Source of the DNA: Ectothiorhodospiraceae bacterium
Lineage (GTDB): Bacteria; Pseudomonadota; Gammaproteobacteria; Nitrococcales; Aquisalimonadaceae
DNA: 51,433 nt
Reading direction: 5' to 3'
NCBI GenBank assembly: GCA_020831885.1
Contig: JAFIFU010000022.1
Location: 1-51,433 of the forward strand
Part shown: one piece after another, positions 1-51,433 of the stretch
Layout of the letters: each line of letters begins with the position of its first letter
Position numbering within the stretch: position 1 is the first letter of the stretch
Position numbers and translations under genes: made by a program
Notes under the pieces: model-generated
The model's input: only the letters and a program-made list of their open reading frames with translations
Told to the model about the DNA's origin: nothing
Databases searched by the model: none

Positions 1-492
1 ATCGACGCCAACGGCATTCTGCACGTGTCCGCCAAGGACAAGGCCACCGGCAAGGAACAGTCCATCGTCATCAAGGCCTCCAGCGGCCTGACCGACGACG
101 AGATCGAACGGATGGTGAAGGACGCCGAGGCCCATGCGGAGGAAGACCGCAAGATGCGGGAGCTGGTGGATGCCCGTAACCAGGCGGACAACCTGATCCA
201 CAGCGTGCGCAAGTCGCTGAGCGATCTCGGTGACAAGGCGGATGCCGGCGAGAAGGAGACCGTGGAGAAGGCCATCGGCGAGCTGGAGGAGGCAGTCAAG
301 GGCGACGACAAGAGCGCCATTGAAGCCAAGACCCAGGCACTGGCCGAGCATGCCGGCAAGCTGGCCGAGAAGGCCTACGCCCAACAAGGGGCCGAGGCCG
401 GTGAGGCGGGGACAGAGTCCGCTTCCTCCTCCAGCGACGACGACGTGGTCGACGCCGAGTTCGAGGAAGTGAAGGACGACGACAAGAAGTAG
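1..492 (+). CDS. dnaK: Chaperone DnaK (Hsp70), 3' end only
   Basis: The reading frame is open from base 1, so the gene starts upstream of the window; 163 codons remain. The first residues ([20 protein letters not shown]) are the end of the Hsp70 substrate-binding beta-sandwich. The helical lid follows, then an acidic low-complexity tail rich in Ser, Asp and Glu ending EEVKDDDKK, as is usual for bacterial DnaK. DnaK is the ATP-dependent cytoplasmic chaperone that works with DnaJ, encoded 113 bp downstream, and with GrpE, which is not seen here. A hairpin terminator follows the stop. The identification is secure; the nucleotide-binding domain lies outside the window. Confidence 0.97.
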
Positions 493-519
493 CTCGCCCT
501 TGCGGGACGGCGTTGATCC

Positions 520-552
520 GGGCGCAGGGCAACCCCCTGCGCCCGTCTGTTT
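520..552 (+). terminator. Rho-independent terminator or attenuator between dnaK and dnaJ
   Basis: A perfect 10-bp stem (GGGCGCAGGG / CCCTGCGCCC) with a 5-nt loop is followed by GTCTGTTT. The stem is strong but the T-tract is short, so partial read-through into dnaJ is likely. This would fit the common pattern of more DnaK than DnaJ. Confidence 0.75.
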
Positions 553-605
553 CCCGGCAATGGGGTAACGAGCCGGGCAGGGCACATGGCGGATAGTGGC
601 GAATT

Positions 606-1739
606 ATGGCGAAACGCGATCTCTACGAGGTGCTCGGGGTACAGAAGAATGCCACCGAGGCGGACCTGAAGAAGGCTTACCGGCGGCTGGCGATGAAGTA
701 CCACCCGGACCGCAATCCCGGGGACGAGCAGGCCGAGAAACAGTTCAAGGAGGCGAAGAACGCCTACGAGGTGTTGGCGGACCCGCAAAAACGGGCGGCC
801 TATGACCAGTTCGGCCACGCCGGTGTGGAAGGCGCCGGTATGGGCGGTGCCCGGGGCGGAGCCGGCGGCCCCAGCTTCTCGGACATCTTCTCCGATGTTT
901 TCGGCGATATCTTCGGCGCCGGTGGTGCGCGTGGCCAGCGCGTGTACCGTGGCGCGGATCTCCGCTACAACATGGAGCTGGGCCTGGAGGAGGCCGTTCG
1001 CGGGGCCAGCAAGACAATCCGTATACCCAGCTGGGAGATCTGTGACGCCTGTGACGGCAAGGGCACCCGGGACGGCAGCGAGCCGGAGACCTGTCCCACT
1101 TGCCATGGGCATGGTGACGTCCGGGTGCAGCAGGGCTTCTTCTCCGTGCAGCAGACCTGCCCGCGCTGCGGCGGTACCGGCTCGGTGGTCACCGACCCCT
1201 GCGGGACGTGCAATGGTCAGGGCCGCACGCAGCACACCCGCGAACTGTCCATCGAGATCCCCCCCGGTGTGGACACCGGTGACCGTATCCGCCTCAGCGG
1301 AGAAGGTGAGCCGGGAGAGCGGGGCGGTCCGCCCGGCGACCTTTACGTTCAGATCATGGTGCGCGAGCACCCCATTTTCGTGCGCGACGGGGAGCACCTC
1401 CGCTGCCAGGTGCCCATTGACATGGTGGCCGCGGCCCTGGGGGGCGAGATGGAGGTCCCCACCCTGGATGGCCGCGTGACCCTGCGCATCCCGGAAGGCA
1501 CCCAGAGCGGCAAGGTGTTCCGCATCCGTGGCAAGGGGGTGAAACCGGTCCGGGGCGGCCCCCAGGGCGATCTGCTGTGCCGGGTGGTTGTGGAGACCCC
1601 GGTGAACCTGACCCGGGAACAGAAGGATCTGCTGAAACGCCTGGGCGAGACCCTGGACAAGGGTGGCAATCGCCACAACCCGCAGAGTCAGTCCTGGCTG
1701 GACAAGGCCAAGAAGTTCTTCGAGGATCTGAAATTCTGA
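606..1739 (+). CDS. dnaJ: Chaperone DnaJ (type I Hsp40)
   Basis: The 377-residue product is of standard DnaJ length. The N-terminal J-domain (residues 1-70) contains the HPD motif in KYHPDRNP, which stimulates DnaK ATPase. A Gly/Phe-rich linker follows (about 75-115). The zinc domain has four CxxCxGxG repeats ([32 protein letters not shown]). The C-terminal substrate-binding and dimerisation domains complete the protein. The ATG at 606 begins the canonical [12 protein letters not shown] start. It is the second gene of the dnaK-dnaJ locus and converges with the CBS-domain gene downstream, 16 bp apart. Confidence 0.98.
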
Positions 1740-1755
1740 CCCGTGGCGGCGTCTC

Positions 1756-2211
1756 TCAGGCGCCCGCGGCGGAATCCACCGGCCCGTAGATGTAGCGGGT
1801 GAGATCCTCGATCATATGCTGCTGGTCCTGCACCGCCCACTTGGTGAGGTCCCCGGCGGAGACCATGCCCAGCAGCGTACCCTCCTGGAACACCGGCAGG
1901 TGCCGTATGCGGTGTTGAGTGCACAGACTCATGGCTTCGCCCACGGTCATTGCCGGCGGCACCACGATCAACTCCCGGGTCATGTGCTTCCGGATCGGTT
2001 CCTCCCCAGGCGTCAGCCCCTGGTAGCTGATCCGCCGCATCAGGTCCCGCTCGGTGAACAGCCCGGCCAGGCGACCCTGGTCCATGACCAGCACGCAGCC
2101 CACGCCGCCGTCCACCATGACCTTGACCGCGTCCGCCACGGTGGCCTCCACCGGCACCGTGAACAGGGCCTGCTGTTTCGCGTTCAACAGCGTGCGAAGT
2201 TGCATTTCCAT
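1756..2211 (-). CDS. CBS-domain pair protein
   Basis: The frame is open further upstream, but GGAGGT lies 6 bp before the ATG at 2211, giving 151 residues, the usual size of stand-alone CBS-pair proteins. Two CBS motifs are visible: about residues 10-65 (TVADAVKVMVDGGVGCVLVM, then LAGLFTERDLMRR) and about 75-135 (TVGEAMSLCTQHRIRHLPVF, then LLGMVSAGDLTKW). CBS pairs bind adenosyl ligands such as AMP, ATP or SAM and usually act as energy sensors. No catalytic domain is attached, so the partner is unknown. A sigma70-like promoter lies upstream. Confidence 0.9.
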   Translation of the reverse strand: MEMQLRTLLNAKQQALFTVPVEATVADAVKVMVDGGVGCVLVMDQGRLAGLFTERDLMRRISYQGLTPGEEPIRKHMTRELIVVPPAMTVGEAMSLCTQHRIRHLPVFQEGTLLGMVSAGDLTKWAVQDQQHMIEDLTRYIYGPVDSAAGA

Positions 2212-2280
2212 CGGGATACCTCCGGCCGTTGCACTCATCCCTGTACAGGCGTCGCGGGTAAATGGACGGTTCCTTTCCCA

Positions 2281-2309
2281 ATCATAGCTGTCGCCCGCCG
2301 GGGTGTCAG
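2281..2309 (-). promoter_or_regulatory. Sigma70-type promoter for the CBS-domain gene
   Basis: Read on the minus strand: CTGACA, 17 bp, TATGAT. Both hexamers match the consensus at five of six positions with ideal spacing. The predicted start lies about 60 nt before the ATG at 2211. Confidence 0.6.
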
Positions 2310-2331
2310 GCGGTGACATGTCCGTCACCGC
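2310..2331. promoter_or_regulatory. Inverted repeat between divergent promoters (candidate operator)
   Basis: Perfect 8-bp arms GCGGTGAC / GTCACCGC are separated by 6 bp. The repeat abuts the -35 box of the CBS-gene promoter and lies 18 bp before the heat-shock-type promoter of the hibernation factor gene. No T-tract follows, so an operator is more likely than a terminator. The binding protein is unknown. Confidence 0.4.
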
Positions 2332-2348
2332 TCCGGGTACAGCACTTC

Positions 2349-2377
2349 CTTGAAACGGCGGGGGCTGACGCCATGTA
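2349..2377 (+). promoter_or_regulatory. Sigma32 (RpoH) heat-shock promoter for the hibernation factor gene
   Basis: CTTGAAA is followed by CGCCATGT, with 13 bp between TTGAAA and CGCCATGT. This fits the enterobacterial sigma32 consensus (TTGAAA, 13-17 bp, CCCCATnT) at all but one informative position. The overlapping TACAAT is 20 bp from TTGAAA, too far for a good sigma70 promoter. The site lies about 75 bp before the ATG at 2454. Confidence 0.5.
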
Positions 2378-2453
2378 CAATGGTGTTGATGCGGCATGCC
2401 CGTGGTGTGTCGCCATCGCATCCGTTCATTGGCACAACAGATGTGGAGATGCC

Positions 2454-2816
2454 ATGCAGATACAACTGAATTCGGCCCAGGGTGTCGCGATGTCGCCGGC
2501 GCTGGAAGAGCATATCAACAAGCACCTGCAGAGCGTGGACCGGCGTTTCGGTCAGCGACTGACGCGCATTGAGGTCTACCTCACCGATGTGAACGGGCCG
2601 AAGGGGGGCGTGAACAAACAATGCAAACTGGAAGCCCGCCCCCGGGGGGGAGACCCGCTGATGGCGGAGTCGTTGCACGAGAATGCCTATGATGCGGTGA
2701 GCGGTGCCGTCAAGCGCCTGGAATCCGTGCTGGGCAATCATTTCGGCAAACTGGATCGGCGGCCGTCCGGCAACAGGCAGTCCCCGCTGGCGGACGGCGA
2801 AGGCGAGGAGGACTGA
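2454..2816 (+). CDS. hpf: Ribosome hibernation promoting factor (HPF/RaiA family)
   Basis: The 120-residue protein spans one HPF/RaiA beta-alpha-beta-beta-beta-alpha domain (residues 1-100; note IEVYLTDVNGPKGG and the YDAVSGAVKRLESVL helix) plus an acidic tail. This family binds the 30S subunit where mRNA and tRNA sit and inactivates ribosomes in stress or stationary phase. The ATG at 2454 is preceded by GGAGA; the upstream in-frame extension lacks family similarity. The protein is the short type, without the dimerisation domain of long HPF. It is not next to rpoN, the usual place for hpf in gammaproteobacteria, but beside dnaKJ, with a sigma32-like promoter, suggesting heat-shock control. 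Confidence 0.85.
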   Translation: MQIQLNSAQGVAMSPALEEHINKHLQSVDRRFGQRLTRIEVYLTDVNGPKGGVNKQCKLEARPRGGDPLMAESLHENAYDAVSGAVKRLESVLGNHFGKLDRRPSGNRQSPLADGEGEED

Positions 2817-2921
2817 TCCGGAGCGGTTCTTCGGAAAAGCGGCCCCGGGAACGGGCGGCGCATCGGGCTGAATGGCCTGATCGGGGCGATTGAGAGGGGG
2901 GCGGCGATCCGCCGGAAGAGC

Positions 2922-3401
2922 ATGGAACCACGCACAGCCATGGTCTGGCTCGTCTGGACATTCCTTTTGCTGCTGTTCTGGCTGCTGCTCACCGGGGGCG
3001 AAGCCGGGTTGTCCGGTCTGGCCGTTTCCGCGCTGGCGGCCGCGCTCGCCGTGCGTCTGGGGCAGCGGGGTCCCCGGCGGCTGCGGCCGCTGGCGGCCCT
3101 GCGGTTCCTGCTCTTCTTCCTGCAGCGCTCCCTGGCCGGCGGGCTGGATGTGTCCTGGCGGGCCCTGCACCCGGCCATGCCCCTGTCACCCAACTGGGTG
3201 GACTATCCCCTCCGGTTGCGCCACCCGGGTGCACGGGCACTGTTCATCGGCACGGTCAGCCTGACCCCGGGCACGCTGGGCGCCGATATTGTCGGCCACC
3301 GGGCATGCATCCACAGCATACTGACGGACGTGGAACCGGATCTGAAGCGCCTGGAAGCGCGGGTGGCGGCGCTGTATGACGAACGCCTGGAGGGGGCATG
3401 A
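2922..3401 (+). CDS. mrpE: Cation/proton antiporter subunit MrpE (MbhA-like)
   Basis: The 159-residue protein matches the MrpE/MnhE family: hydrophobic segments in the first 50 residues, then a conserved soluble part with PNWVDYPLRLRHPGARALFI and the signature SLTPGTLGADI. MrpE is a small membrane subunit of the multi-subunit Na+(or K+)/H+ antiporter, needed for assembly. It is the first gene of an eight-subunit operon, and its stop overlaps mrpF by 4 bp (ATGA). GGAAGAG lies just before the ATG. No convincing promoter was seen in the 105 bp after hpf. Confidence 0.93.
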   Translation: MEPRTAMVWLVWTFLLLLFWLLLTGGEAGLSGLAVSALAAALAVRLGQRGPRRLRPLAALRFLLFFLQRSLAGGLDVSWRALHPAMPLSPNWVDYPLRLRHPGARALFIGTVSLTPGTLGADIVGHRACIHSILTDVEPDLKRLEARVAALYDERLEGA

Positions 3402-3670
3402 GCCTGGTCCTGACTTCGGTGGCCGTGCTGCTGATCCTGCTCCTGGGGCTGGGCCTCTGGCGGGTCTATCTGGGGCCGGAGGAAGCGGACCGGATGCTGG
3501 CGGTGCAATTGCTTGGAAGCACCACCGTGGGCGTCCTGGTGCTGCTGGCCACTCTGCTTGACCAGCCGCCGCTGCTCCGCGTGGCCCTGCTTTTCGCCCT
3601 GCTGGCCGTGCTGGTGGCGGTGGCCTTCGTGCGCGGCGGGACGGCTCTGCCGCCCCGGGAGGGCGAATGA
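3398..3670 (+). CDS. mrpF: Antiporter subunit MrpF (MbhB-like)
   Basis: The 90-residue protein has three predicted membrane helices and the family pattern GPEEADRMLAVQLLGSTTVG after the first helix, typical of MrpF/MnhF. It is a small structural subunit of the antiporter membrane arm. It overlaps mrpE and mrpG by 4 bp each, so translation is probably coupled. Confidence 0.93.
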   Translation: MSLVLTSVAVLLILLLGLGLWRVYLGPEEADRMLAVQLLGSTTVGVLVLLATLLDQPPLLRVALLFALLAVLVAVAFVRGGTALPPREGE

Positions 3671-3951
3671 CGCTGCTGGGAAGTCTGGTCATCGTCGCCG
3701 GACTGTTTTTCTACCTGGCCGGAACCGTGGGCATGCTGCGATTCCCGGATGTCTACTCCCGCCTCCACGCCGTGACCAAGGCGGACAATATCGGCCTTGG
3801 GTTGCTCTGTCTGGGGTGCGCCCTGATCCTGCGGTCCTGGACTCTGGCGGCACTGCTGGCGGTGATCTGGTTGCTGGCGGTGACGGCGGCGACCGTGGGC
3901 TGCCATCTGATCGCCCGTAATCGCCTGCGGCAGGATCAGGGCGTCGAATGA
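3667..3951 (+). CDS. mrpG: Antiporter subunit MrpG (MbhC-like)
   Basis: The 94-residue protein has three membrane helices and the MrpG/MnhG hallmark GMLRFPDVYSRLHAVTKADN with the following GLGLLCLGCAL helix. It is a small structural subunit. It starts inside the mrpF stop (ATGA) and ends inside the start of the next gene in the same way. Confidence 0.94.
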   Translation: MTLLGSLVIVAGLFFYLAGTVGMLRFPDVYSRLHAVTKADNIGLGLLCLGCALILRSWTLAALLAVIWLLAVTAATVGCHLIARNRLRQDQGVE

Positions 3952-4886
3952 ACCTGTTCGATGCGCTCACCGCACTGCTGCTGGTGTTGCTGGCCTGGCG
4001 CTGCCTGATCGTACCAGACCTGTTTCGCAGCATCGTGCTGTTCGTGGTGTTCGGTCTGCTCCTGGCCTTGACCTGGGCGCGGCTGGATGCACCGGATCTG
4101 GCGCTGGCCGAGGCCGCGATCGGCGCCGGTGTTCTGGGCGTGCTCCTGCTGGGTACCTGGCGGGCGCTGGGCAGTCCGCGCCGGGGGGAGACCCCGTCCT
4201 CATCCTTGCCTGCGGGCCTGCGGGTGTTGTCCGCCGCAGGGTCGGCGGTCCTGGCCGGTGCGCTGGCCTACGGCCTGCATCTGCTGCCGGGCACCGGGGA
4301 TGGTGCCGGTACCCTGGCCCTGGAGACCCTGCCGCTACCCGCCACCGGTCAGCCGGTGACCGCGGTCCTGCTGGATTTCCGCAGCTACGACACGCTGCTG
4401 GAGACGGCGGTACTGTTGATGGCCGTGGTGGGCACCTGGCTCGCCCGGAGCCCGCTGCTGGACGCCCTGTCCAGCGAGGATGCCACCGCCCACACACCGG
4501 TGATGCCGGTGCTGATGCGATTATTCGCCCCCGTGCTGCTGGTCACCGGCGCCTATCTGGTATGGGCCGGCGCCTATACCCCAGGGGGGGCGTTTCAGGG
4601 AGGTGCCGTTCTGGCGGCGGCCGGCGTGCTGCTGGCCCTGGGGCGCCGGCTTGGCACCGCGCCGGATGCCGGCTGGCTGTTACGTCTGCTTCTGGTGCTG
4701 GGCGTCCTGGTGTTCATCGGGGCAGGTCTGCTGCTGATGCCGGCCCAGAACGCGTTCATGGCCTATCCGGAACGCTGGGCCGGCCTGATCATGCATCTGG
4801 TGGAGTACACGCTGGCGGTTTCCATCGCCCTGTCGCTGCTGTTGCTGTTCACCGGCCGGCCGGGTCTGCGGGGTATTTCCGGATGA
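3948..4886 (+). CDS. Fused antiporter subunit: DUF4040 (MbhD) + MbhE + MrpB
   Basis: The 312-residue membrane protein combines three modules that are separate genes in archaeal Mbh clusters. Residues 1-75 are a DUF4040/MbhD domain (DAPDLALAEAAIGAG). Residues 95-165 match the MbhE/MrpA C-terminal module (VLLDFRSYDTLLETAVLL). Residues 185-312 match MrpB, with GAYTPGGAFQGG and a C-terminal helix pair. In classical Mrp the first two modules form the C-terminus of the large MrpA subunit. Here no MrpA NuoL-like part is attached, so this protein probably supplies the MrpA tail and MrpB together. It overlaps mrpG and mrpC by 4 bp. Confidence 0.88.
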   Translation: MNLFDALTALLLVLLAWRCLIVPDLFRSIVLFVVFGLLLALTWARLDAPDLALAEAAIGAGVLGVLLLGTWRALGSPRRGETPSSSLPAGLRVLSAAGSAVLAGALAYGLHLLPGTGDGAGTLALETLPLPATGQPVTAVLLDFRSYDTLLETAVLLMAVVGTWLARSPLLDALSSEDATAHTPVMPVLMRLFAPVLLVTGAYLVWAGAYTPGGAFQGGAVLAAAGVLLALGRRLGTAPDAGWLLRLLLVLGVLVFIGAGLLLMPAQNAFMAYPERWAGLIMHLVEYTLAVSIALSLLLLFTGRPGLRGISG

Positions 4887-5170
4887 TGGGGCTGGATGTC
4901 TACGCCATTGCGGCCGCCGTCCTGGTCGGCCTGGGCTTTCACGGCCTGATCACCCAGCCGCACCCGCTGAAACGGCTCTTGGCGGTGAACGTGGTGGGCA
5001 ACGGGGTGTTCCTGGCGCTGATTGTGCTGGCCCGTCGTCTGCCGGATGGTCCCGATCCCATTCCCCACGCCATGGTCCTCACCGGCATCGTGATCGCGGT
5101 CAGCGCCACGGCGTTCGGCCTTGCCCTGGTGCGCCGGCAGGCCCGGGACGCGGAGGAGCGGGATGACTGA
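4883..5170 (+). CDS. mrpC: Antiporter subunit MrpC (NuoK-like, MbhG)
   Basis: The 95-residue protein has three membrane helices and the MrpC/NuoK pattern GLITQPHPLKRLLAVNVVGN followed by PIPHAMVLTGIVIAVSATAF, typical of MrpC. The frame is open upstream, but the ATG at 4883 overlaps the previous stop (ATGA) and gives the family N-terminus. MrpC is the NuoK homologue of the antiporter arm. Confidence 0.93.
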   Translation: MMGLDVYAIAAAVLVGLGFHGLITQPHPLKRLLAVNVVGNGVFLALIVLARRLPDGPDPIPHAMVLTGIVIAVSATAFGLALVRRQARDAEERDD

Positions 5171-6617
5171 GATGCTGCCGGTTCTGGCCGTGTTTCTCCC
5201 GCTGCTGGCGGGTGTGATCCTGTTCCTGTCGGGCCCCGGCCCCGGCGGACTGTGGGCGCTGGGGGGCATCGTGCTGTCCGCGGCGCCGTCCCTGCTGCTG
5301 GTGCGGCAGGTGGCGGTGATGGGCACCATCGAGCATTTGATGGGCGGCTGGTCCGTGCCGCTGGGTATCCGGCTGATGGCGGACGGGCTCAGTGCGCTGA
5401 TGATTCTGCTCACCGCCGTGGTGGGGGTGCTGGTGTCTATCCACGCCCTCGGGCTGTTCGACCGGCGTGATGCGGCCTCGCGCCAGTTCTGGGTTCTGTG
5501 GCCGCTGCTCTGGGGCGCGTTGAACGCCCTGTTTCTGTCCGCCGATCTGTTCAATGCCTACGTGACCCTGGAACTGGTCACCCTGGCGGCGATTCCGCTG
5601 GTGCTTCTTGCCGGCAGCGCCCGGGCGGTGAGCGCGGCGCTCCGTTACCTGATTCTGGCGCTGTTCGGCTCCATGCTTTACCTGGCCGGCGTGGCGCTGA
5701 TCTACGGTCTGACCGGTGTGCTGGACATGCAACTGGCCGGGGAGCGTCTGGCCGGCGGGGGTTGGGTGGTGAATCTCGCCGCGGCCCTGATGGTGACGGG
5801 GTTGCTGGTGAAGGCGGCCATCGTGCCTTTCCATCTGTGGCTGCCGGATGCCCATGGCAGCGCCCCGGCACCGGTCAGCGCGCTGCTTTCGGCCCTGGTG
5901 GTCAAGGCTGCCGTGTACCTGCTGCTGCGTTTATGGAGCGGCCCGTTGCTGGAGCCGCTGTCTCAGCCGTCCGTGGCCTGGCTGCTGGCGGGCCTGGGGG
6001 TTGCCGCGATTCTGTACGGCTCGGTGCAGGCGCTGCGGCAGCCGCGCCTGAAGCTGGTGGTGGCCTATTCCACGGTGGCCCAGTTGGGTTACATGCTTCT
6101 GTTGTTCCCCATGGCCGGGCTTCTGGCCTGGCAGGGGGTGATCTACCACGGGGTGGCCCATGGTGTTGCCAAGGCCGCCTTGTTCCTGGCGGCCGGGAAC
6201 ATCCTGTACCAGATCGGCCACGACCGGATCGTGGACCTGCGGGGCAGCGGAACCGTGCTGGCGGTGAGCTTCGGCACGTTTGCCATTGCCGGCATCAGTA
6301 TCATGGGGCTGCCACCCAGCGGCGGTTTCCTGGGGAAATGGCTGCTGCTGCAGGCCACCCTGGGTGCGGGCGCCTGGTGGCTGGCGCTGGTTATCCTGGC
6401 GGGCGGGCTGTTGGCCGCCGGCTACGTGTTTCGCGTGCTGCGGGCCGCCTTTCAATTGCCGGACAGCGACGCCGAGGGCATGGAGCCGCCGGTGCGGCAT
6501 ATCGGCCCGCTGATGCGCTGGCCCGCCTTGGTGCTGGCCCTGCTGGGTATCGCGCTGGGTTTCGCCGGTGAACCCCTGCTGGCGCTGCTGGGCGACATGC
6601 CCGGGGGGGCGGGATGA
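5163..6617 (+). CDS. mrpD: Antiporter subunit MrpD-like 1 (proton-translocating family)
   Basis: The 484-residue, roughly 14-helix protein belongs to the NuoL/M/N-MrpA/D family. The TM5 glutamate essential in MrpD is at residue 137 (AYVTLELVTLAAIP). The channel lysines are K217 (LLVKAAIVPFHLWLPDAHG) and K248 (ALVVKAAVYLL). The ATG at 5163 overlaps mrpC by 8 bp; an upstream extension in the same frame lies within mrpC and was rejected. It is the first of three consecutive antiporter-like subunits and the one with all expected charged residues in standard context. Confidence 0.92.
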   Translation: MTEMLPVLAVFLPLLAGVILFLSGPGPGGLWALGGIVLSAAPSLLLVRQVAVMGTIEHLMGGWSVPLGIRLMADGLSALMILLTAVVGVLVSIHALGLFDRRDAASRQFWVLWPLLWGALNALFLSADLFNAYVTLELVTLAAIPLVLLAGSARAVSAALRYLILALFGSMLYLAGVALIYGLTGVLDMQLAGERLAGGGWVVNLAAALMVTGLLVKAAIVPFHLWLPDAHGSAPAPVSALLSALVVKAAVYLLLRLWSGPLLEPLSQPSVAWLLAGLGVAAILYGSVQALRQPRLKLVVAYSTVAQLGYMLLLFPMAGLLAWQGVIYHGVAHGVAKAALFLAAGNILYQIGHDRIVDLRGSGTVLAVSFGTFAIAGISIMGLPPSGGFLGKWLLLQATLGAGAWWLALVILAGGLLAAGYVFRVLRAAFQLPDSDAEGMEPPVRHIGPLMRWPALVLALLGIALGFAGEPLLALLGDMPGGAG

Positions 6618-8098
6618 TCTACCAGGCGCTTCCGCTATGGGTGCTGATGACCTCCCTGGTGGCCGCTCTGGTGGTGTTCGTCGCGGGGGAACGGCGGCAC
6701 CGGTTGCGCATCACCGTGAACCTGGCTGCGGCAGTGTTCAAGCTGCTGCTGGTGGCCGTGATGCTGGTGGGCGTGCTCCGGGGCGACCTGTTCCTGGTGC
6801 GTTTCGCCGTGCTGCCGGGCGTGGAGCTGATTCTTCACGCGGACGCCTTGACCATGCTGTTCACCACGCTCTCGGCGGTGCTCTGGCTGGTGACCACGGT
6901 ATACGCCATCAGTTACCTGGAGCAGCGTCCCAACCGGGCACGCTTCTTCGGCTTCTTCAGTCTGTGCGTGGCTGCAACCATGGGGATCGCCACCGCGGGC
7001 AATCTGTTCACGTTTTTCGTCTTCTACGAACTGCTGACCCTGGCCACCTGGCCTCTGGTGGTTCATAACGGCTGGCCGAAGGCCATGGCGGTGGGTCGGT
7101 TGTACCTGCGCTATACGCTGGGCGGTGGCGCGGTGCTGCTACTGGGGATCGTGGCGCTGAACAGTCTGGGGGTGCCCGGTGATTTTCTGGCCGGCGGCAG
7201 CCTGGACGGCGTGGAGAAGACCCATCGGGCGGCCGTATTCGGAATCTTTCTCCTTCTCCTTGGAGGGCTGGGTGTGAAGGCGGCGGTGGTGCCCCTGCAC
7301 GTCTGGCTGCCCAGCGCCATGGTGGCGCCGGCGCCGGTGAGTGCATTGCTGCACGCGGTGGCGGTGGTCAAGGCCGGTGCGTTCGGGATCGTGCGTGTGG
7401 TCTATGACGTGTACGGGCTGGAGGTGATGACGGAACTGCAACTGGGCACGCTGTTGGCGGCGGTTGCCAGCGTCACCATTATCTACGGATCGTTGAAGGC
7501 CATCGCGCAGACCGACCTGAAGCGCCGGCTGGCCTACTCCACGGTGAGCCAGGTGTCCTACATCGCCCTGGGGGTGGGCTTGGGCAGCCCTCTGGCCACG
7601 GTGGGTGGGCTGGTCCATCTGGTTCATCAGGGGCTGATGAAGATCACGCTGTTTTTCTGTGCGGGCAACTACGCGGAGACCCACGGCATCCACAAGATCA
7701 CGGAGCTGAACGGTATCGGCCGCCGGATGCCCTGGACCACGGCTATGTTCACGCTGGGCGCCTTCGGCATGATGGGCGCGCCGCCGCTGGCCGGGTTTGT
7801 CAGCAAATGGTACCTGGGCATGGGTGCGCTGCAGGCGGAGGCGCTGTGGGTCATCCCGGTGCTGCTGGTCAGTACGGCGCTGAACGCCATCTATTTCCTG
7901 CCCATGCTCTACCGGGCCTGGTTCGCACCCCCGGCGGACCGGGAGGCCGCTGCCGGACTGGCCGAGGCCCGGCTCGGGCTGTTGGTGCCGACGCTCTGTA
8001 CCGGTATCGCGGCGTTGGGTGCCGGTGTGCTGGCCGGCTTGCCGTTGAGCCCGTTGTCCTGGGTGGCCTTCATCGTGGCGCAGGAGTACGGTGAATGA
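6614..8098 (+). CDS. Antiporter-like subunit 2 (NuoL/M/MrpD family)
   Basis: The 494-residue polytopic protein is paralogous to its neighbour. It keeps the TM5 glutamate E139 (FFVFYELLTLATW) and lysines K222 (GVKAAVVPLHVWLPSAM) and K253 (AVAVVKAGAFGI). The stretch VHLVHQGLMKITLFFCAG is typical of proton-translocating subunits. It overlaps the flanking genes by 4 bp. It may fill the place normally taken by the NuoL-like half of MrpA, although it lacks the MrpA C-terminal extension, which is encoded at 3948-4886. Confidence 0.9.
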   Translation: MIYQALPLWVLMTSLVAALVVFVAGERRHRLRITVNLAAAVFKLLLVAVMLVGVLRGDLFLVRFAVLPGVELILHADALTMLFTTLSAVLWLVTTVYAISYLEQRPNRARFFGFFSLCVAATMGIATAGNLFTFFVFYELLTLATWPLVVHNGWPKAMAVGRLYLRYTLGGGAVLLLGIVALNSLGVPGDFLAGGSLDGVEKTHRAAVFGIFLLLLGGLGVKAAVVPLHVWLPSAMVAPAPVSALLHAVAVVKAGAFGIVRVVYDVYGLEVMTELQLGTLLAAVASVTIIYGSLKAIAQTDLKRRLAYSTVSQVSYIALGVGLGSPLATVGGLVHLVHQGLMKITLFFCAGNYAETHGIHKITELNGIGRRMPWTTAMFTLGAFGMMGAPPLAGFVSKWYLGMGALQAEALWVIPVLLVSTALNAIYFLPMLYRAWFAPPADREAAAGLAEARLGLLVPTLCTGIAALGAGVLAGLPLSPLSWVAFIVAQEYGE

Positions 8099-9732
8099 CC
8101 CCGCTGCTGCCCCTGTTGCCGCTGCTCACTCTGCTGGCCGCCCTGCTGCTGGTGCTACCGGGCCTGCGCCGCGTCGTGTTTCTCGCCGGCGCCTTCCCGG
8201 CAGGGGTACTGGCCGTGGCGCTGGCGCTGGGTGCCGGTCCGGACCCGGTACACCTGGACTGGTTGCTACTGGGTTCGGCCTTCGGTCTGGATCCGGTGGG
8301 TCGCGCTGTCCTTGGCCTGGCGGGTGTGCTTTGGCCGCTGGCCGCTCTAACCTCCTTGCCCCTGCTGGGCGGCAGCCACGGCCGCCGTTACGGCATCTGC
8401 TTTCTGCTCACCATGAGCGGGAACCTGGGGCTGTTGGTGTCTCAGGATGTAGCGGGCTTCTATTGCTGGTTCGCATTGATGACCTTCGCCGCCTGCGGCC
8501 TGGTGTTGCATGACGGGTCCGACGAGGCCCGACGTGCCGGCCGCGTCTACCTGGTGCTGGCCATCATCGGCGAACTGCTGTTGCTCGCCGGGCTGTTCTC
8601 CGTGGCCGCGCAGGCGGGCAACCCTGCCATGGCGGAGCTTCCGGCCGTATATGCGGGGCTGGACCGCCCGGCGTTGACCGCCGGTCTCATTCTCGCCGGT
8701 TTTGCCGTGAAGATGGGGGTGGTACCCCTGCATGTCTGGCTGCCATTGGCCCATCCCGCGGCACCAGTGCCCGCCAGTGCGGTATTGTCCGGGGTTATCC
8801 TCAAGGCGGGCCTGGTGGGCTGGTTGCGCCTGGTGCCGACCGGAGCGCTCCACCAGGTGGAGCCGGGTCTCGTGCTGGCCGGTCTCGGTCTGGCGGGCGC
8901 CTATCTTGCCGCATTGGCGGGCTGCTTTCAGCAGCGGCCGAAAACCGTGCTGGCCTATTCCAGCGTCAGTCAGATGGGGCTGCTGACGCTGCTGGTGGGG
9001 CTGTTGCTGGCGGGGTACGGCCCGCCGGATGCGCTACTGGCGGCCATTGCGCTGTTCGCTGTCCACCACGGTTTGGCGAAGGGGGCCCTGTTTCTGGCCG
9101 TTCCGGTACTGAAGGCCGGCAACCGGCTGGCAGCGGGGTTGACGCTGATTCCGGCGCTGTCTTTGGTGGGGGTGCCGCTCACCTCCGGTGTGCTGGCCAA
9201 GGCGGTATTCAAGGATGCCGTGCCGGAGGCCCTGGTTTTCTGGGTGACGCTCAGCTCTGTGACCACCGGGCTGATCCTGCTGCGTTTTCTGGTGCTGGCC
9301 TGGCCACGGGGGCCGGATCGCCACCTGCCGGAGCCGTCGGTGCTGCTGGGCTGGTCCGGGGCGTTGCTGGCATCGCTGTTGGTCCCATGGCTGCTGGCGG
9401 ATGGGCGCTGGCTGGGCTATACGCTGCAATTCGGCAGCCTGTTGGATGGGCTCTGGCCGCTGGCAGCGGCCCTGGCGCTGGCGCTGGCCGCGGCCCGGTG
9501 GACCGGCCGCTGGCCCCTGCTGCCGGAGGGCGATCTGGTACTCCCGGCGGAACGCGGGGTGAATGCCCTGCGCCGGCAGATCCGTCGGCTGTTGCCGCTG
9601 TCCGATGCGGAACGGGAGGCGCCCCGGTGGCCGGAGGAACGGCGCCCGTTGGCGGAACCCGGGTTGGGGCTGGCGGTACTTCTCATGCTGGGCTTGACCC
9701 TGATCCTGGCCTGGCTGTCGGTGTCGGGCTGA
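8095..9732 (+). CDS. Antiporter-like subunit 3 lacking the TM5 glutamate
   Basis: The 545-residue membrane protein has the Proton_antipo_M fold: channel lysines K206 (GFAVKMGVVPLHVWLPLAH) and K237 (GVILKAGLVGW), and the VHHGLAKGALFLAV segment. The position aligned with the TM5 glutamate is alanine (A127 in FYCWFALMTFAAC); the codon is gca. The C-terminus has a long polar loop (about 480-525) before a final helix. It could be a structural or regulatory member rather than a full proton pathway. It overlaps the previous gene by 4 bp and is followed by a 50-residue membrane protein. Confidence 0.88.
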   Translation: MTPLLPLLPLLTLLAALLLVLPGLRRVVFLAGAFPAGVLAVALALGAGPDPVHLDWLLLGSAFGLDPVGRAVLGLAGVLWPLAALTSLPLLGGSHGRRYGICFLLTMSGNLGLLVSQDVAGFYCWFALMTFAACGLVLHDGSDEARRAGRVYLVLAIIGELLLLAGLFSVAAQAGNPAMAELPAVYAGLDRPALTAGLILAGFAVKMGVVPLHVWLPLAHPAAPVPASAVLSGVILKAGLVGWLRLVPTGALHQVEPGLVLAGLGLAGAYLAALAGCFQQRPKTVLAYSSVSQMGLLTLLVGLLLAGYGPPDALLAAIALFAVHHGLAKGALFLAVPVLKAGNRLAAGLTLIPALSLVGVPLTSGVLAKAVFKDAVPEALVFWVTLSSVTTGLILLRFLVLAWPRGPDRHLPEPSVLLGWSGALLASLLVPWLLADGRWLGYTLQFGSLLDGLWPLAAALALALAAARWTGRWPLLPEGDLVLPAERGVNALRRQIRRLLPLSDAEREAPRWPEERRPLAEPGLGLAVLLMLGLTLILAWLSVSG

Positions 9733-9770
9733 CCCGGGTGGTCTGGTTGCCCTTATATGGAGCGAAGCAA

Positions 9771-9923
9771 ATGAAGCTGGACCTCCCGTTGCTGATTATC
9801 GGCCTGCTGCTGATCGCCAGCGTGGCAGCCTATGCCACCGGACGCCTGAGCTATCCGGTGGGCTTGCTGGTATTGAGCCTGTTGTTCATCGGGCGGCTCA
9901 TGCAGCTCGCTCAGCGCGACTGA
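9771..9923 (+). CDS. 50-residue membrane protein ending the antiporter operon
   Basis: The ATG at 9771 has GGAG about 8 bp upstream. The product starts MKLDLPLLIIGLLLIASVAA, has two predicted membrane helices joined by a short ATGRLSYP loop, and ends RLMQLAQRD. I do not recognise a family. It lies 38 bp after subunit 3 on the same strand, so a role as a small accessory subunit is plausible but unproven. Its last 26 bp overlap the 3' end of the convergent methyltransferase gene. The ribosome site and codon use support it; its size keeps confidence moderate. Confidence 0.6.
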   Translation: MKLDLPLLIIGLLLIASVAAYATGRLSYPVGLLVLSLLFIGRLMQLAQRD

Positions 9924-10470
9924 TCACGAAAAGCCTGGGCGCGGTTTCCGGCGTTCCCGGTGGGTTTGCCAGCCGCCAGTCCCACTCCGCGGATGGCAGG
10001 GCCTGGCACCAGGCGGCCACCTGCCGCGCCTCCTCGGCGCCCCCGGGATGCCCGGTATAGGCCATCACGGTACAGCGCCCGCCGGGCAACAGCCGGTCCC
10101 GGACCGCATCCAGGGCGGTGCAGGTGGTGGCGGGCCGGGTGGTGGTTCCGTGATCGGCTCCGGGCAGATAACCCAGATTGAACATCGCCGCCCGCAATGG
10201 TCCGGTGTCCAGTGTGGACAGGTTCTCGTGGCCCATGCACCGGAGTTCCACCCGGCAGTCATGGATAAGGCCCAGGCGGCGACGGGTGGCGGCCACCGCC
10301 TGGGCCTGGATATCCAACGCCCAGACGGTACCGCCGGGCCGCACCCGGCTGACCAGAAAGGCGGTGTCATGGCCGTTGCCCATGGTTGCGTCCAGTACCG
10401 TGTCACCGGGAGCGATGACCTCTGTGATCAGCGCATGGGCCAGGGTGGTGAGGCTCGGGCTTCGTCTCAC
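9898..10470 (-). CDS. mnmM: Class I SAM methyltransferase, YtqB/MnmM family
   Basis: The 190-residue protein fits the rRNA_methylase (PF06962) group. The SAM motif I is LDATMGNGHDTAFL (about residues 26-39), and NLGYLPGADH (about 98-107) is the family signature. Bacillus subtilis YtqB was shown to be MnmM, which methylates 5-aminomethyl-(2-thio)uridine at tRNA position 34; assigning that activity here is inference. The start is GTG at 10470, overlapping the stop of the upstream FAD oxidoreductase gene as GTGA, so the two are translationally coupled. No ATG gives a complete motif I. Confidence 0.82.
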   Translation of the reverse strand: MRRSPSLTTLAHALITEVIAPGDTVLDATMGNGHDTAFLVSRVRPGGTVWALDIQAQAVAATRRRLGLIHDCRVELRCMGHENLSTLDTGPLRAAMFNLGYLPGADHGTTTRPATTCTALDAVRDRLLPGGRCTVMAYTGHPGGAEEARQVAAWCQALPSAEWDWRLANPPGTPETAPRLFVISRAERAA

Positions 10471-11528
10471 CCTGCTCGCCCCGGAGGCAGGTAATGACGC
10501 AGATGCCAGGCTGCGGGTAGCGGCGTCTGTCGAACCAGATGCGAGGCCAGCGCCAGGGCCGCCGGCGGCGCCACCAGCGTGCCCCGGGAACCCAGCCCGC
10601 TGAACACGGCAAGCCCGGGGTAGTCCGGATGCCTGCCGCAGAACAGGAGGCCCTGGCGATTACCCGCACGGACCCCCGCCAGGTGCTCGCGGAGGGTCAC
10701 CGGCGGGCAGGGATGCAGCATGTCCTCCAGAGCGGCCAGCAGTTCATCACGTCCATGCCGGGTGGGGGTGGGTTCGCTGTGGCGCTCGTAGGTGCCGCCC
10801 AGCCAGACCCGTTCCGCATCCAGCGGGATCAGGTTTTTCCCCCGACTCAACATCTGCTGGCCCAGCTCCGGACGCCGCTGCAGCACCAGCGCCTGGCCGT
10901 GGGACATGCGCCAGGGCAGGTCCGCCAACCAGGGCCAGTCGCGGCTGCGATAGCCCTGGCAGGCGATGACGCCCCGGACCGCCCGGCCGCGCCAGCGGAC
11001 CGATCCGTCGCGGGCGAATGCCAGCGAGTCGGCGTCCACGGTGGAAGATACGAGCCGGTTACTGTCTCGCAGCCAGGCCCGGGTGGCATCCAGGAAGGCG
11101 GGCAGGTCCACCTGCCCCGCCCGGACTTCGACGCAGCCCAGTGGGGCGTTGAGCCTGGAGCAGGCCGGCGGGGACGGTGGGGCGATCAGGCCGGCCGTCC
11201 GGGCATCCCGGCGGCGGTTCTCCACCATTTCCAGTTCCTGGGGGGCGCGGATCAGGCGGAGCAGCGGTCCGGTGTGCAGCAGGGGAGTGCCCAGACGCCG
11301 TTCCAGCAGCCGCCAGTGTGCGATGGCGCCGTGAAACCAGATCTCCGCCGGGGCGGGCGCCTGGAGGCGCGGGCCGGTGAAGGGGTTGAGCAGTCCGGCT
11401 GCGGCCCGTGTGGCATTGCCGGTATCGCCGGGATCGGCCACCAGGATTTCCGCCCCCAGCCGGTCCAGGGCATGCGCCAGCAGACTGCCCGCAAGTCCCT
11501 GACCGATAATGAGATACGGGAGGTCCAT
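10467..11528 (-). CDS. FAD-dependent oxidoreductase, MnmC oxidase-domain-like
   Basis: The 353-residue DAO-superfamily flavoprotein has a Rossmann motif at the N-terminus ([16 protein letters not shown], GxGxxG at 9-14). The pattern [17 protein letters not shown] and the C-terminal [18 protein letters not shown] resemble the oxidase domain of MnmC, which converts cmnm5U34 to nm5U34 in tRNA. Coupling by a 4-bp overlap to a MnmM-type methyltransferase strengthens that reading; other DAO functions (amino acid oxidase, ThiO-like) remain possible. The ATG at 11528 starts directly at the FAD motif. An ATG at 11546, with GGA just upstream, would add six residues. It is divergent from rimO. Confidence 0.78.
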
Positions 11529-11616
11529 GGTTGTGCCGGCCTGCATCGTTCCACGTTTGCCCTGTCTGCGCTGGCCCAGTAGCATACCGCATCTGCAGGA
11601 AGACCCGGGAAAGCCC

Positions 11617-12960
11617 ATGTCCGCCCCCATCGATCAGTCAACCAAGGTTCCACGTATCGGTTTTGTCAGCCTGGGCTGTCCCAAGGCCCTGGTGGATTCC
11701 GAGCGCATCCTCACCCAGTTGCGTATCGAAGGCTATGAGGTGGTGGGGGGCTACGACCAGGCGGATCTGGTGGTGGTGAACACCTGCGCCTTCATCGAAG
11801 CGGCCCAGGAGGAGTCCCTGGATGCCATCGGTGAAGCCTTGACCGAGAACGGCAAAGTGGTGGTGACCGGCTGTCTGGGCAGCCGGGGATCCGTCGTGCG
11901 TGACCGTTTTCCGGAAGTGCTGGCGATTACCGGGCCCCAGGATTACGAGGCGGTGATGAAGGCGGTGCATGCCCAACTGCCCCCGCCGCCACGCAGTCCG
12001 TTTACCGATCTGTTGCCGGACAGTGGTGTGAAGCTGACACCGAGACATTATGCTTATCTAAAAATTTCAGAGGGATGCAACCACAAGTGCACATTTTGCA
12101 TTATCCCTGACCTGCGGGGGCGACTGCGCAGCCGGCGTGTGGATGCGGTGCTGGGAGAAGCCGAGCGGCTGGTCCGAGACGGCGTGCGGGAACTGTTGGT
12201 GGTATCCCAGGATACCTCTGCCTACGGCGTGGATCTGCGTTACGAGAGCGCCCCATGGCACGGTCGGGAACGACGCACCCGGATGACGGAGCTGGCGGAT
12301 GCTCTGGGTGACCTGGGTGTCTGGGTGCGGTTGCACTATGTCTATCCCTATCGCCATGTGGACGAACTGATTCCGCTGATGGCCCAGGGGAAGGTGCTTC
12401 CTTACCTGGACATGCCGCTGCAGCATGCGAGCCCCGGGATTCTCAAAGCCATGCGTCGTCCGGCGGGCGGCGAACAGGTGCTGGAGCGGCTGCAGCGTTG
12501 GCGGGACATCTGTCCGGACCTGGTGGTGCGCTCCACGTTCATCGTCGGTTTCCCCGGGGAAACCGAGGCGGATTTCGAGCAGTTGTTGGCGTTCCTGGAG
12601 GAAGCCCGCCTGGATCGTGTCGGCTGTTTCACGTATTCCCCGGTGGATGGGGCCCGGGCCAACGCGCTGCCGGGAGCGGTTGATCCGGAGGTGGCCGAGA
12701 TGCGTAGAGAGCGGTTGATGGCGCTCCAGGCCGGGATCAGTGCGGGAAAGCTGCGGCAGTTCGTGGGCCGGACCCTGCAGGTGCTGGTGGATGCGGTGGA
12801 CGGTGATGAAGCCCTCGCCCGCAGCTACGCCGATGCGCCCGAGGTGGACGGTCTGGTGCACCTGGTCGGCGCGGAGGGACTGCGTCCGGGGGATTTCGTG
12901 GATGTCCGGATCCATGATTCGGACGAACACGATTTGTACGGCACGGCGGGGGAGCCCTGA
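11617..12960 (+). CDS. rimO: Ribosomal protein S12 methylthiotransferase RimO
   Basis: The 447-residue radical-SAM enzyme adds a methylthio group to Asp of ribosomal protein S12. The N-terminal UPF0004 domain carries the second-cluster cysteines C21, C57 and C86 ([25 protein letters not shown]). The radical-SAM motif is CNHKCTFC (C154, C158, C161). A C-terminal TRAM domain ends the protein. The ATG at 11617 has GGGA 6 bp upstream; the longer upstream frame is not conserved in the family. Codons around 12046-12109, at the radical-SAM motif, are unusually AT-rich (CTA, AAA, TCA, ACA) compared with the rest of the gene. Confidence 0.96.
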
Positions 12961-13021
12961 TCGGTTCCATGGTGCGCCGGGGGCTCCCGGGGCTTTCCTG
13001 GCGTCCCGGGGTCGGGACGGC

Positions 13022-13471
13022 TCACGCGTTGTCGCTGAAGGCCTGACGCATGCGCCGCAGGAAGCGGATGCCGTCCGCGATTTCGGCTTCCGTGAGCCGG
13101 CCGAAGCGCCGGGCAAGATAATCCCGATGACGGGGGAACACCTCCTCGAACAGCGCCTCGCCCTGACCGGTCAGCCGGGCGATGGTGCTCCGCCGGTCGT
13201 CGGGGCATGGGATCCGTTGCACGTATCCCATGGCTTCCAGGCGGTCCACCACGCTGGTCAGTGTGGTCTTGTACAGCAGCGTGCGTTCGCCCAGTCGCTT
13301 GAAGGTCATTCCCTCAGTGTTGCCGAGCGTGGCGATGACATCAAACTGGGCCGGAGTCAGGCCCAGTTGTTTGATATGGGGAATGGCATAGGCTTCGAAG
13401 GCCTGGTACGCCGTCACCAGCTCCCGGAGCAGGGGCATGAAGGCGGCGGGGTCGGAGGTGTGATTGTTCAT
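13022..13471 (-). CDS. MarR-family transcriptional regulator
   Basis: The 149-residue protein has a winged helix-turn-helix with the recognition region TFKRLGERTLLYKTTLTSVVDRLEAMGYV and the wing PCPDDRRSTIARLTGQG, both typical of MarR. MarR dimers bind short palindromes and are released by small phenolic or other ligands. The ATG at 13471 was chosen because upstream residues do not look like the family; no clear ribosome site is visible. It follows the DUF72 gene on the same strand after 74 bp. Its target is unknown; self-regulation is likely. Confidence 0.9.
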   Translation of the reverse strand: MNNHTSDPAAFMPLLRELVTAYQAFEAYAIPHIKQLGLTPAQFDVIATLGNTEGMTFKRLGERTLLYKTTLTSVVDRLEAMGYVQRIPCPDDRRSTIARLTGQGEALFEEVFPRHRDYLARRFGRLTEAEIADGIRFLRRMRQAFSDNA

Positions 13472-13496
13472 GGTGTTGTTTGTCCGGCCTGAGTCT

Positions 13497-13510
13497 GTCC
13501 AACTATGAAC
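13497..13510. promoter_or_regulatory. Possible operator of the MarR regulator
   Basis: The imperfect palindrome GTCCAACTATGAAC (arms GTyCA/TGrAC) lies about 26 bp before the MarR start codon. It is short and has one arm mismatch, so this is a weak candidate. Confidence 0.25.
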
Positions 13511-13545
13511 TGAATGCCGGGCAATGAACAAGCCTCCCGGAAAGT

Positions 13546-14424
13546 TCAGCCGCGGGGCGGTTGATCATCCCGGAACAATGGTACCTGGCTCAGCGGAACC
13601 TCGTTGACGGGCTCGCCACGCAGCAATTGCCGGAATCGCCGGCAGGTGGCCGGGCCGTGCCCCGCGTAACCATTGCTGAAAAACCCGAACACGCCACCTG
13701 GCGCCGGGCGGGCGTTCAGTTCCTGCTGCAGCAGTTGCAGCCACCAGGCCAGACGGGCGTCCGGATTCAGGTGCTCCCGGCCCAGATCCGTGAACTGACG
13801 CGGCCTCCCGAGCCAGCGGGCATAAAGAAAATCCGCCGTGCGCGGAGGAAGCCGGGGCCGGTAGGCCCCGGCGGGGACGCGATCGGCCGGTCGATGGGCG
13901 ATACCGCGATCCGCCGCGTCCACGTAGACCCAGGCCACGTTGTGCTCGCTCAGCAGCTCCGCGGTTTCCGCCTGCCACCAGCTCGGATGGGCGAACTGCA
14001 CTGCGAATCGCTGTCCGGTGGCGGCCGCGACGGCCAGCAGGGCCTGTAGTTCGCCGAAGCGTTGATGACGGATTTCCTCATTCAGCCGGAGCAGGATAAC
14101 CCCCAGGTGGTTGCCCAGGGGCAGCAGCCGTTCCACCAGGCGCTCCAGTTGTCGCAAGCGGGGTGCGGCGTCCAGGCGTCCGGGCACGCGGAGCACGCCA
14201 TCGGGCGCCAGAACGGCAAAGCGAAAGCCCGGAGGGACCGCCTGGCGCCAGTGCTCCACCTGTTCCGGCCTGGGCAGGCCCCGGGCGGTTGCATCCAGTT
14301 CCACCGCGTTGAACTGGGTGGCATACCAGCCCAGACGACCGGCTGCCCGGATGCGGGACGGGTAGAAACTGCGCTGCCAGTCGCCGTGGGAGAAGCCGAT
14401 GGTGCCCAGGTGCCAGCGGCTCAT
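13546..14424 (-). CDS. DUF72 (YecE-like) TIM-barrel protein
   Basis: The 292-residue protein begins MSRWHLGTIGFSHGDWQRSFYP, matching the DUF72 start (GTSGWxYxxWxxxFYP), and contains RFAVQFAHPSWW and a late FGFFSNGYAGHGP, the family pattern near the barrel end. DUF72 proteins adopt a TIM-barrel fold; their biochemical role is unsettled. The ATG at 14424 overlaps the hydrolase stop by 4 bp (ATGA). The frame stays open further upstream inside the hydrolase gene, but that extension has no similarity to the family. Confidence 0.88.
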   Translation of the reverse strand: MSRWHLGTIGFSHGDWQRSFYPSRIRAAGRLGWYATQFNAVELDATARGLPRPEQVEHWRQAVPPGFRFAVLAPDGVLRVPGRLDAAPRLRQLERLVERLLPLGNHLGVILLRLNEEIRHQRFGELQALLAVAAATGQRFAVQFAHPSWWQAETAELLSEHNVAWVYVDAADRGIAHRPADRVPAGAYRPRLPPRTADFLYARWLGRPRQFTDLGREHLNPDARLAWWLQLLQQELNARPAPGGVFGFFSNGYAGHGPATCRRFRQLLRGEPVNEVPLSQVPLFRDDQPPRG

Positions 14425-15188
14425 TGCCTGCTGCGCGCCTCCACGAATCCGCGGATGAGGCGGGACAGCTCCGCCGGCTGCTCCAGTGGCAGCATGTGGC
14501 CGGCCGGCGCGATCACCGCCAACTGCGCGTTGGGCAGCTTGTCCTCCAGAAACTGGGAGTACTTCAGCGGCGTCATGTGGTCGATGTCGCCGCTGATGAT
14601 CAGGGTCGGGACATCCATGCGGTGCAGTTCGTCGGTGACATCGAACCCGTTGCATGCGGTGAAATCGCTGGCGAGCACTTCCGGGGCGTGGGTGGCCAGC
14701 CGCGCCTTCTCGTTCTCGATAACCGCTGCCGGCGTGTTGGGGCCGAAGGTGGCGGCGGCCATCTTCTCGATGACGTCCGGTAACTGTTCCTCGCTGATAT
14801 CCATGAACTCCGGTGCGGCCCGGAGCCGGGCACCGGTGGCCACCAGCACCATGCCCCGGAGCCAGTCCGGACCCTCCAGTGCCAGTTGCTGGGCGATGGC
14901 ACCGCCCATGGAATGCCCTGCCAGCACGACGTTGTCGAGGCCCAGCGCCTCCACGAAGCCCCGGACTGCGGCGGCGTAGTCCGCGATGCGGGTGGCGAGG
15001 CGTCCGCCCGAACGGCCATGCCCCGGCAGGTCGATGCAATAGGTGTTGCAGGCGCGGCTTTCCCCCAGCGAGGCCGGCCAGATGCCGGTGTCGCCTGCAG
15101 CACCGTGGATGCAGATCAGATTCCAGTCCGCGTCCTGATCTGTAACCGTGTAGTGAATCCGGGTTCCTGCGACGTCGACATAGGGCAT
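14421..15188 (-). CDS. Alpha/beta-fold hydrolase
   Basis: The 255-residue protein has the alpha/beta-hydrolase pattern: oxyanion-hole HGAAGD, nucleophile elbow GHSMGG (Ser), acid in ISGDIDHMTP and a C-terminal catalytic His in PAGHMLPLEQP. This fits an esterase or C-C hydrolase-like enzyme without a signal peptide; the substrate cannot be predicted. The ATG at 15188 has AGGAG upstream; a TTG at 15212 would add eight residues. It is coupled by ATGA to the DUF72 gene, and the sirtuin gene lies 78 bp upstream on the same strand. Confidence 0.88.
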   Translation of the reverse strand: MPYVDVAGTRIHYTVTDQDADWNLICIHGAAGDTGIWPASLGESRACNTYCIDLPGHGRSGGRLATRIADYAAAVRGFVEALGLDNVVLAGHSMGGAIAQQLALEGPDWLRGMVLVATGARLRAAPEFMDISEEQLPDVIEKMAAATFGPNTPAAVIENEKARLATHAPEVLASDFTACNGFDVTDELHRMDVPTLIISGDIDHMTPLKYSQFLEDKLPNAQLAVIAPAGHMLPLEQPAELSRLIRGFVEARSRQ

Positions 15189-15266
15189 GACCTGATTACT
15201 CCTGCCGTTCAAACGTGTGGTTGTTGTCTGTGGATGGATGTTCGGGGCGGCCCGGGGGAGACGGGC

Positions 15267-16037
15267 TCAGCGGACCAGCGCCGGAAGCAACTCCGCTGCA
15301 TTGCCGGGCAGACGGAACTGGACGATATCCGAGACCTCGGTTTCCTCCGGGTTGATCTCCACCGTCGGAACGCCCGCCCGCGCTGCCATGACCACCGGTT
15401 CCGCGATATACGGGAACAGGCTGCTGGTGCCAATGCTGAACACCATGTCAAAACCCTGTCGCAACTCGTTATCCAGACGGTCCAGCGCATCCTGTGGCAA
15501 AGCCTCGCCGAACAGTACCACACCGGGGCGGAGCACGCCGGCACAGGCGGGGCAGAGGGGCGGTACGGTGAGATTCTTCCAGCCGTTGGCGTCCCGTCCG
15601 TAATCGCACACCGTGCAGTGCAGTTTGCCCAGGTTGCCGTGGATCTCGATCACATTCTCGCTGCCGGCGGCGTGGTGCAGCCCGTCCACGTTCTGGGTCA
15701 GCACCACCGCGTTGGGGACCGAGGCAATCGCCTGGTGCCCGGCATTGACTTCGGGATTGATGAGGCGCTTCTCGGCCATGCGCATCAGCTCACGCCAGGT
15801 GATTTCCGGCCGACTGCGCAGCATGTCACCGGAGAGCACCAGTTCGTAGGGAAGCCCTTCCTCGTTCACGCCGCCCTGGTAAACGCCGGTGCTGCCGCGG
15901 TAGGTGGGCAGTCCGGAGGCCACCGAGATGCCGGCGCCAGTGATGAACAGGGTGCGTTGCGATCGGGCCAGCAGGTCCGCCACCTGTTCCAGCGTATCGG
16001 TATCCACCATCATCGCTTCCGCTTGATTGCCACTCAT
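15267..16037 (-). CDS. NAD-dependent protein deacylase, sirtuin (Sir2/CobB family)
   Basis: The 256-residue sirtuin has the NAD-binding GAGIS (34-38), TQNVDGLH (114-121), the catalytic histidine in EIHGNLG (H133), four zinc cysteines (CTVC 141-144 and CPAC 162-165) and FGEALP. It removes acyl groups from protein lysines using NAD+. The ATG at 16037 is used; ATG codons at 16013 and 16010 are alternatives. The 3' neighbour genes on the same strand may be co-transcribed. It stands at the edge of the G+C-poor region that begins near 16.06 kb. Confidence 0.93.
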   Translation of the reverse strand: MSGNQAEAMMVDTDTLEQVADLLARSQRTLFITGAGISVASGLPTYRGSTGVYQGGVNEEGLPYELVLSGDMLRSRPEITWRELMRMAEKRLINPEVNAGHQAIASVPNAVVLTQNVDGLHHAAGSENVIEIHGNLGKLHCTVCDYGRDANGWKNLTVPPLCPACAGVLRPGVVLFGEALPQDALDRLDNELRQGFDMVFSIGTSSLFPYIAEPVVMAARAGVPTVEINPEETEVSDIVQFRLPGNAAELLPALVR

Positions 16038-16290
16038 TGCGCGCTACGCGCCAACTGGAGAGGATACCGAGCGTGGAAGCCCCTTACCAGAGCGGAAGCT
16101 GATTCCTCGCATGGCCGCGTTTAGGCCTAACTGAAATAACTGGCTTCCGACTGACGGCGTCGGATTTCCGGCAGAACCGGCTGGCGATCCTTGCGCAGTT
16201 AACAGCCCTTCGGAGCTCCTCGAGCGATGGGATTCAGTCAACTTGAATGCAGGCCTAATTCATGGTGCACAGCAGCATGATATTTTCAAA
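16038..16290. other. Stretch without a recognisable gene at the left edge of the acquired region
   Basis: About 250 bp between the sirtuin gene and the terminator hairpin. I see no tRNA, no transposase fragment and no convincing frame. G+C falls from about 16,090 onward, which marks the likely junction between the host backbone and the acquired segment. Confidence 0.5.
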
Positions 16291-16330
16291 ACACTGACCC
16301 TGGACACCTAACAGTGTCCAGGGTCAGTGT
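16291..16330 (-). terminator. Long perfect hairpin ending the acquired operon
   Basis: A perfect 17-bp inverted repeat (ACACTGACCCTGGACAC and its complement) surrounds a 6-nt loop (CTAACA). On the minus strand it is followed by TTTTGAAAATA, so it can end transcription of the DctP gene, whose stop is 18 bp upstream. The length and perfection of the stem are also typical of a REP-like mobile palindrome or a transposon end. Confidence 0.65.
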
Positions 16331-16347
16331 CACGAGTGCAATCGCAA

Positions 16348-17508
16348 CTATTGAATACCGTAAGTCGATACATCCACCGTCGAGAGCACTTCTTCCCAGA
16401 GGAGTTCGGCCAGGTCATCGGTGGTCTTGACGTCGTTGACCAGGTTGATCCATCTCTCTAGAAGGGCGTACATATCGGCAACCATCTCCTCACCACGCTC
16501 CACACCCAAATCTTTATACCTTTGAGGGATAGACTCCAGGTCTTGGCGCACGAACTCACGGGTTGCATCGATGAGTTCTTCGTGAGCCTGACCAACGACC
16601 ACGCCAATCGATTGAGCCTTCTCGATAGCTGGCTGAGCGTTGGCCGCGAAATTGAACGTGGTTGCTGCAGCCATGTAAGCAGCCGCTCTTAGCATGGCCT
16701 GACGATTTTCCTCGCTCATGGCTCTCCAAGTGTCCGCGTTGACGTTGGCGGGACCAAGCCCGGCGAACAGCCCACCTGGCACTTCCAAGGTGAGATCGGA
16801 CACTGGTTCCATAAGGCGGAAGTTGACTAGTTCCGTGGGTGTAAGCGCTGTGCAGTCAACCACGCCCTGCGATAGTGCCTCAAACGCCTCGTTCAGTGAC
16901 ACGGTAACCGGAGTTGCGCCCACACTCTCGACCCAGCGTGCCCATTGTGGCCCACCAGCGCGCACACGTGTGCCTCTCAGATCGGCTAGCGTTTCTACGG
17001 GTTTCGTGCACTGTAAGATGTAGCCAGGGCTCGCGGCGGAAGCCGTGAAAACTTGGTTCTGTCGTGCATACTCTTGCTGACATTCAGGGCACTGTGTAAC
17101 GACGTACTCTAGCATTGCACCAGTGTATGCGTAGCTAACGGCCTTCGGATCCTCTGCGTCCAATAGGTTTACGATCATTGAGATTTCCGACAGCAAGTTT
17201 GTGTGCGGATACTCGTTTGGGAAATAGGGAGTGAGCAGATAACCGATATCGGCGATACCGTCACGGACGCCGGCAGACGTTTCCGCGAAGTTCAATAGAC
17301 TGAGCGGGAAAATCCGTACGGACAAGTTGCCATTGGAGAATTCCTCCAAATGCTCAGCATAGATTTCCGCAGCTCTAATAGTGTCAGTGCCTGGTGGCGA
17401 TCCGAGCGCGAAACGCAATTGTTTGGCCTCCGCTCCCGTTGACAGCAGTGCACCACCGATAATTAGACCGATCAGACCAGCCATTGATAAATTTCTTATA
17501 ACGCGCAT
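16348..17508 (-). CDS. TRAP transporter substrate-binding protein, DctP type
   Basis: The 386-residue protein has a Sec signal peptide (hydrophobic 9-24, cleavage after AEA at about 28) and a DctP-type periplasmic binding fold. The segment VRAGGPQWARWVESVGATPV contains the arginine region that usually contacts the carboxylate of the ligand, and SQGVVDCTAL follows it. Two cysteine groups (CPEC about 128-131, LQCTKP) may form disulphides. TRAP systems import organic acids with a Na+ gradient, but no DctQ or DctM membrane subunits lie nearby, so it is an orphan. It is the last gene of the acquired operon, with visibly lower G+C than the backbone. Confidence 0.88.
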   Translation of the reverse strand: MRVIRNLSMAGLIGLIIGGALLSTGAEAKQLRFALGSPPGTDTIRAAEIYAEHLEEFSNGNLSVRIFPLSLLNFAETSAGVRDGIADIGYLLTPYFPNEYPHTNLLSEISMIVNLLDAEDPKAVSYAYTGAMLEYVVTQCPECQQEYARQNQVFTASAASPGYILQCTKPVETLADLRGTRVRAGGPQWARWVESVGATPVTVSLNEAFEALSQGVVDCTALTPTELVNFRLMEPVSDLTLEVPGGLFAGLGPANVNADTWRAMSEENRQAMLRAAAYMAAATTFNFAANAQPAIEKAQSIGVVVGQAHEELIDATREFVRQDLESIPQRYKDLGVERGEEMVADMYALLERWINLVNDVKTTDDLAELLWEEVLSTVDVSTYGIQ

Positions 17509-17620
17509 AGTTTTCTCTTCCTCATGCCCGATTTCGCGGGTGCTTGTTTAGGTCATTTTCGTCTTGGATTGCAACTCGATTTCGCATTCGATCAACTGTC
17601 TCCTTTTATCAGCATCGTCT

Positions 17621-19273
17621 TTATACTTTACGCAACTCGCGGCGCAGAATTTTCCCGGTTAAGGTCTTAGGTAGTTCGTCTAATATCTCTATTGCGCGGG
17701 GGCATTTATAGGCGGACAGCCGCTGCTTGGCGAACTCAATCAGTTCTTTTGACGTCACGGAAGCATCAGTTCTCAGGCTGACGAAAGCCTTGACGGTCTC
17801 CCCACGGTACTCATCAGGCACACCAACCACAGCGGCTTCTCGCACGGCTGAATGCTCGTAAAGTACGTCCTCAACTTCGCGCGGCCAGACCTTATAGCCG
17901 GAGGCGTTGATCAAGTCCTTCTTGCGATCGACGACGAAAAACCACCCATCCTCTGTCATGAAGCCGATATCGCCGGTGCGCATGCGTCCGCCCCGGAGGG
18001 CATGGTCCGTTTCCTCTGGCTTATTCCAATAGCCAGGCACCACGTTGGGGCCTTCGACAATGATTTCGCCTAGTTGCCCCGGGGGTAGATCGTTCTCCTC
18101 CTCGTCGGCGATACGCACAATCATGCCGGGCATAGGCACGCCGACCGAGAGCGCACCGCTGTCAGGATCTACGGGCCCTCGCATTCCTCGAGGAGTATGA
18201 ATGGCGGGTGCGGTCGCTTCGGTAAGGCCGTAAGAATTGTGGATGAACGTACCCATTCCTGCCTCAAAGGCGTTCGCCGTGGCAGGAGACACGGGTGCCC
18301 CGCCCGAGAATATGGATTTAAAACAGCGGAAATCCTTCGCAGAGGCTCCTGCGGTGTTCATTAGGGCTATGAAAACTGTGATGGAACCGACAGTGAAGGT
18401 GGGTTTATGTTCTCGTATTGCGTCGAGTATCACGTCAGGGTGAAAACGGTAGGCCAACACTAGTGGCACAGGTACTGCCAGGCTGGCACTAACGTGAGCA
18501 ATCAACCCGGTGATGTGAAAAAGCGGTGCGACGCCGAGGATTGATCCATCGGGCGTCAGCCCCACCCACTCCTTGTAAATGTGCGTGGCGGCAGCAACGT
18601 TTCGGTGCGTGTTTATCGCTCCCTTAGGAGAACCGGTGGTGCCCGAGGTGTAGCAAAGCATGGCCGGATCGTCGGGCCGCACCGTTGCGCCCGGCGGCGG
18701 CTTATCACGGTAGCTCTCGACCAAAGTGCTCATGTCCAGCGTTCCGTCACACTCCTGCCGCTGGACGCCATCGAACAGACGCGAATCTCGCCTAGTCTGA
18801 TACTCTAGCTCGGACGTGGTTATCACCAGCTCGACCGCGGTGTTCTGCAGCACGTGCCTTGCCACATCCCGGTGTAGCGACTCCAGACAGACTAGCGCCT
18901 TGGCCCCAGAGTCGGTGAGCATGTAGGTAAGTTCCCGCTCGCGGTTCATCGGGTTGATACATACGACGATGGCACCGACTTTCCAAGCACCCACGACAGC
19001 GATCAGAAACTGCGGAACATTCTGCAAATAGATGCCCAATCGGTCGCCATGCTCGAAGCCGCGAGCGGCCAGTGCGGCCGCAAATGCATCGGAAAGCCGG
19101 TCGAGTTCTCGTCTTGTTATCGTTCCATCGAAGTACTTAATCGCCACACCATCGGGTGCCGTCTGGAGCCCCGCATGAAACATTTCCAACGCTGTTGCTG
19201 CTGTCGGCGAATACTCGCCAGGATACTTGTCACCATAAATGTGGAGCCATGGGCGGCTGTCATAGATGCTCAT
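17621..19273 (-). CDS. AMP-dependent acyl-CoA synthetase/ligase
   Basis: The 550-residue ANL-superfamily enzyme activates a carboxylic acid with ATP and CoA. Visible motifs are the P-loop YTSGTTGSPKG (208-218), YGLTEATAP, the hinge-region GDIGFMTEDGWFFVVDRKKD and the C-terminal catalytic lysine K541 in KTLTGKILRREL. It resembles long-chain or aryl/alkyl acid ligases; the exact substrate is unknown. The ATG at 19273 has GAGG about 7 bp upstream. It lies between the monooxygenase (60 bp) and DctP (112 bp) on the same strand, consistent with activating the acid released in the pathway. Confidence 0.93.
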   Translation of the reverse strand: MSIYDSRPWLHIYGDKYPGEYSPTAATALEMFHAGLQTAPDGVAIKYFDGTITRRELDRLSDAFAAALAARGFEHGDRLGIYLQNVPQFLIAVVGAWKVGAIVVCINPMNRERELTYMLTDSGAKALVCLESLHRDVARHVLQNTAVELVITTSELEYQTRRDSRLFDGVQRQECDGTLDMSTLVESYRDKPPPGATVRPDDPAMLCYTSGTTGSPKGAINTHRNVAAATHIYKEWVGLTPDGSILGVAPLFHITGLIAHVSASLAVPVPLVLAYRFHPDVILDAIREHKPTFTVGSITVFIALMNTAGASAKDFRCFKSIFSGGAPVSPATANAFEAGMGTFIHNSYGLTEATAPAIHTPRGMRGPVDPDSGALSVGVPMPGMIVRIADEEENDLPPGQLGEIIVEGPNVVPGYWNKPEETDHALRGGRMRTGDIGFMTEDGWFFVVDRKKDLINASGYKVWPREVEDVLYEHSAVREAAVVGVPDEYRGETVKAFVSLRTDASVTSKELIEFAKQRLSAYKCPRAIEILDELPKTLTGKILRRELRKV

Positions 19274-19333
19274 CGGTTTACCTCAAAGTCACTTTACTGG
19301 CCACGATGCGTTCCCGGTCCTGCGCGGCCGCAT

Positions 19334-21307
19334 CTATCGAACACCGTTTGCCAGTTGTTCTTTTCTCCCGCCGTTCTGTCGTATGGGTTCCAGATGAAAA
19401 TCCTCCAAATTGGGAGTGCGGGTGAGTCGCCAGTAATCGACGACCCGCCAGGGTGAGTTCGTAACCACTCGACCCCGGCTATTGTGGTAATAAGTCCGCA
19501 CCCCCGGGTGGCGCCAGACCATCTTGTTGTGGGCCTCATCCACCGCGCGGTTGTAGGTGTCATGTACGTCTCTCCGACACTCGACAACCGCTACATTCCG
19601 CTCGAGCATGCTCAGCAACAACTGCACGATATAGTTGGCTTGACATTCGGCTGTGAAGATGTAGCTACCGCCCGGCGGATTCGTGTTGGGTCCGTACATG
19701 ATGAAAAAATTGGGAAAGTCGGGCGTCGTCATGCCTAAATATGCAGAGGCATCGTCTCCGTCCCAGACTTCCTGCAAAGTGCGTCCGGAACGCCCCCGCG
19801 TCTCGAAGGTTTGAACAAAGGTTTGGGCTTTGAAACCGGTGCACAGGACAACGATATCGGCCTGATAATCCTGACCGGATGCGGTGCGGACGCCGGTTTC
19901 GAGAAAGGCACTGACCGATTCGGTGACGAGTTCAACATGCGGTTCGCGTAACGCGGCAAACCAGCCGTTATCGAGCAGAATCCGCTTCGCATAAGGCGGG
20001 AAATCTGGGAGCGCTTTCTGTTGCAGATCCTCCCGCCCCTCCAGTTGCTCCTGCAAGTAGCGCTTGAAAAATTTTCGGTGCGCATCATTAACAGCGTTCA
20101 TTGCACGTTCGGGATGCCGCCACTCGGGATCGCGCTGCAGTGTCGGATGAACCTTATCGTTCCAGACCCATGCCAGCCGCATCCGATACCACAACCGGTA
20201 ATAAGGCACGTTCTCGAACAGCCATTGTTTTTCTTTACTGATCGGCTTGAAATAATCTTCATTCGGCGCGATCCACTGCGGTGAGCGCTGGAAGACGTAC
20301 AAATGATCAACACGATCGACAATCGCGGGCACGGTCTGCATGGCGCTTGCTCCGGTCCCCACAACAGCGACCCTTTTCCCGGTTAAGTCCACGTTCTCTG
20401 GCCAATCAGCCGAATGAAACAGGCTACCGCGGAACGTCTTCATCCCGGGGAGGTTCGGAATGTTCGGGGTATTGAACAGGCCTACGGCGCTGATTACGGC
20501 GTTCGCAACGCGTTCCGATTCTTTCCCCTCACGGTTGCGCACCGTTACCCGCCAAACTTGGTCGTTGTTGTCATAAATGGCCGCGACAACCTCGGTTTCG
20601 AACCGGATTGACGACCTGAGGTCGAAATGATCCGCCATGTCCTCCATGTACTGCGCAACTTCGGCGCGCCTGCTGAAATGGGTCGACCAGTTGCGTGGAA
20701 AGAAGGAGAAGGAATACAAGTGGCTGGGAGTATCAACCCCGCAACCGGGATATCTATTATCGAGCCAAGTCCCACCTACCGTAGAATTTTTCTCCACAAT
20801 CTCATATGGGATTCCCGCCTGCTTGAGGCGTAGTGCCGCTGCAAGACCGGATACACCGGCGCCGATGATGAGTACCGAGAATTCGTCGACTTCCTGGGGC
20901 GCCCTCTTGATGCCATCGGCGGTTGGTTCCGGCTCCGTAAATCCCATTTCCACCGACATCAAGCCCGCGTATTCGTCGGGTATCGGCTCGCCCATGCAGA
21001 TTGTCATCAGCTCCCTTAGCAACGCCTCCTCCGGAGCCGGAACGGCTGGCAGTTGGCCATCGTTCCACAGCGCGATGGCCCGAGCCGCCGCGTTTCGGAT
21101 CTCCTCTTGTCTGCCTTCGGGAAGACCACCCGAGGCGTGATCACCAAGCCCGCGCGTAGCGGTCGGTTGATAGGGAGATTCCAGCCAACGGCGATCACCG
21201 GTCAACTGAAACAACACCATGAGCAGGGCAGGTATATTTGCGTCATTGAGCGCCAGGCGTAGTTGTTCCGTATCCATAGGCTGGCCGGGGCTGGGAAACA
21301 TCATCAT
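19334..21307 (-). CDS. Type I Baeyer-Villiger monooxygenase (HAPMO-like, with N-terminal extension)
   Basis: The 657-residue flavoprotein inserts oxygen next to a ketone using FAD and NADPH. The FAD motif is GAGVSG (149-154). The BVMO fingerprint FxGxxxHxxxW is present as FRGSLFHSADW (292-302), the NADP motif is GTGASA (317-322), and the catalytic arginine is probably R341 (VFQRSPQW). The first ~140 residues form an extension like that of 4-hydroxyacetophenone monooxygenase. The ATG at 21307 has GGAG 5 bp upstream; the frame extends further but into the hydrolase gene. The substrate is unknown. It follows the hydrolase gene by 52 bp. Confidence 0.92.
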   Translation of the reverse strand: MMMFPSPGQPMDTEQLRLALNDANIPALLMVLFQLTGDRRWLESPYQPTATRGLGDHASGGLPEGRQEEIRNAAARAIALWNDGQLPAVPAPEEALLRELMTICMGEPIPDEYAGLMSVEMGFTEPEPTADGIKRAPQEVDEFSVLIIGAGVSGLAAALRLKQAGIPYEIVEKNSTVGGTWLDNRYPGCGVDTPSHLYSFSFFPRNWSTHFSRRAEVAQYMEDMADHFDLRSSIRFETEVVAAIYDNNDQVWRVTVRNREGKESERVANAVISAVGLFNTPNIPNLPGMKTFRGSLFHSADWPENVDLTGKRVAVVGTGASAMQTVPAIVDRVDHLYVFQRSPQWIAPNEDYFKPISKEKQWLFENVPYYRLWYRMRLAWVWNDKVHPTLQRDPEWRHPERAMNAVNDAHRKFFKRYLQEQLEGREDLQQKALPDFPPYAKRILLDNGWFAALREPHVELVTESVSAFLETGVRTASGQDYQADIVVLCTGFKAQTFVQTFETRGRSGRTLQEVWDGDDASAYLGMTTPDFPNFFIMYGPNTNPPGGSYIFTAECQANYIVQLLLSMLERNVAVVECRRDVHDTYNRAVDEAHNKMVWRHPGVRTYYHNSRGRVVTNSPWRVVDYWRLTRTPNLEDFHLEPIRQNGGRKEQLANGVR

Positions 21308-21359
21308 CCAAACTCCATATGTGTTGAAAAAATAAACTATTGCGAGAGCCGGCTGTTGT

Positions 21360-23111
21360 TTAGCCGTCTGGCCGACGAATAACGGGAAGCACCAGTCGGG
21401 AAGGCCGGGACCGGTCGTGGTGAACACGATTTACCGTTGGCCGCATCTCGGCGGCGGTCGCCTCTGCGATCACGTCACCTGTGTTGGGGTTGCGATCGAA
21501 GCGCGGGAAGTTGCTGCTGGAGATATCCAGACGAATCCGATGTCCGGCATCGAACACAATCGCTGTCGCAGCCAAGCTGATACGCAGCGCGTAAACTCTA
21601 CCTGGCTGCATCAGCGAAGGTTGTGTTAAGGATTCTCGGTATCTGGCTCGTAGGATGCCATCTGTCAGGATTTCTGCTCGTCCGCACGGGTGAACATCTA
21701 CTAACTTGCCTGTGAAATCTGTGTCCACGGCTTCCGAGGAGACGTACAGAATCAGTTCAACCGGGCCAATCACCTCCAGAGGTTCGCGCAAGGGGGCCGT
21801 GGTGTAAGAAAGCACATCCAGGCGAATCTCCACTTCGCGCTGATCTCGAGGGCCGGAGTTAGCGCCGACGAACAGCCCGGGTAGGAAAGTTGCTCCACCC
21901 ACCGTGGGTACAGGATTAAGCGGGTCATAGATGAATCGGTCAGGAGGTTCGTCGGCCGCCGGTTCGAGCCTTAGTAGGCCGTCGCCGGTTAGGCTGTTTG
22001 CATGTCCATTGCTGTGCAGGAAGTAATTGGTAAATTGGGTATCGGGGAGCGGCCAGTCCTCTTCGTCGCGCCAATTGTTCACTCCCATCACAAACAGGCG
22101 AACCGGTTTGCTGTCATCAACGTTAGGTTGTGCATCCCTCAGCCAGTGATCGAACCATCGTAGCTGTAATCCGGTCAGATCGGCGCCGTCGATCCCCGAG
22201 CGAAGCCCGTAACCACGCTCTGGATGCCAGCCGCTCATGGTGCCGTGAGCCCAAGGCCCGATAACCAATCGCTGGCCGGATCGCGCTAGTTCACTGCCGC
22301 CATAGCGTTTCATGCCCACATAGTTGGCCAACGTTCCTTGCAAGAAGAGGTCATACCAGCCGCCTATGTTGAGCCCCGGCACCGTGATGCGACTGTAGTG
22401 TTCCCTGGGAGCCGTTGCGCGCCAGAAATCGTCGTAGTTGGGGTGGGCTAACCACGTATCATAATACGGTGCAAGTGCGCCTAGCTCCGGGAGCCCGCGC
22501 AGCGGAAGGCGACGATACAATGCTTGGTTGTTGTCTACTGCCGTAATTAGTCGTCGTAGTTCGGCACGTTCTGCCTCGCCTGCGGCAAGTCGACGCTGCA
22601 ACTCACCGGTCGCGAGTGCGGATAGGGTCCAATGGAGGTTGAAACCCAACTGAAATGCGCCACCCCGATAAACCCAGCCGTCGTAGTATTGATCCGGCGT
22701 TACCATGGGCGCAATCGCCCGTAGGGCAGTGGGGGCTTGAGTGGCAGCGAGCCATTGGGTGGCCCCGACGTAGGATCCACCCGCCATGCCAACGCGTCCG
22801 TTGCTCCACGGCTGGCGGGCAGCCCAATCTACGGTATCAGCCCCATCTGCTGCTTCGTCTTGAAACGGCGTGAAACTGCCCTCGCTGGCAAACCGGCCCC
22901 GCGTGTCCTGCACGATTACCGCATAACCCGCGTTCGCGGCCCGTAAGACGTCCAGAGCGTAGTTAACGATAGGGGTATATTCCTTGCTGTAAGGGGTTCT
23001 CTGAATAATTGTGGGATATTGGCCAACCCCATCGGGGCGGTACACGTCGGCAACAAGACGCATGCCGTCGCGCATCGGCACTGCTACCCCTTTCTCAATC
23101 AGGACACCCAT
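21360..23111 (-). CDS. CocE/NonD-family serine hydrolase (X-Pro dipeptidyl-peptidase-like)
   Basis: The 583-residue protein has the CocE architecture: an alpha/beta-hydrolase core with nucleophile S113 (GGSYVG), acid D254 (GGWYDLF) and H289 (GPWAHG), then a C-terminal jelly-roll domain. Relatives hydrolyse esters or amides such as cocaine esterase substrates or N-acyl peptides. No signal peptide is seen, so it is cytoplasmic. The ATG at 23111 has AAAGGTG upstream; a TTG at 23126 would add five residues. It is the first gene of the operon, directly before the Baeyer-Villiger enzyme, which suggests it cleaves the ester product. G+C is below that of the backbone. Confidence 0.9.
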   Translation of the reverse strand: MGVLIEKGVAVPMRDGMRLVADVYRPDGVGQYPTIIQRTPYSKEYTPIVNYALDVLRAANAGYAVIVQDTRGRFASEGSFTPFQDEAADGADTVDWAARQPWSNGRVGMAGGSYVGATQWLAATQAPTALRAIAPMVTPDQYYDGWVYRGGAFQLGFNLHWTLSALATGELQRRLAAGEAERAELRRLITAVDNNQALYRRLPLRGLPELGALAPYYDTWLAHPNYDDFWRATAPREHYSRITVPGLNIGGWYDLFLQGTLANYVGMKRYGGSELARSGQRLVIGPWAHGTMSGWHPERGYGLRSGIDGADLTGLQLRWFDHWLRDAQPNVDDSKPVRLFVMGVNNWRDEEDWPLPDTQFTNYFLHSNGHANSLTGDGLLRLEPAADEPPDRFIYDPLNPVPTVGGATFLPGLFVGANSGPRDQREVEIRLDVLSYTTAPLREPLEVIGPVELILYVSSEAVDTDFTGKLVDVHPCGRAEILTDGILRARYRESLTQPSLMQPGRVYALRISLAATAIVFDAGHRIRLDISSSNFPRFDRNPNTGDVIAEATAAEMRPTVNRVHHDRSRPSRLVLPVIRRPDG

Positions 23112-23614
23112 TACGGCACCTTTCAAACAGTGTTCATGCCTTCCCGGGGGTAACCCAAGAGCTCAAACCCCGAATAGGAATTAAGCTACAGATCATTATA
23201 TAACATGTAAAGTAAGTTATGTGTTCCGATGAGTCAAACTGAGCTGTTGCGGCTGCTAGTCAAGAAGTTGCAGTCGCTTTGTCCGTAACCAGTGGGATGG
23301 AAGCCGTCCTTGGTGATACACCCAGACTTCCAGGCGGAAGTAGTTAGAGCGCTAGAAGGGGGGACGCTACCGCTGGGGGAGTTGCCCTGACGCAAATGGG
23401 TGGCGCGCGGTTGCCTGAACCGTCGGTGGCGCGAACCGCGGTAGAAGAGGTATGAGCAGATCGGAGCGGCGTGTCTGGATGCGAAGAATGTGGAATCGAG
23501 ACGCTTTCGTGAGGAAGTTTGTAACCTATAGATGCGGGGGCTAGGTGCCATTGACCGATGGAATAGCCTCCCACCGGTGGCCGCGTGAATGTCGCCCAGT
23601 CGCACCTTACGTTG
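23112..23614. other. Stretch without an intact gene at the right edge of the acquired region
   Basis: About 500 bp between the hydrolase start and the M20 peptidase stop. Beyond the promoter element it holds only short frames broken by stops. One plus-strand frame begins MSQTELLRLLVKKLQSLCP and then continues through several stops, which could be a decayed gene, but I recognise no family. Composition returns to the G+C-rich backbone at about 23.59 kb, so the junction probably lies here. Confidence 0.45.
23195..23220 (-). promoter_or_regulatory. Promoter -10 box with adjacent palindrome ahead of the acquired operon
   Basis: Read on the minus strand, TATAAT (perfect -10) occupies 23195-23200. 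It touches the 21-bp palindrome ATAACnT(9)AnGTTAT at 23200-23220. No good -35 is seen, as expected for an activator-dependent or weak promoter. The palindrome would suit a TetR- or GntR-type regulator, but none is encoded in the region. The operon start codon is 84 bp downstream. Confidence 0.45.
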
Positions 23615-25036
23615 TCAGAATCCGGCGCTGCGGCGCCGGGAGTGATCGGCCAGCACCAGGGCCATGGCGCTGGTCAGGCGCCGTGCCGTGGCCACGTGGA
23701 GGAATTCGTTGGGGCCATGGGCATTGGATTGCGGGCCCAGAACCCCCGTGATCACGAACTGCGCCGAGGGGAACGCGTCTCCCAGCATGGCCATGAACGG
23801 AATGGTGCCGCCTTCGCCCATGTACATGACGGGGGCGCCGAAGCAACGCCGGGAGGCCCTGTCCAGGCTTGCCGCCAGCCAGTCCGACAGCGCCGGCGCA
23901 TGCCAGCCGGTGGCGGATTGATCCGGAGTGAACCGGACCCGGGCGCCGTAGGGTGGATCCTGCTCCAGAAGGGCTTTCACCGCGGCACTGGCCTGCGCGC
24001 CGTCCACACCGGGGGGCAGGCGGATCGATAGTTTGAGGGCCGTGCCCGGTCGCTGCACGTTGCCGGCCTGGTCCAACGGCGGCAGGCCGGCGGCGCCGGT
24101 GACGGACAGCGCCGGGCGCCAGGTGCGGTTGAGCACAAGCTCTGTCAGATCCTCTGCCACCGGGCCGGCGCCGTCCACGAACGGAAAACGCCGGTACAGC
24201 GTCTCGCCCAGCACCCGGGCAGCGGCGCCGGCCTGCTCCCGGCGCATGTCCGGAACGGGCACATGCAGAGCCTTCGGCAGGATCTGCCCGCTGGCACTGT
24301 CTTCCAGCCGCTCAATCAGTTGCCGGGCAATGCGAAAGCTGGACGGGACAACGCCGCTGGCGTCACCGGAGTGCACGCCCTCCCGCAGGATATCCACTTC
24401 CAGCACGCCGCTGGCCATCCCCCTGAGGGAAGTGGTGCACCAGAGCTGCTCGTAATTGCCGCAGCCCGAGTCCAGGCAGATCACCAGGTCCGGCTGCCCG
24501 ATCCGGTGGGACAAATGGTCGATGTAGGCGGGCAGGTCGTAGCTGCCACTCTCCTCGCAGGTCTCGATGAGCAGCACGCAGCGGGCGTGGGGAATGCCCT
24601 GTTCGCGGAGAGCCAGAATGGCGGTGAGCGAGGCGAACACGGCGTAGCCGTCGTCGGCGCCGCCACGGCCGTACAGGCGGCCATCCTTCAGTACCGGCTG
24701 CCAGGGGTCCAGACCCTCGGCCCAGCCGGTCATCTCCGGCTGCTTGTCCAGATGGCCGTACAAAAGGACGGTGCCTTCGGCTTCACCGGGGATGTCCACC
24801 AGCAACACCGGTGTGCGTCCTGGCAACTGCACCAGCTCCACCCGCATGTCGTCATGGGCCTTGGTCCGGCACCAGGCTTCCGCCTGGGCCACAGCGGCAT
24901 CGATATGGCCATTGCGCTCCCAGTCGGCATCGAAGTGGGGGGACTTGGCCGGAATGCGGATATAGTCCTCCAGCTCCGGCAGGATGTCGTCCTGCCAGGC
25001 CCGGTCCACATAAGCCTGCAACTGATCCGGGTTCAT
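23615..25036 (-). CDS. M20-family metallopeptidase (dipeptidase)
   Basis: The 473-residue zinc peptidase has H95 and D97 in LLYGHLDKQP, D128/D129 in GRGGADDGYA, the catalytic pair E161/E162 in ETCEESGSY, and a late histidine in NAHGPNEFL. A dimerisation domain lies at about 210-370. No signal peptide is present, so it acts on peptides in the cytoplasm. The ATG at 25036 has GGAGG 8 bp upstream and overlaps the cydC stop by 4 bp; a GTG at 25051 would add five residues. Its coupling to cydDC suggests a link with thiol or small-peptide metabolism. Confidence 0.92.
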   Translation of the reverse strand: MNPDQLQAYVDRAWQDDILPELEDYIRIPAKSPHFDADWERNGHIDAAVAQAEAWCRTKAHDDMRVELVQLPGRTPVLLVDIPGEAEGTVLLYGHLDKQPEMTGWAEGLDPWQPVLKDGRLYGRGGADDGYAVFASLTAILALREQGIPHARCVLLIETCEESGSYDLPAYIDHLSHRIGQPDLVICLDSGCGNYEQLWCTTSLRGMASGVLEVDILREGVHSGDASGVVPSSFRIARQLIERLEDSASGQILPKALHVPVPDMRREQAGAAARVLGETLYRRFPFVDGAGPVAEDLTELVLNRTWRPALSVTGAAGLPPLDQAGNVQRPGTALKLSIRLPPGVDGAQASAAVKALLEQDPPYGARVRFTPDQSATGWHAPALSDWLAASLDRASRRCFGAPVMYMGEGGTIPFMAMLGDAFPSAQFVITGVLGPQSNAHGPNEFLHVATARRLTSAMALVLADHSRRRSAGF

Positions 25037-26739
25037 GGATCGCGCCTCCACGGGGTCGGGTCCTCGGTGTGCAGCCGGCCGCCGCGCAGGACCAGGCGGC
25101 GGTCGACGCGGGGCAGGCGATGCCGGTCATGGGCAATGATCAGCAGGGAACGGCCCCGCAGCCAGGGCTCCATGTCCTGCAGCACGGCCTGTTCGGTAGC
25201 ATGATCCAGGCCTTCTGTCGGTTCGTCCAGCAGGAGTATCGGGGCAGGCTTGAGCAGGACCCGGGCCAGCGCCAGCCGGCGCGCCTGCCCGCCGGACAGG
25301 CCGGTTCCCCCCTCGCCGAGCCAGCTTTCCAGTTTTCGCGGGAGCTGATCCACCACATCGGCCAGCCGGACCGCCTCCAGTACCCGCCAGAGCGCCGTCT
25401 CGTCCGCCGCCGGCGCCCCCAGCCGCAGATTCATGGCAATGCTCCCGGCGAACAGGGTGGTCCGCTGGCTCAGCCAGCTCATCCGGTCATGGGGCACGGC
25501 GGGATCCAGCCGGCGGAGATCGGTACCCCCCAGCAGGACGCTGCCCTGCGCCGGATCAGCTTCCCGCAGGGCGAGACGCAGCAGGGTACTTTTGCCACTG
25601 CCGCTGGGGCCCAGCACCGCCACCCGTTCACCGGGTTCCAGGCACAGATCCAGTTCCTCCAGGCAGGCCGGCTGATTGCTCCGGTACCGGAAGCTGACGT
25701 TCCTGAAGGCCAGGCGGTTGTCAGGGGGAGCCGCGGCGGGTTGGGGCGGGGCTGTCACCGCCGGTGGCGTGTCGGCAAGCTCGGTGAGCCTGCTGGCGGA
25801 CCAGCGCACTTTCCCCATCAGCAGAAATGCCTGCGGCAGTGGCATCACCAGTTCGCCCAGGGCGAAGATGGCCAACAGGATCGCCACCAGCACCGGTCCG
25901 CTGACCAGCTCCTGCTGCACCTGCCCGATGCCCACCTGCAAGGCCAGCCAGAGCGTCGCCAGCATGCCCGCCAGCACGAGCCCCTGGGCCAGCGCCTGGA
26001 TGACCGCCAGGCGTTGCTGGGCGCGCAGCCGGCGGTGGTCCAGCGCCTTGATCTTCTGCAGGTGCCGGCGCACCGCCCCGAACACATGCAGTTCCGCCTG
26101 GGCCTGCAGGTCCCCCACCAGGTGCTCCCGCAGGCGGCCGCCCAGTTCCCCCAGTTCCCCGGCGGCCTTTCGGGCATGGCGCGCCGTGAGCCAGCCGGCC
26201 ATCAGCGTCACCGGCACCAGCACCAGGCCGATGGTCAGGGCCACCGCTGGCGACAGCCAGGCGAGGAAGGCCAGCCCCCCCAGCAGGCCCAGACCGGCCA
26301 CGGCCACGGGGCCCAGCACCCGCAGGTAGAGGTGATCCAGTGCATCGATGTCGGCGGTGAGACGGTTGAGCAGGTCGCCGTTGCGCAGACCGGCCAGGGT
26401 GGCGGTGTCCAGGGGGAGCAGATGGCGAAACAGCCAGACGCGCAGATCCGCCAGGATGCGGAACACGGCCTCGTGGTTGATCAGCCGTTCGGCGTAACGG
26501 CTGACCGCCCGGCCGACGGCGAACAAGCGGATTCCCGCGCCCGGCGTGTAGATATCCAGCTGCATGCCGGCCCCGGCTGCCAGCGCCAGCCCCGCCAGTG
26601 CCGTTGCAGTGATGAACCAGCCGCTCAGCGCCAGCAGCCCGAAGTTGGCCGCCGCGGTCAGTAGCATCAGACCACCTCCCGCAAGCAGCCACAGCCGGCG
26701 TCGCCCCAGCAGCCGGAGATAGGGGCGGAGCTCCTTCAT
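25033..26739 (-). CDS. cydC: CydC, half of the CydDC ABC exporter
   Basis: The 568-residue protein has a six-helix type-IV ABC membrane domain (about 1-320) and a nucleotide-binding domain with Walker A GPSGSGKST, signature LSGGQARRLALARVLL and Walker B ILLLDEPTEGLD. CydDC is an inner-membrane heterodimer needed for cytochrome bd assembly; cysteine/glutathione export and haem handling have both been reported. The ATG at 26739 overlaps the cydD stop by 4 bp. The frame remains open far upstream, antisense-free but out of phase with cydD, so the longer version was rejected. No cydAB genes are in the window. Confidence 0.95.
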   Translation of the reverse strand: MKELRPYLRLLGRRRLWLLAGGGLMLLTAAANFGLLALSGWFITATALAGLALAAGAGMQLDIYTPGAGIRLFAVGRAVSRYAERLINHEAVFRILADLRVWLFRHLLPLDTATLAGLRNGDLLNRLTADIDALDHLYLRVLGPVAVAGLGLLGGLAFLAWLSPAVALTIGLVLVPVTLMAGWLTARHARKAAGELGELGGRLREHLVGDLQAQAELHVFGAVRRHLQKIKALDHRRLRAQQRLAVIQALAQGLVLAGMLATLWLALQVGIGQVQQELVSGPVLVAILLAIFALGELVMPLPQAFLLMGKVRWSASRLTELADTPPAVTAPPQPAAAPPDNRLAFRNVSFRYRSNQPACLEELDLCLEPGERVAVLGPSGSGKSTLLRLALREADPAQGSVLLGGTDLRRLDPAVPHDRMSWLSQRTTLFAGSIAMNLRLGAPAADETALWRVLEAVRLADVVDQLPRKLESWLGEGGTGLSGGQARRLALARVLLKPAPILLLDEPTEGLDHATEQAVLQDMEPWLRGRSLLIIAHDRHRLPRVDRRLVLRGGRLHTEDPTPWRRDP

Positions 26740-28490
26740 GGGCTGTCTCCCTGTCCCCCCGTCCGGGGCAAATGAACCTGACGATCGGCCCAGGAAAACT
26801 GCTCCGGCTGGTGACTGGCGATCAGCAGGGTGGTGCCATTGCGGTGCAGGGTCTGGAGCGCGTGGAGAATGATCTCCCGGCTGTCCGGATCCAGGCGTGC
26901 GGTGGGTTCGTCCAGGAGCAGCAGCGCCGGCTTGCGGATCAGTGCACGCGCCAGCGCCACGCGTTGCGCTTCGCCGCCGGAAAGGCCCACGCCGCGTTCC
27001 CCAACGGGGGTCTCCAGTCCCCCGGGCAGGGTGTCGCTGAAGCGGGTGACGCCGGCCTGCTCCGCCGCCGTGCGCACGGCTTCCGCTCCGGCATCCGGAG
27101 CCCCCAAGAGGATATTCCCCCGGAGGGTGCCCGGCAGCAGGTGGGGGTTCTGTCCCAACCAGCCGAGACGGCGTTCCAGCGCGTCCGGGGCCAGTTCCTC
27201 GAGGGGGATGCCGTCGATGAGAATGGCGCCCGCCTGGGGGTGCAGCAACCCCATCAGCGCATACAACACACTGGTCTTCCCGCTGCCGCTGGGGCCGACC
27301 AACAGGACGGCCTCGCCGGGGTGCAGCTCCAGGTGGAAATCGCGCACCACGGTCTGGCCGGGCTGGTAGCCAAGTCGCACACCGCGGGCCTGCACGGTCA
27401 GGCCCGCATCGTCGGTAAGTACCCGTTCCCCTCGGGGCGTCATGGGGGATGGCTCTTCCAGGATCGGTGCCAGTTCGCCGGCGGCGCCCTGGGCGGCGGC
27501 CCGGTCGTGATAATGGGTTGCCAGGTCCCGGAGCGGGGCGAAGAAGTCCGGCGCCAGCAGCAGGATGAACAGGCCGGTCTGCAGGGTGAGCTCCGGCGCC
27601 GGCCCCAGCGTGAAATAGCCGAGCAGGCCAAGACCGATGTAGATGGCCAGCATGGCGATGGCCACGGAACTGAAGAACTCCAGGACGGCGGAAGAGAGAA
27701 AGGCGATGCGCAGCACCTGCATGGTGCGACGGCGGTAGTCCTCGGAGCCGGCTTCCAGTTCCCGGACCGTGGCCGCGCCCCGGCCGAAGTGCTTGAGGGC
27801 GTCCAGCCCCTGAAGACGGTCCAGAAACTGTCCGCTCAACCGGGCCAGGGCCTGGAATTGTCGCTGGTTCGCACCGGCGGCTCCCATACCCACAAGGGCC
27901 ATGAACAGCGGAATGAGGGGGGCGGCGAACAACAGCAGCATGCCCGCCAACCAGTCCTGGCTGAACACCGCGATCAACAGGCCCAGTGGGGCAAGGATGG
28001 CGATGGTTCGCTGGGGCAGGTAGCGGCCCACATAGTTTCCCACAGCCTCGCTCTGGTCCAGGGCCACATTGCTGAGGGCACCGCTGTCCCGGCTGCGCAG
28101 GCCGGCCGGCCCCAGGGCGTACAGGTGCCGGAACAGCCCGGTCCGCAGTCGGTCGCTGGCGATCAGGCCTGCGTGGCTTGCCAGCCAGTCCCTGGTGGTG
28201 CCGGTGATCACACGCAGCAGCATCACCCCGGCAAGCATTGCCAGCATCGGCGCCGGTTCTGTTCCCTCCGGTGGGGGGAGGATCACGCTGCTGACCAGGG
28301 AGGCCAGCAGCCAGGCCTGGGGAATCAGCAACCAGCCATGCAGCACGCCGAGCAGGGTGGCCAGCCGAAGCGAACCCCTTGCCGGCCTGACCAGGCTGTC
28401 CAGCCAGCGGCCAGCCGTTCCGCTGTCCATCACTGTGGGGCTGCCCGCGAGCGCCGTGGCGTCTGCGTCTGTCTCGGTGGGTCTGGTCAT
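26736..28490 (-). CDS. cydD: CydD, half of the CydDC ABC exporter
   Basis: The 584-residue ABC half-transporter carries an N-terminal membrane domain (about 30-340, with QAWLLASLV and DQSEAVGNYVGRYLPQRT) and a nucleotide-binding domain with Walker A GPSGSGKTS, signature LSGGEAQRVALARAL and Walker B LLLLDEPTARLD. It pairs with CydC, whose start overlaps its stop. The ATG at 28490 is preceded by GGGAA. It is the promoter-proximal gene of cydD-cydC-M20 peptidase and is divergent from the MoxR-type gene. Confidence 0.95.
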   Translation of the reverse strand: MTRPTETDADATALAGSPTVMDSGTAGRWLDSLVRPARGSLRLATLLGVLHGWLLIPQAWLLASLVSSVILPPPEGTEPAPMLAMLAGVMLLRVITGTTRDWLASHAGLIASDRLRTGLFRHLYALGPAGLRSRDSGALSNVALDQSEAVGNYVGRYLPQRTIAILAPLGLLIAVFSQDWLAGMLLLFAAPLIPLFMALVGMGAAGANQRQFQALARLSGQFLDRLQGLDALKHFGRGAATVRELEAGSEDYRRRTMQVLRIAFLSSAVLEFFSSVAIAMLAIYIGLGLLGYFTLGPAPELTLQTGLFILLLAPDFFAPLRDLATHYHDRAAAQGAAGELAPILEEPSPMTPRGERVLTDDAGLTVQARGVRLGYQPGQTVVRDFHLELHPGEAVLLVGPSGSGKTSVLYALMGLLHPQAGAILIDGIPLEELAPDALERRLGWLGQNPHLLPGTLRGNILLGAPDAGAEAVRTAAEQAGVTRFSDTLPGGLETPVGERGVGLSGGEAQRVALARALIRKPALLLLDEPTARLDPDSREIILHALQTLHRNGTTLLIASHQPEQFSWADRQVHLPRTGGQGDSP

Positions 28491-28668
28491 GACTCGGGGT
28501 TCCCGTGACTGGGTGTGGTGCAGTGAACGTCGCCTGTGGGACTGACCCTGACGTCACGATTCAGTTCGCGTCATGGTATTGCTGTCGTGACAATGGGCGA
28601 GAATACAGCAAGGCCGCCGACGCCGGGAACCGGGCGCGGCGCGGACGTCTGCAACCAGTTTGATTATT

Positions 28669-28702
28669 GGTAATCCATTACCCCGGCCAGGCGTGTTACA
28701 AT
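28669..28702. promoter_or_regulatory. Perfect palindrome and -10-like box between cydD and the MoxR gene
   Basis: The 305-bp divergent spacer (28491-28795) holds a perfect palindrome GGTAATCCATTACC (28669-28682). It is followed 14 bp later by TACAAT (28697-28702), a -10-like box for the plus-strand gene. No consensus -35 is found, so the palindrome may be an activator or repressor site. The rest of the spacer shows nothing recognisable. Confidence 0.35.
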
Positions 28703-28795
28703 CCCGGGCTGCCTGTTCCGGCGTTCCGAGCTGCAAGTCAATTCATCCGTTACAGTTACAGCCATCGGGCTGGGATCACTCACAGGAATTCTCGC

Positions 28796-29641
28796 ATGCG
28801 TTTCGAAGGTACCGACAGCTACGTAGCCACCGACGATCTGACCATGGCGGTGAACGCCGCGGCCGCTCTGCAGCGCCCGTTGCTCATCAAGGGTGAGCCG
28901 GGCACCGGCAAGACCCTGTTGGCGGAGGAGGTTGCCCAAGGGCTGGGCCTGCCGTTCTACGAGTGGCACATCAAGTCCACCACCAAGGCCCAGCAGGGTC
29001 TCTACGAGTACGATGCGGTCTCCCGCCTTCGGGATTCCCAACTCGGGGATTCCAAGGTCCACGATATCGCCAATTACATCGTCAAGGGGCCGTTGTGGCA
29101 TTGCTTCGAAAGTGACCGGCAACCGGTGCTGCTGATCGACGAAATCGACAAGGCGGATATCGAATTCCCCAACGATCTGTTGCGGGAACTGGATCGCATG
29201 GAATTCTTCGTCTACGAGACCCAGCAGGTGGTCAAGGCCCGCCATCGGCCGGTGATCATCATCACCAGCAACAACGAGAAGGAACTGCCGGACGCGTTCC
29301 TGCGCCGCTGCTTCTTCCATTACATCCGCTTCCCGGAACGGGAGACCATGGAGCGGATCGTCGACGTCCACTTCCCCGGACTGAAGAAGGAGCTGTTGAA
29401 GGAGGCCCTGGAGCTGTTCTTTGACCTGCGCGACGTGCCCGGCTTGAAGAAGAAGCCCTCCACTTCCGAGCTGCTGGACTGGCTGAAGCTGCTGATGGCC
29501 GAGGATGTGAGCCCTGAGGCGCTGCGGGAGAACACCCAGCGCAAACTGCTGCCGCCGCTGTACGGCGCGCTGCTGAAAAATGAGCAGGACGTGCACCTGT
29601 TCGAGCGCCTGATGTTCATGTCCCGCCGAAAGGACGCCTGA
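28796..29641 (+). CDS. MoxR-family AAA+ ATPase
   Basis: The 281-residue AAA+ protein has Walker A GEPGTGKT (33-40), Walker B VLLIDEIDKAD, sensor-1 IITSNNEKELPDAFLRRC and a C-terminal lid. MoxR ATPases act as chaperones that insert metals or activate partner complexes, usually with a VWA protein. The ATG at 28796 has AGGA about 9 bp upstream; the frame opens earlier but without family similarity. The VWA gene follows after 64 bp, the standard partner arrangement. The client is unknown. Confidence 0.92.
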   Translation: MRFEGTDSYVATDDLTMAVNAAAALQRPLLIKGEPGTGKTLLAEEVAQGLGLPFYEWHIKSTTKAQQGLYEYDAVSRLRDSQLGDSKVHDIANYIVKGPLWHCFESDRQPVLLIDEIDKADIEFPNDLLRELDRMEFFVYETQQVVKARHRPVIIITSNNEKELPDAFLRRCFFHYIRFPERETMERIVDVHFPGLKKELLKEALELFFDLRDVPGLKKKPSTSELLDWLKLLMAEDVSPEALRENTQRKLLPPLYGALLKNEQDVHLFERLMFMSRRKDA

Positions 29642-29705
29642 GGCGCGGCGTGGACGCCGGTATGTGGACATTCATCTCTGACGGGGCGCGGGGGCTGTTG
29701 CCGGT

Positions 29706-30884
29706 ATGCTGATCGATTTCTTCTACCAACTGCGAAAGGCCGGCCTCAAGGTGACGGTCACGGAGTTTCTGGTGCTGCTGGAGGCGCTGGAGCGCCGGGT
29801 GGCCGTGTGCAGCGTCGAGGACTTCTACTACCTGGCCCGCGGGGCACTGATCAAGGACGAGAGCCAGTTCGACCGCTTCGATCAGGTTTTTGGCAGCTAT
29901 TTCAAGGGCTTGGAGCTTATTAGTGACGATCTGGTGACGGAGCTGCCCGAGGAGTGGTTGCGCAGCCTGGCGGAACGTGTGCTTTCCGAGGAGGAAAAGG
30001 CGAGGATCGAGGCGCTGGGTGGCTGGGAACAACTGATGGAGACGCTGAAGCAGCGTCTTGAGGAGCAGGAGAAGCGTCACGAGGGAGGCAGCAAATGGAT
30101 CGGCACCCGTGGCACCTCACCCTTCGGCGCCGACGGCTACAACCCGGAAGGCGTGCGCATCGGCCAGAAGAAATCCCGTCACCGGCGGGCGGTGAAGGTC
30201 TGGGACAAGCGGGAGTTCCGCAACCTGGACAGTTCCCGGGAGATCGGCACCCGCAACATCAAGGTGGCGCTGCGCCGCCTGCGCCAGTTCGCGCGGCAGG
30301 GGGCAGCGGATGTGCTGGACCTGGACGACACCATCCGTTCCACGGCACGCAATGCCGGACACCTGGATCTGAAGATGGTGCCGGAACGGCACAATGCGGT
30401 GAAAGTGCTGATCTTCTTCGACGTGGGCGGCTCCATGGACGATCACGTGCGGGTCTGCGAGGAACTCTTCTCCGCGGCCCGGGCGGAGTTCAAGCACATG
30501 GAGTACTTCTATTTCCACAACTGCCTCTACGAGACGGTCTGGAAGGACAGCCGGCGCAGGCACAGCGAAACCATCCCCATGCTGGATGTGCTGCATACCT
30601 ATGGGCCGGATTACAAGGTGATTTTCGTGGGTGACGCGACCATGAGCCCGTACGAGATCATCTATCCGGGTGCTAGCGTGGAGCACTGGAACGAGGAGGC
30701 GGGTTCCGTCTGGCTGGAGCGGGTGAAGGCCACCTGGCCGCAAGTGATCTGGCTTAATCCGGAACCCGAGCAGCGCTGGGCTTACACCCAGTCCATCCAG
30801 ATCATTCGCGAACTGTTGGGCGATCGGATGTACCCGCTCACCCTGGAGGGGCTGGAGCAGGGCATGCGCCAGTTAAGGAAGTAA
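29706..30884 (+). CDS. VWA-domain protein (CoxE-like partner of MoxR)
   Basis: The 392-residue protein has an N-terminal region (1-130) rich in helices and a charged linker. A C-terminal von Willebrand A domain starts at about 230 with the metal site DVGGS (239-243; DxGxS) and a later FVGDATMSPYEI. The family resembles COG3825/CoxE proteins found next to MoxR ATPases. The pair probably acts as a chaperone on a metal-dependent enzyme. The start is uncertain because no good ribosome site precedes 29706, though MLIDFFYQLRKAGLKV matches the family start. It converges with a MarR gene 4 bp downstream. Confidence 0.9.
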   Translation: MLIDFFYQLRKAGLKVTVTEFLVLLEALERRVAVCSVEDFYYLARGALIKDESQFDRFDQVFGSYFKGLELISDDLVTELPEEWLRSLAERVLSEEEKARIEALGGWEQLMETLKQRLEEQEKRHEGGSKWIGTRGTSPFGADGYNPEGVRIGQKKSRHRRAVKVWDKREFRNLDSSREIGTRNIKVALRRLRQFARQGAADVLDLDDTIRSTARNAGHLDLKMVPERHNAVKVLIFFDVGGSMDDHVRVCEELFSAARAEFKHMEYFYFHNCLYETVWKDSRRRHSETIPMLDVLHTYGPDYKVIFVGDATMSPYEIIYPGASVEHWNEEAGSVWLERVKATWPQVIWLNPEPEQRWAYTQSIQIIRELLGDRMYPLTLEGLEQGMRQLRK

Positions 30885-30888
30885 TATG

Positions 30889-31416
30889 TCAATCACACTT
30901 GTTCTCGGCTGCCAAGTCAGTTAGGCAAAGCCCTATTGTTTGGGCGCGGACCCGGTCCACTAATTCCACCAGGGTTTTCAACTCCTCCGTGGTCAGTACC
31001 TCGAACATCCGCCCGGTCCAGGATTCATGATCCTTCGCCATGGAACGGAACAATGCCGCCCCCGCCGGCGTCATCAGGATATGGCTGACCCGGCGGTCCA
31101 TGCTGCAGGGTTTGCGGCGGATCAGGTTATCCGCCTCCATCCGGTCAAGGAGGCGTGTAATGTTCCCCTTTGAAGCGAGTAGGCGTCGTGCCAGTTCTTT
31201 GGTACTTAACCCGTTTGGTCCGGCATGATCGAGTTGGGCCAGGACATAGAAGCGGGACAGGGAACTCTGATAGCGGGTCCTTAAAAGGTCGTTGACGGTT
31301 TGTTCCAGCCGTTTTGAACACATCATCACATGCAGCGAAGCGCGCAGAGTATGCTTGCTGTATGGAAGATCACCCATTTTGTCAGTATCGCGGGATGTAG
31401 CTACTTCACGCCTCAT
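30889..31416 (-). CDS. MarR-family transcriptional regulator
   Basis: The 175-residue protein has a MarR winged helix: STKELARRLLASKGNITRLLDRMEADNLI as helix-turn-helix and PCSMDRRVSHILMTPAG as the wing. The ATG at 31416 has AAGGAG 10 bp upstream. It lies 85 bp downstream of uup on the same strand and converges with the VWA gene. Its targets are unknown; the AACAGcCTGTT palindrome ahead of it suggests self-control. It is unrelated in detail to the MarR gene at 13022-13471. Confidence 0.9.
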   Translation of the reverse strand: MRREVATSRDTDKMGDLPYSKHTLRASLHVMMCSKRLEQTVNDLLRTRYQSSLSRFYVLAQLDHAGPNGLSTKELARRLLASKGNITRLLDRMEADNLIRRKPCSMDRRVSHILMTPAGAALFRSMAKDHESWTGRMFEVLTTEELKTLVELVDRVRAQTIGLCLTDLAAENKCD

Positions 31417-31462
31417 GGTCTGTCGGCTCCTTGCCTATTAACCTGGAACACAGAAACAGCAT

Positions 31463-31473
31463 AACAGCCTGTT
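31463..31473. promoter_or_regulatory. Possible MarR operator
   Basis: The palindrome AACAGcCTGTT lies 47 bp before the MarR start codon, near a TTATGC -10-like box on the minus strand. It is a short candidate autoregulatory site. Confidence 0.3.
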
Positions 31474-31501
31474 GCACTGTGATGCATTATCCGTAAACGA
31501 C

Positions 31502-33421
31502 TTAGTTCTGTGTCGACACTCCGGCTCTGGCGGCCTGTTCCAGGGCTTCCCAGCGCTGGAAGGCCGCCTCCAACTGTGTTTCCACCTCGGCGAGCCGTGC
31601 CGTGGTGGTGGCGATCTCTTCCGCCGGCCCCTGGTAGAACTCCGGATCCGCCAGGGTGCGGCTCAGGGCTTCCTGTTCCTGCTCCAGTGTCTCGATGGTG
31701 GCCGGCAGGGTTTCCAGCTCCCGCTTGTCCTTGTAACTGAGCTTGGCGCGGGCCGCCGGGCGCTGTGTGCTCTGCTGTGCCGGTGCCCGGGGGCGTTGCT
31801 GCGCCCCGGTGCGGGGCGACGGGGCGGCGGGGCGCTGACGTTCCCAGTCGCTGTATCCCCCCACATATTCCCTGACCTGTCCGCCGCCTTCGAATACAAG
31901 GGAACTGGTCACCACGTTGTCCAGAAAGGCACGGTCGTGGCTCACCAGCAATACCGTGCCCGTATAGTCCACCAGCAACTGCTCCAGCAGCTCCAGGGTC
32001 TCCAGGTCCAGGTCATTGGTGGGTTCGTCCAGGACCAGCAGATTCGCCGGTCGCGTGAACAGCCGTGCCAGCAGCACCCGGTTGCGCTCGCCGCCGGAGA
32101 GGGCGCTGATAGGGGCACGGGCCTGGGCCGGCGTGAACAGGAAATCCTTCAGGTAGCTGATGATGTGGCGTTGCTGGCCGTTGACCGTGATGGTGTCGGC
32201 CCCACCGGAAACGTTCTCGGCAACGCTGAGTTCCTCATCCAGTTGCTCCCGCAACTGATCGAAGTAGGCGATTTCCAGTCCGGTGCCCAGCCGGACCCGT
32301 CCCGCATCCGGGTGCCGCCGTCCCAGCAGAACGTGGAGCAGGGTGGTCTTGCCACAGCCGTTGGGGCCGATCAGCCCCACCTTGTCACCCCGCATGATCG
32401 TGGTGGAGAAATCCGCGATCAAGGGTTCCCCGTCAAAGCTGTGGCTGATGTGCTCCGCGCGGATGACCAGCCTGCCGGAGCGGTCCGCCGCCTGCAGATC
32501 GAAACCCGCCACGCCCTGGCGCTCCCGCCGCTGTGCCCGCTGGCGTCGCATGTCCTGCAGCGCGCGGACGCGGCCCTCGTTCCGGGTGCGGCGGGCCTTG
32601 ATGCCCTGGCGGATCCAGGCTTCCTCCTGGGCAAGGCGGCGATCGAACTGCTGCTGTGCGCGTTCCTCGGCCACCAGTTCCGCATCCCGGGTCTGCAGAT
32701 AACGGCGGTAGTCACCGGGATAGCTCCGCAGTTCACCCCGGTCCAGTTCCACGATCCGCGTCGCCAGGCGCTGCAGAAAGGCGCGGTCATGGGTTATGAA
32801 CAGCAGTGCCCCTTGCCAGCCCAGCAGCAGTTCCTCCAGCTGGCCTATGGCTTCCACGTCCAGGTGATTGGTGGGCTCGTCCAGCAGCAGGAGGTCCGGA
32901 TCCTGAACCAGCGCCTGGCCGAGCAGGGCGCGTCGGCCCACGCCGCCGGATACATCGGCAATCGGCTGATCGCCCGGCAGATCCAGGCGTGTGAGCATGG
33001 CGTCCACCCGCTGCTCCAGGGTCCAGCCGTCGGCGCTGTCCAATGCCTGGTGAAGCTGTTCCATCTCCGCCAGGAGTCGGGGCTGCTCCCCACCCCCGGC
33101 CAAGGCCTGGGCCAATTGGTAGTGACGGGCCAGGAGTTCGCCCGCGGCGCCGAGGCCCTGGGCCACCAGCTCGCGGACGGTACCGGTGAAACCGCGGGGC
33201 AGTTCCTGGGGCAAGCGCGCGATGCGCAGCCCCGGGCGCATCGCCAGCTCGCCGTCCTCCGGTGTGATATCGCCGGCGATGACCTTTAGCAGCGTGGATT
33301 TGCCGGCGCCGTTCCGGCCAAGCAGGCAGACCCGCTCCCCGGCATCGATGGTGAAGTCCACATGATCCAGAACGGGATGGGCGCCGAAACTGACGGTGAG
33401 CTGGCGGGCGGTGAGTAGCAC
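31502..33421 (-). CDS. uup: ABC-F family ATPase Uup
   Basis: The 639-residue soluble protein has two ABC domains, the first Walker A being GRNGAGKST (35-43) and the second GPNGCGKTT. Both signatures (DVSGGVGRRALL and LSGGERNRVLLARL) and LLLLDEPTNHLD / LLVLDEPTNDLD are visible. An ABC-F linker separates the domains and a Uup-type coiled coil ends the protein (KLSYKDKRELETLPATIETL onward). ABC-F proteins act on ribosomes or DNA; Uup also binds DNA and affects transposon precise excision. No ATG fits; the start is taken as GTG at 33421, with only a weak ribosome site, and gives the usual family length. Confidence 0.92.
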   Translation of the reverse strand: MLLTARQLTVSFGAHPVLDHVDFTIDAGERVCLLGRNGAGKSTLLKVIAGDITPEDGELAMRPGLRIARLPQELPRGFTGTVRELVAQGLGAAGELLARHYQLAQALAGGGEQPRLLAEMEQLHQALDSADGWTLEQRVDAMLTRLDLPGDQPIADVSGGVGRRALLGQALVQDPDLLLLDEPTNHLDVEAIGQLEELLLGWQGALLFITHDRAFLQRLATRIVELDRGELRSYPGDYRRYLQTRDAELVAEERAQQQFDRRLAQEEAWIRQGIKARRTRNEGRVRALQDMRRQRAQRRERQGVAGFDLQAADRSGRLVIRAEHISHSFDGEPLIADFSTTIMRGDKVGLIGPNGCGKTTLLHVLLGRRHPDAGRVRLGTGLEIAYFDQLREQLDEELSVAENVSGGADTITVNGQQRHIISYLKDFLFTPAQARAPISALSGGERNRVLLARLFTRPANLLVLDEPTNDLDLETLELLEQLLVDYTGTVLLVSHDRAFLDNVVTSSLVFEGGGQVREYVGGYSDWERQRPAAPSPRTGAQQRPRAPAQQSTQRPAARAKLSYKDKRELETLPATIETLEQEQEALSRTLADPEFYQGPAEEIATTTARLAEVETQLEAAFQRWEALEQAARAGVSTQN

Positions 33422-33625
33422 GTTGGTATCGGGTCCGGTGATTGTCGATACGGAATACGGCCGGCGCCGTGGTGGGTGCCGGCGGAACCGCCATTCTAAA
33501 GAATCGGGGCAGGCACCGCATCCGTTCCCTGCGGGTCGGGGGCGGCGACAGGCGTCCTGACTGGTGCGTGGTAATCCGCTTCCGAGGCTTGGTATAGTGC
33601 ATCCAGGTGGGCGCCGGGAAGCCTT

Positions 33626-34906
33626 ATGCAGTACCGTCTGGATGTAGCCGATCTCAAACTCGGTCATTACGTCGCCGAACTCGATCGGCCGTGGACCGAG
33701 ACTCCGTTCCTGTTTCAGGGGTTCGTGGTCAGCTCCGAAGAAGAGCTGCACAAGCTCCGCGGTCTCTGTGATCACGTCTACGTTGATGCGGAGCAATCCC
33801 GGGTTCCGGTGGAACCCCGGGCGGTTACGTTGCCCTTCCGGCGGCGCAAGCCGCGGGCGACCCTGGGTGGACCCACCACCGCCGTCACCGCTTCCCGGGT
33901 GGCGGACCTGACCAGCTTCCGCAGATCCGCCGGACACGCAGGCGGCGTGCGGGAGCGAAGCCGCGTCTATCTGCAGAAGGTGTTCAAGGACGGGCGTCTG
34001 GGTGCGTCGCTGGATACCGACGAGGCGAAGGAAGTCGTCCGGGGGCTGGTGGAGACCATTTCCGCGGATGCCAATGCCGCCATCTGGCTCACCCAGCTCA
34101 AACGCAAGGACGAATACACGTCGCTGCACTGCCTGAACGTCTGCGTGCTCACGCTGGCTTTCTGCCGGCATCTGGGCTATAGCAGCGAGGACTTGCAGAT
34201 GATCGGTCTGGGGGCGCTGTTGCATGACATCGGCAAGACCCAGACGCCCCTGGAGATCCTGAACAAGCCCGGGCCGCTAACCCGGGACGAGTTCGCCGTC
34301 ATGAAGCGGCATCCGGAGGATGGCTACCGCCTCATGCTGCGCACCGGACAGCTGCCGGAGGTGTCGCTGTCCATCATCCGCAGTCACCATGAGCGCATCC
34401 CCGGTGATGGCTATCCGCTGGCGCTCAGGGGCAGCGAACTGCAGGTTCCCGTGCTGGCGGTGGCCATTGCCGACGTCTATGATGCCATGACTAGTGATCG
34501 GATCTACCATCAGGGTATCGGTACGGATCTGGCGCTGCGCATGATGTACGAGCAGGCGGCGCAAACCTTCGGGCAGGAACTGATGGAAGCCTTCATCCGC
34601 TGCGTGGGCATCTATCCCGTGGGCAGTCTGGTGGAGTTGGGCAACCAGGCGCTGGGGCTGGTCATCGATGCCGGCGAGGACACCCGGCTGCTGCCCCGGG
34701 TGCTGCTGGTGCGCAACGCGGATGGCCGCATGCGCCCGGAACCGACCATGCTGGATCTGGCGGAACTCTCCCAGGGTGGCCGGTTGCGGGACTGGACCAT
34801 CCGTCGGGTGGTGAGCACCGCGGAAGCCGGCTTCGACCCCCGGCGGATCATGCTGGAGCAGGCCGGATTGCGACTTCCCGGATTCGATTTCGGGCAACCG
34901 TCCTGA
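33626..34906 (+). CDS. HD-GYP phosphodiesterase with N-terminal DUF3391
   Basis: The 426-residue protein has DUF3391 (about 1-130) and an HD-GYP domain (about 145-330) with HD at 200-201 (LLHDIGKTQTP), HP in MKRHPEDGY and the GYP block HHERIPGDGYP (254-264). HD-GYP enzymes hydrolyse cyclic di-GMP. The GYP block departs from the usual HHExxDGxGYP because the Asp is replaced by Pro, although the metal-binding His and Asp positions remain. The ATG at 33626 has GGGA 6 bp upstream. It is divergent from uup and converges with yheS. Confidence 0.92.
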   Translation: MQYRLDVADLKLGHYVAELDRPWTETPFLFQGFVVSSEEELHKLRGLCDHVYVDAEQSRVPVEPRAVTLPFRRRKPRATLGGPTTAVTASRVADLTSFRRSAGHAGGVRERSRVYLQKVFKDGRLGASLDTDEAKEVVRGLVETISADANAAIWLTQLKRKDEYTSLHCLNVCVLTLAFCRHLGYSSEDLQMIGLGALLHDIGKTQTPLEILNKPGPLTRDEFAVMKRHPEDGYRLMLRTGQLPEVSLSIIRSHHERIPGDGYPLALRGSELQVPVLAVAIADVYDAMTSDRIYHQGIGTDLALRMMYEQAAQTFGQELMEAFIRCVGIYPVGSLVELGNQALGLVIDAGEDTRLLPRVLLVRNADGRMRPEPTMLDLAELSQGGRLRDWTIRRVVSTAEAGFDPRRIMLEQAGLRLPGFDFGQPS

Positions 34907-34910
34907 GGCT

Positions 34911-34950
34911 GGCCCGGAGCGCCATGGGAAGAGATCAGTGCTTCCTTAGG
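34911..34950 (-). repeat. Dispersed repeat, copy A, overlapping the yheS stop codon
   Basis: Read on the minus strand it begins at the yheS stop (TAAGGAAGCACTGATC) and continues through TTCCCATGG and GCTCCGG. The 51.36-kb element matches it at about 31 of 38 positions. The plus-strand word GATCAGTGCTTCCTTA (34933-34948) also recurs exactly at 51352-51367. Confidence 0.7.
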
Positions 34951-36847
34951 GGGCGCCGGCGTCCTCCAGTTCCGCCGCCGCCTGCATCCAGTTGTCCTCC
35001 ACCTCCTGCAGGCGCAGGCTGATACCCCCCTGTTCCTTGAGGAGCTCCTGCAGGCGATTCCGGTGTGCCTCCTGGTAGAGCTCCGGTCGGGCGAGCTCCT
35101 GTTCCAGTGCCGCTTTCCGCTGTTCCAGTTGGTTCAGCTCCCGCTCCAGGGACTCCACCCGCCGGCGCAGCGGTTGCATTGCCTTTCGCCGGTCGGCTTC
35201 CCGCCGCCGCTGCTCCCGCCGATGGGCTGCCGTGGTCCGGCCGCTGTCCGCCTGTGGTTCCTGCTCCCCGGTGGCCTGGCGGCGGCCGGCCAGCCAGCGG
35301 GCATAGTCGTCCAGGTCGCCTTGGAATTCCTGTAACCGATGATCCGCCACCAGGTACAGGCGGTCCGTGGTCATGCGCAGTAGATGTCGATCGTGCGCGA
35401 TCACCACCAGAGCGCCGGTGAACCACTGCAGGGCCACGGCCAGGGCCTGGCGCATGTCCAGATCCAGATGGTTGGTGGGTTCGTCCAGTAGCAACACGTT
35501 GGGCCGCTGGTAGACCAGCAGGGCGAGCACCAGGCGCGCCTTTTCGCCGCCGGAAAACGGGGCCACGGGGGCCAGGGCGTTGTCCCCGGTGAAGCCGAAG
35601 TTGCCCAGGAAGTCCCGCAGGCGTTGCTCCGTTGCCCGGGGGTCCAGCCGTTGGAGGTGCAACAGGGGGGAGGCTGACGCATCCAACTGCTCAAGCTGGT
35701 GTTGGGCGAAATAGCCCACCGCCAGTTCCTGTGCGGTATGCCGGTGACCGGCCTGCAGGGGCTGCACACCGGCGATACTGCGGATCAGCGTGGATTTACC
35801 CGCGCCGTTGGGGCCCAGCAGGCCGATACAGTCCCCGGGAGACAATTGCAGGTTGACCCCGGACAGTACCGGGGTGTCGCCGTAGCCCACCGTGGCATCT
35901 TCCAGTTGCAGCAGGGGGTTAGGCAAACGCTCGGGTTCGGCGAACCCGAACCGGAATGCCTGTGGCTCGCGGACGGCCTCGGTGAATTCCATGCGTTCCA
36001 GCGCCTTGATGCGGCTCTGGGCCTGCCGGGCCTTGGTGGCCTTGGCCCGGAAGCGGTCGATGAATTGCTGTAATCGAGCCCGCTCCCGCTGCTGGCGTTC
36101 GTGGGTGGCCTGCTGCTGTTCCAGGCGCACGGCCCGCTGGCGTTCGAAGTCCGAGTAGTTGCCGGTGTAGGTGTGCATGCCTCCCCCGTCCAGGTGGATC
36201 ATGCGCTGTGCCACGGCGTCCAGGAACTCCCGGTCATGGGAGATCAGCAGCAGCGTTCCCGGGTAGCCGCCCAGCCAGTCCTGTAGCCAGAGGACGGCGT
36301 CCAGGTCCAGGTGGTTGGTGGGTTCGTCCAGCAGCAACAGATCCGAGCGGCACATGAGGGCCTGGGCCAGATTCAGCCGCATGCGCCAGCCGCCGGAGAA
36401 TTCCTCCACCGGAATCTGCTCCTGGCCGGGCGCGAAGCCCAGCCCGTGCAACAAGCGGGCGGCGCGGGCATGCGCGCCATAGCCGTCGATGGCGTGCATC
36501 TGTTCGTGCAGGCTGGCGATGCGGACGCCGTCCTGGCGGCTTTCGGCATGGGCCAGGTCCGCCTGCACGCGGCGCAGCTCCGCGTCGCCGTCCATGACGT
36601 ATTCCAGTGCCGGGCGGGGGTCAGCCGGGGTCTCCTGGGCCACGTGGGCGATGACCAGACCCGGTGGGAGCCGGCATTCGCCCGCATCGGCCTGAAGCGC
36701 ACCGCGGATCAGGCTGAACAGACTGGACTTGCCGGTTCCGTTGGCACCAATGATGCCCACGCGTTCGCCGGCGTGGATGGTCAGGCTGGCGCCGGAAATC
36801 AGCAGATTGCCACCGCGCCGCAGGGAGAGATTGACGAGATTCAGCAT
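34946..36847 (-). CDS. yheS: ABC-F family ATPase YheS
   Basis: The 633-residue two-ABC soluble protein has Walker A sequences GANGTGKSS (34-42) and GPNGAGKST, signatures EFSGGWRMRLNLAQAL and FSGGEKARLVLALL, and two LLLLDEPTNHLDLD blocks. A linker rich in Arg/Gln lies between them and a charged coiled coil ends the protein. It matches the YheS branch of ABC-F, ribosome-associated translation factors. The ATG at 36847 starts MLNLVNLSLRRGG, the expected start. Its stop codon lies inside a dispersed repeat. It is divergent from the FadH gene. Confidence 0.93.
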   Translation of the reverse strand: MLNLVNLSLRRGGNLLISGASLTIHAGERVGIIGANGTGKSSLFSLIRGALQADAGECRLPPGLVIAHVAQETPADPRPALEYVMDGDAELRRVQADLAHAESRQDGVRIASLHEQMHAIDGYGAHARAARLLHGLGFAPGQEQIPVEEFSGGWRMRLNLAQALMCRSDLLLLDEPTNHLDLDAVLWLQDWLGGYPGTLLLISHDREFLDAVAQRMIHLDGGGMHTYTGNYSDFERQRAVRLEQQQATHERQQRERARLQQFIDRFRAKATKARQAQSRIKALERMEFTEAVREPQAFRFGFAEPERLPNPLLQLEDATVGYGDTPVLSGVNLQLSPGDCIGLLGPNGAGKSTLIRSIAGVQPLQAGHRHTAQELAVGYFAQHQLEQLDASASPLLHLQRLDPRATEQRLRDFLGNFGFTGDNALAPVAPFSGGEKARLVLALLVYQRPNVLLLDEPTNHLDLDMRQALAVALQWFTGALVVIAHDRHLLRMTTDRLYLVADHRLQEFQGDLDDYARWLAGRRQATGEQEPQADSGRTTAAHRREQRRREADRRKAMQPLRRRVESLERELNQLEQRKAALEQELARPELYQEAHRNRLQELLKEQGGISLRLQEVEDNWMQAAAELEDAGAP

Positions 36848-36911
36848 GGCGCGAGTTTACTAAGCTTCCTGTAGCCATGGCCATACGTCCTGAAAGGCCA
36901 GTACCATGTGA

Positions 36912-39092
<2,181 letters not shown>

Positions 39093-39186
39093 GGCGCCCC
39101 GCTTCCGTGTGTGCCGCTGGCTGATTGTGTTACCTTCTTCCACCGTCTGAGTCTCGCGGTCGTCGTGGCGGAGGGCCACGCAACCA

Positions 39187-41031
39187 ATGGAATGCGCGCC
39201 TATGTCTGTGCCGTCCCCGGAGGTCTCCGATCCGCGCTGGCTGTTGCGCAGCGTCTTCGGCTACGACGATTTCCGCCCCATGCAGGGGGATGTGGTCCAG
39301 CATCTGGTGGAGGGCAACGATGCCCTGGTACTGATGCCCACCGGTGGCGGAAAATCCCTGTGCTACCAGATCCCGGCCATGGTGCGCCCGGGTACCGGCG
39401 TGGTGGTCTCGCCGCTGATCGCACTGATGCACGACCAGGTGGATGCCCTGGTCCAGGCCGGTGTGCGCGCCGCCTGCCTGAATTCCAGCCTCTCCTCCGA
39501 GGACGCCCGCGGCGTGGAGCGCCAGTTGCTGGCCGGGGAACTGGACCTGTTGTACGTGGCGCCGGAACGCTTGCTTGCCCCGCGGACCCTGGCGCTGCTG
39601 GATCAGTGCCGGATCGCCCTGTTCGCCATTGACGAGGCGCACTGCGTTTCCCAGTGGGGTCACGATTTCCGGCCCGAGTACCTGCAGCTATCCCAACTGC
39701 ACGAGCGGTATCCCGCCGTGCCGCGCATCGCGCTCACGGCCACCGCCGACGGGCGGACCCGCGAGGAGATCGCCCAGCGTCTCGGTCTGCGTGGGGCGCG
39801 ACGCTTCATCAGCAGTTTCGATCGTCCGAATATCCGCTATACCATCGCGCCGAAAGACAACGCCAGACAGCAGTTGCTGAGCTTTCTCAAGCGGGAACAT
39901 CCCGGCGAGGCGGGCATCGTCTACTGTCTTTCGCGCCGGCGCGTGGATGAGACCGCCGATTGGCTCCGGCGACAGGGCTGGGACGCGCTGCCGTATCATG
40001 CGGGCCTGTCGGCGGAGGATCGGCGCGCTCACCAACAGCGCTTCGTCAGCGACGACGGCGTGATCATGGTGGCGACCATCGCCTTCGGTATGGGAATCGA
40101 CAAGCCAGATGTCCGTTTTGTGGCACATCTGGACCTGCCACGCAGCCTGGAGGCGTACTACCAGGAGACCGGACGGGCCGGCCGGGACGGTCTGCGGGCC
40201 AACGCCTGGATGGTGTACGGTCACCAGGATGTGGTCATGCTGCGGCAGCTGCTGGAGGAATCGGCCGCGGCGGCGGAGCAGAAGCGGGTGGAACGGCAGA
40301 AGCTGGAGGCCACGCTGGCGTTCTGTGAACTGACCGCCTGCCGCCGCCAGCATCTGTTGGGTTATTTCGGGGAACGGTTGGCGGAACCCTGCGGAAATTG
40401 CGACAACTGCCTGAATCCGCCGCCGACCTGGGACGCCACGGAGCCGGCGCGAATGGCGCTGTCCTGCGTCTACCGCACCGGACAGCGTTTCGGTGTCGCG
40501 CAATTGGTGGACGTGCTGCTGGGCAAGGACACCGAGCGTGTCCGTGCCCTGAGACATGACCGGCTCTCCACCTTCGGTATCGGCAAGGATCTGGATGCCA
40601 GGGGCTGGCGAACCCTGTTCCGTCAGCTTCTGGCCTTGGGCTATCTGCGGGTGGATGCCGAGGGCTACGGCACGCTGGCACTCACTGATCGCTGCCGTCC
40701 GCTGTTGCGCGGGGAGGAAAGACTGGAGCTGCGGCGGGAGGTTGCGGGGCGGCGGCGCTCCCGGGGCAGCCGGAGTGAACGTTTCGTCGCCGAGGCCGAC
40801 CAGCAGCTCTGGGAAGCGTTGCGGGCCTGCCGGCGCCGTCTGGCTGAGGCGCAGGGGGTGCCGCCCTACGTGATCTTCCATGACGCCACGCTGCTGGAGA
40901 TGCTGGATCAGCGGCCTGTCACGCTGGAGCAGATGGCCGCAATTCCCGGCGTGGGCGAAGCCCGGTTGGCCAAGTACGGCCAGGCGTTCCTGGACGTTCT
41001 CGCCGGCAAACCACCGCCCGGCCCGGCGTAG
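39187..41031 (+). CDS. recQ: ATP-dependent DNA helicase RecQ
   Basis: The 614-residue helicase has motif [13 protein letters not shown], motif [19 protein letters not shown], motif [14 protein letters not shown], a zinc-binding RQC region ([10 protein letters not shown], then CGNCDNC) and a C-terminal HRDC domain (about 530-610). RecQ unwinds DNA 3' to 5' in recombination and fork repair. The start is ATG 39187 or ATG 39202; neither has a strong ribosome site at good spacing. It follows the FadH gene after 94 bp and converges with the lipid-transport operon 126 bp later. Confidence 0.96.
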
Positions 41032-41157
41032 GCCGGGACCGGCGCGTTGTCCGGGGTCGCAGGTCGGTAGCCGCCCCAAGAGCCGATCACCGACAGGAAA
41101 CGGGGCAGTGCCCCACGACGATCACGTCGGAGATCCTTGCCGCGCAGGGCTTCTGTC

Positions 41158-41775
41158 CTACCGTTCCTGGTCTCGCTGGCGGAGCTGCGTCTCCAGTGTC
41201 TCCAGCGCCTGGGCCAGCGCCTGGTTGGCCGCTTCCACGCCGGCACGGGGTGTTGTTTCCCGCATCGCGGCCCGGGTGCGGATTGTGCTGTTCAGCAGGA
41301 TCTCCTGCCCGGGCTGGCTGATCAGGCGTACCCGCAGCCCGAGGCGTGCCTGGCCGGGCATCTGCCGGAGGTCCTGCTCCAGGTAAAGGAGTTCCACCTC
41401 CAACCGGTAGTCCGCCGTTACCGTGGCCGGGCTGGCGACCACAGCGGTGAACAGCCCGCGGTTCTCCAGATGCTCCACAAGAATCGGCTGGAGTTGGCGG
41501 GCCGGCCGGTCGGACCAGCGGTTATGGGCGTAGTAGCGGATCTCGTGCTCGCTTTCCCGGTAGGCCATGGCCGCGGTGTCGTAGCCGGGAAGGGGCTGCA
41601 CCCGGGCGATCATCAGCACGGCGTTCCGGGGCGTCCCCATGTCCAGCCCGGTGGTGACCGGCGTGACCAGTTGCCAGGTCTGCGGATGGGTCTGCTGCCC
41701 GGTATTCAAAGACATGCAGCCGGTGAGCAGCGCGGCGGCGGCGACGGCAAGCAGGCGGGTGGCGATAGCTGTCAT
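41158..41775 (-). CDS. ABC-transport auxiliary lipoprotein (PqiC/LetC-like)
   Basis: The 205-residue protein has a lipoprotein signal (LLTGC; Cys20) and the PqiC-like fold pattern: VLMIARVQPLPGYDTAAMAYRE near the start and VEHLENRGLFTAVV in the middle. Lipoproteins of this family (DUF330) sit in the outer or inner membrane and accompany MCE transporters. It is the last gene of the MlaE-F-D operon, overlapping mlaD by 4 bp, so it probably receives or hands over phospholipid. Confidence 0.85.
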   Translation of the reverse strand: MTAIATRLLAVAAAALLTGCMSLNTGQQTHPQTWQLVTPVTTGLDMGTPRNAVLMIARVQPLPGYDTAAMAYRESEHEIRYYAHNRWSDRPARQLQPILVEHLENRGLFTAVVASPATVTADYRLEVELLYLEQDLRQMPGQARLGLRVRLISQPGQEILLNSTIRTRAAMRETTPRAGVEAANQALAQALETLETQLRQRDQER

Positions 41776-42722
41776 GGTTCCTCTCCGGGGCCGGCAGGGC
41801 GTTGGGGTCGCCCGAAGATCAGTCGGTTCGGCTGTTCGCTCAGCTCGTCCGTGAGGCGGTTGATGCCGCCGGCCGTGTCCTGCAGCTCCAGCATCAACTG
41901 GTTCAACTGGGGTAGAAGATTGCTGCCCAGCACTTCCAGGCTTCGCACGCCTTCACGGCTGAGGGCACTAATATCCTCGCTGGCTTCACCCGCCTGGCGT
42001 GCCGCCTGATCCAGGGATTCGCCCACTTTGTCGAAGCCGGCCAGGGTGGTTTCCAGTTGCTGGAACAGGGGGAGCAGTTGTTCACTGGCGCGGGCGGTCT
42101 GATCGATGGTGGACTCCCCGGCTTCCAGCATGCGTTCGAGCCGGTCGCTGTTGTCCGCAAGCGTGCGGCTGAGTCGTTCCAGGTTATCCAGCGTCGCACT
42201 GATGGCGTCCAGGTTGTCGTCATCCAGCAGTCTGGCCACTTGTCCGGCAAGCTGATCCAGGGTTTCCACACCTTGGGCCAATCCGGCCTCCAGGCGGTTT
42301 ACCAGGGATGGCCGCATTTCCAGGACCGGGTACGGTTCCCCTTCCGGAATCGGCGGACGGCCGGCGTCGGCACTACCGCCGCGCAATTCGATGTGGGTCA
42401 GCCCGGTCAGCCCCTGGGTGGAGAGTTGTGCCGTGGTATCGGCCCGCACCGGGGTGCCGCGTTCCACATCCACCTGAATCCGCACTTGCCCCGGGCGGTC
42501 CGGTAGCAGATCGATGCGGTGGACCCGGCCCACGTTGACCCCCTGAAACTTGACCTCGGCGGAGCCGGAAAGCCCGCCCACGGATTCGTCGGAATAGATG
42601 GTGTAGCGCTCATACTCGCGGGTGGTAAGGTCGGCGCTGAACCAGAGTCCCGCGCCCACCAGCGCGGTGCCCAGAATCAGCACAAACAGTCCCACGGCGA
42701 TGTAGCCGACGCGGGTTTCCAT
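41772..42722 (-). CDS. mlaD: MCE-domain protein, MlaD-like
   Basis: The 316-residue protein has one N-terminal membrane anchor (about 8-30) and a single MCE domain (about 38-115, with GLSGSAEVKFQGVNVGRVHRI). A long C-terminal helical region (150-300) probably forms a coiled coil or channel. It is larger than E. coli MlaD (183 residues), closer to MCE proteins of other proteobacteria. It binds lipid in the periplasm and works with the permease and ATPase encoded just upstream. The ATG at 42722 overlaps the ATPase gene stop (TGATG). Confidence 0.9.
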   Translation of the reverse strand: METRVGYIAVGLFVLILGTALVGAGLWFSADLTTREYERYTIYSDESVGGLSGSAEVKFQGVNVGRVHRIDLLPDRPGQVRIQVDVERGTPVRADTTAQLSTQGLTGLTHIELRGGSADAGRPPIPEGEPYPVLEMRPSLVNRLEAGLAQGVETLDQLAGQVARLLDDDNLDAISATLDNLERLSRTLADNSDRLERMLEAGESTIDQTARASEQLLPLFQQLETTLAGFDKVGESLDQAARQAGEASEDISALSREGVRSLEVLGSNLLPQLNQLMLELQDTAGGINRLTDELSEQPNRLIFGRPQRPAGPGEEP

Positions 42723-43486
42723 CAGTTCGCTCTCCTCGTCTTGCCGCGCGTCCCGGAAAAGTAATCGCTGATGGCAGGATGCGGTGACTTCGCCAATTCG
42801 GCAATGGGTGCCGCGGCAACCACCTTGCGTTCAGCCAGGAAGGCGACCCGATCGGTGGCGGTCCAGAGTGTATCCAGATCGTGGGTGATCATCACCACGG
42901 CCAGGCCGAGCAGTTGGCGCAGCTCCATGATGCGCTCATCGAACGCGCCAGCGCTGACCGGGTCCAGCCCGGAGGTGGGCTCGTCCAGGAACAGCAGATC
43001 CGGGTCCATGGCCAGGGCACGGGCGAGGGCGGCCCGCTTCACCATGCCGCCGCTGAGCTCGTTGGGCAGTTTGCCGGCGGCCTCCGGCGGCAGGCCCGCC
43101 AGGCGGATCTTGAGCATGCCCAGTTCCTCCCGCTCATACCGTTTCAGCCGGCTGTGCTCGGCAATGGGGAAACAGACGTTCTCCAGGACGGTCATCCCGG
43201 TGAAGAGGGCACCGTGCTGAAACATGACACCGATCCGGCGACGCAACCCATGCTGGGCACGGGCGTTCAGATGGCTGCAGTCCTGCCCGAACAACCGCAC
43301 CTGGCCCCGCGTGGGGCGCGTCAATAGTGTCATATGCCGCATCAACACGGTCTTTCCACTGCCGCTGCCACCGACAATAGCCAGGATCTCCCCTCGCTCC
43401 ACGTGCAGGTCCAGGTGCTGGTGAATCAGATGCCCACCGAGGCGTGTCTCCAGATCCTGCACATCCACCACGTGTTCCCGTTCCAT
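42722..43486 (-). CDS. mlaF: Lipid-transport ABC ATPase, MlaF-like
   Basis: The 254-residue ATPase has Walker A GGSGSGKTVLMRH, signature LSGGMVKRAALARAL and Walker B DLLFLDEPTSGLDPVSAG, followed by the H-loop MITHDLDT. This fits MlaF, which powers MCE-dependent lipid movement across the periplasm. The ATG at 43486 is 2 bp after the permease stop. The N-terminus has a family-typical VQDLETRLGGHLIHQHLDL. Confidence 0.92.
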   Translation of the reverse strand: MEREHVVDVQDLETRLGGHLIHQHLDLHVERGEILAIVGGSGSGKTVLMRHMTLLTRPTRGQVRLFGQDCSHLNARAQHGLRRRIGVMFQHGALFTGMTVLENVCFPIAEHSRLKRYEREELGMLKIRLAGLPPEAAGKLPNELSGGMVKRAALARALAMDPDLLFLDEPTSGLDPVSAGAFDERIMELRQLLGLAVVMITHDLDTLWTATDRVAFLAERKVVAAAPIAELAKSPHPAISDYFSGTRGKTRRAN

Positions 43487-43488
43487 GG

Positions 43489-44628
43489 CTACAGCCCGAG
43501 TAGATTGAAGATCACTGAGAAAATGGCATCCACCACGATGACCAGGAAGATGCCGTGGACCACGCTGCGGGTAGTGGCGCGACCGACGCTCTCTGTGCTA
43601 CCGCGTACCGAGAAGCCGTGGTAACAGCCCACGGCGGCGATGATCACTGCGAATACCGGCGCCTTGATGATGCCGACCCAGAAGGAACTGGGCGCCATGG
43701 CGTCGGGGATGCGTTGAATGAATTCCGTGAAGCCCACATCGAACATGGCATTGGCCACCACCATACCGCCCAGCACCCCCACAACGTCCGCGAACAGGGT
43801 GAGCAGCGGCATCGCCAGCACCAGGGCCACCACCTTTGGGAGCACCAGCATCTCGTAGGGCGTGATGCCGGTGACCCGCAAGGCATCGATTTCCTCGGTG
43901 ATACGCATGGTTCCGATCTGTGCGGCGTATGAGGAGCCGGTTCTGCCGGCCACGATGATGGCCGTCATCAGTGGCGCCATCTCCCGCAGCATGGTGATCA
44001 CCAGCAGATCCACCAGAAAGATGTTCGCCCCATAGCGCTCCAACGGCGTTCCGCCCTGATAGGCGATGACCACCCCGGTGAGAAAGACAAGCAGGCCCAG
44101 AATGGGGATGGCCCGCACGCCGGCAATCTCGATCTCCGCGATGATCTGTTTCCACCGCAGACGATGCGGGCGCAGCAGGCGCGGGAAAAAATCCAAGGCC
44201 AGTTCACCCAAAAAGGCGACGAAGTCCAGCGCCTCGCGGCCGGTATCCACCGTGCGCCGCCCCACAGCTTCTATCATCCCCTCGCGCCGGGGGGGTGGCG
44301 GAGGCAGGCTGTCGGTTTCCCGGACCAGGTCCAGCAGGTGCCGGTGGTGATCGGAGAGGTGGGAGACATCCAGTTCCGCGCCCTGCTGCGCCAGACGCTG
44401 CCGCAGCCGGTGCAGGAGCAGGGCGCCCGCCGTATCCAGACGACTCACGGCTGTGGTGTCCAGTTCCCAACGGGCACCGTGCTCCGCCTGCAGACTGTTC
44501 AGGACCCGTGCCATGCCGTTAAGCTGGGGTGCGGTCCAGTCACCACGACAGGCGAGCACGGTGCCATCCAGGGCAACCCCCGGGGCCTGTTCTGCTGACA
44601 GGTCAGTGCCGCCCATGCCCGGACGCAT
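43489..44628 (-). CDS. mlaE: Lipid-transport permease MlaE with N-terminal STAS domain
   Basis: The 379-residue protein has a soluble STAS-type domain (about 15-105) fused to a MlaE permease. The permease part shows GVVIAYQGGTPLERYGAN, REMAPLMTAIIVAGRTGSSYAAQIGTM and the EEIDALRVTGITPYE motif, a classic MlaE block that contacts the ATPase. In E. coli the STAS protein MlaB is separate; here it is fused. It is the first gene of the operon, preceded by an extended -10 promoter. The ATG at 44628 or 44616 could be used; ribosome sites are weak. Confidence 0.92.
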   Translation of the reverse strand: MRPGMGGTDLSAEQAPGVALDGTVLACRGDWTAPQLNGMARVLNSLQAEHGARWELDTTAVSRLDTAGALLLHRLRQRLAQQGAELDVSHLSDHHRHLLDLVRETDSLPPPPPRREGMIEAVGRRTVDTGREALDFVAFLGELALDFFPRLLRPHRLRWKQIIAEIEIAGVRAIPILGLLVFLTGVVIAYQGGTPLERYGANIFLVDLLVITMLREMAPLMTAIIVAGRTGSSYAAQIGTMRITEEIDALRVTGITPYEMLVLPKVVALVLAMPLLTLFADVVGVLGGMVVANAMFDVGFTEFIQRIPDAMAPSSFWVGIIKAPVFAVIIAAVGCYHGFSVRGSTESVGRATTRSVVHGIFLVIVVDAIFSVIFNLLGL

Positions 44629-44663
44629 GTGTGCCGATCATTGAGTACCTCATGCCGATGAAC

Positions 44664-44700
44664 ATTATCACAGGCTCCGGTCAGCCCGTTTTCCGGAGCC
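44664..44700. promoter_or_regulatory. Extended -10 promoter of the lipid operon and inverted repeat shared with the rnm leader
   Basis: On the minus strand TGTGATAAT (44664-44672) is an extended -10 box. Directly upstream of it is an inverted repeat with perfect 8-bp arms GGCTCCGG (44673-44680) and CCGGAGCC (44693-44700). The same repeat ends 13 bp before the rnm start, so it could affect both genes. Confidence is moderate for the -10 and low for the repeat function. Confidence 0.4.
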
Positions 44701-44713
44701 AGCAGTACCGAGG

Positions 44714-45580
44714 ATGCAGCCGGCCGTGACCCGACTGGATATCGATCTCCATTGCCATTCCACGGTTTCCGACGGCACGTTGCCGCCGGCGGCCGTGGTG
44801 GAACGGGCGGCTGCGCAAGGTGTCCGCGTGCTGGCCCTGACGGATCACGATACCCTGGCCAGCGCCGGTTCGGCCCTGGAGGCGGGTGCCGCTGCCGGGG
44901 TTGCTGTGGTGCCCGGGGTGGAGATATCCACCCTCTGGCAGGGGCGGGAGCTGCATGTGGTGGGGCTGCGGGTGGATCCGGCGGATACGGCGCTGCTGCG
45001 CGCACTGGAGCAGAACCGGGGGCGGCGCCGGGCGCGTGCCGGGCGCATGGCGGACAAGCTGATCCGGAGCGGCGTGACGGAGGCGCGGGAAGTCCTGGAA
45101 CAGGCCGGGGACGCCGTGCCGACCCGAACCCATTTTGCCCGTTTCCTGCACGACCGGGGCTACGTGAACGACGTTCAGCAGGCCTTCGACCGTTACCTCA
45201 AGCGTGGCAAGCGGGCGTGGGTGGGTGTGGACTGGATGTCCATGGAGCAGGCGGTGGGGCGCATCCGTGCCGCGGGTGGCCAGGCGGTGCTTGCCCACCC
45301 GCTTGCCTATGGCATGACGGGCGCCTGGATGCGCCGGGTACTGACAGCTTTCCGCGAGGCGGGTGGCGCGGCTGTGGAGGTCTGCTGCGGAAACACGGGG
45401 CCACAACGGATCCAGACGGCTGTGGGGTATGCGCTGCGGTACGGGCTGATGGGCTCGGTGGGTTCGGATTTCCACGGACCGGAGAACCCGTGGATTGAGC
45501 TGGGCCGGCTCCGGCCATTGCCTGCCACCGTGGCTCCCATCTGGCGGGACTGGCCGGCGGATCTACAGCCGTTGTGCTGA
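44714..45580 (+). CDS. rnm: PHP-domain 5'-3' exoribonuclease Rnm (RNase AM, YciV family)
   Basis: The 288-residue protein has the PHP metal motif DLHCHSTVSDG (H13, H15), LALTDHDTL, a VPGVEIST block and a late GSDFHGPENPW, as in E. coli YciV/RNase AM, which trims 5' ends of rRNAs. Length is close to the 293 residues of the E. coli protein. The start is ATG 44714, although GAGG sits immediately before it; a GTG at 44726 has better spacing and would remove four residues. It is divergent from the lipid operon. Confidence 0.9.
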   Translation: MQPAVTRLDIDLHCHSTVSDGTLPPAAVVERAAAQGVRVLALTDHDTLASAGSALEAGAAAGVAVVPGVEISTLWQGRELHVVGLRVDPADTALLRALEQNRGRRRARAGRMADKLIRSGVTEAREVLEQAGDAVPTRTHFARFLHDRGYVNDVQQAFDRYLKRGKRAWVGVDWMSMEQAVGRIRAAGGQAVLAHPLAYGMTGAWMRRVLTAFREAGGAAVEVCCGNTGPQRIQTAVGYALRYGLMGSVGSDFHGPENPWIELGRLRPLPATVAPIWRDWPADLQPLC

Positions 45581-45584
45581 GGAC

Positions 45585-45887
45585 TCAGTCGTCGCGGCGG
45601 GAGGTCACGCGTCCCTCGATGACAGTGCTGTGCCGGCGGTACGCACCGTCCCGGTGTGTGGTACCGGCCCGATGCTGCTGTTCCGCGGCCTTGCGGAACT
45701 GACGGCGGAGCCACCAGAGCCGCAGGCTGAACAGCAGGCCGCCCAGTACGGCCAGGCCCAGCAGTGCCAGGAAGACGAACGCGCCGACGAACAGTGCCGC
45801 CAGCAGCATGAGCGCGCCGCCGATCACCCCGAGGACCTGCATCAGGGGATTGGGGCGGCGGCCGTTGATGAGAAAGACATGTCGCAT
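45585..45887 (-). CDS. 100-residue membrane protein of unknown function
   Basis: The product starts MRHVFLINGRRPNPLMQVLG and has two close hydrophobic segments (about 20-55) followed by a basic region (RLWWLRRQFRKA) and a polar tail. I do not recognise a family. The frame is open upstream but only the ATG at 45887 gives a sensible start; its ribosome site is weak. It converges with rnm (4 bp) and lies 61 bp after the EamA gene on the same strand, perhaps in one transcript. Confidence 0.65.
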   Translation of the reverse strand: MRHVFLINGRRPNPLMQVLGVIGGALMLLAALFVGAFVFLALLGLAVLGGLLFSLRLWWLRRQFRKAAEQQHRAGTTHRDGAYRRHSTVIEGRVTSRRDD

Positions 45888-45948
45888 GGCGTACTCGGCT
45901 TTGGTTGTCGCGTCGTCTGGCACTGCTTCCTGAGACAGCGGGAAACGG

Positions 45949-46887
45949 TCAGGGTTTCCTCCGCTCCCGGGCCATGCGCATGGCGGGCGTCTGGCGCACG
46001 CGCGTGGCAAGATACAGGCCCACCAGAATCAGCAGCCCTCCCGCAGCATGATACGCGTAAAGGCCCTCGCCCAGAAACAGAATGCTCAGGACAGCGCCGA
46101 ACAGGGGCAACAGGTAGATGAACATGGCCGACCGTGACGGACCCAGGACGGCGACGCCGTAGTTCCAACCCATGTACGAGAGCAGGGACGGGAAGATGGC
46201 CACGTACAGAAGTGGCGCTGCCAGCTCCATGCCCGGTGAGAACCGGTAGCCCAAAGCCAGCTCCACCAGGTGAAACACCAGCACCACCGGCAACGCCATG
46301 GCGATAATCGCCGTCAGAAAGACCACTGGATGCAGCCGTATTCCCCGTTTTTTCATCAGCACCGAATACAGCCCCCAGCAGGCCACGGCGACAATCATCA
46401 GCAGATCACCCAGCGCGATATCCACTGACAGCAGTATCCCCAGTGAGCCGCGGCTGACAATAACCAGCATCCCGATCAGCGCAAGCACGATGCCGGACAT
46501 CTGCCGGCGGGAGAGGCGTTCACCCAGCAGCAGGAAGGCCATCAGGCCGATCATCACCGGCATGGTGGAGTTCACCAGGGAGATATTGATCGCCGTGGTG
46601 GTATGGGCTGACAGATAGAGCAGGGAGTTGAACAGCCCCGCACTCAACAGCGCCAGAACGAACAGGCTGCGCCAGTGAGCGCGTATCGTGGGCATCGCAG
46701 CCCGCAGGTGGGGCCAGGCAAAGGGCAGCAGGATGAAAAACGCCAACAGCCAACGCCAGAACGACAGCGCCATGGGCGGAATGGTATCCACAATGCCGCG
46801 CGCCACCACGGCGTTACCCGCCCAGAACAGGGTCGTGAACACGAGGGCCCCGCAGGCCAGTGCCTCCTGGCGTTGGATGTCCGACAT
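45949..46887 (-). CDS. EamA/DMT-family transporter
   Basis: The 312-residue protein has ten predicted membrane helices in two EamA repeats (about 12-140 and 155-295). TTLFWAGNAVVARGI and FPSLLSYMGWNYGVAVLG are typical of drug/metabolite exporters. The substrate is unknown. The ATG at 46887 has GGAGG about 9 bp upstream, which rules out the earlier TTG. It is divergent from the DUF2750 gene. Confidence 0.9.
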   Translation of the reverse strand: MSDIQRQEALACGALVFTTLFWAGNAVVARGIVDTIPPMALSFWRWLLAFFILLPFAWPHLRAAMPTIRAHWRSLFVLALLSAGLFNSLLYLSAHTTTAINISLVNSTMPVMIGLMAFLLLGERLSRRQMSGIVLALIGMLVIVSRGSLGILLSVDIALGDLLMIVAVACWGLYSVLMKKRGIRLHPVVFLTAIIAMALPVVLVFHLVELALGYRFSPGMELAAPLLYVAIFPSLLSYMGWNYGVAVLGPSRSAMFIYLLPLFGAVLSILFLGEGLYAYHAAGGLLILVGLYLATRVRQTPAMRMARERRKP

Positions 46888-46972
46888 AGTGAGCCACCTC
46901 CTCCGGCGCAAGCGGAGAGTTGTAACATATGTGGCGCTCCGGCTCAGCCCTTGACCCGCCCGGGCGGGCCGG

Positions 46973-47002
46973 TTGGCAAGCCTTCGCCCCGCGGAGTAGA
47001 GT
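46973..47002 (+). promoter_or_regulatory. Weak sigma70-like promoter before the DUF2750 gene
   Basis: TTGGCA and TAGAGT are separated by 18 bp, giving a short leader to the TTG start at 47034. Just upstream is the GC-rich palindrome CCCGCCCGGGCGGG (46955-46968). Confidence 0.3.
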
Positions 47003-47033
47003 ACGTCACGGAATTATCTGGGGGGTTGGAATC

Positions 47034-47456
47034 TTGGAATTACCGACGGAACTCGCCGAACTGGACCCTGCGCAGCAGGCCTTTCTGCGCAACGCCGTGC
47101 TGAACGGCGCGGTCTGGGGCCTGGAGGACGAGGAAGGCTGGGCGCTTGCCGCCTCCACGGAAGGGGAGACGGTGATGGTGTTTCCGCTCTGGTCCTCCCA
47201 GCAGGCGGCCGCGGCCTGCGCGGAAGGGGATTGGGCCGGTTACCGGGCCAGTCCGGTATCGCTGGATGACCTGCTGGAGCACTGGCTGCCCGGCATGCAG
47301 CGGGACGGATACCGCGTGGGCGTGGATTGGAATGCCGGCCTGGAGGGGGTGGAGGTGCCGCCGTTGGAGTTGCAGGCGGATCTGGAGCAGATGGTCAGCC
47401 TCATGGACGCGGAGGGTCTGCTTCCCCCCGGATCGGAGACGGAGGGCCGGGATTGA
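47034..47456 (+). CDS. DUF2750-domain protein
   Basis: The 140-residue protein matches DUF2750: FLRNAVLNGAVWGLEDEEGW, then VFPLWSSQQAAAACAEGDW and VSLDDLLEHWLPGMQRDG. The family has no known biochemical role. No ATG fits; TTG at 47034 after a G-rich stretch gives the best length. Its stop overlaps the start of the first hotdog thioesterase gene by 1 bp (TGATG), suggesting translational coupling. Confidence 0.8.
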   Translation: MELPTELAELDPAQQAFLRNAVLNGAVWGLEDEEGWALAASTEGETVMVFPLWSSQQAAAACAEGDWAGYRASPVSLDDLLEHWLPGMQRDGYRVGVDWNAGLEGVEVPPLELQADLEQMVSLMDAEGLLPPGSETEGRD

Positions 47457-47917
47457 TGCCCGCATTTCAGGACATGACCCGGGAGGAGCAGGTCCGGTTT
47501 TTCTTCTCCCGCTTGCCCCATGGCGTGGCACTGGGTGTGGAGTTGATCGAGGCCGGTCAGGGCCGGATCCTGACCCGTGTTCCGTTCAGCGAATTCATGG
47601 TGGGGAACCCGGTCACCGGGTACGTTCACGGCGGCGTCATCACGGCGCTCGTCGATCAGACCGCCGGAACCGCGGCCATGTTCGCCAGCGATCCGCCGGA
47701 GACCGTGGCCACGCTGGACCTGCGCATTGATCATCTCACCGTGGCCCGGGCCGGACAGCCGGTGCACGCCTTTGCCGAGTGCTACAAGGCCACACGGCAC
47801 ATCTGTTTTGTGCGCTGCATCGCCTATGCGGAGGACCGAAATCACCCCATCGCCACCAGCATGGGGTGTTTCATGAAAACAGGGCAGTTACTGGCCGGGG
47901 GTGGAGAACGGAAATGA
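47456..47917 (+). CDS. Hotdog-fold thioesterase 1 (PaaI-like)
   Basis: The 153-residue protein shows the PaaI pattern GNPVTGYVHGGVITALVDQT with catalytic-type Asp after HGG, then TLDLRIDHLTVARAG and FAECYKATRHICFVR. Such enzymes hydrolyse acyl-CoA thioesters. GGAGG lies 10 bp before the ATG at 47456. It overlaps the second, equally long hotdog gene by 4 bp, so the two may form a mixed complex. Confidence 0.9.
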   Translation: MPAFQDMTREEQVRFFFSRLPHGVALGVELIEAGQGRILTRVPFSEFMVGNPVTGYVHGGVITALVDQTAGTAAMFASDPPETVATLDLRIDHLTVARAGQPVHAFAECYKATRHICFVRCIAYAEDRNHPIATSMGCFMKTGQLLAGGGERK

Positions 47918-48375
47918 AGGATATTGTCTCGGTCATCCGGAAGGCCCGGTCTGAGCGGGATTACGCTCGGGCCATGGCGCTGTTTCCGTACGCGCGGTTT
48001 CTGGGAATCGGTTTCCGCGAGGAGCGTGGGGAACTGCTGTTCCACATGCCCTTCCATCAGCGCATCATCGGCAACCCGGTGATGCCGGCGTTGCATGGCG
48101 GCGCCATCGGAGCGTTCATGGAGCACGCCGCCATCATGCACCTGCTCTGGAACATGGAAAGCGCCATGCAGCCCAAGGTGGTGGATTTTTCCATCGACTA
48201 CCTGCGCCCGGGGCGGCCGGAGGATATCCACGCCGTCTGCCGGGTGGTGCGTCAGGGGCAGCGGGTGGCCAACGTCTCGGTGGAGACCTGGCAGAGCAAC
48301 CGGGAGCAGGTCGTGGCCACCGCCCGTGCCCACTTCCTGCTCACTCCCGCTGAAGATCTGGAGCGGGAGTCCTGA
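47914..48375 (+). CDS. Hotdog-fold thioesterase 2 (PaaI-like)
   Basis: The 153-residue protein has NPVMPALHGGAIGAFMEHAA, where the acidic residue after HGG is Glu rather than Asp, then KVVDFSIDYLRPGRPEDIHA and ANVSVETWQ. It belongs to the same superfamily as its neighbour but is clearly divergent. The ATG at 47914 overlaps the previous stop (ATGA). Substrate unknown. Confidence 0.9.
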   Translation: MKDIVSVIRKARSERDYARAMALFPYARFLGIGFREERGELLFHMPFHQRIIGNPVMPALHGGAIGAFMEHAAIMHLLWNMESAMQPKVVDFSIDYLRPGRPEDIHAVCRVVRQGQRVANVSVETWQSNREQVVATARAHFLLTPAEDLERES

Positions 48376-48457
48376 CGTCGGTGATCCGCGCTTGCGCCCG
48401 GCTATCGTCCTACGATTGGCGGGGGATGTCCCGTAGCTCGGAAGCCTTGACGACGAC

Positions 48458-48736
48458 TCACTCTTCCGGGCGATAGCCTTTGATGAACAGCACGCCTGCC
48501 GCCGGCACATGGATCAACCCGAAGCCGGCGATAAAGACAATGACCACGTTCAGATCCGTGGCCATCCCGTAAACCCGGGCCGAAATCCAGCCAAAGGCCA
48601 GGCCGGTGGCCACGAGCACGATACGGGCGGCCCGCAACTGGCGCGGACCCAGGGTATGAAAGGGCAGGCGCCAGTGGGCGTAGAAAGCGGCGGCCAGCCC
48701 GATGAGGGTGATCAGTACCAGGATCAGTGTGGGCAT
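48458..48736 (-). CDS. 92-residue membrane protein of unknown function
   Basis: Three predicted membrane helices (about 2-20, 37-58 and 62-85) and short polar ends. The sequence starts MPTLILVLITLIGLAAAFYA and ends IKGYRPEE. I do not recognise the family. The ATG at 48736 lies in a region of backbone composition. It converges with the second thioesterase gene and follows the aminotransferase gene on the same strand. Confidence 0.7.
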   Translation of the reverse strand: MPTLILVLITLIGLAAAFYAHWRLPFHTLGPRQLRAARIVLVATGLAFGWISARVYGMATDLNVVIVFIAGFGLIHVPAAGVLFIKGYRPEE

Positions 48737-48782
48737 CGCGGCATCATAGCCGGGATGCGCTCAAATGCCCAGACGGTCCGGT

Positions 48783-50114
48783 TCAATGACCACGCAAGGC
48801 CGATACCCAGCCGACGATCTGCTCGATGCCATCGATGACCTTCGGGCAGTAGGTGGAGAGGAAGTCGAGCCGGAGATCGGCGTTCGGTCCGGCATCCTCC
48901 AGCGCCGCCAGCACCCGGGCACCGTCGAAATCCACGTAGGCCAGCCGGGCGGTCAGTTCCCCGGCGGGGCGGCCGAATGCATTTCCCGGCAGCAGGGCGA
49001 CACCGGTTTCATTGAGCAGGGCCTCGCAGAGCTGCTCGCTGGTGCGGATGCCCCGCTTCTGCAGGGCCTGCCGGTGCGGACCGAAATCCGGGAACAGATA
49101 GAAGCCGCCCCGGGGGCGGGCCAGGGAAAGGCGGGCGCCCTTGCGCAGGCGCTTCCAGCAGTGCCCGCCGAGGGCGCGCAGAATACGGCGCGAGCGCTGC
49201 AAATAGGCTTCCATCTCGGTTCCGCCCTGGAAGGCGCGGACCGCCGCGTACTGAATGGGGGCTGAGGTGGAGGTATACGTCTCGCTGGCCACCACGGCCA
49301 TGGCGTCCAGCAGCCAGTGCAGGTTGTGGGGCACCGCGAAGGTTCCCAGCCGCCAACCACCGGCCCCGCACCATTTACTCAGCCCGCTGCTGATGATGGT
49401 TCCCTCCGGGTAATAGCGGGCTACGGAGACGTGCTGACCCCGGTGATGCACTTCGCCGTAGATCTCGTCGGAGAGCAGTACCACACGGTATTTGCGCGCC
49501 ACCGTCGCCAGGCTGCGCAACTCGTCCGCGGTGTAGCTGTCCCCGGTGGGGTTATTGGGGTAGTTCAGGATCAGGATGCGGGGCCGGGTGGGGTCGCGGG
49601 CGCAGAGGTGTTCCAGATCCTCCGCCAGCAGGCGCCAGTCATGCTCCGCCCGGGTTTCCACCCAGCGGATCTGGCGGCCGATGATGTGCGCCTGTGGTGC
49701 ATAGGACACCCAGCTCGGCGTGGGGATGACCAGATCCCCGTAATAGACCAGTTGCAGGATGAACATCAGTTCCTTCGAGCCCGGGCCGATGAGGATGTCG
49801 TCTGCCGTGAACTCAACCCCCTGGGTGCGGCGGTGGAAATCCGCGACGGCTTCCCGCAGGCTGCGCAGCCCCCGTACCGGCAGGTAATCCTTCTGGTGGG
49901 CATTGTTCTTGAGTTCCGACTCCACCGGCGCGGGAACCGGGAACGGCGACTGGCCCAGTCCGAACCGGTAGACCTGGTGCCCCGATGCCGCCAGCTCCGC
50001 CGAGCGTTCGTTGATTGCCAGCGTGGCGGACTGGCCTAACCCCCGCACATTCAGGTTCAAATGGATGTCCGGCCCGTTGCCCCGTTTCCGGCGGCGCCCC
50101 TGTGTCTCACTCAC
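48783..50114 (-). CDS. PLP-dependent aminotransferase, class I/II
   Basis: The 443-residue fold-type I enzyme has NYPNNPTG (184-191), SDEIYG (215-220) and the Schiff-base lysine K247 in ISSGLSKWCGAGGWRLG. The C-terminal domain includes VALLPGNAFG. It transfers amino groups between an amino acid and a keto acid; the substrate is not clear, and the 20-residue N-terminal extension is unusual. The start is GTG at 50114 with AAGGGGA upstream; no ATG lies before the catalytic core. Confidence 0.9.
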   Translation of the reverse strand: MSETQGRRRKRGNGPDIHLNLNVRGLGQSATLAINERSAELAASGHQVYRFGLGQSPFPVPAPVESELKNNAHQKDYLPVRGLRSLREAVADFHRRTQGVEFTADDILIGPGSKELMFILQLVYYGDLVIPTPSWVSYAPQAHIIGRQIRWVETRAEHDWRLLAEDLEHLCARDPTRPRILILNYPNNPTGDSYTADELRSLATVARKYRVVLLSDEIYGEVHHRGQHVSVARYYPEGTIISSGLSKWCGAGGWRLGTFAVPHNLHWLLDAMAVVASETYTSTSAPIQYAAVRAFQGGTEMEAYLQRSRRILRALGGHCWKRLRKGARLSLARPRGGFYLFPDFGPHRQALQKRGIRTSEQLCEALLNETGVALLPGNAFGRPAGELTARLAYVDFDGARVLAALEDAGPNADLRLDFLSTYCPKVIDGIEQIVGWVSALRGH

Positions 50115-50212
50115 GACTGTCCCCTTGCGTTGCTCATGGCCATTGGCATTGCATCACTTTACGCCCATCATCGGCGTTTTGTGACCGTACTGCCCGTAAC
50201 AACCGGTCTATG

Positions 50213-50226
50213 GTCACCATGGTGAC
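50213..50226. promoter_or_regulatory. Perfect 14-bp palindrome between divergent genes
   Basis: GTCACCATGGTGAC lies in the 289-bp spacer between the aminotransferase and the EamA gene. No promoter hexamers are clear. It is a candidate operator for one or both genes. Confidence 0.3.
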
Positions 50227-50403
50227 ACCAGAAGTCATGCGACAGACAGTGTTTGCCTGCTCTGGTACTGATAGTAGCGGCAGTCACCACCGGCTGCCGA
50301 AAGCTTCGGGACCCGGCGGGGTAACGGCATCCGGACCTGTCCGTTCAGGGCCCAGGTTTGGGAGCCGCCGATCCGTCCCCAACCAAAAGAGCGAGATCAA
50401 ATA

Positions 50404-51315
50404 ATGAACTGGAGTACCGCTCTCGTGGCCCTGGCGGCGCTTTTCTGGGGACTATCCGGCGGGATCGGCGGGATGTTGATGGCCGATGGCTGGGACGCGT
50501 TCGTGGTCTCTTTCTACCGGGGCACTATCGGCCTGCTGTGCGTGTTCTTCTGGCTGATGCTGCGCCCGGGCGGCAGCGGACTGTCAAGTGGACGGTTATG
50601 GTTCTGGTCAATCATCGCCGGTGTCGGCGTTGCAGGGAATTTCTCGTTCTATTTCCTGAGCATTGCCCACGGCAGTGTGGCGGTAGCCGCAACACTGATG
50701 TACTGCGCCCCGGTGTTCGTGTATCTCGTGTCATTCGCTCTGAAGCTTGAAAGCCCCACCCCTCTGAAGTGGGCCGCGATCGCCCTGGTGATGGTGGGTA
50801 TTGTGTTGCTGACACAGATTTACGACATCGGTGCCAGCGGTGTCACGGCGATTGGCGTGGGTGCCGGTCTGCTTGCCGGGCTGTCCTACGCGGTATTCAT
50901 TTTCGGCTTCAAGTATGCGGCACCGCACGGCAGCCCGCAGGCGATCCTCGTCATTGCGTTTGCGGTACTCGGCCTCATGCTGTTCCTGCCGGGGGATGCC
51001 CGGCAGATGGTTGCAGCCCTCGGTACTCCGGATTGGCCGTTGTTCCTGACGCTGGGTGTACTGGGCGCGGGATTGTCGTTTGTTCTTTATATCATCGGCC
51101 TGAATCATACCGCACCGGCCGTGGCTTCCATTGTGGCGATGGTCGAACCGGTCACCGCGTCCTTGTTCGGCGTCGTGGTTCTGAACCAGAACCTTGCTGC
51201 CCCGCAGATTTTGGGTATGGGGTTGATCTTGGTGACCGTAACCGCGTTGAGCGTTCATTCGAGCTACAGGCGCACGCCTCCCCATCTGCCAATGGAGAAA
51301 CGCTCCCCTGGCTGA
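50404..51315 (+). CDS. EamA/DMT-family transporter
   Basis: The 303-residue protein has ten predicted membrane helices in two EamA repeats (about 5-135 and 150-290). AALFWGLSGGIGGML and the final GLNHTAPAVASIVAMVEPV are typical of DMT exporters. The substrate is unknown. The ribosome site before 50404 is weak. It is divergent from the aminotransferase gene, which may share its control. A dispersed repeat begins 37 bp after its stop. Confidence 0.9.
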   Translation: MNWSTALVALAALFWGLSGGIGGMLMADGWDAFVVSFYRGTIGLLCVFFWLMLRPGGSGLSSGRLWFWSIIAGVGVAGNFSFYFLSIAHGSVAVAATLMYCAPVFVYLVSFALKLESPTPLKWAAIALVMVGIVLLTQIYDIGASGVTAIGVGAGLLAGLSYAVFIFGFKYAAPHGSPQAILVIAFAVLGLMLFLPGDARQMVAALGTPDWPLFLTLGVLGAGLSFVLYIIGLNHTAPAVASIVAMVEPVTASLFGVVVLNQNLAAPQILGMGLILVTVTALSVHSSYRRTPPHLPMEKRSPG

Positions 51316-51351
51316 TGGCATTGCTTCCTGAAAACTTAGTAAGATTGATCC

Positions 51352-51401
51352 GATCAGTGCTTCCTTAAGGAAGCGCTCATCTATTCCCATGGTGCTCTGG
51401 C
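51352..51401 (+). repeat. Dispersed repeat, copy B, downstream of the EamA gene
   Basis: An imperfect 30-bp palindrome (51352-51381; core AGTGCTTCCTTAAGGAAGCG) is followed by ATTCCCATGG and GCTCTGG. From TTAAGGAAGC onward it matches copy A, read in the direction of yheS, at about 31 of 38 positions. Copy B keeps both halves of the palindrome and could also form a terminator-like hairpin. Confidence 0.7.
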
Positions 51402-51433
51402 TTTGCAGCGTGTTCGGGGGCAAGGCGCGGCTC

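Follow-up and report, generated by a model that had tools for sequence, protein, structure and literature searches.

Which enzyme prepares the substrate of MnmM in bacteria that lack MnmC? MnmEG yields cmnm5U or nm5U, MnmC1 removes the carboxymethyl group with FAD (PMC9976899, PMC3648344), and B. subtilis MnmM methylates nm5s2U (Cho et al. 2023, PMC9976899). Cho et al. 2023 describe the enzyme equivalent to MnmC(o) as unknown both in organisms with MnmM and in those with an orphan mnmC(m), such as Bacteroides; an operon or fusion of an FAD oxidoreductase with the methyltransferase had been expected, and none was present among the genes common to three Gram-positive genomes (PMC9976899). This question is raised by a contig from an Ectothiorhodospiraceae bacterium (the window, 51,433 nucleotides in its entirety), in which a gene for an FAD oxidoreductase runs directly into an mnmM gene (Table 1). 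The original prediction held that this pair replaces the bifunctional MnmC, the second step being taken over by an unrelated enzyme.

Table 1 Features of the FAD-mnmM locus in the window
Feature	Coordinates	Strand	Evidence
mnmM, 190 aa, GTG start	9898-10470	-	NF053511 equivalog, 173.1 bits
Stop-start overlap GTGA of the FAD gene and mnmM	10467-10470	-	Sequence
FAD oxidoreductase, DAO fold, 359 aa from ATG 11546	10467-11546	-	PF01266, AlphaFold, mnmM linkage
rimO, divergent	11617-12960	+	TIGR01125, 571 bits

The methyltransferase exceeded the curated cut-off of 135 bits of the NF053511 model (tRNA_U34_MnmM) and contains both of the YtqB/MnmM signatures previously pointed out, DATMGNGHDT and NLGYLPGADH. 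The accompanying claim that it is not of the MnmC type also held: a Pfam search of the protein matched PF06962, and PF05430, the MnmC-type family, was absent from its domain matches. The protein could be aligned to two chains of solved YtqB/MnmM structures, 8h0s and 4pon. In the part of the B. subtilis study considered here, the activity of bsMnmM was nearly abolished by changes at D34, N101, Y104, Y141, H144, K110 and K11 (PMC9976899). In the alignment to 8h0s, five of these seven residues are identical in the window protein (D35, N98, Y101, Y138 and H141), the counterpart of K110 is H107, and K11 falls outside the aligned stretch. Across 30 mnmM loci, the window included, D35 and N98 are each conserved in 30, Y101 in 25, Y138 in 29 and H141 in 28. 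Because of the equivalog match, we infer that the window MnmM is a SAM-dependent nm5(s2)U34 tRNA methyltransferase.

A search for a full mnmC elsewhere in the host genome, which is 99.99% complete, returned none: PF05430 had no match at E<=0.001, with the E. coli control matching, and TIGR03197, the MnmC oxidase model, had no match above its cut-off. The mnmG gene was found at 896 bits. The best match in the host to TIGR01212, which we take to be the model covering the radical SAM protein YtqA/MnmL, reached 26.3 bits, far below the cut-off of 180.

To define the distribution of the pair, 369 genomes of the window's class, which we take to be Gammaproteobacteria, were scanned with NF053511. Some match at E<=0.001 occurred in 316 genomes, and 29 were over the cut-off; the mnmM-positive set (n=31) consists of these 29 together with G333 (133.9 bits) and G270 (89.7 bits, over part of the model), the next match scoring 40.2 bits. 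When only the window protein was used as query, 25 of the 30 mnmM loci considered (29 over the cut-off and one just under, the window included) had the FAD gene upstream of mnmM and in the same orientation. Of these 25 pairs, 21 offer a possible mnmM start codon no more than 80 bases from the stop codon of the FAD gene, and four offer none. In a reverse scan of genome contigs, the queries were ten FAD rows taken exclusively from mnmM-linked loci, and the best 80 of at least 570 FAD relatives were kept, a sample tilted to close relatives. Of these 80 loci, 59 have mnmM directly after the FAD gene (Methylobacter, Methylomonas, Mariprofundus, Nitrosomonas and others), 4 have it no farther than about 3 kb away and 14 lack it nearby, and in 3 a contig end intervenes. 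The two sets of loci are not fully independent, because their genome pools overlap (locus L149 seems to be part of G079). The FAD-mnmM pair is a conserved operon-like unit; linkage in one operon had been proposed from the window, where the four-base overlap of the two genes was read again on the minus strand. No fusion of the two was present among the 30 mnmM and 25 FAD ORFs of the first set, or among the 63 mnmM and 80 FAD ORFs of the best 80 loci. A promoter and terminator scan brought up a single terminator-like site, located inside the FAD gene, a number as expected from shuffled sequence, and nothing resembling a promoter.

The divergent orientation of rimO, also described in the original prediction, was verified, and the gene was considered as a functional part of the unit and rejected, because within the fetched flanks it accompanies the pair in the window alone (1 of 30 mnmM loci, 0 of the best 80 FAD loci). 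Convergent with mnmM, at 5121-9732 (+), are three successive large ORFs with PF00361 matches (NADH:quinone oxidoreductase/Mrp antiporter). Elsewhere, a small ORF immediately preceding the FAD gene (L101:3598-3984(+), the locus in which its position was checked) matches PF08888 'HopJ' at 149 bits, and its cluster occurs in 27 of the best 80 FAD loci; the family name suggests an effector, and the setting suggests a housekeeping role.

Since descent alone can conserve gene order, the neighbourhood might reflect chance or lineage with no functional link. We regard this as hardly credible, because the pair spans 17 family labels or one fewer (25 linked pairs plus one genome, G079, with both genes unlinked), and because the next commonest neighbour cluster reaches 27 of the best 80 FAD loci. 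The two genes also co-occur when unlinked, in G079 and in 8 of the 14 genomes that lack mnmM near the FAD gene. The other 6 of these 14 had no mnmM match at E<=1e-15, and overall an FAD gene was found without any mnmM match in 6 of 16 genomes examined. In three of these six, for example Methylovulum psychrotolerans, PF05430 was likewise unmatched. These three loci (L169 of M. psychrotolerans, L167 and L179) point to a pathway that ends at nm5U, to a third methyltransferase, or to an incomplete assembly.

We then compared gene content in 71 genomes: the 31 mnmM-positive genomes and 40 hand-picked for completeness, with NF053511 scores of at most 41 bits. A model of the FAD family scored at least 350 bits in 26 of the 31 mnmM-positive genomes and in none of the 40 mnmM-negative ones, where the top match was no more than 116 bits. 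Of the 26 genomes, 25 supplied rows of the FAD model itself; the remaining one, G079, is not in the model and carries the genes unlinked, and hence constitutes an independent case. By family label, the 31 mnmM-positive genomes fall into 19 families and the 26 FAD-positive ones into 17. The FAD family is missing from G322, G155, G266, G362 and G270. The first four contribute the mnmM loci L033, L041, L042 and L043, and in the MnmM proteins of L041, L042 and L043 the sequence NLGWLPR stands where NLGYLPG is expected.

MnmM and the MnmC-type methyltransferase were mutually exclusive in this comparison. PF05430 was matched at E<=1e-30 in 0 of 31 mnmM-positive and 14 of 40 mnmM-negative genomes (Fisher p 0.00013, kinship ignored), and mnmM together with a strong PF05430 match occurred in none of the genomes examined. 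In G001, G256 and G270 the PF05430 matches were weak (23.6-24.7 bits); we attributed them to other methyltransferases and left them uncounted. With PF05430 in just 14 of the 40, most other mnmM-negative genomes therefore have neither route by these tests. One genome of the same order as the window, G072, encodes a fused MnmC, and thus the swap lies within one order.

The FAD ORF spans 10467-11630 (-), and its likely start is ATG 11546 or ATG 11528, the latter judged from relatives. The protein matches the DAO family PF01266 at 95 bits. It scores 58.8 bits with the MnmC1 model TIGR03197 (MnmC_Cterm; curated cut-off 174.2) and 51.4 bits with the glycine oxidase ThiO model TIGR02352 (curated cut-off 250.8). 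Five relatives that we scanned gave higher scores for ThiO (82.9-115.1 bits) than for MnmC1 (51.7-90.1 bits), all below the cut-offs, and profile comparison of the family was nearly equal for MnmC1 (200.9) and ThiO (210.2). Because these proteins fall under both cut-offs, they form an unnamed subfamily of glycine oxidase/MnmC1 stock, for which NCBIfam has no name. The AlphaFold model of the window protein (73 sequences; pLDDT 93.5, pTM 0.92) returned iminodiacetate oxidase, glycine oxidase and CmiS2 as the first Foldseek matches in the PDB, with MnmC from rank 15. In VIA-align, CmiS2 and ThiO each gave a Z of 35.4 and E. coli MnmC 34.6 (3awi; 3.0 A over 340 residues), a tie within Z 1. The resemblance to the MnmC oxidase domain noted at the outset is thus real in sequence and structure, but it is not exclusive to MnmC.

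These comparisons bear on an alternative that makes the FAD protein a ThiO-like oxidase of glycine or small amines, serving thiamin synthesis or catabolism and linked to mnmM as a transcriptional neighbour only; MnmM would then use nm5U made directly by MnmEG with ammonium. Consistent with it are the higher ThiO scores of the five relatives, the structural tie of ThiO and CmiS2 with MnmC, and a host genome in which no ThiO match rises above the cut-off. However, all six family members scanned, the window protein included, lie far under the ThiO cut-off, and a motif separates the two groups. In G-x-G-x-[KR]-G (G319-x-[KR]321-G322), residue 321 is K or R in 56 of 57 FAD-family rows; its equivalent is R in 14 of 15 MnmC1 rows but N in all four ThiO rows. 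Thiamin synthesis also fails to explain the 26/31 versus 0/40 split by mnmM, or the association with PF05430 in Bacteroidia described below. We consider this alternative improbable.

The partner that the FAD family keeps in genomes, mnmM, is a further difference from ThiO, with which it shares a carboxylate-site arginine. This residue, Arg293, is kept in 57 of 57 FAD-family, 15 of 15 MnmC1 and 4 of 4 ThiO rows. E. coli MnmC carries R567 and G578 (Table 2 of PMC3648344, the part of that paper relied on here); the Arg293-Gly304 spacing of 11 in the FAD protein equals theirs, and by this spacing Arg293 takes the place of R567 (PMC3648344). Thus the FAD protein has the DAO fold, the common arginine and the G-x-G-x-[KR]-G motif, all features of MnmC1. 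The FAD proteins are basic: the pI of the window protein is 10.2, and the median is 8.4 for the mnmM group, against 6.6 for both MnmC1 and ThiO. The window copy deviates from its relatives at W204 (N in 54 of 57 rows), Q298 (D in 53 of 57) and S316 (N in 56 of 57). With these changes at near-invariant positions, the window copy is among the more divergent ones, and its activity is therefore less certain than that of, for example, the Methylobacter copy.

Phylogenetic analysis separated the 15 MnmC1 rows from the rest by one branch (SH-aLRT 99), and the FAD family by a second (97). One MnmC row in the tree, a divergent fused frame of 632 aa from G224 (PF05430 2.1e-6), stands outside the 14 PF05430 genomes counted above. 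A root of the FAD family inside MnmC1 was examined with two distant outgroups, which failed to group together (44 rows): a grouping of the FAD family with MnmC1 gave a p-AU of 0.057 and one with ThiO 0.394, both retained by the test, and a grouping of MnmC1 with ThiO apart from the FAD family was disfavoured (0.022). On sequence, the FAD family is separate, and neither the scores nor the trees place it closer to MnmC1 than to ThiO.

Taken together, the lack of mnmC in the host, the conserved pairing, the co-occurrence with mnmM and the mutual exclusion of MnmM and PF05430 support the original prediction, and make it probable, on sequence and modelled structure, that the bifunctional MnmC is replaced here by two separate enzymes, the products of mnmM and of the FAD gene. 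In the proposed scheme, MnmE-MnmG would place carboxymethylaminomethyl on the wobble U34, as in the established pathway. The FAD protein would oxidise the bond between C-alpha and N of this N-substituted glycine, and hydrolysis of the imine would leave nm5(s2)U34, which MnmM would convert to mnm5(s2)U34. We infer from the fold, the invariant residues and the co-occurrence that the FAD protein takes over on tRNA the step of MnmC1, and it is accordingly a predicted carboxymethyl-removing oxidase that takes cmnm5(s2)U34 to nm5(s2)U34 (cmnm5U to nm5U). Co-occurrence indicates association with a pathway rather than a reaction, and the FAD gene is found in some genomes with no match to a known methyltransferase; the protein might therefore act in the same pathway at another step or on another substrate, for example in side-product repair or on another U34 intermediate. 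The fold, the carboxylate-site arginine and the known gap in the pathway favour oxidative carboxymethyl removal instead, and we hold such a different role to be distinctly improbable.

The predicted oxidase and MnmM would carry out the same two-step chemistry as the bifunctional MnmC of E. coli, with its MnmC1 (MnmC(o)) and MnmC2 parts. The window differs from that system in using two separate proteins with a methyltransferase of the MnmM type, and in having an FAD protein that scores under the MnmC1 cut-off and does not fall within the clade formed by the 15 MnmC1 rows. CmiS2 acts on an N-substituted glycine, its substrate being a polyketide starter. Like CmiS2, IdaA and the phage enzyme NGTO (5-N-alpha-glycinylthymidine FAD-dependent lyase, 8z79) are DAO-fold FAD enzymes among the structure matches, and the substrates of all three are N-substituted glycines, as predicted for the FAD protein; those of IdaA and NGTO are iminodiacetate and phage DNA instead of tRNA. 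In the MnmL-MnmM pathway of Gram-positive bacteria, Jaroch et al. 2024 reportedly assigned the step before MnmM to the radical SAM protein YtqA, and the mnmM gene is said to be paired there with the gene of the preceding-step enzyme. MnmM takes the last step in both pathways, but the preceding enzyme would be a predicted FAD oxidase here in place of the radical SAM protein reported there. The MnmL route appears in the table and reference list of a review (PMC12548931). Judged by titles and the beginnings of abstracts, and leaving Jaroch et al. 2024 aside, no paper among the matches listed describes the FAD-mnmM pair.

The FAD family extends beyond the MnmM organisms. Two of the best 80 FAD loci, L108 and L164, come from MAGs labelled Bacteroidia, and their flanks look Bacteroidetes-like by their genes. 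In Bacteroidia, the class of the second of these MAGs (G377), 82 of 119 genomes contain the FAD family, with one member each at E<=1e-40. Among 80 genomes examined, PF05430 was matched at E<=1e-8 in 37 of 43 FAD-positive versus 17 of 37 FAD-negative ones (Fisher p 0.00024, kinship and genome completeness ignored), and it was missing from the other 6 FAD-positive genomes. The PF05430 frames listed are 75-288 aa long, which leaves no room for an additional oxidase domain. A general FAD-PF05430 operon in Bacteroidia was ruled out, because both genes are on one contig in only two of the 37 double-positive genomes: G496, about 0.7 kb apart and divergent, and G432, about 5 kb apart. The G496 methyltransferase passes the MnmC2 model NF033855, and one ORF lies between it and the FAD gene. 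In a Bacteroidia genome, an ORF of 219 aa without a Pfam or NCBIfam match (L254:2592-3251(+)) overlaps the FAD gene and is divergent from a stand-alone MnmC2.

In the best explanation, the FAD subfamily would serve MnmM in Proteobacteria, and probably a stand-alone MnmC2 in many Bacteroidota. We give about even odds to the wider proposal that this DAO subfamily is the missing cmnm5U-to-nm5U oxidase both of MnmM proteobacteria and of Bacteroidota with MnmC2 only, and would be a third solution besides MnmC1 and MnmL. In that case the subfamily was possibly recruited separately from glycine-oxidase stock and mixed with two unrelated methyltransferases.

The FAD-mnmM pair is an operon of the kind that Cho et al. 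2023 expected, here in Gram-negatives, and the sequence and structural evidence makes the unnamed FAD family a strong candidate for the missing pathway step. Many bacteria without the fused MnmC carry this conserved pair. The family also occurs in roughly two thirds of the Bacteroidia genomes searched, and the open question of the oxidase becomes a simple complementation test in E. coli. If the proposal is true, a broad, unnamed family of 'FAD-dependent oxidoreductases' would gain a function in decoding.
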